35,179 bases of DNA from Planctomycetaceae bacterium (GTDB lineage: Bacteria; Planctomycetota; Planctomycetia; Planctomycetales; Planctomycetaceae): the NCBI GenBank assembly GCA_015485495.1, contig WFTL01000008.1, positions 1 to 35,179 on the forward strand. The letters are read 5' to 3'. The translations under genes and the position numbers were made by a program. Below, piece by piece: positions 1 through 35,179 of this stretch; position 1 is the stretch's first letter, and every line of letters starts with the position of its first letter. Under the pieces are notes generated by a model. The model was not told where the DNA came from. It was given only the letters and a program-made list of their open reading frames with translations, and did not search any database.

Positions 1-99
1 GTTCAGTCGCCACAGACGGTGCGGTTTCAGTTCGTGAAGAACGGACTGACAGCCGCTGCAGACGGCCGCGAGCAGCAGAACAGCAAGACAGCGTTTCAT
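1..99 (-). CDS. Lipoprotein, N-terminal fragment (runs off window)
   Basis: Reading leftward from an ATG at 99-97, 33 codons are open to the window edge. The product begins MKRCLAVLLLAAVCSGCQSV: two basic residues, a hydrophobic stretch, then a lipobox-like SGC with the lipidated Cys at residue 17. This is a typical lipoprotein signal peptide processed by signal peptidase II. The rest of the protein lies outside the window, so its function cannot be stated. It diverges from the SGNH hydrolase gene across a 327-base gap. Overlapping open frames on the plus strand here have no recognisable protein features. The signal peptide is seen directly; membrane anchoring is inferred from it. Confidence 0.7.
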   Translation of the reverse strand, partial: MKRCLAVLLLAAVCSGCQSVLHELKPHRLWRLN

Positions 100-426
100 G
101 GTCCTGATCCGAATGAAAACCGTTGCTTCGGAACACATGCAGCCACCGGGGCCGGACACGTACTGTGGGATGCCCGGCAGGCCGCTGCGGCATGCGGATT
201 CCTTCAGGTTTTCTCTTTCCGGAGGATACTGGAATTCGGCCGCTGAATCGGCGACGATTCGCACACACCGGAGACAGAAGGAAATCGGCGTGCTGCGGCC
301 AAGAATACGCGGCAGGCCGTCTTCCGGACACGGGAAATCCGGTGCCCACCACAGTTTTGCTCTCTCCCGACGGATCCATCCTTCATGTTCTGCGGCAGAT
401 TCTGCCGGTCCCGGAGTGTGTTTGTC
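100..426. other. Divergent intergenic region, no gene recognised
   Basis: This 327-base gap separates the leftward lipoprotein gene from the rightward SGNH hydrolase gene, so it should hold both promoters. Several overlapping open frames cross it, but none has a signal peptide, motif or composition resembling a real protein. I see no strong promoter hexamers, hairpin or RNA gene. Confidence 0.5.
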
Positions 427-1803
427 ATGAAGTATCGTCTGGTTCTTTTCGCCGCATTCCTGACGGGGCTGCCGGGGCTGACCGGAGTTCCCGTCCCGTG
501 CGTCGCCCAGGATGCAGAGTCGTTTCCGGCCATCCCGCTGCCTCTGGAACTGCACGATGGCGACACATTCGTTTTTCTGGGCGACAGCATCACCCACCAG
601 CGTCTGTACACGCAGTACGTGGAAACCTTTTTCTACACACGGTTTCCCGATCGGCGCATTCGGTTTCACAACGCGGGCGTGGGAGGCGCTCAGGCGTGGG
701 ATGCGCTGCAGCGTCTGCAGCAGGATGTCCTCAGCCTGAAGCCCCGGGCGGTGTCCATTCTTCTGGGGATGAACGACGGCCGGTATCAGCCGTTCGATCG
801 CGCGATCTTCACCCGGTATCAGACAGACATGACGGAACTCATTCAGCAGATTCGTGCGGCCGGCGCGGCCCCCGTCCTGATGTCTCCGACCATGTTCGAT
901 GCCCGGGCGGCCGAAATGGGAACCCGCCGGCACGATTCGGCCAGGCTGGAGGAATACAACAGCGTTCTGGCCTACTACGGCCGCTGGCTGCAGCACAGGG
1001 CGGTGACAGACGGCCTCGCCTGGGTGGACCTGTTCAGTCCGCTCAACCGGATCACCGTACGGCACCGCCGCGAGGATCCTCAGTTCACCCTGATTCGCGA
1101 CGCCGTCCATCCGGATCCGCCCGGACAGGTGGTGATGGCTCTGGCGATGATCGAACAGATGACGGCTCCCGGACCGCTTTCCCGAATCGTCGTGCGTGTG
1201 TCGGATCGGCCGCAGGCAGGCCGACGCACCGTCGGCGGGCAGATTTCCGGGCTGAAAGTCACCGAGGAGGGCGTTCGGTTCGACTGGGCGGCAGACGGTC
1301 TGCCCTGGGTTCTTCCGAAATCCGCTCAGCCCGGCATGAAAATGACTCAGGCAGCCCGCCGCGTCAGCCGGGAGACACTTTGTGTCATCGGCCTGTCACC
1401 GGGCCGTTACGATGTGCTGATCGATGACATCGTGGTTGCGACGGTGCCGGCCGAACGGCTGGTTCAGGGGCTGGAACTGCAGTCTCAGACAAAGACGCCT
1501 CAATACCAGCAGGCTCTGCGTGTGGCTTTGCTGAACGAAGAAAAGAATCGCGGTCCTGTCGGAAAACTGCGCGATGCGTGGCGAGAATTCCAGACATATG
1601 CCCGTCTGAAACGAGACACGGCCACCACGGCTGCCGACGAAAACACAAAAAAAGTCCTCAGAACACTGGAAGAACGGATGCAGACGCTGGAAGACCGTGT
1701 CCGTGCTGTGCAGCAGGACATTCGGCGTTTCGAAGATGAGATCGAGCAGACTCGTCAGCCTCCGGTGCGACACTACTTCATTCGCAGGACCGATGCTTCA
1801 TGA
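427..1803 (+). CDS. Secreted SGNH/GDSL-family hydrolase
   Basis: This 458-residue protein starts with a Sec signal peptide (MKYRLVLFAAFLTGLPG, cleavage near VAQ-DA at about residue 28). The SGNH blocks follow in order: FLGDSIT with nucleophile Ser54, NAGVGG at 82-87, GMND with Asn116, and DAVHP with Asp225 and His228. The catalytic set is complete, so esterase or acetyl-hydrolase activity on an exported substrate (for example acylated polysaccharide) is likely, though the substrate is not known. The C-terminal third is unlike the catalytic domain and ends in a charged coiled coil at about 390-445. The ATG at 427 is chosen because the signal peptide starts there; the frame stays open upstream. 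The stop overlaps the next start (ATGA), which implies translational coupling. Confidence 0.88.
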   Translation: MKYRLVLFAAFLTGLPGLTGVPVPCVAQDAESFPAIPLPLELHDGDTFVFLGDSITHQRLYTQYVETFFYTRFPDRRIRFHNAGVGGAQAWDALQRLQQDVLSLKPRAVSILLGMNDGRYQPFDRAIFTRYQTDMTELIQQIRAAGAAPVLMSPTMFDARAAEMGTRRHDSARLEEYNSVLAYYGRWLQHRAVTDGLAWVDLFSPLNRITVRHRREDPQFTLIRDAVHPDPPGQVVMALAMIEQMTAPGPLSRIVVRVSDRPQAGRRTVGGQISGLKVTEEGVRFDWAADGLPWVLPKSAQPGMKMTQAARRVSRETLCVIGLSPGRYDVLIDDIVVATVPAERLVQGLELQSQTKTPQYQQALRVALLNEEKNRGPVGKLRDAWREFQTYARLKRDTATTAADENTKKVLRTLEERMQTLEDRVRAVQQDIRRFEDEIEQTRQPPVRHYFIRRTDAS

Positions 1804-2921
1804 CACTGTCCATCTGTCTGTCGATCATCGTGGCTGCTGCCGCACCGGAAGCTGCATCGCGTGAATCCGCCATCCGCATGCTGGGTTCGGTGTCGCGGCC
1901 GGAAGACGCGGAAGCAGCCCGCAGGGCTCTGGATGCGGTGACCCGGGGCGGGGCGGACGGTCTGCTGCCGGTGCTGCAGGGATTTTCGAATGCCACGGCT
2001 CTGGGCACCAACTGGCTGCGCAATGCGTTCGAAATTCTGGCTGCCGGTGAGCAGCGGGCGGGGCGGAAGCTTCCGGAAAACGAACTGACGGCCTTCATTC
2101 TGGAAACCGACAATCCGCCGGCCGCGCGGCGGCTGGCATGGGAATGGCTGGTGCGGCAGCACCCCGACCTGAAGACATCCATCATTCCTCAGCTTCTGCA
2201 TGACCGGCATCCGGATTTTCGCCGCGATGCGGTGGCCCTGCTGCTGGAACAGGCGGCTGCTCAAAGCGGTCCGGCGGCTGTGGCGCTGTACCGCCGGGCG
2301 TTGAGCGGGGCGGTGCATCCGGATCAGGTGAAGACCATCGCCGAAGCGCTGGCAGCGGCCGGCGAGCCGGTCCGGATCGCGGAACATTTCGGTTTTCTGA
2401 CGCAGTGGAAGATTGTCGGGCCGTTCGACAATCGGGACATGAAAGGCTTCGCCGTGCCGTACGGTCCGGAAGCTGCCGATGGTTCGGCCGAGCCGTTCGA
2501 TGCGGATGCCCGGTGGGAGGGCCTGATCGGGCCGGTCCGCTGGCAGGACATTTCCACCGACGACGATTACGGTCTGGTGGACATTGCCGGACAGATCGAG
2601 AATTACAAAGGGTCGCTGATGTATGCTGTCACGCACTTCGGATGCGACAAAGCCCGTTCCGCGGAGCTGCGGCTGGGCACGCCGAATGCATGGAAACTGT
2701 GGGTGAACGGCCGCCTGATTTTCGAACGCGAAGAGTACCACCGTGGCACGCGGATGGATCAGTACCGGATTCCGGTCCGGTTTCGTCAGGGCCGCAACGA
2801 GATTCTTCTGAAAGTGTGCCAGAACGAACAGGAACAGGACTGGGCCCAGGACTATCAGTTTCAGCTGCGTGTCTGCGACGAAAGCGGCGCCGCCATTCAT
2901 TCTGTCCAGGAAACACCATGA
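1800..2921 (+). CDS. Exported protein with helical repeats and C-terminal beta domain
   Basis: This 373-residue protein has a short hydrophobic N-terminus (MTLSICLSIIVAAAAPEAAS) that fits a signal peptide. Residues 20-190 are alanine- and leucine-rich helices resembling HEAT-type repeats (for example HPDFRRDAVALLLEQ). From about 198 the character changes: QWKIVGPFDNRDMKGF, then LWVNGRLIFEREEYHRG and RQGRNEILLKV look like a beta-sandwich of the carbohydrate-binding or galactose-binding type, often found on exported proteins of planctomycetes. No catalytic motif is visible. It overlaps its neighbours by ATGA at both ends, so it is probably co-translated with the SGNH hydrolase and the PQQ-type propeller. 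A binding or scaffold role is inferred only from this architecture. Confidence 0.75.
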   Translation: MTLSICLSIIVAAAAPEAASRESAIRMLGSVSRPEDAEAARRALDAVTRGGADGLLPVLQGFSNATALGTNWLRNAFEILAAGEQRAGRKLPENELTAFILETDNPPAARRLAWEWLVRQHPDLKTSIIPQLLHDRHPDFRRDAVALLLEQAAAQSGPAAVALYRRALSGAVHPDQVKTIAEALAAAGEPVRIAEHFGFLTQWKIVGPFDNRDMKGFAVPYGPEAADGSAEPFDADARWEGLIGPVRWQDISTDDDYGLVDIAGQIENYKGSLMYAVTHFGCDKARSAELRLGTPNAWKLWVNGRLIFEREEYHRGTRMDQYRIPVRFRQGRNEILLKVCQNEQEQDWAQDYQFQLRVCDESGAAIHSVQETP

Positions 2922-4153
2922 GCGGCGTGCAGAGTATGAACAGGAAACGCGCGGCCGTCGCAGTCGCCGGTGTTCTGATTTTTCTGAGAACAGGGAGCGC
3001 GGGCGACTGGACTCAGTTTCGCGGACCGGGCACGAATTCCGTGGCGGCCGGCCAGTCGCTGCCGGTGGAACTGAGTCGCGGGGCGATCGTCTGGGAAGCC
3101 GACCTTCCGGGACGCGGGCTGTCCGGACCGATTGTGCAGGGTGATTCTGTCATCGTGACGGCCAGTTCCGGGTACGACGACGATCGTCTGCACATTCTGT
3201 GTTTCCGTGTCGGGGATGGCACGAAAGCGTGGGAACGGCAGTTTCAGGCGACCGGACGGACGGTGACGCACGCAAAAATGTGTGTGGCCACGCCGACACC
3301 GGCGACGGACGGAGAACGCATTTTCGCGTTTTATTCCAGCAACGATCTGATCTGCACAGATCTGCAGGGTCGGCTGCAGTGGTACCGCGGACTGGGGCAG
3401 GAATATCCCAATGCCAGCAACAGTCTGGGCATGTCGTCGTCTCCTGTCGTGATCGACGGCACCGTAGTGGTTCAGGTGGAAAGCGATGCGGAAGCATTCG
3501 CCATGGGCGTCGACGCGGTCACCGGACGCACCCGCTGGAAAATCGATCGGCCGCGGCGGGCGACGTGGACCAGTCCGGCCATTCTTCCGGCGGCGGACCG
3601 ACGGTCCGCTCAGGTACTGCTGCAGTCATCGGCCGGGCTGGCCGCCGTGGATCCTCACACCGGTCAGCAGCAGTGGACATTCGGCCCCGGCGCGTCCACC
3701 ATCCCGTCGGTCACCGTCAGCGGAGACCGCATTGTGGTGCCGTCGAACGGTCTGACGGTGCTGCAGCCGTCGGCAGACGGCACATCCGTGACTGTGCTGC
3801 AGAAGGTGCGCGGGGCTCGTCCATCCACACCCAGTCCGGTGGTTCTGGGCGACGTGATGCTGACGGTCAACGGGGCCGGCGTCCTTTCGGCGAACAGCCT
3901 GACAACCGGAAAACGTCTGTGGCAGCTGAGACTGCGCGGGCGGTTCAGCAGCACGCCTGTGGCTGCCGGCGGGCATCTGTTCTGTTTCAGCGAACAGGGA
4001 ATGGCGACCGTCGTCCGCGTGACGCCGGATCAGGGAGAAATCGTGTCGGAGCTGGATCTGGGCGAAACGATCCTGAGCAGTCCGGCAGCCGCCGGCCAGG
4101 CACTGTATGTGCGCAGCGACGCGCGGCTGTGGAAATTTGCCGAATCCCGGTGA
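2918..4153 (+). CDS. Exported PQQ-type beta-propeller protein
   Basis: This 411-residue protein has a signal peptide (MNRKRAAVAVAGVLIFLRTG, cleavage near GSA-GD) followed by DWTQFRGPG, the usual opening of planctomycete PQQ-like propellers. Blades repeat the pattern of Gly-Asp/Asn turns and Trp-docking segments, such as VDAVTGRTRWKI, VDPHTGQQQWTFG and NSLTTGKRLWQL. The family resembles BamB and quinoprotein dehydrogenases, but the cofactor and catalytic residues of true PQQ dehydrogenases are not evident, so a binding or scaffold role is as likely as redox activity. The ATG at 2918 overlaps the previous stop (ATGA); an in-frame ATG at 2936 gives a tidier signal peptide and may be the real start. 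It is the third gene of a coupled trio. Confidence 0.85.
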   Translation: MSGVQSMNRKRAAVAVAGVLIFLRTGSAGDWTQFRGPGTNSVAAGQSLPVELSRGAIVWEADLPGRGLSGPIVQGDSVIVTASSGYDDDRLHILCFRVGDGTKAWERQFQATGRTVTHAKMCVATPTPATDGERIFAFYSSNDLICTDLQGRLQWYRGLGQEYPNASNSLGMSSSPVVIDGTVVVQVESDAEAFAMGVDAVTGRTRWKIDRPRRATWTSPAILPAADRRSAQVLLQSSAGLAAVDPHTGQQQWTFGPGASTIPSVTVSGDRIVVPSNGLTVLQPSADGTSVTVLQKVRGARPSTPSPVVLGDVMLTVNGAGVLSANSLTTGKRLWQLRLRGRFSSTPVAAGGHLFCFSEQGMATVVRVTPDQGEIVSELDLGETILSSPAAAGQALYVRSDARLWKFAESR

Positions 4154-4197
4154 ACAGCGCGAACCCCAGACAGATCAGAGAAGCGGATCACGGATTC

Positions 4198-4641
4198 ATG
4201 CAGTTGTTCATTCCTCTGGCGGTCGGAATCGGCGGATGCACGGGGGCTCTGCTGCGCTTTTACATCAGCAGCGCGGTGACCCGCACGGTGGGAGAAGACC
4301 ACGCGTTCTTCGGTACGATCACGGTGAATCTCATCGGCTGTCTGCTCATCGGGATTCTGGCCGTGGTCGTGGCCAGAACGTCTCATCTGTCGCCGCACGC
4401 CCAGCGTGTCCTGATCACCGGTCTGCTGGGTTCGCTGACCACGTTTTCCACATTTGCTCTGGATTCGGTGAACCTGCTGCAGCAGGGGCGTGTCGCCGCA
4501 GCAGCGGTGAATATCGTGAGCAACCTGGTGGCCGGAATGCTGCTGGCCTGGTGCGGAATGCTGCTGGCCGGCGGTGTCTTCACCGACGGGGCAGACCCGT
4601 CTGCCGCTGTCCGCGTCACCGAATCCGAATCCGTTCCCTGA
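4198..4641 (+). CDS. crcB: Fluoride ion exporter FluC (CrcB)
   Basis: This 147-residue membrane protein forms the dual-topology dimeric fluoride channel that expels F- from the cytoplasm. It shows the family motifs in order: GGCTGALLRF at 12-21, the pore Asn44 in TVNLIGCLLIG, and GLLGSLTTFSTFAL at 75-88 with the two phenylalanines (83 and 86) of the F- pathway and the central Na+ site region. Four hydrophobic segments fit the fold and the length is slightly above the usual 120-130. The ATG at 4198 lies 44 bases after the propeller gene with only a weak Shine-Dalgarno. I see no fluoride riboswitch in that gap. The MATE transporter gene follows after 14 bases. A single copy suggests a homodimer. 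Confidence 0.95.
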   Translation: MQLFIPLAVGIGGCTGALLRFYISSAVTRTVGEDHAFFGTITVNLIGCLLIGILAVVVARTSHLSPHAQRVLITGLLGSLTTFSTFALDSVNLLQQGRVAAAAVNIVSNLVAGMLLAWCGMLLAGGVFTDGADPSAAVRVTESESVP

Positions 4642-4655
4642 TCCGTCGGGATTTC

Positions 4656-6092
4656 ATGTCGCAGGCCACCGAAGACGTCGTTTGTACCGCTGCGACGGAA
4701 TCTCGAAAGACGGTCCGCGGCGATCCGCATCCGGGCAGCTTTCAGGAGCTGCTGCGGGTGGCCGTTCCTCTGATGCTCAGCGCCGGCACGCTGTCGATCA
4801 TGAATGTGGCCGATCGGGCCATGCTGACCGGATGGTCCCCCGATGCACTGGCAGCCGTGATGCCGGCCGGCATGATGTTCTGGACGGTCGTCTGCATTCC
4901 GATCGGCATGATTCTTTATGCCAACACATTCATCGCTCAGTTCGACGGTGCCGGTCAGCCGAACGCCATGATGCAGGCTCTGTGGCAGGCGATCTGGCTG
5001 GGCCTGGCCTGCAGCGGGCTGATCATGCTGTGTCCGCTGGCTTCCGCTGCCGTTCTGGCCTGGACCGATCAGCCCGCGGCTGTGATCTCCGAAGAACGGA
5101 TCTACTTCGATACCCTGTGTCTGGGCAGTCCGCTGCTGATGATGTCGACCGCGTTGAGCTGTTTTTACAGCGGGAGACGCCGGACGGGCGTCATTCTGGC
5201 GGTCAGCATTGCGAGTGTGACGGTGAATCTGCTGATGGATTATCTGCTGGTTTTCGGCGGATTGAGCATCCCGGCACTGGGAATCCGGGGGGCTGCTCTG
5301 GCCACGCTGTCTGCCCGGCTGTGTGAAGTCGTCCTGTATGTGCTTCTGATCGGCCGCCGGACCAGCCGGCGGGGGTATCCGCTGGCATCCACCTGGCGCC
5401 CGGCTCCGGGGCTGCTGTGGAAGTATCTGCGCTATGGATTTCCCAGCGGCGTCCATTATTTCGTGGACAACATCGGTTTCACCGTGTTTCTGTTCATCAT
5501 CGGCAGTCTCAGCCGAGACGCACTGGCAGCGTCCAATCTGGCCTTCGGCATCAATGCTCTGATTTATGTGCCGCTGCTGGGATTCGGAACGGCCGTCCAG
5601 ACACTCGTCGGCCATCATATCGGCAGCGAAAACCGCACAGCCGCGGCGCGCACCACCTGGAACGCCGTCGGGCTGGCTGTGATCTGGACGAGTTTCACGG
5701 GCATCCTTCTGATCGCCTTTCCCATGCAGTGTCTGAAGCCATTTCTGATTTTCGCCGCAACCGGTGAAGACACGGCGGCAGTCCGCGCCATTCTGCCTGT
5801 CGCGGCCATGCTGCTGCGATTCGTGGCGGTTTACTCGATTTTCGATGCGCTGGCCGTCGTGTCTGCATCGGCACTGCGAGGAGCCGGTGACACGGTGTTT
5901 CCGATGCTGCTGACACTGGTTTCAAGCTGGTTCGTGATGACGCTGCCGGCCTGGATTCTGTCTCGCCAGGAAGGAACAGAAATCCATCATCTCTGGTGGA
6001 CGGCCACCGTCCATGTGCTGCTGACCGGATCACTGATGATGTTTCGCTTCACCACGGGCCGCTGGAAACGGTTTCAGATCGTCGAATCCTGA
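4656..6092 (+). CDS. MATE-family multidrug/Na+ antiporter
   Basis: This 478-residue protein has about twelve hydrophobic segments and MATE features: FQELLRVAVPLMLSAG followed by NVADRAMLTGW near the N-terminus, and the repeat-related second half beginning near GFPSGVHYFVDNIGF. The family exports cationic drugs or metabolites against Na+ or H+ gradients, or moves other small molecules. The substrate cannot be read from sequence. The first 30 residues are hydrophilic (MSQATEDVVCTAATESRKTV) and precede the first helix. It starts 14 bases after crcB, so it ends a five-gene run. A 10-bp inverted repeat lies about 120 bases downstream. Assignment to MATE is firm; membership of the NorM or DinF subgroup is not decided. 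Confidence 0.9.
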   Translation: MSQATEDVVCTAATESRKTVRGDPHPGSFQELLRVAVPLMLSAGTLSIMNVADRAMLTGWSPDALAAVMPAGMMFWTVVCIPIGMILYANTFIAQFDGAGQPNAMMQALWQAIWLGLACSGLIMLCPLASAAVLAWTDQPAAVISEERIYFDTLCLGSPLLMMSTALSCFYSGRRRTGVILAVSIASVTVNLLMDYLLVFGGLSIPALGIRGAALATLSARLCEVVLYVLLIGRRTSRRGYPLASTWRPAPGLLWKYLRYGFPSGVHYFVDNIGFTVFLFIIGSLSRDALAASNLAFGINALIYVPLLGFGTAVQTLVGHHIGSENRTAAARTTWNAVGLAVIWTSFTGILLIAFPMQCLKPFLIFAATGEDTAAVRAILPVAAMLLRFVAVYSIFDALAVVSASALRGAGDTVFPMLLTLVSSWFVMTLPAWILSRQEGTEIHHLWWTATVHVLLTGSLMMFRFTTGRWKRFQIVES

Positions 6093-6214
6093 CTCGCATG
6101 CGGCATCCGGCCGCCATGTCATCAGGACCACTGTGCGGTTCCTGTTTCCCACTGCCGAAATGCTCCGGAAACAGCCGTATGAAGACGGTCCATCGGCCTC
6201 AGCCCTGCCAGACG

Positions 6215-6250
6215 GCAGCCGTGCATTCCGCAGAAAGCCGGCACGGCTGC
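6215..6250. terminator. Inverted repeat between convergent genes
   Basis: GCAGCCGTGC at 6215-6224 is the exact reverse complement of GCACGGCTGC at 6241-6250, giving a 10-bp stem with a 16-base loop. It sits in the 260-base gap between the rightward MATE gene (stop 6092) and the leftward ExbD-like gene (stop 6353), so it could stop transcription from both sides. There is no T-tract on either side, so intrinsic termination is not certain. Confidence 0.45.
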
Positions 6251-6352
6251 GGACAGTCGGTCCGGAGTTTCCCGGCAGCAGCGGATCTGCGGAAGTTCCC
6301 GGAACCACATCTCGTCACCGGGGCCCGTTCAGAAGCGTTCCGGACAGCACAT

Positions 6353-7474
6353 TCAGTCGATCACGCTGGGCGGTGGACGTGGAGACGTTTTCGGCGAAGG
6401 CGGTGATGGCGGAGGCGGGGGCCCCAGACGGATGCCGGGAACGCCGACTGTGAGAACCCAGCCCTCCGGACGCGGTTCCCACCCGGCCTGCAGCCCCTGG
6501 TTCGTCACGATGCGCCGCGCTGTGATGTACAGACTGTAACTGTCCGGAAGAACATGAAAGCGGCAGTAGACTTTCTGTGGATCAATCGACCGGATGAACT
6601 TTCGGATGCGGGTGCCGGACCGTCTGAGGGCCCGTTCGGAGGCTCCTCGGCCATCCCGGGGATAGAAGCGGATGCGGGGCCACCGCCGATCCGCCACTGT
6701 GTATTCCACGCGAAAGAATTCGTCCGGCGGAGTCGGCAGCTTTGTGAACAGCCTGGTGAACGCATCCGGATCGATTCCGGCTGCGGGATTCCCGTCCAGA
6801 CGGTGTGCGGCGATGATCTGCTGAGCGGCCAGGCGGGCGGCTTCCTGGTGAACCGAAAGCTGAATCGGGTAGAGGCGGCCGTCGCTGCAGACGAATGTCA
6901 GTTCCTGGGCTCCTTCCGGTGCCGGGCGGGGCCAGGGGATGCGGAGTTTCAGGTCCGGCGGCGCTGTTGTCTGCGGAGCATCTTCCAGACGGGCCGCCAG
7001 TTCCGCACGGCGTTCCAGTGCCGACCGAATCGCGTCCGCCAGTTTTTCGCGGTTCGCGTCGGTTTCATCGATTTCTTTCTGACGGGTTTCCGCCAGACGG
7101 CGATCGGTTTCGATCCGGAGCTGCCAGGAGTTGACGCGTTCGGTCTGCCGTTTCACCTGAATCCGGCGGTCAGCCAGAGCGTCCTGAAGCTGCTGCAGAC
7201 GCTGCCGCATGGTGTTCGGGGCGGTTTCGGTCAGAGCCTGTTCCTGGCGGTGCAGGGCATCGAGGGTGCTGCGTCGTTCTTCAAGTTCCCGTCGGGCATC
7301 CGCCACGTCTTCAGCCGTGATATCGGATTCGGCTGTGATCCGGGCCACTTTGTCGCTGACACCGAGCTGGGTCATGATGAGGACCAGAACGAGAATCCCC
7401 ACGACGTTGGTCATGGTATCCAGCAGCGAGTCGAGGCCGCCGTCGTCGTCGGTGGGCTGGGGTCTTCGCGACAT
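6353..7474 (-). CDS. ExbD/TolR-like protein with retained membrane Asp
   Basis: This 373-residue protein has one N-terminal membrane helix preceded by an acidic stretch: TDDDGGLDSLLDTMTNVVGI, with the helix continuing to about residue 38. Asp19, at the start of the helix, matches in position the proton-carrying Asp of ExbD/TolR/MotB. A coiled coil runs from about 45 to 165. A folded periplasmic domain follows (IPWPRPAPEGAQELTFVCSD and beyond), and the tail is rich in proline (GPPPPPSPPSPKTS). It is the last gene of the three-gene leftward cassette, 30 bases after the second ExbD-like gene. Energy coupling through an ExbB-type channel is inferred; no TonB or outer-membrane receptor is in the window, so the target is unknown. 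Confidence 0.72.
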   Translation of the reverse strand: MSRRPQPTDDDGGLDSLLDTMTNVVGILVLVLIMTQLGVSDKVARITAESDITAEDVADARRELEERRSTLDALHRQEQALTETAPNTMRQRLQQLQDALADRRIQVKRQTERVNSWQLRIETDRRLAETRQKEIDETDANREKLADAIRSALERRAELAARLEDAPQTTAPPDLKLRIPWPRPAPEGAQELTFVCSDGRLYPIQLSVHQEAARLAAQQIIAAHRLDGNPAAGIDPDAFTRLFTKLPTPPDEFFRVEYTVADRRWPRIRFYPRDGRGASERALRRSGTRIRKFIRSIDPQKVYCRFHVLPDSYSLYITARRIVTNQGLQAGWEPRPEGWVLTVGVPGIRLGPPPPPSPPSPKTSPRPPPSVID

Positions 7475-7504
7475 GTTTTCTTCTGAGACCGGATGGGGAA
7501 ATCG

Positions 7505-8317
7505 TCAGGGGACGGTCCGTGATCGGGAAAAACGCGTCAGATCGATGCGGCCATCACCGGGAACGGGCAGCCGGCCGCTGCGAATGCCCAGTTCGTCGCA
7601 CAGTGTTTTCGCTGCCCGGTAGACCGGCAGACCATCCGGCCGAATCAGAAAGACGAGCATGTCTTCCGGTCCGGCGGCGACCGTATTGAGCACGTTCAGG
7701 AAATCGGCATCGGTGACCATTTCGGCTGCGCGAATCAGCTTCGGCGGGTTCTGCGTGTGCAGCACGATCGCTCCTTTGGCACATTCCACGAAATGCGGTT
7801 TCAGATGGACACCGCTGCCGGCCGGCAGAACGGACACCGTGGTTTCCGCGGCCTGAAGGCGCTGTTCCAGTTCGCGTTCCATCTGCGCCAGTTCCTGCTG
7901 CAGAGCGTCCAGTTCCGCCTGCAGGGAGGCCACGGTTTCGCGGCGGGACGGATCGATCTCCGGAATGACGATCCGGACGTTCTGCAGTTCCTGGAGCTGT
8001 GCCTGCAGTTGTTTCTGTTCTGCTTCCAGAGCCGCCAGTTCCTCGCGCTGCCGCTGCAGGGTTTCCTGCAGCGAGATTCCGTCAGGCCCCTGGAATTCGG
8101 CCAGTCTTTCCGAGACGCGGTCGATTTCCGAATCGGTCCGGTCGATCTGCTGCTGCAGTTTTTCCCACGCTTCGATGACAGCGATTTCCTCGCCGTCCAT
8201 CTGGGCCAGCGCCATGGTGGAAATCATCATCGTGAGCACGCCGATGAGACAGGCAATGACGCTCAGGAAGGGGAACAGCGAGACGTCTTCGTCGTCGAAA
8301 AACCGTCGGCGCGGCAT
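7505..8317 (-). CDS. ExbD/TolR-like protein lacking the membrane Asp
   Basis: This 270-residue protein starts MPRRRFFDDEDVSLFPFLSV, followed by a single membrane helix to about residue 38. The FPFLSV motif corresponds to FIDV of ExbD but has Ser19 where the proton-carrying Asp is expected; acidic residues stop at 11, before the helix. A long coiled coil covers about 45-160. A small alpha/beta periplasmic domain at about 165-265 carries HFVECAKGAIVLH, a pattern common in planctomycete ExbD-like proteins. A strong Shine-Dalgarno (GGGAGG) precedes the ATG, and the start shares one base with the upstream stop (TGATG), so translation is coupled to the ExbB-like gene. A structural partner role in a mixed ExbD pair is inferred. 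Confidence 0.75.
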   Translation of the reverse strand: MPRRRFFDDEDVSLFPFLSVIACLIGVLTMMISTMALAQMDGEEIAVIEAWEKLQQQIDRTDSEIDRVSERLAEFQGPDGISLQETLQRQREELAALEAEQKQLQAQLQELQNVRIVIPEIDPSRRETVASLQAELDALQQELAQMERELEQRLQAAETTVSVLPAGSGVHLKPHFVECAKGAIVLHTQNPPKLIRAAEMVTDADFLNVLNTVAAGPEDMLVFLIRPDGLPVYRAAKTLCDELGIRSGRLPVPGDGRIDLTRFSRSRTVP

Positions 8318-9672
8318 CAGGAATCCTCCCGGCGGCCAAACAGGAACCAGCGTTTCCGGGGCTGCACCTGCTGCACGACGACGGACTGTTCGCCCAGCCG
8401 TTCGAGAACTCCGTTGAGTTTCTTCAGGCCGCGGGCGATGCCATGAAAGGAACCGTTCAGTTCTGTTCGCACGTCGGCTGTTTCACGGGCGACTCCTGCA
8501 AGCAGATTCTGCATCTGCTCGGCGGCGGAATTCATCAGAGAAAGCTGTTCGTGCAGTTCGGCCCGCTGTTCATTCAGAACAGAAGCGACGATGCCGCGAA
8601 ATGTTTCCTCATCACGGCCGGAACTGTCCGGACCGCTGCGCAACGAACCGTCGTGCAGGCGCAGCAGCAGATTCTCATTGCAGTATTCATCCACCGCGGT
8701 GATCAGGGCTTCTTCGCTTTTCTGCAGACCCGATGCGGGAATTTTCACCATCATGCTCATGATGAGCGCCAGCAGGGTCGTGTCGAAGGCCGTTTTCAGA
8801 CCATCGAACACTCCGGTGAGTGCGGTTTTGAGCTGAGTGACATCGCTGGCGCTGTCCAGACTGCCGGCCAGCCCCGCAACGGCTCCGCTGATTCCGATGA
8901 CCGTGCCGATGAACCCCAGAATCGGCAGAGACCAGATGAAGACTTTCAGCAAAGCGAAGCTGCCGGCCACGTTGCTGGCATCGATGGCCGACTGCGACTC
9001 CAGCATCGTGGCCGTATCGGCTGCCCGCTGCCGCACACGAAAGTGTTCCAGCCCCCGGACGACACGGTTGACCAGAAAGCTTTCCTGAGGACTCACGGGC
9101 AGTTCTTCGATGTGACGCAGAAAACGATCGGCGGAGTCCGGTGTGATCTGTCGGGAGAGTTCCGTCGGCAGAACGTCCAGGAGCATCGCTTCGCGCTGTG
9201 TGCGCAGGTGCACCCATTTGAAGAACAGGATGCTGAAAGACCAGAACATCAGAAACGTGGTGGCAAAAGGAACCCAGCCGCGTTCCCAGAACAGCGCGCC
9301 TGCAGCGGTGTGTCTCAAAGGAAACAGAATCCCCAGCCAGATGACCGTCAGAGCGAACCCGACGGCCCCGCTGACCGGAAGACTGACATCGGTACTGACC
9401 GAATCGCTGCGGCCGGCATGGAACCAGCGCCCTTTCGATCGCCGGCGGCGCGCCCGCCGCGGCGGGCGCACGGCGGAAGACCGGACCGGATCGGTCACGG
9501 GGACGACCAGGTTCGACAGATCGTCTTCCGCCTGAGTCGGCTGCGGTTCCGGTTCGGGAATCCGCATGCTTTGTCGGCAGTGAGGGCACCGGCGGGACTG
9601 GCCGGCCAGGTCTCTGGAAATCCGGAGTGACCTGGAACAGTGCGGGCAGGAAAACCGGAAGTACGCAGTCAT
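8317..9672 (-). CDS. MotA/TolQ/ExbB-type proton channel with zinc ribbon
   Basis: This 451-residue protein begins with a cytoplasmic zinc ribbon: Cys9-x2-Cys12 and Cys29-x2-Cys32 (CPHC ... CPHC). A basic linker (PPRRARRRRSK) follows, then membrane helices at about 103-120 and 133-152. After a long cytoplasmic stretch come the two core MotA/TolQ/ExbB helices: FIWSLPILGFIGTVIGISGA (245-264) and a helix near 290-308 containing TAFDTTLLALI. The C-terminal 130 residues are helical and end in RKRWFLFGRRE. The family forms a pentameric channel around an ExbD dimer and converts ion flow into mechanical work. The start at 9672 is chosen because the ribbon begins there; the frame continues upstream without protein-like sequence. 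It leads the cassette with two ExbD-like genes. Confidence 0.85.
   Translation of the reverse strand: MTAYFRFSCPHCSRSLRISRDLAGQSRRCPHCRQSMRIPEPEPQPTQAEDDLSNLVVPVTDPVRSSAVRPPRRARRRRSKGRWFHAGRSDSVSTDVSLPVSGAVGFALTVIWLGILFPLRHTAAGALFWERGWVPFATTFLMFWSFSILFFKWVHLRTQREAMLLDVLPTELSRQITPDSADRFLRHIEELPVSPQESFLVNRVVRGLEHFRVRQRAADTATMLESQSAIDASNVAGSFALLKVFIWSLPILGFIGTVIGISGAVAGLAGSLDSASDVTQLKTALTGVFDGLKTAFDTTLLALIMSMMVKIPASGLQKSEEALITAVDEYCNENLLLRLHDGSLRSGPDSSGRDEETFRGIVASVLNEQRAELHEQLSLMNSAAEQMQNLLAGVARETADVRTELNGSFHGIARGLKKLNGVLERLGEQSVVVQQVQPRKRWFLFGRREDS
8325..8330 (-). promoter_or_regulatory. Shine-Dalgarno for second ExbD-like gene
   Basis: On the minus strand this reads GGGAGG, seven bases before the ATG at 8317. 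It lies inside the last codons of the ExbB-like gene and fixes the start of the downstream gene. It is one of the few near-consensus sites in this window. Confidence 0.7.
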
Positions 9673-9906
9673 TCGGACGGCCTGGCCGGAAGGACGAAAC
9701 ACCATGGCAGAACTCGGCCTGCAGATCATGAAAAACCTACCCGAACATGCCCTTTGGTCCCAATCAAATCGCTCGATTCGTGCGGAAACGCGGTACCGGA
9801 CTGCTGGGCATCCGCAGAGAATGCGGGTAAACTGATGTTCCCGCCTGTGATGTCCCGGATCTTCTGCCGGATCGGTCCGTTGCCTGCAGTGTGAAAGCCC
9901 GCCGTC

Positions 9907-11349
9907 ATGCACCATCACACCGGCCATGCCTTTACGAACTATCATCCGCTCACTGCAGAAGGGCTGGTGGTCCGCAGCCGTCGCAATCTGCTGAAAACCG
10001 GCCTGGCCGGACTCGCCGGACTCAGCGTGCCTCGCCTTCTGAAACTGCGTGCGGAAGCCGTTCAGGACGGGCGTGCCATGAGTCACCGCAGTGTGATTCT
10101 GCTGTGGATGACCGGCGGCCCGAGCCACATCGACACGTGGGATCCGAAACCCGACCGGCCCTACAACAACCGAGGACCGTTTTCACCGATTTCCACGGCG
10201 ATTCCGGGAACGATCATCTGCGAACATCTGCCGAAACAGGCCGCTATGCTCGATCGATTCACGATCATACGATCGGTCGACTGCCGGGGCAGCAACCACC
10301 AGCCGAATCAGGTCATGCAGACGGGCAGCCGCGAGGCGGCTCCGCGCATCAATCCCAAAGGGGACCGGTATCCGGCCATCGCTTCTGTCATCGCCCGGGA
10401 ACGGGGCGCCAACCATCCGGCGATGCCGCCATCGGTGGCATTCATGAAGCACTGGTCGCACATCGCCTGGGGAGGCTGGCTGGGAAAGCAGTACGACCCG
10501 TTCATCGGCAACCGGGCCGCCGTGCTGCCGGCTTATGATCTGGTCGGAAAGCCTCTGAACCGGATGACGGGAGCCGATCTGTTCACACTGCCGCAGGAAC
10601 TCAGCAGCGACCGGCTGACCGACCGCCGACAGCTCATGCGGGACCTGGATCGGCTGCGCACCGATATCGATGCGTCCGGCATGATGGAAGCGCTGGATAC
10701 CTACGGAGCGCAGGCGTTTGAGATGGTTCTGGGGGGCCGCGCCCGGAAAGCCTTCGACCTTTCAGCGGAACCGCAGTCCGTCCGTGACCGTTACGGCAGC
10801 CATCTGTGGTGTCAGCAGGCTCTGCTGGCCCGGCGCCTGGTGGAAGCCGGTGTGAGTTTCGTGACGATCGATCTGAGTTACCACACGGCATCCGGTACCT
10901 GGGACAACCACGGCATTCCCGGCGGCGTGTACGGAGGGATTTCGAAGGGCCTGAAACCACTGCTGCCGCTGTTCGACCATCTGATCACGACACTTGTCAG
11001 TGACCTGGAAGAACGCGGTCTGCTGGACGAGGTTCTGGTGATCGCCATGGGAGAATTCGGCCGGACTCCCAATATGGGAACTCAAAACAGTCAGGACGGA
11101 CGGAATCACTGGCCGATCGTCATGTCCATGTGTCTGGCCGGCGGCGGTCTGCGACACGGACAGGTCATCGGGGCGACCACACAGGACGGTGGAGCGATCC
11201 AGGATCGTCCGGTCACGCCTGCGGATCTGGCCGCCACGATCTACCGCCACATGGATGTGCCACTGGACGGAACTTACGTGGATGACCGCGGTCGTCCGCG
11301 TTATTTTGTTGAAGAAAACGGGCAGCCTCTGCCCGAACTGTTTTCCTGA
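9907..11349 (+). CDS. DUF1501 protein, Tat-exported (first copy)
   Basis: This 480-residue protein carries a near-perfect Tat signal: SRRNLLKTGLAGLAGLSVP at 24-42, matching S-R-R-x-F-L-K with Leu for Phe. DUF1501 belongs to the alkaline phosphatase/sulfatase-like fold. Visible family motifs are LLWMTGGPSHIDTWDPKP (66-82) and GEFGRTPNMG near the C-terminal third. The enzymatic activity of DUF1501 proteins has not been established; they are nearly always encoded beside DUF1549/DUF1553 cytochrome proteins, as here. Tat export suggests folding, possibly with metal, before export. The first residues are unusually histidine-rich (MHHHTGHAFTNYH). It lies 44 bases before the cytochrome gene. The gap to the divergent ExbB-like gene is 234 bases. 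Confidence 0.92.
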   Translation: MHHHTGHAFTNYHPLTAEGLVVRSRRNLLKTGLAGLAGLSVPRLLKLRAEAVQDGRAMSHRSVILLWMTGGPSHIDTWDPKPDRPYNNRGPFSPISTAIPGTIICEHLPKQAAMLDRFTIIRSVDCRGSNHQPNQVMQTGSREAAPRINPKGDRYPAIASVIARERGANHPAMPPSVAFMKHWSHIAWGGWLGKQYDPFIGNRAAVLPAYDLVGKPLNRMTGADLFTLPQELSSDRLTDRRQLMRDLDRLRTDIDASGMMEALDTYGAQAFEMVLGGRARKAFDLSAEPQSVRDRYGSHLWCQQALLARRLVEAGVSFVTIDLSYHTASGTWDNHGIPGGVYGGISKGLKPLLPLFDHLITTLVSDLEERGLLDEVLVIAMGEFGRTPNMGTQNSQDGRNHWPIVMSMCLAGGGLRHGQVIGATTQDGGAIQDRPVTPADLAATIYRHMDVPLDGTYVDDRGRPRYFVEENGQPLPELFS

Positions 11350-11393
11350 CCGGGCTGAAGCACACGGATGCGTCCGGCCGACAGTCTCCGAAG

Positions 11394-14075
11394 ATGTTTC
11401 TGGAAAGCGTCGTGAACCAGCTTCTGCGTGATACGATTCGGCCGGCCGCTGCTGCGGTTCTGTGTGTTCTGCTTCTGCCGGCGGAATCTTCGAGGGCCGG
11501 TTCGGAAATCTATACAAATGCCGTGCGTCCTCTGCTGGCCGAAAAGTGCGTTTCGTGTCATGGGGCCGTGCGGCAGCAGTCGGGACTGCGTCTGGACGCC
11601 GGATCTTTGATTCTTCAGGGCGGTGACAGCGGAGCCGTGGTGGTTCCCGGTCAGCCGGAAGAAAGCGAACTGCTGCTGCGGGTCACGGCAGACGATCCGG
11701 ATCTCCGGATGCCTCCGGAAGGCGACGGGGAACCTCTGACCCGGGAACAGACGGACCTTCTGACCGAATGGATTCGTTCGGGTGCCGCCTTTCCCGAAGA
11801 CGAACCGATTCCGGAAGGTCCGTCATCGCACTGGGCCTGGCAGCCGGTTCGCCGTCCGGCTGTGCCGGACGTGTCCGATCCGGACTGGAGCCATCCGATC
11901 GACGCGTTCGTGTTTCGATCGTGGCAGGAACACGGCATAGCGCCGGCCGCCATGGCCGATCGGCGAACCCTGCTGCGGCGGGCGTCTTTCGACCTGATCG
12001 GTCTGCCGCCGACTCGGGAACAGATGGCCGCCCTGCTGAATGATCGCAGTGACCATGCGTGGGAGCGTGCGGTGGATCGCCTGCTGGCCAGCCCGCACCA
12101 TGGAGAACGCTGGGCGCGGCACTGGATGGATGTCTGGAGATACAGCGACTGGGACGGGTACAAGATGGCCGTGCGGGGCAGTCAGCGCCACATCTGGCAC
12201 TGGCGGGACTGGATCGTACGGTCGCTGAATGCCGATCGCGGCTACGACCGCATGGTGACGGAAATGCTGGCCGGTGATGAGCTGGCGCCGGAAGATCCGA
12301 ACGTTCTGGCGGCAACCGGTTTTCTGGTTCGCAACTACCACAACAGCAATCGGAACATCTGGCTGGACGCGACGGTGGAACACACGGCCAAGGCATTTCT
12401 GGCCACGACGATCAACTGTGCCCGCTGTCACGACCACAAGTACGATCCGATCGACCAGCGCGAGTATTACGCGTTTCGGGCGATTTTCGAGCCGCATCAT
12501 GTGCGGACGGACCGACTGCCCGGCCAGGCCGATCTCATGCAGGACGGCCTGCCGCGGGCCTTCGACGCGTCCCCGGACGCCGAAACGTATGTTTACATCC
12601 GCGGGAATGAAAAACACCCGGACAAAGACCATCCGGTTTCTCCCGCTGTCCCCGTGGTGCTCGGCGGATCCTACGAACCAGCGGAAGTGTGGCTGCCGGT
12701 CTTTGCTTCCTGGCCGTCGCTTCGGGATTTCGTTGTGGAAGAGGATCTGGAACGGGCCCAGCAGCAGGTCCGGGCTGCCGAAGCGAAGGTGGCCACACTG
12801 ACCGGTGCCGACGGTGCCGAGGCATCTTCCGGACCGGCGCAGGAAGCTCTTCACGTGGCCCGTCTGAAACTGGCGTCTCTGCAGGCCCGGCTGGAAGCCG
12901 ATCGGGGCCGCGCCGGCCTCCTCCCGGACAGCACGCCGGCCCTCCAGAAGGCCCGTGAACAGACAGCCCTGCAGAAGGAACAGGAATATCGCGTGGCGGC
13001 GGCCGAACTGAATGTTCATCGAAAACAGGCCGGTCTGGAAGCCGCCCGCAGCATCGACACCGAACCGGAACGCAAAAAGGCCATCCAGAAGGCCGAAAAG
13101 GAACTCAGCACGGCACAGAAGGAGCTGGAGAAGGTGCGGCAGGACGCCGCGAAAGACGATCAGAAGTACACTCCCACGGGAAAACATTATCCCGCCCGCA
13201 GCACGGGACGACGGACGGCTCTGGCGCGATGGATCGTCTCCCGCAACAATCCTCTGACAGCCCGTGTCGCCGTCAATGACATCTGGATGTGGCATTTCGG
13301 AGCCCCGCTGGTTGAAAATGTGTTCGATTTCGGAATGAGGACAGCTCGTCCGGAACACGCGGAACTGCTGGACTGGCTGGCGGCGGAATTCATGGAACAT
13401 GGCTGGAGCATGAAACATCTGCATCGGGTGATTCTGACATCCCGTGTGTGGCGTCTGTCGTCGGAAGTCACTGCCGATTCGGCCGAGGCGGATCCGGACG
13501 GCCGTTTTCTCTCACGGGCCCGCGTTCAGCGGATCGATGCGGAATGCGTGCGGGACAGCATCCTCGCGGTGGCCGGCACGCTGGACCGGACCATGGGCGG
13601 ACCGGTCGTGCCGTTTCGTGAAGCCGACGAATCGACGCGGCGCAGCCTGTACATCGAACACGCGTACGAAAAACAGGCCACCATGCTGGTTCTGTTCGAT
13701 GCGGCCAGTCCGAATGAGTGCTATCGCCGATCGACCAGCGTGATTCCTCAGCAGGCCCTGGCCATGGTCAACAGCGATCTGACCGTCCGCAGTGCCCGCC
13801 AGGCCGCTGAGCGGCTGTCGCAGGAGGCAGCGGATGCTGATCGATTCATCGAACGGGCGTTTCTGGAACTGCTGTCTCGGCCTCCGAATCCGGAGGAACA
13901 GGCTGCGTGTCGGGAGTTTCTGCTGCAGCAGACGGACGAACTGCAGCCGAACCGGCAGGCGGTTTCGGAAGCCGGCAGCGGGTCCGGGCAAACGGACATG
14001 TCGCCGGAACAGCGGGCCCGACGCAATCTGGTGCATGTTCTGATCAACCACAACGACTTCATCACGGTGAGGTAA
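11394..14075 (+). CDS. Planctomycete-type cytochrome c / DUF1549 / DUF1553 protein
   Basis: This 893-residue protein has a Sec signal peptide (hydrophobic core 17-29, cleavage near SRAGS). A cytochrome c-like domain follows with CVSCH at 52-56 and MPPEGDGE, which may give the Met ligand, at 106-113. DUF1549 begins about 167 (HPIDAFVF) and contains RASFDLIGLPPT and a second CxxCH, NCARCHDHKYDPI, at 341-353. A coiled-coil insert spans about 450-590. DUF1553 follows from about 605 (RRTALARWIVSRNNPLTARV) to the end. Haem attachment at CVSCH is expected; whether the second CxxCH binds haem is not known. The family is very common in planctomycetes and is thought to act in periplasmic oxidation of complex substrates, without proven chemistry. 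It is flanked by DUF1501 genes on both sides. Confidence 0.92.
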   Translation: MFLESVVNQLLRDTIRPAAAAVLCVLLLPAESSRAGSEIYTNAVRPLLAEKCVSCHGAVRQQSGLRLDAGSLILQGGDSGAVVVPGQPEESELLLRVTADDPDLRMPPEGDGEPLTREQTDLLTEWIRSGAAFPEDEPIPEGPSSHWAWQPVRRPAVPDVSDPDWSHPIDAFVFRSWQEHGIAPAAMADRRTLLRRASFDLIGLPPTREQMAALLNDRSDHAWERAVDRLLASPHHGERWARHWMDVWRYSDWDGYKMAVRGSQRHIWHWRDWIVRSLNADRGYDRMVTEMLAGDELAPEDPNVLAATGFLVRNYHNSNRNIWLDATVEHTAKAFLATTINCARCHDHKYDPIDQREYYAFRAIFEPHHVRTDRLPGQADLMQDGLPRAFDASPDAETYVYIRGNEKHPDKDHPVSPAVPVVLGGSYEPAEVWLPVFASWPSLRDFVVEEDLERAQQQVRAAEAKVATLTGADGAEASSGPAQEALHVARLKLASLQARLEADRGRAGLLPDSTPALQKAREQTALQKEQEYRVAAAELNVHRKQAGLEAARSIDTEPERKKAIQKAEKELSTAQKELEKVRQDAAKDDQKYTPTGKHYPARSTGRRTALARWIVSRNNPLTARVAVNDIWMWHFGAPLVENVFDFGMRTARPEHAELLDWLAAEFMEHGWSMKHLHRVILTSRVWRLSSEVTADSAEADPDGRFLSRARVQRIDAECVRDSILAVAGTLDRTMGGPVVPFREADESTRRSLYIEHAYEKQATMLVLFDAASPNECYRRSTSVIPQQALAMVNSDLTVRSARQAAERLSQEAADADRFIERAFLELLSRPPNPEEQAACREFLLQQTDELQPNRQAVSEAGSGSGQTDMSPEQRARRNLVHVLINHNDFITVR

Positions 14076-14080
14076 CTGCA

Positions 14081-15538
14081 ATGTCTGTTCCGGGGTCTGT
14101 CGCAACACGTCGCCAGGTCATGCTGCGTTCCGGTCTGGGATTCGGCACCACGGTGCTGGCGTCCATGCTGCAGCGGGATGCGGCCGCGTCCGATGCCCTG
14201 TCGGCCGCCGCCCGGATCGCTCCGCGGGCGAAAAGCGTCATCTGGCTGTTCATGATCGGCGGGGCCAGTCATCTGGAATCGTTCGATCCCAAACCGGCTC
14301 TGAACCGCTATGCCGGCAAAACCATCGATGAAACGCCTCACGCCGATATCCTGAAGTCTCCCTATCTGGAAAACGAACGGGTCGTCGCATTCGACCCCAA
14401 CAACGGGTTCGTGCGGACCGAATGTTTTCCGCTGCAGACCCGTTTTCGGCCGCACGGAGAAAGCGGGCTGGAAATCAGCGACTGGTGGCCGCATGTGGCT
14501 TCCTGTGCGGACGACCTGTGTCTGATTCGATCGATGTGGACGGAAGACAGCAATCATGGAGCCCAGCTTCAGTTCCACACCGGCCGTCACCGGGTGGATG
14601 GTTTCTTTCCGACGATCGGTTCCTGGGCCGCCTGGGGCCTGGGAACGCTGAATGAGAACCTGCCGGAATTCGTTGTGATGGGAACGCCGGTGGCCGACTG
14701 CTGCGGCGGTCAGGAAGCGCATCGAGCCAACTATCTGGGACCACAGTACGACGGTGTGCCGCTCAGCGTGGACCCGCACAACAGCATGCCGTACGTCAGC
14801 CGCGATCCGCAGATGCAGGCTCGGGAACAGCAGGCGGAATTCGATCTTCTGCGGCGGCTGCACACGATGACGGCGCATCAGTATCCCGATGATACCGCTT
14901 TGACAGCACGCATTCGTTCCTATGAACTGGCCTTCCGCATGCAGACGGCCGTTCCGGAAGTCGTCGACCTGTCTCAGGAAACGGCAGCCGTTCAGGCTGC
15001 CTACGGTGTGGGACAGAAGGAAACAGACGTCTTTGGGCGGCAGATGCTCACCGCCCGTCGTCTGGCGGAACGAGGCGTACGGTTCATTCAGGTCTATCAC
15101 GGCAGCAACGGCGGCGCCGGAAGCTGGGATGCTCATTCCAACCTGCGCCGGGGACACGCCCGTCTGTGCCGCCAGGTGGATCAGCCGATCGGTGCTTTGC
15201 TGAAGGATCTGCGGCAGCGGGGTCTGCTGGATGAAACTCTGGTTGTCTGGGCCACGGAGTTCGGACGGACTCCTGGATCACAGCATACCAGCGGGCGGGA
15301 TCATCACCCGTACGGATTTTCCGTCTGGATGGCCGGTGGCGGAATTCGTGGCGGAATCGCGCACGGAGCCACGGACGAACTGGGCTTCCACGCCGTGGAA
15401 GACCGGCATTATGTCACCGACATCCATGCAACCGTGCTGCATCAGCTTGGTCTGGATGTGCGGCGACTTCAGGTTCCCGGACGGAAACGTCTGGAACGCG
15501 ATTTCGGAACGCCCATTCATGGCATCATCGATGCCTGA
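14081..15538 (+). CDS. DUF1501 protein, Tat-exported (second copy)
   Basis: This 485-residue DUF1501 protein has a Tat-like signal with twin arginine at 10-11 (TRRQVMLRSGLGFGTTVLAS). Family motifs include LFMIGGASHLESFDPKP and ATEFGRTPGSQHTSGRDHH. It differs clearly from the first copy: the N-terminus is short, the motif reads GGASHLESFD instead of GGPSHIDTWD, and the middle carries CCGGQEAHRANYLGP. It is therefore an old paralogue rather than a recent duplicate. The start is set by a GAGGT Shine-Dalgarno seven bases upstream that overlaps the stop of the cytochrome gene, five bases away, so the two are probably co-translated. Function beyond the family-level pairing with DUF1549/DUF1553 proteins is not known. 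Confidence 0.92.
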   Translation: MSVPGSVATRRQVMLRSGLGFGTTVLASMLQRDAAASDALSAAARIAPRAKSVIWLFMIGGASHLESFDPKPALNRYAGKTIDETPHADILKSPYLENERVVAFDPNNGFVRTECFPLQTRFRPHGESGLEISDWWPHVASCADDLCLIRSMWTEDSNHGAQLQFHTGRHRVDGFFPTIGSWAAWGLGTLNENLPEFVVMGTPVADCCGGQEAHRANYLGPQYDGVPLSVDPHNSMPYVSRDPQMQAREQQAEFDLLRRLHTMTAHQYPDDTALTARIRSYELAFRMQTAVPEVVDLSQETAAVQAAYGVGQKETDVFGRQMLTARRLAERGVRFIQVYHGSNGGAGSWDAHSNLRRGHARLCRQVDQPIGALLKDLRQRGLLDETLVVWATEFGRTPGSQHTSGRDHHPYGFSVWMAGGGIRGGIAHGATDELGFHAVEDRHYVTDIHATVLHQLGLDVRRLQVPGRKRLERDFGTPIHGIIDA

Positions 15539-15541
15539 ACA

Positions 15542-15599
15542 CGCAGCAGCGATGGCAGAAACAATGTCCTGTTGCCATGTTGAGCGGCCGGCTGCTGCG
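15542..15599. terminator. Nested inverted repeats between convergent genes
   Basis: An outer pair, CGCAGCAG (15542-15549) and CTGCTGCG (15592-15599), encloses an inner stem-loop, ATGGC-aga-AACA (15552-15563) pairing with TGTTGCCAT (15570-15578) around a 6-base loop. It lies between the rightward second DUF1501 gene and the leftward alpha/beta hydrolase gene. No T-tract is present. A bidirectional terminator is the simplest reading. Confidence 0.45.
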
Positions 15600-15633
15600 G
15601 TCGCGGCACCGGACGATCGCCATCCCGCTTCCG

Positions 15634-16716
15634 TCAGCCCAGGTGCATTCGGAACCAGCTTCGCATCTGTTCCCACATGGCCTCGGACAGAACATGGCCG
15701 GTATCGGCTTCGATGAAGAAACGAAACCGGTCGGATGCATTCTGAGCGGCATACATGCGGGCGATGCGTTCCACGCCGTCCCGCGCCTGCTCGATGGGAG
15801 AACCGGAATCGTTTTCTCCCAGATTCAGATGCAGAGCCCGGGGAGCCGTCAGCCCGGCGATTTCAGGGGTGTCGCCGTACTGCTGCCAGCCGGGTATGAA
15901 ATTCGGAAAACAGTGCAGCAGGCGGTGTTCTTCGATTGCCGAATAGGTGGGCAGGCAGCAGTTGCCGACAAGTGCCTTCAGACGCGGTTCATGGGGTCCC
16001 ACCAGCCAGGTGTGAGTGGATCCCATCGAATGGCCGCAGCATCCCAGATGGTCTGCATCGACTTCGGGGCGTTCACAGAGAAAGTCGACGGCGCGGCGCA
16101 TGTCGAGAATGTTTTTCCAGGCCAGGCAGCGTCCGGCCACGACGTACCGAAGAAACTCGAATCGTTCGAACTGCGGCCCGGCCAGACGTCCGGTCGGGTC
16201 CTGCCGTTCTTCGAAACACAGTGCATCCGGGCAGAGAACCACATAGCCTTCGCGAACCAGAGCCACGCCGGTGTGATGCATGGGGTCGCCGGCCAGTCCG
16301 GCCGGTTCGGATTTGCCCAGCCTGTAGTTGCCGGCGTGCTGATGCCAGACGGCAATCGCCGGAGCCGGATGGGCGGCCGATACGCCGTCGGGAATCAGCA
16401 GCAGGGCCGGAACGCGGTCGTCCGGTTCCGCTTCCCAGGTGACCGATTCGATCCGGTAGCCGTCTTTCTGAACTGTGCTTCTCACCACCGGGCGCAGCGG
16501 ACCGGGATCCGGCCAGGGGCCTCCCAGGCAGCGGACCAGTCGATCACGAAGCGCTTCGGGGTTCATGGGATCTGCGGCGGATTTCTGTCGATCGGCCGGC
16601 GAAAAAGCTGTCGATCCGGCCCCGTCGACAGCACCATTGGTGTCCTTCAGAAGACCGGATACAACCCCGCCGGCACTGACCTGAATCATCCGTCGTCGTG
16701 TGTGAGACAGGCGCAT
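15634..16716 (-). CDS. Exported alpha/beta hydrolase (dienelactone hydrolase-like)
   Basis: This 360-residue protein has an N-terminal segment with arginines (MRLSHTRRRMIQVSAGGVVS) that resembles a degenerate Tat or signal sequence. The alpha/beta hydrolase core starts near residue 100: PALLLIPDG, an IAVWHQHAG stretch likely to hold the oxyanion region, nucleophile elbow GHSMG with Ser230, acid candidate Asp303 in GENDSGSP, and His341 in DTGHVLS. The triad is therefore complete. Similar proteins in planctomycetes are annotated as dienelactone hydrolase or acetyl-xylan esterase-like; the substrate is not readable. It runs leftward, with 229 bases between it and the upstream glutathione peroxidase gene, so it may have its own promoter. 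Export is less certain than the enzyme fold. Confidence 0.85.
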   Translation of the reverse strand: MRLSHTRRRMIQVSAGGVVSGLLKDTNGAVDGAGSTAFSPADRQKSAADPMNPEALRDRLVRCLGGPWPDPGPLRPVVRSTVQKDGYRIESVTWEAEPDDRVPALLLIPDGVSAAHPAPAIAVWHQHAGNYRLGKSEPAGLAGDPMHHTGVALVREGYVVLCPDALCFEERQDPTGRLAGPQFERFEFLRYVVAGRCLAWKNILDMRRAVDFLCERPEVDADHLGCCGHSMGSTHTWLVGPHEPRLKALVGNCCLPTYSAIEEHRLLHCFPNFIPGWQQYGDTPEIAGLTAPRALHLNLGENDSGSPIEQARDGVERIARMYAAQNASDRFRFFIEADTGHVLSEAMWEQMRSWFRMHLG

Positions 16717-16819
16717 CGCAGATGTTCCTTCCGCGGCCGAATTTCCCGAACAGGCCGGTTGCGAAATGATCCGTCACCAGGCTGTCCGGAACGGGAACGG
16801 GCACCCGCTCCCGATCGCC

Positions 16820-16852
16820 ACCGGGCCGGTTCACAGAACGGTTCGGCCCGGT
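16820..16852 (-). terminator. 9-bp stem hairpin downstream of glutathione peroxidase gene
   Basis: ACCGGGCCG (16820-16828) pairs perfectly with CGGCCCGGT (16844-16852), and the loop itself contains GTTC-aca-GAAC. It lies about 94 bases beyond the stop of the leftward glutathione peroxidase gene and before the alpha/beta hydrolase gene. The stem is very GC-rich but no T-tract follows. Confidence 0.4.
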
Positions 16853-16945
16853 CCCGGTCGCGATTCCGGAAGTCCGGCAGCCGGAACGGGTTTCTTCTGG
16901 AAAAGGGTCGTTCCGGGCGTCGGTCGGGTCCGGCTGATGCGGGTG

Positions 16946-17506
16946 TCAGCGGGCCAGTTCTTCTTCGATGACGTTCACCAGTTCATCGGCATCCGGCCGG
17001 ACACGCGGACTGAACCGTGCGACGACGCGACCGTCTTTGCCGATGACGAACTTTTCGAAATTCCAGCGGATGTCGTTGCTGCCTTCGGGCAGTGGCCGGG
17101 ACGCTTTCAGAAACCGGTACAGTTCCGCCGCTCCGTCGCCGTTGACTTCGATCTTCGAAAACATGGGAAACGTCACACCGTAGTTCTGCACGCAGAATTG
17201 CCGGATTTCCGTCGCCGATCCCGGTTCCTGTCCGCCGAACTGGTTGCAGGGGAAGCCCAGAACCACCAGCCCCTGATCTTTGTATTTTTCGTACATGGCC
17301 TGGAGCTGTTCGTACTGAGGGGTCAGGCCGCAGCGACTGGCCGTGTTGACGATGAGCAGCACTTTTCCGCGGTATTCAGACAGATCGACGGTTTCTCCCT
17401 GAAGGGACTTCATGGAAAAGTCGTGGACGGATTTCGCCGCTTCGGCGGAAGACGAGACCGTCATCAGAATCATCAGAGACGGCAGCAGTGCAATGAGGAT
17501 TTTCAT
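16946..17506 (-). CDS. Exported Cys-type glutathione/thioredoxin peroxidase
   Basis: This 186-residue protein has a signal peptide (MKILIALLPSLMILMTVSSS, cleavage near AEA-AK) and then a complete GPx fold. It shows VNTASRCGLTPQYEQL with peroxidatic Cys59 in place of selenocysteine, GFPCNQFGGQEPG with Gln93, and RWNFEKF with Trp148 and Asn149. Cys105 in QFCVQNYGVTFP sits where plant- and yeast-type enzymes carry the resolving Cys, so reduction by a thioredoxin-like partner is more likely than by glutathione. The export signal places it outside the cytoplasm, which is less usual for the family. The ATG at 17506 is chosen because the signal peptide begins there. It reduces H2O2 or lipid peroxides, inferred from family. 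Confidence 0.92.
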   Translation of the reverse strand: MKILIALLPSLMILMTVSSSAEAAKSVHDFSMKSLQGETVDLSEYRGKVLLIVNTASRCGLTPQYEQLQAMYEKYKDQGLVVLGFPCNQFGGQEPGSATEIRQFCVQNYGVTFPMFSKIEVNGDGAAELYRFLKASRPLPEGSNDIRWNFEKFVIGKDGRVVARFSPRVRPDADELVNVIEEELAR

Positions 17507-17758
17507 GGCAGGAATCTCACTGAGTACAGGGCTCACAGGATACAGGGAGAGGAAACAGTGTGAACTGCCTATTCTGCCGTGGAATTCGCCGGCGGCAAGG
17601 GTTCCCTGACGGACCGGCCGGAATTGATCCGGAACACGACTGTCCGGACGATTCCCGATCCACGCGGACGCGACAAAGCGCGTCCCTCCACAGAACGCTT
17701 CGGATGGGACGCAGCCCGTTCCCGCAGCAGGCAATGGTATGCAGACGGGCGTACGCCG

Positions 17759-18541
17759 TCATGGTTTCAGGAGTTCCGGATCGACCGTCAGGTCGCCCAG
17801 ATCGAGGATGTCGTCGCTCAGGTCGAGTTTCCAGATGCCGGATTTCAGCGATCGCGTCTGGCCGGCCTGATGCAGTTTCGTCAGAGGACCGCAGCGTTCA
17901 TGCCAGAAACGAAACGGCCAGGTTCCCTGTGGCACGCGGGCGATTTCGAATCGGCCATGTTCGTCCGTCACAGCCGCGTAGGGATGATCGGTGATGACCA
18001 GCCACGCCCGCATCCAGGCGTGGATCGAACAGTCGATGCGAACCGGTACAGATTCCGGTCGGGAAAACGTGTGTCTCAGAGGTTCGTTCCGGGGAATCAC
18101 CTGGCTGAACGGATCGTTGCGGCGAGCGTACACGGCTACGTTGTGGGCGATGGGATCGGTGCTGCCGACTTCCCACGTCTGACCGGTGCGCAGCAGTTGA
18201 ATTCTTGGAACGAAACGGCACTGCACATTGTCCAGATGCACCGTCTGCCGCGGGGGCTGCGCATAGGACGGGTGTACGGGAACGGTCTGTCTGGTTCTCA
18301 GAAAAACGACCGCGTTTTTCACGCCGCCATCGGACGGATGGACCAGCAGAGATTCGTCGCGCAGAGCGAACTGTCCGCAGAATTCTTCGTCCCGCGTGAT
18401 TTCCAGCTTCGTCGTTTCCGGCGCCGGACCGTCGAACACGATGCGGCCGCGGATGGTTGTCCACCTGAACGGTGCGTCCGCCCCCGCCTGCGGCAGTCCG
18501 CACAGACAGAACAGAAACGTCAGGCAGAATAATCGCTTCAT
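17759..18541 (-). CDS. Exported protein with cupredoxin-type copper site
   Basis: This 260-residue protein begins with a signal peptide (MKRLFCLTFLFCLCGLPQAG). The first domain (about 28-115) is a beta-rich segment starting IRGRIVFDGPAP. The second (about 115-185) carries a full set of type 1 copper ligand candidates: His133 in DPIAHNV, and Cys171, His174 and Met177 in CSIHAWM, with the tight Cys-x2-His-x2-Met spacing seen in amicyanin. The third (about 185-230) resembles a carboxypeptidase-regulatory-like beta domain (TDEHGRFEIARVPQG). Related proteins are sometimes annotated as methylamine utilisation proteins. A role as periplasmic electron carrier is inferred. Its ATG has a good AGGAGA Shine-Dalgarno. 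It lies upstream of the exported GPx gene in the same direction, 252 bases away. Confidence 0.78.
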   Translation of the reverse strand: MKRLFCLTFLFCLCGLPQAGADAPFRWTTIRGRIVFDGPAPETTKLEITRDEEFCGQFALRDESLLVHPSDGGVKNAVVFLRTRQTVPVHPSYAQPPRQTVHLDNVQCRFVPRIQLLRTGQTWEVGSTDPIAHNVAVYARRNDPFSQVIPRNEPLRHTFSRPESVPVRIDCSIHAWMRAWLVITDHPYAAVTDEHGRFEIARVPQGTWPFRFWHERCGPLTKLHQAGQTRSLKSGIWKLDLSDDILDLGDLTVDPELLKP

Positions 18542-18548
18542 TTTTCCG

Positions 18549-18554
18549 TCTCCT
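18549..18554 (-). promoter_or_regulatory. Shine-Dalgarno for the cupredoxin-like gene
   Basis: The minus strand reads AGGAGA seven bases before the ATG at 18541. It supports that start and is close to consensus, whereas many genes here have weak sites. Confidence 0.7.
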
Positions 18555-18903
18555 GAGCAGATCTGGTCGGGAACATCGGTTTCAGCCTCGTCACCGGCCC
18601 CTTTTCCGGAGCGCGGGATGGCGGAAAGGACAACCTGACTGACGCCTGCCGGTTTCCACGGTCGATGTCAGTCGGCAGACGCACCATGCCGGCAGCCTGG
18701 CCGCATCGATCGGGCATATTCTGCGGCGCCGGCGTGTCCCCGTCCTGAAGCAGAAAAACAGGATGTGCCATTAGAACGATCCGGACCATCCGACCGCAAT
18801 GATTCCTTCGGTGTCGCGTCGGCATTCTCGCGGCTGCTGCAGCGGCATTGTGCCGTGAGGTGTCGGACGTCCGGCCGATTCGTCTGAGAAACCGTCTGCA
18901 GCC
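18555..18903. other. Divergent intergenic region, no gene recognised
   Basis: This stretch separates the leftward cupredoxin-like gene from the rightward ftsW gene. Overlapping open frames are present on the minus strand but lack any recognisable protein feature. It should hold both promoters; I cannot point to convincing hexamers, an operator palindrome or an RNA gene. Confidence 0.5.
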
Positions 18904-20052
18904 ATGTCTTCTGCTTCCCTCTGCGAACATCCGCTGTCATCGGACGCATCGGACCTGCGCAACCGGCGGGACATGCGGCGGCTGTTCATCGCGCTGATCT
19001 GCGTGCTGGTCGGTGTGGGAATTCAGATGGTGCACAGCGCCAGTCTGACATCGATGCCCAGCCGGGCGGATTCCGTGTTTCTGTCCAGGCACCTGACCTA
19101 TCTGGCGTTTTCGATCTGCTGCGGGTTCGTGGCCGCTCAGATGCGTCCGGCGCAGCTGCAGCGGCTTGCGCGGCCGGCTCTGTTCGTCCTGACAGGACTG
19201 CTCATCCTGGTTCTGGTGCCGGGCGTGGGCAGCCGGGTGAACGGAGCGCAGAGATGGATTCGTGTGAACGGGCTGTCTGTTCAGCCGTCCGAACTGGGAC
19301 GTCTCATTCTTCCACTGGCGGCAGCCGATCTGCTGGTCCGCTGCCGCGCCGCCGGATACCGGATACGTACTCTGCCCGGAATCCTGCTGCCTCCGATTCT
19401 GGTTCTGCCCCTGGTCGCTCAGGAACCGGACCTGGGGGCGACGGTTTTCCTGGGAATCAGCTATCTGATGGCGTTGTTCATCGGAGGCTGGCCGCTGCGG
19501 TACTTCGCCCTCACCGCTGGGCTGGCCATCCCGGCCGCCGGCGGTCTGCTGATTCTGAAGCCGTACCAGCTTCAGCGGATCAGCGGCTTCGTGGCCGCCT
19601 GGCAGGATCTGTCGAAAGCGCCCTGGCAGATTCGTCAGTCTCTGCTGTCGCTGGGAGCCGGCGGGCTGCAGGGAACAGGCATCGGCAGCGGCTGGCAGAA
19701 ACTCAGTTATCTTCCTGAAGCGAATACGGATTTCGTTTTTGCCGTCATCGGAGAAGAACTGGGACTGGCCGGCACACTGACCCTGGTCATTCTGTGGGCC
19801 GGCGTTCTGCTGACGGGACGTGCCGCACTGGCCCATCTGCGCCCGCAGTCGTTCGCCTGGACGTTCGGGCAGACGCTGCTGCTGCAGTTGATTCTGCAGG
19901 CGCTGATCAACGTGGCCGTGGTCACCGCCATGGTGCCGCCCAAAGGCGTTCCGCATCCGTTCATCAGTTATGGCGGCACCAATCTGCTGGTCAATGTCAC
20001 GGCAGCCGGCCTGATTGTGGCGATGGCCCGCAGTGGTGATGGTCCGCCATGA
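18904..20052 (+). CDS. ftsW: FtsW-type SEDS peptidoglycan glycosyltransferase
   Basis: This 382-residue protein has about ten membrane helices and the SEDS motifs in order: AQRWIRVNGLSVQPSELGRL (115-134), AQEPDLGA (172-179), LSYLPEANTDFVFAVIGEEL (268-287) with the presumed catalytic Asp276, and PPKGVPHPFISYGGTNLL (345-362). The family polymerises lipid II into glycan strands with a class B PBP. The motifs LPEANTDF, IGEELG and KG-P-FISYGG favour FtsW over RodA. The first 23 residues are hydrophilic; an in-frame ATG at 18973 (MRRLFIALICVLVG) is an alternative start, and neither has a strong Shine-Dalgarno. No ftsI, mur or ftsZ gene is nearby. Many planctomycetes lack FtsZ and have an incomplete division gene set, so an isolated ftsW is notable. 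Confidence 0.9.
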   Translation: MSSASLCEHPLSSDASDLRNRRDMRRLFIALICVLVGVGIQMVHSASLTSMPSRADSVFLSRHLTYLAFSICCGFVAAQMRPAQLQRLARPALFVLTGLLILVLVPGVGSRVNGAQRWIRVNGLSVQPSELGRLILPLAAADLLVRCRAAGYRIRTLPGILLPPILVLPLVAQEPDLGATVFLGISYLMALFIGGWPLRYFALTAGLAIPAAGGLLILKPYQLQRISGFVAAWQDLSKAPWQIRQSLLSLGAGGLQGTGIGSGWQKLSYLPEANTDFVFAVIGEELGLAGTLTLVILWAGVLLTGRAALAHLRPQSFAWTFGQTLLLQLILQALINVAVVTAMVPPKGVPHPFISYGGTNLLVNVTAAGLIVAMARSGDGPP

Positions 20053-20133
20053 CGCTGTTTCCGTTCATCCCGACAGGGAATGCCACGTCGTCCGGTCGGA
20101 CCGCCCGCCGAACGCGCCTCGGAAACATCACAT

Positions 20134-21252
20134 CTACCTGTAACGCTGAATGATGTGGAATCCGAACGGGGTTTCCACGATGTCGCTGATCTGGCCGACT
20201 TCCAGAGCGAACGCGGCGTCGTTGAAAGCAGGTGCCATGACCCCTTCGGGAAACTCCCCCAGGTCGCCGCCCCGGGACGCAGACGGTCCATCGCTGTATT
20301 CGCGGGCCAGAGCGGCGAAGTCGGTTCCGGCCCGTGCTTTTTCCAGACATTCGGCCATTCGCGCACGGGCCTGGTCTTTCGTCCGGGTGATGGCGGAATC
20401 GGCTCGTTCCGACCCGGCGTACTGGACGAGAATGTGCCGGGCGGAAATGCGCCGGGGCAGTGGCTTGCGGAGAATCACATGGAATCCGAACGGACTTTCC
20501 ACGGGATCGCTGATTTCGCCGATCTGGAGCTGCACGGTGGCATCACTGAAGGCTTTGACCATACGGCCCGGCGAAAAGACTCCCAGATCGCCGCCGTTGC
20601 GGGCACTGGGACCGTCGGAATATTCGCGGGCCAGAGCGGCGAAGTCGGCGCCTTCAGCGCGGGCCCGGTCGGCGATTTCCGAAGCCAGAGCGAATGCTTC
20701 TTCTTTGCTTCGCGTGATGGAATCATCCGCCCGCGCGCAGCCGGCGTACTGAATCAGAATGTGGGCTGCGTTGAGATCTCCAACGACTTTCTTTCTGAGA
20801 ATGATGTGATACCCGAACGGTGATTCCACCGGATCGCTGACCTGTCCGATGTCCAGTTTCATGGTGGCCTGCGAGAATTCGGGGATCATCATGCGCGGCT
20901 CGAAGTCTCCCAGATCGCCGCCTTCCGGTCCGGACGGACCATCGCTGTATTCGCGGGCCAGAGCGGCGAAGTCGGCACCTTCGGCCTGAGCTTTCGCAGC
21001 GACTTCCCGGGCCCGCTGCAGGGCTTCTTCTTTGGTTCGTGTGATTCCGGCCGACGCACGCTGGCTGTCTTTGTGCTGAATGAGAATGTGCGCGGCATTG
21101 AGTTTCTTCGGTGGGCCGGACGCCGCTGACGATTCGGCCGTATTCCCGCCGCCGCCCGGATCGGCATCGGCTGTGGTCGAATTTCCCGCACAGCCGAACA
21201 GGGCCAGCAGACAGACGAAAACAAACGGACGAACACGCAGCAAAGACAGCAT
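20134..21252 (-). CDS. Lipoprotein with three tandem parvulin-type PPIase domains
   Basis: This 372-residue protein has a lipoprotein signal peptide ending in ALFGC, with the lipidated Cys at 21, and a Gly/Ser/Ala-rich linker to about 50. Three parvulin domains follow at about 51-154, 160-263 and 268-371, with a period of 109 residues. Each shows the family pattern: AAHILIQ or ARHILVQ, DFAALAREYSDGPS, GGDLG-F, and SDPVESPFG-H-I (SDIVETPFG in the third). Parvulins isomerise Xaa-Pro bonds, and exported members (PrsA, SurA) assist folding of envelope proteins. The gene is short of the chaperone core of SurA or PpiD: it is three PPIase domains on a lipid anchor. It converges on ftsW across 81 bases. 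All three domains keep the conserved histidines near the start and end, so all may be active. Confidence 0.92.
   Translation of the reverse strand: MLSLLRVRPFVFVCLLALFGCAGNSTTADADPGGGGNTAESSAASGPPKKLNAAHILIQHKDSQRASAGITRTKEEALQRAREVAAKAQAEGADFAALAREYSDGPSGPEGGDLGDFEPRMMIPEFSQATMKLDIGQVSDPVESPFGYHIILRKKVVGDLNAAHILIQYAGCARADDSITRSKEEAFALASEIADRARAEGADFAALAREYSDGPSARNGGDLGVFSPGRMVKAFSDATVQLQIGEISDPVESPFGFHVILRKPLPRRISARHILVQYAGSERADSAITRTKDQARARMAECLEKARAGTDFAALAREYSDGPSASRGGDLGEFPEGVMAPAFNDAAFALEVGQISDIVETPFGFHIIQRYR
20297..20976. repeat. Near-identical DNA cores of the three parvulin repeats
   Basis: Three copies of a 28-29 base sequence starting TATTCGCGGGCCAGAGCGG are found at 20297-20324, 20621-20649 and 20948-20976, spaced 324 and 327 bases apart. 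They encode the DFAALAREY segment of each parvulin domain. Identity extends through wobble positions, while flanking parts of the repeats have diverged. Confidence 0.85.
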
Positions 21253-21490
21253 GGAAGGACCTGAAACGTGGTGGAAACGGAAGGATGCAGCAGACAGGCA
21301 GGGGGCCGCACGAATTCGGATCCGGCAGAACGGATCTTCTGCTGCCGACAGACAGGGCCGATGAAACGGTCCGGAACAGCCGCCGGACCGGCCGCTGTCG
21401 GCCTGCAGACAGTGTAGGCGCCCGGGAGAAGAAAGTCTGCCGGTAACAGAACGGCCTTTTCAAATTTCCCCGCAGAGAACGCCGGACGGG

Positions 21491-22795
21491 TCAGGGAACG
21501 ACGGGCTGCACCCACGCGCGTTCGAATTCCCCTTTCTCGGCGGGATTGGGGTGCAGCCGTGACGAAGTCACCACCGCCCGCACGTAGATTTCGTCCCCCT
21601 GGAAGACGTAGCGTCCGACCGGCCCCGTGACGGATTTCAGAACCTGTCCCACGTCGCTGCTGTACACGCGGGTCCGTTGCGCCGCTTCCTGGGGATCATC
21701 CGATGCCGGCTGAGACGTGTCATCGAATCCGTGCCGCGTGCCGATGAAATCGATGGTGTACGTCAGGCCAGGTTCGGCATCCACGGACACGGTCAGCGTC
21801 CGGTCGGCGAACTGAACGGATGTCAGAGTGACTCCGGAAGACGCATAGAAACGGCCGGCTTCCAGAGCGGTGACCAGGGCGTCCGGTGTGAGTTCATCGG
21901 TCAGCACCATCACCCAGCCGCGACCGGGCTGCGAATCTCTGATGGACACGTCTTTGTGGTAACTGTGGGAATCGTCGGTGGCCAGTCCGTACATGACGGG
22001 CAGGTCGAGCCGGGCCAGTCGCCAGGTGTTGATGATGTCCCACATGCGATCCGTGGACGCATGCTGATCGTCGCCCCGGTTGTGAACGGCCGGGTGCCCG
22101 TTGTACACCTCGAAAAAGTTCTCCCCGACCACATGCATGAGCTGTTCGGCGGTCACGGCATAAAAGAAGTTGGGATGATTCAGATGAACGAGCGTTTTTT
22201 CGCCCGTCCGTTCTCTGTACGCGATGGCCGCCTGGATGTTTCGCTGGATGACATCCGTCACCGATTCGCCGCCCAGAGGAGGCAGCAGCTCCGACGTGTT
22301 CGTGGCACACAGGTGGATGGGAAGCCGTCCGAACCGGTCGGAAATTTCTTCTCCCTGAATGAGCAGGAAACGCTGCGGAACCGCCAGCAGATCGAAGATT
22401 TCATCGAATGTTTTCAGCCGTACCTGGGTGCGGCCTTCGCGTTCGCGCGTGTCGATCCAGTCGGGCGGAAATCCGGCCGCTTTCAGCTTTTCGAATGCCG
22501 GCAGTCCGCCCTTGTTGTTTTCCACATCGATCCAGCGTTCCTGACTCAGCAGCGTGTTGTGATCGGTGAATACGAGAAACTGGTAGCCATGATCACGGTA
22601 CCAGCGAGCAATCGTTTCGGGATAATCGTCGCCGTCGCTCCACAGAGAATGCGTATGCATATTGCCGCGTCGCCACTGCAGATCACCGTCTGCCCGCAGC
22701 TCGACCGGTGGAGCAGCCTGACCGGAAACCGCGGTCAGACAGACGATCAGGCAGACGACGCCGGGAAGCCCGACGGTCACAGATTTTTTGTGCAT
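21491..22795 (-). CDS. Exported PHP-domain metal-dependent hydrolase
   Basis: This 434-residue protein has a signal peptide (MHKKSVTVGLPGVVCLIVCL, cleavage near SGQ-AA). PHP-domain metal-binding motifs follow: RGNMHTHSLWSDG with His47 and His49, FTDHN with Asp78 and His79, LVHLNHPNF, a central GEEI, and GLATDDSHSYH. PHP domains use two or three metal ions to hydrolyse phosphoesters; secreted family members have unknown substrates. The C-terminal 110 residues (from about TLTSVQFADRTLTVSV) form a beta-rich extension typical of planctomycete versions. The frame also opens at a GTG at 22807; the ATG at 22795 is preferred because the signal peptide starts there. It runs in the same direction as the triple-parvulin gene but is separated by 238 bases. 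Confidence 0.88.
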   Translation of the reverse strand: MHKKSVTVGLPGVVCLIVCLTAVSGQAAPPVELRADGDLQWRRGNMHTHSLWSDGDDYPETIARWYRDHGYQFLVFTDHNTLLSQERWIDVENNKGGLPAFEKLKAAGFPPDWIDTREREGRTQVRLKTFDEIFDLLAVPQRFLLIQGEEISDRFGRLPIHLCATNTSELLPPLGGESVTDVIQRNIQAAIAYRERTGEKTLVHLNHPNFFYAVTAEQLMHVVGENFFEVYNGHPAVHNRGDDQHASTDRMWDIINTWRLARLDLPVMYGLATDDSHSYHKDVSIRDSQPGRGWVMVLTDELTPDALVTALEAGRFYASSGVTLTSVQFADRTLTVSVDAEPGLTYTIDFIGTRHGFDDTSQPASDDPQEAAQRTRVYSSDVGQVLKSVTGPVGRYVFQGDEIYVRAVVTSSRLHPNPAEKGEFERAWVQPVVP

Positions 22796-23247
22796 CGCAA
22801 ATACCACGTTCGTTCAGAACAGAACTGACTGCGTCAGAAAACGGACGGTTCAAAAATCGTGTCGGCCTGATTGTGAAGCACGGACTGACCGAAGGCGAGT
22901 GCCGAAGACACTTCCTCATCGGAATTCCCGAAGCCGCTGAAGCAGGACAGGTCGGCCGATCGGATCAACCGCTCGACCGGTCCCCGGCGGATCCGATGCC
23001 GCACGATTCCTTTCACGGCCGCCATACGGCAGCCGGCGCAGCGCAAGGAAAGACGGCTTCGTTCTGGACGACCGGTCGGGACCGGAATACAGTCCGGCTG
23101 CATTCTGAACGGGGCCTCAGATCGCCGATCCGGCATCCGACTGCGTGAACACCGATGGTCGGTTTCCGGAGTCAGGTCGGCAGGGCAGGATGCGGCATCC
23201 GGTGTCATCCCGCACAGGATCTCTGCGGAATCCGGCAGGCTGTCGAT
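22796..23247. other. Divergent intergenic region upstream of thiL
   Basis: This 452-base gap separates the leftward PHP-domain gene from thiL. I searched for the CTGAGA and related conserved blocks of a TPP riboswitch and did not see them. Open frames across it, including a long antisense one continuing through thiL, show no protein-like character. I see no RNA gene or convincing promoter hexamers. Confidence 0.5.
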
Positions 23248-24165
23248 ATGCCCAGTGAACGGGAATTCATTGAAGAACTGCGCAGCCGCTTCCCCCCGCG
23301 GTCTCCGGTGACCGTTGGCATCGGAGACGATGGCGCCGTCCTGACGGTTTCCGGCGGAGCAGAAACGGTGGTCGTGACCGACATGCTGCTGGACGGAGTC
23401 CACTTCGATCTGGCGGCGACATCGCCCGCTCTGATCGGCCGCAAAGCCGTCGCCGTGAATCTCAGCGACCTGGCGGCCATGGGCTGTCATCCGGAAGCCG
23501 CCTTCGTCTGCGTGGCTGTTCCCGATCTGAACCGTTCGGCGGAGATGGTCGGCCGCCTGTTCGACGGGATCGCCGAGCTGGCCGAATCGCGACAGTTCAC
23601 GGTCGCCGGCGGAGACACAAATACCTGGAACGGACCGGTCGTCATCAGCGTGTGCCTGACAGGCAGGCCTCTGGGCCCGCGACCTGTGCTGCGGTCCGGA
23701 GCACGGCCGGGAGATGTTCTTCTGGTCAGCGGGCCGCTGGGAGGCAGTCTGCGGTCCGGCCGGCATCTGACATTCGAACCGCGGATCGATCTGGCCGGAC
23801 TGCTCGCAAATCGTCTGGACATCCATGCCATGATCGACATCAGTGATGGTCTGGCCATCGACCTGCACCGTCTGATGGATGCTTCGGGCACAGGAGCCGT
23901 CATCGACGCGGCTCGGATTCCGGTGCACCCCGATGTGCCGGCCGCCGGCCGGGAAGGCCAGGCCGGTCGTGTGCAGGCCGCGCTGACGGACGGGGAGGAT
24001 TTTGAGCTGCTTCTGGCCGTCGCCGACGACGATCCGAACCTGCCTTCATTCGTCGAAAGTCGTCAGCTTTATCCGGTCGGCACCGTGACGGCGGAGCCCG
24101 GCTGTCGGCTGCGGGATGAATCCGGAGAACACATTCTGGCACCGGGCGGCTGGCAGCACGGATGA
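23248..24165 (+). CDS. thiL: Thiamine-monophosphate kinase ThiL
   Basis: This 305-residue enzyme phosphorylates thiamine monophosphate to the active cofactor thiamine diphosphate using ATP, in the cytoplasm. Family motifs are in order: VGIGDDGAVL (Mg-ATP site) near 23-32, VVVTDMLLDGVHFD, KAVAVNLSDLAAMGCHP, VAGGDTN, and MIDISDGLAIDL. The length is slightly below the usual 320-330. The start at 23248 (MPSEREFIEELRSRF) is chosen because ThiL proteins begin with this helix; the frame opens earlier, at 23155, with sequence that does not look like ThiL. No other thiamine gene is near. It converges on the flippase gene across 42 bases. Confidence 0.94.
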   Translation: MPSEREFIEELRSRFPPRSPVTVGIGDDGAVLTVSGGAETVVVTDMLLDGVHFDLAATSPALIGRKAVAVNLSDLAAMGCHPEAAFVCVAVPDLNRSAEMVGRLFDGIAELAESRQFTVAGGDTNTWNGPVVISVCLTGRPLGPRPVLRSGARPGDVLLVSGPLGGSLRSGRHLTFEPRIDLAGLLANRLDIHAMIDISDGLAIDLHRLMDASGTGAVIDAARIPVHPDVPAAGREGQAGRVQAALTDGEDFELLLAVADDDPNLPSFVESRQLYPVGTVTAEPGCRLRDESGEHILAPGGWQHG

Positions 24166-24207
24166 ACCGATCCGGCTGCAGGGAAGCCGTGTGGATCCAT
24201 CCGGCTT

Positions 24208-25719
24208 TCAGACCAGAGCCGGTTCTTCTTCTGCCACCTGGGTCTGCTGCGCGGGGGCGGAATCCGTGATCGGATCGGCTTCGTGCCGGCGGTGTTTCCA
24301 CCAGACCAGGGCATCCGGCCCCAGAAGAACCAGCGCCCAGACGCTGCACACGGCGACGGACAGCACGATCTGGCCGATGGCGCCCAGGGACGGGAAGGCC
24401 AGATACCGGACCGCCATCCAGGTACCGCAGAAGGCTGCCAGTTTGAAAGCGGACGGCAGGAGCGGATAGTCGATGGTTTTCACGGTGCGGCAGCAGTACA
24501 GAATCACGAATGAATAGACCGCATAGGTGATCACACCGGCCCAGGCGGCTCCCCAGGCACCCAGCGGGGGAATGAGTATCATGTTGGTGCCGATGTTGAC
24601 AGCCAGAGCGATGAGGGAACCGGGCAGCAGCAGCTGAGTTCGCTTGCTCAGCAGCGCCGGCACTTCGAAATGAAAGCTGAGTCCGAAGATGAAGAATCCC
24701 AGAAGAATGACGGAAATCAGATCGATCGCCGGTCCGTAGTCATCGGTTGTCAGCCACGGCAGCACCGGGTGCACCGTGAGACTGGCCCCCAGAAACAGCA
24801 CGCCGACTCCCGAAACGAACCAGCGGAACATGCGGCGAAATTCCTGTTCGGCATTGGGCAGCCGGTCGATTTCGTAAATCGTCACGTGCCAGATGGACAG
24901 CAGCGGCAGCAGGCACAGGGTATGCACGGCGAAGCCGATTTTGTGAGCCAGAGCGTAAACGCCGACTTCATCCAGATCGGCGTACAGAGCCAGAAGAAAC
25001 CGGTCGACTTCATGCAGCATCATCGATGCCAGAGAAGTGACGATGAGCGGCCGGCTGAAGTGCAGCATCTGTCGAAAGATCGTCAGATCCAGGCGGAAAG
25101 CACCTCGGGTTCGCACGAAGACCGTCAGCAGCACCAGCGTATTGGCCGCAGTGGCCAGAAGGTTGCCCAGCAGCAGGCCTTCCACGCCCATTTTCAGTTT
25201 CACCAGAAACCACACATTCAGTCCCACGTTGAGCAGCAGGCGTCCCAGTGAGATGCTCACGAACACACCGGACCATTTCAGAATGCGCAGATACGCGTCG
25301 ACTGTCTGCCCGACGGCGGCCGTGATGATGGTCAGAACCGTCAGCGTGTAGAACCAGGCGCCGTCGGTGATCTGAGTTCCCAGAGTCAGGTCGGCCAGGG
25401 GACGGCGAAACACCCAGATCGGCAGGCAGACGGTCACGGCGATGGCCGTGACCGACATGAGACCGGTCCACCAGACGCGGTCGAAATGCGATTCGTCGTC
25501 GCCGTCGAAGTGATGCCGGCTGATGGCAGGCACCATGCCTCCGGCAATCAGTGTGGACAGCAGTGCGGCCGTCAGATCGAGCAGGGCGATGATGCCGTAT
25601 TCCGCCGGTGTCAGGCAGTACGTGTACAGGGGCAGCATCAGGATCGAGGCCATCCGTGTGAGGATCTGCCCGATCATGTAAATCGTCGAATGTTTCAGCA
25701 GGTCACGAACGTGTTTCAT
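24208..25719 (-). CDS. Polysaccharide flippase of the MOP superfamily (Wzx-like)
   Basis: This 503-residue protein has about twelve to fourteen hydrophobic segments and starts MKHVRDLLKHSTIYMIGQIL, the typical amphipathic opening of Wzx/RfbX-type transporters. Characteristic text follows: LPLYTYCLTPAEYGIIALLD near 36-55, and in the middle FSRPLIVTSLASMMLHEVDR with YADLDEVGVYALAHKIGF. The family flips lipid-linked oligosaccharides across the inner membrane for surface polysaccharide assembly. The C-terminal tail is hydrophilic and acidic. The start is placed at 25719 because upstream codons have no membrane-protein character. No polymerase or glycosyltransferase cluster adjoins it, so the exported sugar is unknown. 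Confidence 0.88.
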   Translation of the reverse strand: MKHVRDLLKHSTIYMIGQILTRMASILMLPLYTYCLTPAEYGIIALLDLTAALLSTLIAGGMVPAISRHHFDGDDESHFDRVWWTGLMSVTAIAVTVCLPIWVFRRPLADLTLGTQITDGAWFYTLTVLTIITAAVGQTVDAYLRILKWSGVFVSISLGRLLLNVGLNVWFLVKLKMGVEGLLLGNLLATAANTLVLLTVFVRTRGAFRLDLTIFRQMLHFSRPLIVTSLASMMLHEVDRFLLALYADLDEVGVYALAHKIGFAVHTLCLLPLLSIWHVTIYEIDRLPNAEQEFRRMFRWFVSGVGVLFLGASLTVHPVLPWLTTDDYGPAIDLISVILLGFFIFGLSFHFEVPALLSKRTQLLLPGSLIALAVNIGTNMILIPPLGAWGAAWAGVITYAVYSFVILYCCRTVKTIDYPLLPSAFKLAAFCGTWMAVRYLAFPSLGAIGQIVLSVAVCSVWALVLLGPDALVWWKHRRHEADPITDSAPAQQTQVAEEEPALV

Positions 25720-25948
25720 GGTTCGGCAGCCAGGAGACGGCAGGACACCTTTCGCGCAAAGAACAGGGCACGCTGAAACGTAGGTCATGCGTGCTGCTGC
25801 CGTCTCAGGCTGCGGACTGGAGCCGGGAAAACCCGTCGCAGGCGTCCGATTACGCCGATTCGGCCGGCTGCGCAGATGAAACGGACATCTGCTGCCGGTA
25901 CAGTCCGCTCCGGAAAGTCCCTCTGCCGCACTCGTTCATGCGTCCATC

Positions 25949-26527
25949 ATGCAGGTTCTCATTCCCGAAGCCGAAATCCGGACCCGTGTTCGGGAACTGG
26001 GCGGGCGTCTGAGCGAACAGTACCAGGGACGCCCGCTGACGATTCTGGGTGTCCTGACCGGCAGCGTGGTGCTCCTGGCAGATCTCATTCGCGCCACCAG
26101 CATTCCCCTGCGGGTCGCTCTGATCGAAGCATCCAGTTACAGCGGGGCGAGAACCCGTCCCGGCGTTCTGCAGATCGACAGCCGCCTGGTGCCTGACCTG
26201 AAGGGACGGGATGTCGTCATTCTGGATGACATTTTCGACACCGGCCACACGATGAGCGGCCTGTATGACGCCGTGGCCGCCTTCGAACCGGCCAGTGTCC
26301 GTTCAGCCGTGCTGCTGTGGAAATCCGCTCGAACCGTCGTGAACCTGGAACCCGATTATTTCTGTTTTCAGATTCCGGACGCGTTCGTGGTCGGTTACGG
26401 TCTGGATTACAACGACGAATTCCGCAATCTGCCGTACATCGGGATTCCCGATGACGCGGACCTGCAGGAAGCGGTCCGCCGGAATCCGGACGGAGCCGGT
26501 CGGACCGGTCCGACCGCGGCGCCGTGA
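25949..26527 (+). CDS. hpt: Hypoxanthine phosphoribosyltransferase
   Basis: This 192-residue cytoplasmic enzyme salvages hypoxanthine (and usually guanine) with PRPP to give IMP or GMP. The PRPP loop is intact, VVILDDIFDTGHTM at about 90-103, preceded by GVLTGSVVLLADLIR and followed by KSARTVVNLEPDYFCFQIPD and FVVGYGLDYNDEFRNLPYIG, all family signatures. The C-terminal 20 residues are a hydrophilic extension. The stop codon shares a base with a possible ATG of the sulfatase gene, so the two may be coupled although functionally unrelated. It diverges from the flippase gene across 229 bases. Confidence 0.94.
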   Translation: MQVLIPEAEIRTRVRELGGRLSEQYQGRPLTILGVLTGSVVLLADLIRATSIPLRVALIEASSYSGARTRPGVLQIDSRLVPDLKGRDVVILDDIFDTGHTMSGLYDAVAAFEPASVRSAVLLWKSARTVVNLEPDYFCFQIPDAFVVGYGLDYNDEFRNLPYIGIPDDADLQEAVRRNPDGAGRTGPTAAP

Positions 26528-26550
26528 TGAGCGGCCGTGTTCGAAAAAAG

Positions 26551-26554
26551 GGAG
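26551..26554 (+). promoter_or_regulatory. Shine-Dalgarno deciding the sulfatase start
   Basis: AAGGGAG ends at 26554, five bases before the ATG at 26560. The earlier GTG (26524) and ATG (26527) overlap the hpt stop and have no comparable site, so 26560 is preferred. Confidence 0.5.
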
Positions 26555-26559
26555 CCGGT

Positions 26560-27951
26560 ATGCCAGATCGTCTGCCAGCACAGTCCGGAGCAGTCCGCGT
26601 GCGCCGGATGCTTTTTCGTGTCTGCAGCCTGGTCTGTGTCTGCAGTGTGGTCCTGAACGCCGAGTTCGCCGTGGGACGGCCACCGAACGTCATCATGATT
26701 CTGGCGGACGACCTGGGCAGCGTGGACCTGCGGTGTTACGGGGCGGACGATCTCATGACTCCGGAACTGGATCGCCTCGCGAAACGGGGCGTCCGGTTCA
26801 CTCAGTGCTATGCAGCCGCTCCGGTCTGTTCGCCTTCCCGAGCCGCATTCATCACGGGACGATATCCGCAGCGGGCCGGTGTTCCGGGAAATGTGCCGAG
26901 AAACGATGCCGGAGGCATGCCGACGGATGTGGTCACCGTGGCGGAAATGTTCGCTCGCGGCGGCTATGCCACCGGTCATGTGGGAAAATGGCATCTTGGC
27001 CATCATCCGTCGAAAACTCCGAACGGACAGGGATTTCAGGAATCGTTCGGACATCTGGGGGGCTGCATCGACAATTATTCGCACTTTTTCTACTGGGACG
27101 GTCCCAATGAACACGACCTGTGGCGCAACGGACAGGAAGTGTTTCATGAAGGCCGATATTTTCCGGATCTGATGGCTGACGAAGCGATTCGGTTCATTTC
27201 CGGACACCAGGACGAACCGTTTTTCCTTTACTGGGCGCTGAACGTTCCACACTATCCCCTGCAGCCTTCCGAACGCTGGCGGCGGCATTACCGCGATCTG
27301 CCGCCGCCGCGCCGCCACTATGCGGCATTCGTGTCGACGATGGATGAAACTGTCGGCCGGGTACTGCGGCATCTGGACCATCTGCACCTGACGAACAGCA
27401 CGATCGTCGTCTTTCAGTCCGACCATGGCCACAGCACGGAAATCCGCACGTTCGGAGGCGGAGGCTGTTCCGGACCGTATCGCGGAGCCAAATTCAGTCT
27501 GTTCGAAGGAGGCATCCGTGTTCCCGCCATGATTTCCTGGCCGGGCACGCTGCCGCGAAACGCCGTGCGCAGTCAGATGGTCACCGGATGCGACTGGGTT
27601 CCCACGCTTCTGGCTCTGGCCGGACTGCCCGACGAGCCCGGTCTGGACGGACACGACATCACCGACGTGATTCGTTCGCCGTCGGCTCCCGGACCGCATT
27701 CTGTTTTCCACTGGCAGTCGGGACGCACGTCCCGGGGACCTCAGTGGGCCGTCCGCCACGGTCCCTGGAAACTGCTCGCTCATCCCCGGGACACGACAGC
27801 CGGGGCTGCTCCGCTTCATGTCGACCGGTTTCTGGTCAATCTGGACGAATCGGTTTCGGAACAGACGAATCTTCTGGATGCCCATCCGGACATCGCCGTA
27901 GAACTGGAACAACTGCACGAAATCTGGGTGCGCGATGTCCGGCGAAAGTGA
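26560..27951 (+). CDS. Secreted Cys-type sulfatase
   Basis: This 463-residue arylsulfatase-family protein has a signal peptide with a long basic n-region (VRVRRMLFRVCSLVCVCSVV). Metal ligands Asp50-Asp51 (ILADDLG) are followed by the modification site CSPSRAAFITGR with Cys90 and Arg94. A formylglycine-generating enzyme must convert Cys90; none is encoded here. GHVGKWHLGHH, NVPHYPLQP and QSDHGHS supply the remaining active-site residues. The substrate is a sulfate ester, probably on an exported or environmental polysaccharide; the class cannot be assigned by eye. An ATG at 26527 overlapping the hpt stop is an alternative start. The 3' end overlaps the membrane glycosyltransferase gene by 17 bases, indicating a tight transcription unit. 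Confidence 0.92.
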   Translation: MPDRLPAQSGAVRVRRMLFRVCSLVCVCSVVLNAEFAVGRPPNVIMILADDLGSVDLRCYGADDLMTPELDRLAKRGVRFTQCYAAAPVCSPSRAAFITGRYPQRAGVPGNVPRNDAGGMPTDVVTVAEMFARGGYATGHVGKWHLGHHPSKTPNGQGFQESFGHLGGCIDNYSHFFYWDGPNEHDLWRNGQEVFHEGRYFPDLMADEAIRFISGHQDEPFFLYWALNVPHYPLQPSERWRRHYRDLPPPRRHYAAFVSTMDETVGRVLRHLDHLHLTNSTIVVFQSDHGHSTEIRTFGGGGCSGPYRGAKFSLFEGGIRVPAMISWPGTLPRNAVRSQMVTGCDWVPTLLALAGLPDEPGLDGHDITDVIRSPSAPGPHSVFHWQSGRTSRGPQWAVRHGPWKLLAHPRDTTAGAAPLHVDRFLVNLDESVSEQTNLLDAHPDIAVELEQLHEIWVRDVRRK

Positions 27952-29215
27952 TCTCGACCCGCCACCAGCCGGTTTTTGGGAACGCCCGCTGTTCCCGGCC
28001 GGCAGCATTTTTCTTCTGGCACTGATTCTGCGCGTGGGCGCTGCGGAGCTGGTGGAACGGCATGTTCAGGATGCCGGCCGGTCGTTCTTCGTGGAAGGCG
28101 ACGCCAACGGATACTGGGAACTGGCACACAACATCGCCGCCGGACGCGATTACGCAATTCATCAGCCGCCGCGTCGTGTGCTGCGGGTTCCCGGGTTTCC
28201 TTTGCTGCTGGCCGCATCGATCCGACTGTTCGGTGACAGTATTCATGCCGCGCGGATTCTGCTGGCCGGCATCGGAGCCGCCTGCTGTGTGCTCACCTGG
28301 ATGCTGGGCCGACAGCTTGTCGGCAGCCGCACCGGAACAGTGGCAGCCGCTGTCATGGCCGTCCATCCGTTCCAGGTGGCCGGCAGTGTGCTCATCCTGT
28401 CGGAAACCTGGTTCACGTTCTGGATGCTGGCCGGTCTGCTGGCCCTGGCACGACTCACCGCCCGTTCTTCGTCGGCCGGTCCGGCGGACTGCCGCAGGAC
28501 CCTGATGTCCGCGGCAGCAGCCGGCATGCTGCTTGCCGCGGCTGTGCTTGTCCGGCCCGGGTTTCTGCCCTGGCTGCTGCCGGCGGAAGTGGCCGTGCTG
28601 ATGTTCCTGAAAGGATCCTGGCGCATCCGCCTGACGGCCGCGGGCGTCCTTTTTCTGGGATTCAGCGCCGCCATGTTTCCCTGGGCACTGCGCAATCACC
28701 AGGTGACCGGCCACTGGGTGGTCACGTCGCTGTGGAGTGGCCCCTCGCTGTATGACGGGCTGAATCCCGAAGCCGATGGAAGCAGCGACATGACGTTCTT
28801 CGACCGGGACAACGTCATGGAATCCCTGTCGGAATACGAAATGAACGCTCACTACCAGCGGCGGGCCCTGGAATTTCTGCTGCAGCATCCGGCGCGAGCG
28901 GCATGGCTGGCGGTGGCCAAGGCCCGCCGCTTTCTTCAGCCTGTCCCCGCCACAATCGGGGCAGGGTGGGCAGTTCAGGCAGTGTGTGCTGTGATCTATG
29001 GGATTTTCTTCTGGTTTTGCTGGCGAGGCTGGCGATTCGGCGGTCTGGGGCTGTCTGGTGTGCTGATCACGGCCGGCCCGTTCGTGCTGTTTCTGGCGGT
29101 TCATATGGTGTTCGTTGGATCGCTGCGGTATCGTTTGCCGGCGGAATTCCCGCTGGCTGTGGCTGCAGCTGCCGGAATTCCGCGGGGCAGTCTGAGGGTG
29201 TGGCGGAATCCCTGA
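27935..29215 (+). CDS. GT39/ArnT-like membrane glycosyltransferase
   Basis: This 426-residue protein has about nine to eleven hydrophobic helices. Its first extracytoplasmic loop carries EGDANGYWELAHNIAAGRDY (54-73) followed by RVPGFPLLLAASIRLFG, the acidic motif and helix characteristic of GT-C fold enzymes that take sugars from polyprenyl phosphate (GT39, PMT_2). Asp56 is the likely catalytic or metal-binding residue. Such enzymes glycosylate proteins, lipid A or polysaccharide on the outer face of the inner membrane. The acceptor is unknown. Its ATG lies inside the sulfatase gene, 17 bases before that gene ends. The AsmA-like gene begins 123 bases downstream. Confidence 0.8.
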   Translation: MSGESDLDPPPAGFWERPLFPAGSIFLLALILRVGAAELVERHVQDAGRSFFVEGDANGYWELAHNIAAGRDYAIHQPPRRVLRVPGFPLLLAASIRLFGDSIHAARILLAGIGAACCVLTWMLGRQLVGSRTGTVAAAVMAVHPFQVAGSVLILSETWFTFWMLAGLLALARLTARSSSAGPADCRRTLMSAAAAGMLLAAAVLVRPGFLPWLLPAEVAVLMFLKGSWRIRLTAAGVLFLGFSAAMFPWALRNHQVTGHWVVTSLWSGPSLYDGLNPEADGSSDMTFFDRDNVMESLSEYEMNAHYQRRALEFLLQHPARAAWLAVAKARRFLQPVPATIGAGWAVQAVCAVIYGIFFWFCWRGWRFGGLGLSGVLITAGPFVLFLAVHMVFVGSLRYRLPAEFPLAVAAAAGIPRGSLRVWRNP

Positions 29216-29338
29216 TGGACACCGGGGGACGACACCATCGGGGCGCCCGTATGAGAATTCTGTCTGGCAGGTGATGGTTCGGGGGCATGCGGATCCGACA
29301 GGGAAAGCGGATCGCCCCACAGACTTCCGCATGGATGC

Positions 29339-32300
29339 ATGAAGTTTTCGCCGGTGATCAAATGGATGCTGTGTCTGGCAACGACCGCCGGTGTGGTGGG
29401 CGGCGGCCTGGCATTTCGCTACTGGAATGACCGGCATCGGCTGGCTCAGGCGGAGCTGCTGAAACAGTTCGCCCTTCTGGCTCCCGATCTGTCGCTGGAT
29501 CTCGGACGCACTCAGCTCAACGGCCTGAACCGTCTGACAGTCGATGACATCGAGATTCGGGAGCGGTCATCCGGCCAGCCGCTGCTGCGGGCCGAATCGA
29601 TTGTGGTGCAGCTCGATGAATCATCCGTCCTGGACGGACCGCGGCCGGTCATTCAGTCCGTGCGTGTGGACGGAGCGGACATTCTGGTGGTCCGGACACC
29701 GGACGGCCGATGGAACTGGCAGAACTACACGTGGAATCTGCCGGCGCAGCGGTCAGGGCCTTTGCCGCTGGTGGACATCCGCCGGATGCGTGTGCAGCTT
29801 CACCTGAAACACGGAGACGGCATCCCATCAGCCCGGCTGCTGCTGACCAGTCCGCAGATTCAGGCCGTCCCGGTGTCAGCTCACCAGATGGACATCGAAG
29901 GGACCGTCGATCTTGCCGGCACCGGGCAGGTGCGTCTGTCCGGCCGTTTCGATCTGTCGAAGCAGGACTGGAAACTGCAGGGCCGCCTGCGCGATCTGAC
30001 GGCCGACCGAAAGCTGCTGGATCTGGCACGATCGACATCGCCTCGGGTGAATGAGGAAGTGGATCGCCTGCGAACGGCCATGAATCGTTCGCTGCCTCCG
30101 CTGCGCACGGCATCCCGCGATGATGCTGCTCTGCTGATCGGCCCGGACATCGCAACGGCACCGCGATTCGTGGGCCGTCTGGACATCGATTTCGATGTGA
30201 CCGGAGGGCCCGATCGGCCGGTTCCGGACTTCCGGCTGCTGGTGGATGTTCGTGAGGGCCAGATATCGGTTCCGGGCATTCCGCTGCGGCTGTCTGACGT
30301 GCGCGCCGAATTCTTTGCGGACAACAGCAGCGTTGTGCTGCGTATCCGGGATGCGCAGTGCAACAACGCGGCACTGTCCGGCCATTTTGAAATGCGGGGT
30401 GGAGACCACGTTCCGGAAGCCGTGCTGAAGGTGACGAAGTTTCCGATCGACAGCAGCCTGAGAACGATCTGTCCGGCACCGGTCCGGCAACTGCTGGATC
30501 GGTTCGATCCGGACTTTCTTCTGTCCGGGTCCGGACGAATCATCCGCCGCCCCGATGGACGCTGGGAAATGCGGCAGCTGAATGCCGTTGTGACCGAAGG
30601 TCGGATCCGTCACTGGCGGTTTCGCTATCCGCTGACCGGAATCACCGCCACGCTGCGGCAGCGTCCGGTCACACCGGATCAGCCCGACGTTGTCGTCGAC
30701 CTTCTGGAAGCCCGCGGCATGGCGGGAGACACTCCCTGGACGGCCGCGGGCCGCTGGATCAATCCGGGACCGGCCACGGAATCCGACATTGTGGTGAGTG
30801 TATCGGGTTTTCCACTGGATGATCGTTTTCGAGCAGCTCTGGAACCCAAAGCCCGGCAGGTGGTGGATGCTCTGGATGTGAACGGTTCGGCTTCGGCGCG
30901 GATCCGCTTCTACCGGCCGCCGGGACTGCATCGCAAAACCCTCACACAGATCGACGCCCGGATCGCCGGCGGATCTGTCCGGTTTTCGCGCTTTCCGTTT
31001 CGCATTGAAGACATTTCCGGCCGAATCACATTCGATTCTGAACGGGCCGTCTGGACGTTCGACGATCTCGCCGGACGCCACGGAACAGCCTCCGTCCAGG
31101 CATCCGGCGTGTACACAGGACTTCCGCGACCGGGTGTTCTGGACCTGACCGTTGCGTCGACCCACCTGGCTCTGGACGCCGACCTGTATCACGCCCTGTC
31201 ACCGGCACACCGGCGTCTGTGGGCCATGCTGGATGCGTCCGGATTCTGCGACACGACGGCAGAAATCCACTGGACGGCTCTGCCCGGGCAGCCGGCGGTC
31301 GTGCGTTTCCCGGAAGCCACCCCCACACGGATTTACGACGGCCGGATGCGGCCGTCGCCGTTCCCTTACGAAATGAATGTCGAGGAAGTTGTTCTGAGTT
31401 TCGATCCCAACGACCCCCGGTACGCCGGAGTGCAGCACTGCCGCATTCATTCGCTGCGGGCCAGCCATCGGGGGGCTCCGATCACCGCACGAGGGCACAC
31501 GGAGATCGATGTGGACGGTCTGTGGCGCGTGCATCTGGATAACCTGAACGCTGACGGCCTCGTTCCCGATGATGACCTGCGATCCGCGCTGCCGGACAGC
31601 TGGGAAGACACGCTTTCCAAACTCCATCCTGCCGGCCGCGTGTCTCTGAAAGACTCGGAACTCGATTTTCGCGGAATCGCCGACAGTCCCCGGAGTGTCA
31701 CGGCCGCATGGAACCTGAAACTGATGCTTCACGGATGCACCTTCGATGCCGGGACCGAAGTGGAAAATGTTCATGGAAGCGTGACGGCCCGCGGAAACTG
31801 GGATGGGCAGCACCTGGACAGCCGTGGAGCGATTCAGCTTCGACAGGCCCGCATTCTGGACCTGCCGCTCACCCGCATTCAGGGGCCCTGGGAACTGCAG
31901 GATTCGCATCTGGTGCTCGGCGATCAGTCGGTCCTCAGATCGCGGCGACTGGAACAGACCGACCCGCGGCGCCGTCTGAAAGCCCGTCTTTATGGCGGCA
32001 CCGTGTTTCTCGACGCGATCGTCGACACCCGCCCCGGACGCGGTTACATCATGTTCACACAACTGGACGGAATGGATCTGCAGCGGTTCGCACAGGACAA
32101 CGTGAGTCAGGCAGGCCGTATGAACGGCCGTGTTTCCGCCTGGCTGGCGCTGCAGGGAGAAGGAGATTCCGCGCACGACATGAAAGGACGCGGCGAAGTG
32201 GAAATCCAGCCGGCGGCTCTGTACGAACTGCCGGTGATCGTGGAGCTGCTCAGTGCCCTGAGCCGACTCAATTTCACCGTCCGCGACCGAACGGCCTTCC

Positions 32301-32704
32301 ACTACGCGAAGCTGGGATTCACGGTGGGGCACGAACAGTTCCGTTTCCGGCAGATCGACCTGATCGGCGAATCGCTGGCCCTGCGCGGCCGCGGCACGGT
32401 CGGGTTCCGCGGTGATCTCAATCTGGATTTCTACTCGCAGCCGCCCCGTCCCGCCGGCCCCACGATCCCGTTTCTCAATCTGCTGGCCAGCGGGGCCACT
32501 CAGTGGGCCAGAGTGCGCGTCCGCGGCACCGTCCAGAACCCTCAGACCACGATCCATCCCACCGCGCAGCTCGATGAATCCCTCATGCAGTTCCTGAATG
32601 CCTTCAATCCTCAGACAGTCCCGCGCAGCGGCCTGACTCTGCCGCCGGTGTTCCCATATGCGAACAGCCCGCTGAGCTACCAGGGGCCGCCGCCGTCCCG
32701 CTGA
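29339..32704 (+). CDS. Large AsmA-like envelope protein
   Basis: This 1121-residue protein has a single N-terminal membrane helix (about 7-27, IKWMLCLATTAGVVGGGLAF) and then a very long beta-rich region. The first 130 residues follow the AsmA pattern: a gene-product-typical line such as LNGLNRLTVDDIEIRERS and a WNWQNYTWNL segment. The C-terminal 250 residues resemble the AsmA-like C-terminal domain: GYIMFTQLDGMDLQRFAQDN, LQGEGDSAHDMKGRGEVEIQ and LTLRGRGTV-type turns. Such proteins (AsmA, TamB, YhdP) form bridges that carry phospholipid between inner and outer membranes. That role is inferred here. The protein ends in a Pro/Ser-rich tail. It follows the GT39-like gene and ends close to convergent msrA. 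Confidence 0.82.
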   Translation: MKFSPVIKWMLCLATTAGVVGGGLAFRYWNDRHRLAQAELLKQFALLAPDLSLDLGRTQLNGLNRLTVDDIEIRERSSGQPLLRAESIVVQLDESSVLDGPRPVIQSVRVDGADILVVRTPDGRWNWQNYTWNLPAQRSGPLPLVDIRRMRVQLHLKHGDGIPSARLLLTSPQIQAVPVSAHQMDIEGTVDLAGTGQVRLSGRFDLSKQDWKLQGRLRDLTADRKLLDLARSTSPRVNEEVDRLRTAMNRSLPPLRTASRDDAALLIGPDIATAPRFVGRLDIDFDVTGGPDRPVPDFRLLVDVREGQISVPGIPLRLSDVRAEFFADNSSVVLRIRDAQCNNAALSGHFEMRGGDHVPEAVLKVTKFPIDSSLRTICPAPVRQLLDRFDPDFLLSGSGRIIRRPDGRWEMRQLNAVVTEGRIRHWRFRYPLTGITATLRQRPVTPDQPDVVVDLLEARGMAGDTPWTAAGRWINPGPATESDIVVSVSGFPLDDRFRAALEPKARQVVDALDVNGSASARIRFYRPPGLHRKTLTQIDARIAGGSVRFSRFPFRIEDISGRITFDSERAVWTFDDLAGRHGTASVQASGVYTGLPRPGVLDLTVASTHLALDADLYHALSPAHRRLWAMLDASGFCDTTAEIHWTALPGQPAVVRFPEATPTRIYDGRMRPSPFPYEMNVEEVVLSFDPNDPRYAGVQHCRIHSLRASHRGAPITARGHTEIDVDGLWRVHLDNLNADGLVPDDDLRSALPDSWEDTLSKLHPAGRVSLKDSELDFRGIADSPRSVTAAWNLKLMLHGCTFDAGTEVENVHGSVTARGNWDGQHLDSRGAIQLRQARILDLPLTRIQGPWELQDSHLVLGDQSVLRSRRLEQTDPRRRLKARLYGGTVFLDAIVDTRPGRGYIMFTQLDGMDLQRFAQDNVSQAGRMNGRVSAWLALQGEGDSAHDMKGRGEVEIQPAALYELPVIVELLSALSRLNFTVRDRTAFHYAKLGFTVGHEQFRFRQIDLIGESLALRGRGTVGFRGDLNLDFYSQPPRPAGPTIPFLNLLASGATQWARVRVRGTVQNPQTTIHPTAQLDESLMQFLNAFNPQTVPRSGLTLPPVFPYANSPLSYQGPPPSR

Positions 32705-32717
32705 AAGCGGCCCGGCG

Positions 32718-32750
32718 GCCGGACTGCACAAGAGTCTTCCATCAGTCGGC
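32718..32750. terminator. Hairpin overlapping the msrA stop, between convergent genes
   Basis: GCCGGACTG (32718-32726) pairs with CAGTCGGC (32743-32750) with one bulged G, and the 16-base loop contains AAGA-g-TCTT. It begins 13 bases after the AsmA-like stop and overlaps the leftward msrA stop codon, so it may serve both genes. There is no T-tract. Confidence 0.4.
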
Positions 32751-33305
32751 AGATTTCAGCAGTTTCCGGTAACGCTCGCGAAACTTCGACACCTTGGGAC
32801 TGATGACAAGCTGGCAGTACCGTTCCTGGGGATTCCGGGCGAAGTAGTTCCGGTGATAATCTTCGGCCGGATAGAACGGGCCGAGTTTTTCCAGCGTCGT
32901 GACGACGGGGCGTCGGAATTCCCCCGACGCATTGAGCCGCGCGATCATCTGTTCCGCCGCCGCCTTCTGTTCTTCCGTGGCCCAGAACACGGCCGACCGA
33001 TACTGCGTCCCTTCGTCCGCTCCCTGACGATTCAGCGTCGTCGGATCATGCGTGTGGAAATGGACGTCGAGAATCTGCTCGTAGGAAATCTGCTGAGGAT
33101 CGAATTCGATGCGCACCGCTTCCGCATGCCCGGTCAGGCCGGTGCATACCTGAGCGTACGTCGGGTTCGGCACAGACCCGCCCGTGTATCCGGGCATCAC
33201 CCGCTGCACGCCCCGAAGCCGCAGAAAAACGGCTTCCGTGCACCAGAAGCATCCTCCTGCCAGCACCGCCACTTCGGTTTTCTCTGATGACTGATCATCC
33301 GCCAT
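32742..33305 (-). CDS. msrA: Peptide methionine-S-sulfoxide reductase MsrA
   Basis: This 187-residue enzyme reduces the S-epimer of methionine sulfoxide in proteins, with thioredoxin as usual reductant. The catalytic motif GGCFWCTEAVF places nucleophile Cys19; GYTGGSVPNPTYAQVCTGLTGH and HFHTHDPTTLNRQGADEGTQ (substrate pocket and acid) follow. Another cysteine, in ERYCQLVISPK near the C-terminus, may help in recycling. There is no signal peptide with the chosen start, so it is placed in the cytoplasm. The frame extends upstream to MLFRRRYLAGRSSF, a weaker alternative start. No fused MsrB domain is present. It diverges from the SRAP gene across 225 bases. Confidence 0.95.
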   Translation of the reverse strand: MADDQSSEKTEVAVLAGGCFWCTEAVFLRLRGVQRVMPGYTGGSVPNPTYAQVCTGLTGHAEAVRIEFDPQQISYEQILDVHFHTHDPTTLNRQGADEGTQYRSAVFWATEEQKAAAEQMIARLNASGEFRRPVVTTLEKLGPFYPAEDYHRNYFARNPQERYCQLVISPKVSKFRERYRKLLKSAD

Positions 33306-33530
33306 GAAACTGCTCCGTCCCGCCAGATAACGTCTTCTGAACAACATGCGCGTCCGGAAACTGTGCGGCTGCGCAGACGCTGATCGCCTGAACCGCCGAC
33401 GGGACCCGGAATTCCGTTCCCCGTCGCAACAGGCTTCAGAATACGATACCACACAATCCGCCGCTTCCGTATCGTGGAACCGGATAACGATTTCGCCCGT
33501 TTTCTCTGTCAGGCAGCGACGGACCTGCCG

Positions 33531-34277
33531 ATGTGTGGCCGCTTCACGTTCCGGACTCCCGCCCGTCAGTTCATCCGGTTCTTTCCCGGCATGGTGCTTC
33601 CCGACCTGCGCCCGCGATACAACATCGCTCCGGGACAACTGGTGGCCGTGCTGCACTGCGGCGAACGTTTTTCGGTTCCCGTGCGGGCGGACACGTTTCG
33701 CTGGGGACTGGTTCCGGCGGCCGACAGCCGGTCAGACATCCGTCGGCCGCTGATCAATGCACGTTCAGAAACGGCTGCGGAAAAATGGACATTCCGGCAG
33801 GCGTTTCGTGAACGCCGCTGTGTGGTGCCGGCGGACGGATTCTTCGAATGGGAAAAATCCGGGAACCGACGCCTTCCCTGGTACATCCGATATCCCGATT
33901 CCCGGCCGTTCGTTTTCGCGGCCCTGTGGGAACCGGCTGTCCCGAACATCGGCCGAACAGCGGATTCGACCGCACATCCCACCTGCACGATTCTGACGAC
34001 GGAAGCCAGCGCGGACCTGAAGCGGCTGCATCACCGCATGCCCGTCATTCTGTCACCCGGCCAGGAAACCATCTGGCTCGGTGCTTCCGCATCTGCCGGG
34101 CAACTCCAGCAACTGCTGAAACCTCTGCCTGCAGGCTGCCTCACCTGCCACCGCGTTTCGGAACAGGTGAACAAAGTCGACAACGACACCCCGGTGTGCG
34201 TGGAACCTTTGACCGGCGATGAATCATCGCCCTCGTCCGATCCGCCACAGCGGCAGCAGCCCACGCTGTTCGACTGA
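33531..34277 (+). CDS. SRAP-domain abasic-site protein (YedK/HMCES family)
   Basis: This 248-residue protein crosslinks to abasic sites in single-stranded DNA and shields them. It starts MCGRFTFR, so Met removal exposes catalytic Cys2, which fixes the start at 33531. Other active-site residues are present: RYNIAPGQ at 29-36, Asn76 in INARSET, Glu106 in GFFEWE and His168 in HHRMPVIL. These match the Cys-Asn-Glu-His set of YedK. The C-terminus is a disordered acidic Ser/Pro/Gln-rich tail ending QQPTLFD, which resembles the short hydrophobic peptides that bind the DNA sliding clamp (Q-x-x-L-F type). The clamp-binding idea is inference. The next gene begins about 185 bases later. Confidence 0.93.
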   Translation: MCGRFTFRTPARQFIRFFPGMVLPDLRPRYNIAPGQLVAVLHCGERFSVPVRADTFRWGLVPAADSRSDIRRPLINARSETAAEKWTFRQAFRERRCVVPADGFFEWEKSGNRRLPWYIRYPDSRPFVFAALWEPAVPNIGRTADSTAHPTCTILTTEASADLKRLHHRMPVILSPGQETIWLGASASAGQLQQLLKPLPAGCLTCHRVSEQVNKVDNDTPVCVEPLTGDESSPSSDPPQRQQPTLFD

Positions 34278-34450
34278 CAGTCCGCCGGCCACCGGCCACC
34301 GGACAGGCCCATCGAATCACCCGCCCGCCGAAACCTGCATCGATCGAAAACGGCTCCAGGAACGTCCGACGATGCGTTGCCGCGGGAACATTGCATTTCG
34401 AAAAACGGAATCGTAGTCTGATTCGAATCAGACACGTGACGGCAGCGAAC

Positions 34451-34455
34451 AGGGG
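34451..34455 (+). promoter_or_regulatory. Shine-Dalgarno supporting a GTG start
   Basis: AGGGG lies seven bases before a GTG at 34463. It favours that GTG over the upstream TTG at 34391 as start of the small conserved gene. Confidence 0.5.
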
Positions 34456-34462
34456 ACGCGGT

Positions 34463-34735
34463 GTGGACCGGGAAACGATTCTCAGGAAACTGTCAGCGGG
34501 CGAACTGTCTGTTGAGGAAGCCGACCAGCTTCTGGCCCAGAACGATCAGAAGCGCGGATCGCTGTACTGCCGAGTCAGCCAGAAGGGAGCGATCAGCGTC
34601 TACGGGCTGCAGCGCATGCCGGTGACACTGTACGTGGAACAGTGGGAACGGCTGCTGGATTTCGGAGACGAAATTCGGAAGTTCGCTGAACAGCATGCGG
34701 GAGAGCTGAAACGAAAAAACGCGCCAGGTTCCTGA
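34463..34735 (+). CDS. Small conserved protein with SHOCT-like N-terminus
   Basis: This 90-residue protein begins with RETILRKLSAGELSVEEADQ, a short helical hairpin like the SHOCT-type motif that ends or begins many bacterial regulatory proteins. It is followed by GSLYCRVSQKGAISVYGLQR, a compact beta segment, and PVTLYVEQWERLLDFGDEIR, then a basic helical tail. I recognise the pattern as a type of small conserved hypothetical protein but know no function for it. There is no signal peptide, membrane helix or catalytic motif. The GTG start is chosen because it has a Shine-Dalgarno and begins exactly at the conserved helix; the frame extends to a TTG at 34391. It converges on the last gene across 19 bases. 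Confidence 0.65.
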   Translation: MDRETILRKLSAGELSVEEADQLLAQNDQKRGSLYCRVSQKGAISVYGLQRMPVTLYVEQWERLLDFGDEIRKFAEQHAGELKRKNAPGS

Positions 34736-34754
34736 CACGGGAAATCGCGTCCGG

Positions 34755-35179
34755 TCAGTGGAGTCCGGAATGTCGGCGATACGTGTCCAGCCATTCGTGC
34801 AGCGGTCGGCAGGGCAGTCCGTTCCGCGACATTTCTTCCTGGTATTCCCGGTACCGTTCCTGTTCGGCATCGGAAGGCGGCAGACCGTTCGCAGAGGCGG
34901 CTGACGCACGCGGTCCAGGCCGCGCGAAGGAAAATTCTTCGCCCAGAAGTTCCAGAAGCTGGTCGGCGTTCAGAGACTGCAGGTCGTAGGTTTTTTCCAG
35001 TTGACGGATCCGAGTCGGCAGACGGTGCTTCAGATCGCCGGCGCGCGTCTTTGTTGAAGTCATTCCCTTTCGCACCCGCTGCCGATCCGGATCCCAGTAC
35101 AACCTGTCCAGCACTTCGAAAATGCAGGGGATGCGGGTCAGGTACAGGCGATTGGTGACTTCCGCCGTGACCGTGTCCA
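34755..35179 (-). CDS. Unknown protein, C-terminal part (runs off window)
   Basis: The leftward frame is open from the right edge of the window to a TGA at 34757-34755, about 141 codons. The visible sequence includes DTVTAEVTNRLYLTRIPCIF at the edge, YWDPDRQRVRKGMTSTKTR, then TYDLQSLNADQLLELLGEEF and a proline/alanine-rich linker, ending in REYQEEMSRNGLPCRPLHEW and a basic tail. The in-frame GTG at 35114 is not likely to be the start, because protein-like sequence continues beyond it. I do not recognise a family. No membrane helix or catalytic motif is visible in this part. It may be mostly helical with a disordered linker near the middle. Confidence 0.6.
   Translation of the reverse strand, partial: DTVTAEVTNRLYLTRIPCIFEVLDRLYWDPDRQRVRKGMTSTKTRAGDLKHRLPTRIRQLEKTYDLQSLNADQLLELLGEEFSFARPGPRASAASANGLPPSDAEQERYREYQEEMSRNGLPCRPLHEWLDTYRRHSGLH

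Follow-up and report, generated by a model that had tools for sequence, protein, structure and literature searches.

Within a window of 35,179 nucleotides (the whole stretch of planctomycete DNA that was analysed), we found a three-gene operon encoding one channel subunit and two unequal ExbD-like partners, of which only one, here called D, carries Asp at position 19 of its membrane helix, while the other, S, carries Ser at the equivalent place. This Asp/non-Asp split of the operon is conserved, and sequence comparison leads us to propose, with a probability of about 0.6, that it specifies a 5:2-type motor driven by protons, whose shaft would be an S/D heterodimer with a single Asp. The narrower reading, an obligate-heterodimer axle with one proton site, in which the Asp would have been lost from one subunit once or twice and the arrangement kept across many genera, has in our judgment an even chance. 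The ORF check placed the unit on the minus strand in the order channel-S-D, with the following features.

8317 to 9672, minus strand: channel subunit P0001, 451 aa, Pfam PF01618, MotA/TolQ/ExbB superfamily
7505 to 8317, minus strand: partner S (P0002), 270 aa, a single TM helix at the N-terminus, Ser19
8261 to 8263, minus strand: codon 19 of S, AGC (Ser), from the codon check
6353 to 7474, minus strand: partner D (P0003), 373 aa, a single TM helix at the N-terminus, Asp15 and Asp19
7418 to 7420, minus strand: codon 19 of D, GAT (Asp), from the codon check

The genes do stand back to back with overlapping or near-overlapping junctions, as the preliminary description had stated: channel and S share 1 base (TGATG), and 30 bp separate S from D. 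The channel start was set at ATG 9672 rather than GTG 10128 because its relatives start at the same N-terminal ribbon.

P0001 matches MotA_ExbB (PF01618) with an E value of 1.4e-6 and 28.6 bits, above the curated cut-off of 22.9. ExbB and TolQ proper have three TM helices; P0001 departs from this topology, and from E. coli ExbB/TolQ, in having four hydrophobic segments by hydropathy (98-116, 133-151, 251-269 and 298-316) and a CxxC..CxxC ribbon at its N-terminus, with a tail at its C-terminus. The ribbon is present in 24/25 loci of type A, the operon class of the window; the exception is a truncated gene (L026, the one locus from the scan of genome contigs). Judged by hydropathy only, at least four hydrophobic windows occur in 15 of the 17 aligned channel rows, with three in L043 and two in L026. 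Thr257, Thr298 and Thr299 are among the columns invariant in all 17 rows, and their motif likeness to TolQ T145/T178 (numbering as in the available text of PMC12215075) suggests that they are the pore threonines facing the partner Asp.

Searched alone against the PDB, P0001 is closest to TolQ, weakly (E 0.022), while the channel family profile finds 8vvn, an unnamed MotA/TolQ/ExbB-domain protein (7.2e-8), and then the ZorA structure 8qyd (1.2e-7); the PADLOC ZorA models match the channel as well (best 1.7e-6). These matches to ZorA, together with the patchy presence of type A in the window's family (12/27 sampled genomes), would suit a Zorya-like anti-phage or signalling device rather than an envelope motor. 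However, Zorya has a single partner, ZorB, where the planctomycete unit has two, and ZorB is absent from all 19 PADLOC matches of D, from the best 25 of the 51 matches of S, and from those of their coil-free pieces. Nor does any neighbour gene recur: in the compared flanks, which were mostly 3 kb long to one side and 6 kb to the other and reached about 8 kb in some cases, nothing is shared across at least three genera except the three genes and frames antisense to them. With the window channel itself nearest TolQ, we regard a Zorya-like device as very improbable.

The profile survey covered 392 genomes, all within the phylum, and found the channel at E<=1e-6 in 95 of them; channel matches were examined down to about E 1e-45, plus 13 weaker ones. 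In type A, the S site is Ser in 25/25 genes and the D site is Asp in 23/23 (this count leaves aside G381 and G385, whose D genes were only located), and on these counts a genome peculiarity or sequencing slip behind the Asp/Ser split was rejected. In the paralogous class, type B, the S site is Ala in 35 and Thr in 2 of 37 genes, and the D site is Asp in 35/35. The gathering patterns left the S site open to S, T, A, G, C, N, V, D or E and the D site open to D, S, N, A or E, with an Asp required four residues before the latter. Genes found by profile, gathered without the motif, comprised 63 of S type (26 Ser, 35 Ala, 2 Thr) and 58 of D type (57 Asp, 1 unparsed). The expected conservation of Asp against Ser therefore holds without exception in the type A genes read, and those of type B have the same split as Asp against Ala or Thr.

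Homologues with Asp in both proteins, which the preliminary description had named as counter-evidence, occur among the distant loci of type C, while types A and B stay split. The type C gathering pattern included Asp itself, so these counts speak for the existence of Asp/Asp loci and not for their universality; motif-free hydropathy listings of type C gave no FxFQ gene with a non-Asp letter. The asymmetry is thus dispensable for the architecture, and type C may be the state that preceded Asp loss. In the unrooted channel tree, types A and C cluster together (94/74) and type B stands apart, the sole canonical row being very long-branched; this tree is compatible with a single loss of the Asp as well as with two. 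As a control, the exbD genes that stand in canonical tandem pairs of these genomes have Asp in both members in 9/9 pairs displayed (from 11 multi-gene loci, of which L147 and L151 showed one member only), and the proposal that all planctomycete paired exbD genes are unequal was rejected on that ground.

Two individual genomes speak against the heterodimer. G060, 90% complete, has an S-type gene with Ser (L108) but yielded no D-type match at E<=0.001, and in G373 the Asp is absent from both partners that were read (L173, L175). The latter appears rewired or decayed, as would suit a non-rotating proton leak or ion channel, or a degenerate system, and the literature searched yielded no test of the family; but the threonines, the invariant Asp and the partner stalks are kept over many genera, and we give such an explanation hardly any credence.

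In N-terminal profile alignments, S19 lies opposite D19 of D with 79.5% and opposite the Asp of related FQD proteins with 97.4%, which, with the two codons, bears out the earlier claim of two unequal partners with Asp19 and Ser19 at an equivalent place. D19 aligned with the canonical ExbD Asp with a probability of only 22%, and S was unaligned with canonical ExbD over the Asp site (0.75%). Whole-profile comparison linked the S partners of types A and B with each other (99.9%), likewise their D partners (99.9%), and S with D within type A (98.3%). The type B S profile reached canonical ExbD at 99.2% over the C-terminal domain; the other partner profiles did not match it (0.4-2.7%; type A S 0.5%, D 2.2%).

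These relations bear on the alternative that S stands outside the pore, binding the channel exterior like TonB or TolA and transmitting force. Its helix has Ser and no Asp, and the own genome has no TonB_C or TonB_2 match, the models PF03544, PF13103 and PF00593 all being without a match there at E<=0.001; the reported lack of TonB, Pal and receptor genes inside the unit was confirmed. However, S is homologous to D and, via type B, to the canonical ExbD C-terminal domain; gene 2 of type C has Asp at the column equivalent to S19; and the TM His needed by the TonB/TolA-type SHLS motif, as given in the available text of PMC12204202, is absent from the TM stretch of 25/25 type A S proteins. A place outside the pore is therefore improbable for S.

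By hydropathy, S and D have a single hydrophobic helix each; the sequence around site 19 reads SLFPFLSVIACLIG in S (with Ser19) and LDSLLDTMTNVVG in D (with Asp19). In S, the helix is followed by a helical stalk of about 155 residues and a putative TolR-like periplasmic domain at about 173-249, where the structure model has the order E-E-E-H-E-H-E (mean pLDDT 62). The coiled coils may reach far into the periplasm, as had been suggested earlier; in the model of S, the helix is broken into three. Foldseek ranked TolR (5by4) sixth for this model with a probability of 0.89 and TMt of 0.53, but an E value of 0.11, and in VIA-align the best 50 rows were coiled coil, with TolR not among the rows listed. 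D consists of the TM helix, a helical stalk of about 175 residues, a periplasmic region and a proline-rich tail ending in -ID. Its last residue is Asp in 23/23 type A genes, with 6-18 Pro within the final 35 residues, and Asp15 and Asp19 are invariant in 19/19 aligned rows. For D, the structure model (pLDDT 48.9) was of unusably low quality, and Foldseek gave no meaningful match for it. PF02472 (ExbD) is not among the best 25 of the 54 Pfam matches of S and is absent from all 8 of D, and the coil-free N- and C-terminal pieces of both have no Pfam match at E<=5.

In type B, where S stalks span 153-292 and D stalks 155-302 residues, the two co-evolve in length. Over 35 pairs, r is 0.946 with a mean difference of 8.1 residues; with one pair per genus (n=19), r is 0.961 and 0/20,000 shuffles were as close, and independent contrasts gave r 0.931 (0/10,000). 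As controls, the S stalk against the rest of S gave r -0.02 and the D stalk against the rest of S r 0.12, whereas contrasts of the two stalks against the remainder of D gave r -0.47 and -0.44 (128 and 140 of 10,000), so that the length change is not wholly restricted to the stalk pair. The match holds even in cells whose two operons have stalks 65-84 residues apart in length. In G291, the stalks are 154/165 in type A and 238/230 in type B, so the periplasm width of that cell does not explain the match, and species periplasm width as its sole cause was rejected because lengths differ within one genome. The 16 linked type A pairs gave r 0.17, but type A lengths hardly vary and the comparison is uninformative there; stalk anchors also differ between the types, making the comparison exact only within a type.

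Stalk matching could also come from two separate homodimers reaching one layer. D-D would then be the working shaft, while S-S would make a silent or plugged channel that tunes how many motors are active, or when, or S would compete with D for the channel. Homodimers are the rule for ExbD, TolR and MotB in the available text of the sources, and the TM stretch of S has no acidic residue in 25/25 type A proteins, which would leave an S-S shaft blind to protons. Gene order speaks on both sides. The three genes stand in a row in 16/25 type A loci, and to this extent the three-gene order holds; in 9/25, all of genus g3, D lies apart from the adjoining channel and S genes (662 kb away in G048), yet it is retained in 9/9 g3 genomes having channel and S. 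This retention and the covariation over 35 type B operons argue against separate homodimers, which we consider rather unlikely. Type C and the g3 separation go part of the way towards the counter-evidence that the preliminary description had named, Asp in both proteins and frequent separation of the two genes. Neither outright refutes the pairing of S with D, since type C may be the pre-loss state and g3 has retained both of the separated genes.

Unequal ExbD-like pairs as such are already known. The AglR/AglQ/AglS gliding motor of Myxococcus xanthus likewise has one TolQ-like channel and two differing TolR/ExbD-like partners in one cluster, and AglQ/AglS thus provide a precedent (PMC9389320, PMC9120999, as far as available), for which, according to PMC9389320, it has yet to be established whether they pair as hetero- or homodimers. 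However, AglQ and AglS are both described with the conserved Asp, which S lacks; they match PF02472 (PMC3169522), which is not among the matches listed for S or D; and S and D have long stalks. In the PVC group, "heterologous tolR-like" pairs occur beside a tolQ-like gene (PMC12204202), as does the unequal pair of type A, but the flanks compared around type A have no recurrent vWA or TPR gene, and section 8 of that paper, in its available text, does not mention an Asp-less partner. With ExbB-ExbD and TolQ-TolR of E. coli, the planctomycete unit shares the channel superfamily, the Asp on a one-helix partner and, in the model of S, a putatively TolR-like domain order. ExbD and TolR are Asp-bearing homodimers, whereas the planctomycete partners are unequal; and TonB or TolA transduces in E. 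coli, whereas the search of the own genome found no TonB.

In the heterodimer motor that we favour, S and D would lie together inside one channel pentamer with their stalks side by side. Only Asp19 of D would carry protons, docking on the Thr ring, with Asp15 one turn closer to the cytoplasm, while S would occupy the second helix place, set geometry and direction, and bear its own TolR-like domain. With one Asp, a turn would take five proton steps, each of about 72 degrees, instead of ten of 36. The proline-rich -ID tail of type A D may be a force-passing linker that replaces TonB or TolA, neither of which was found in the own genome.

Rotation models of MotAB, ExbBD and TolQR are built on two Asp, which in one model swap protonation at each 36-degree step (PMC12905483), and structures of TolQR, MotAB and PomAB have the two Asp in unlike places (PMC12215075, PMC12905483), according to the available text of these papers. 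The literature searched contained no report of Asp loss in one member of an ExbD-like pair. If our proposal is true, the motor would use half the protons per turn, with matched twin stalks, and a conserved motor with one Asp-less shaft would show that one site suffices; nature would thereby have provided a test of whether direction, step size or torque depends on having both sites. With unequal shafts, the axle would moreover lose its two-fold symmetry, an advantage for structure work, and the column series of types A, B and C (Ser, Ala/Thr, Asp) would constitute a natural mutational series.

The own genome also carries a type B copy (L027), which stops at the contig edge ahead of its D gene. 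Within the window, the genes flanking the unit are of MatE, CrcB, DUF1501 and PSCyt/PSD1 types. Scans gave 1 promoter-like site against 0.4 expected and 2 terminator-like sites against 3.8 expected.

The three minus-strand genes form a unit flanked by genes for DUF1501 (divergent) and MatE (convergent), and a neighbouring gene encodes PSCyt1/PSD1 domains, in line with a planctomycete host. The members of the unit are as follows:

9672-8320, minus strand, channel gene, 451 aa, matching MotA_ExbB (PF01618)
8317-7505, minus strand, S gene (second protein, Ser19), 270 aa, start inside the channel stop codon
7474-6353, minus strand, D gene (third protein, Asp19), 373 aa

Ser19 of S lies within SLFPFLSVIACLIG and Asp19 of D within LDSLLDTMTNVVG, and profile alignment of the N termini places the two residues in one column. 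The Ser/Asp split claimed in the preliminary description was confirmed in both protein sequences, and the overlapping or near-overlapping junctions were also found, as a TGATG overlap between channel and S and a 30-bp gap from S to the start of D. A PQQ/BamB-like beta-propeller gene (window 2405-4153) lies near the unit, and in one genus, g3, such a gene adjoins channel and S (L055-L066); because PQQ/BamB-like proteins are frequent in this group, this proximity may be due to chance.

The window channel differs from a plain ExbB in having an N-terminal ribbon, four hydrophobic segments and a long C-terminal tail. Searched alone, its top PDB match was TolQ, weakly (E 0.022), while the family profile matched 8vvn, an unnamed MotA/TolQ/ExbB-domain protein (7.2e-8), and ZorA 8qyd (1.2e-7). 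When 392 genomes of the phylum were searched with a channel profile, 95 had matches, and three classes emerged from the channel loci whose partners were read (the stronger matches and 20 further loci). Type A, the class of the window, comprises 25 loci. Of these, 24 come from 23 of the genomes searched and one from a Planctomycetales MAG (L026), the nearest named relative that the search gave; within the window's family, type A was found in 12 of the 27 sampled genomes. An N-terminal CxxC..CxxC ribbon is present in 24 of the 25 type A channel loci, the remaining one being truncated, and in none of the 37 type B loci. In the paralogous type B, the second protein is longer and shows FPFLA or FPFLT, and the third shows DSFLD or a similar motif. 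A type B copy is also present in the genome of the window (G000:C97, L027 1-2849), with a channel and an FPFLA partner whose stalk measures 222 residues, cut by the contig end ahead of its D gene. In the distant type C, gene 2 carries LFxFQD or LLAFQD, and gene 3 carries LELLLD or a similar motif. Further channel loci (L105, L158, L161, L164-L169, L171) have one or two partners with (S)xSF(L/I)D, Asp present, and are additional unnamed motor classes in the phylum.

The division of residues at the Asp column holds in every type A and type B gene read. The second gene has Ser in 25/25 type A loci and Ala (35/37) or Thr (2/37) in type B, and the third has Asp in 23/23 and 35/35, respectively. Collected from the profile alone, 63 S-type genes comprised 26 Ser, 35 Ala and 2 Thr, and 57 of 58 D-type genes had Asp, one being not parsed. 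The expected conservation of Asp against non-Asp does not extend to type C, where 11 second and 12 third genes with Asp were gathered by a pattern that itself contained Asp, so that these counts show existence and not frequency; four additional loci with Asp in both partners were found without a motif filter. Canonical exbD genes, which also occur in tandem in these genomes, served as a control: all nine pairs with both members displayed have Asp in both. At the more distant L170 and L172, judged by eye, the second gene apparently lacks Asp and the third has it. L170 (2870-5571), from a distant family, is a miniature set with a ribbon channel and almost no stalks, its partners being an S-like protein that has Ser (192-aa ORF) and a D-like protein that has Asp (251-aa ORF).

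The strongest new evidence for S-D pairing is the matched stalk length, where the stalk is taken to begin at the Asp column and to end where the periplasmic domain has its first conserved strand. Across 35 type B operons, S stalks of 153-292 residues accompany D stalks of 155-302 (r 0.946; mean difference 8.1 residues); with one operon per genus (n=19) r was 0.961, and none of 20,000 shuffles came as close. Independent contrasts on the channel tree gave r 0.931 (0/10,000). In the contrast controls, the rest of S gave r -0.02 with the S stalk and 0.12 with the D stalk, while the rest of D gave -0.47 and -0.44 with the two stalks (128 and 140 of 10,000), so the rest-of-D control is not clean. 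Types A and B can differ in S/D stalk length within one genome (154/165 and 238/230 in G291, 154/165 and 214/217 in G266), so the periplasm width of that cell is not the whole cause of the match. Type A stalks barely vary (154-163 and 165-175; 16 linked pairs, r 0.17), leaving the length test without power in that class.

Gene order is not constant: of the 25 type A loci, nine, all from genus g3, keep channel and S together with D elsewhere (662 kb off in G048 and on separate contigs in G227 and G344). D was nevertheless found in 9/9 g3 genomes, indicating that the two genes are separable but both retained. In G060 (L108), a 90% complete genome, an S-type gene with Ser was present but the search gave no D-type gene. 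G373 looks like a rewired or decayed system, in which the protein after the channel is of another kind and carries DSFVA, with Ala at the Asp place (L173 5070-7379), and a D-like gene elsewhere has a helix without Asp (L175).

Profile comparison joined S of A, S of B and type C gene 2 at 99.4-99.9%, and D of A, D of B and type C gene 3 at 99.5-99.9%; S and D of type A matched each other at 98.3%, and such scores can be inflated by coiled-coil composition. The type B S profile matched canonical ExbD (99.2%, over the C-terminal domain), the other five partner profiles giving no match (0.4-2.7%). Type B second proteins (e.g., L044 8243-10027) seem to have two separate ExbD-like regions with a long Gly/Ser/Gln-rich linker between them; the C-terminal one is the part that matches canonical ExbD by profile. 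The TolR domain has a characteristic strand-helix order, and the AlphaFold model of S, built on two sequences only (mean pLDDT 62), shows a TolR-like order in its C-terminal domain. Foldseek placed TolR 5by4 at rank 6 (probability 0.89, but E 0.11); taken alone, this is weak evidence for a TolR-like fold in S.

One channel with two ExbD-like partners is also the arrangement of AglR/AglQ/AglS. PMC9389320, PMC3169522 and PMC9120999 describe AglQ and AglS both with Asp, unlike S with its Ser19, and state that AglQ/AglS heterodimer formation is not yet known. Heterologous tolR-like gene pairs are reported in the PVC group in PMC12204202, and such motors are surveyed in PMC12505986. Paired partners are therefore known, and because the open-access literature searched yielded no description of a partner that lost Asp, we take this loss as the new element. 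The proposed heterodimer is partly supported: it is favoured by the conserved Asp/non-Asp split and the matched type B stalks but tempered by the two-Asp type C and the unlinked D of g3; we consider an S+D heterodimer with a single Asp the probable motor axle (roughly 0.6).

According to PMC12215075 and PMC12905483, the two Asp residues in TolQR, MotAB and PomAB structures differ in position, one lying at the threonine ring and the other toward the cytoplasmic cavity, and in one model swap protonation at every 36-degree step; as an exception, both lie near the cavity in one TolQR structure. With an S+D axle, the proton would be carried by D only, which would give five proton steps per turn of about 72 degrees each. 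Channel Thr257, Thr298 and Thr299, invariant in 17/17 aligned rows, may be the counterpart of the TolQ threonine ring that meets the partner Asp, judging from motif likeness. Asp15 of D, one turn nearer the cytoplasm than Asp19 and invariant in 19/19 aligned rows, is a possible relay site. It is not repayment for the Asp loss in S, given that the gathered type C genes have an acid, Glu, at this place too.

Consistent with the earlier remark that TonB and a receptor are missing, no TonB_C, TonB_2 or TonB-receptor matches were found in the window's own genome, which makes the proline-rich C-terminal tail of D (6356-6460) the best candidate for the force-transmitting part, possibly as a docking signal or a linker. 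The D proteins of the window and its relatives nearly all end in -ID, -LD or -VD, the last residue of type A D being Asp in 23/23 and the final 35 residues holding 6-18 Pro; third proteins of types B and C mostly end in Gln (32/35 and 10/12).
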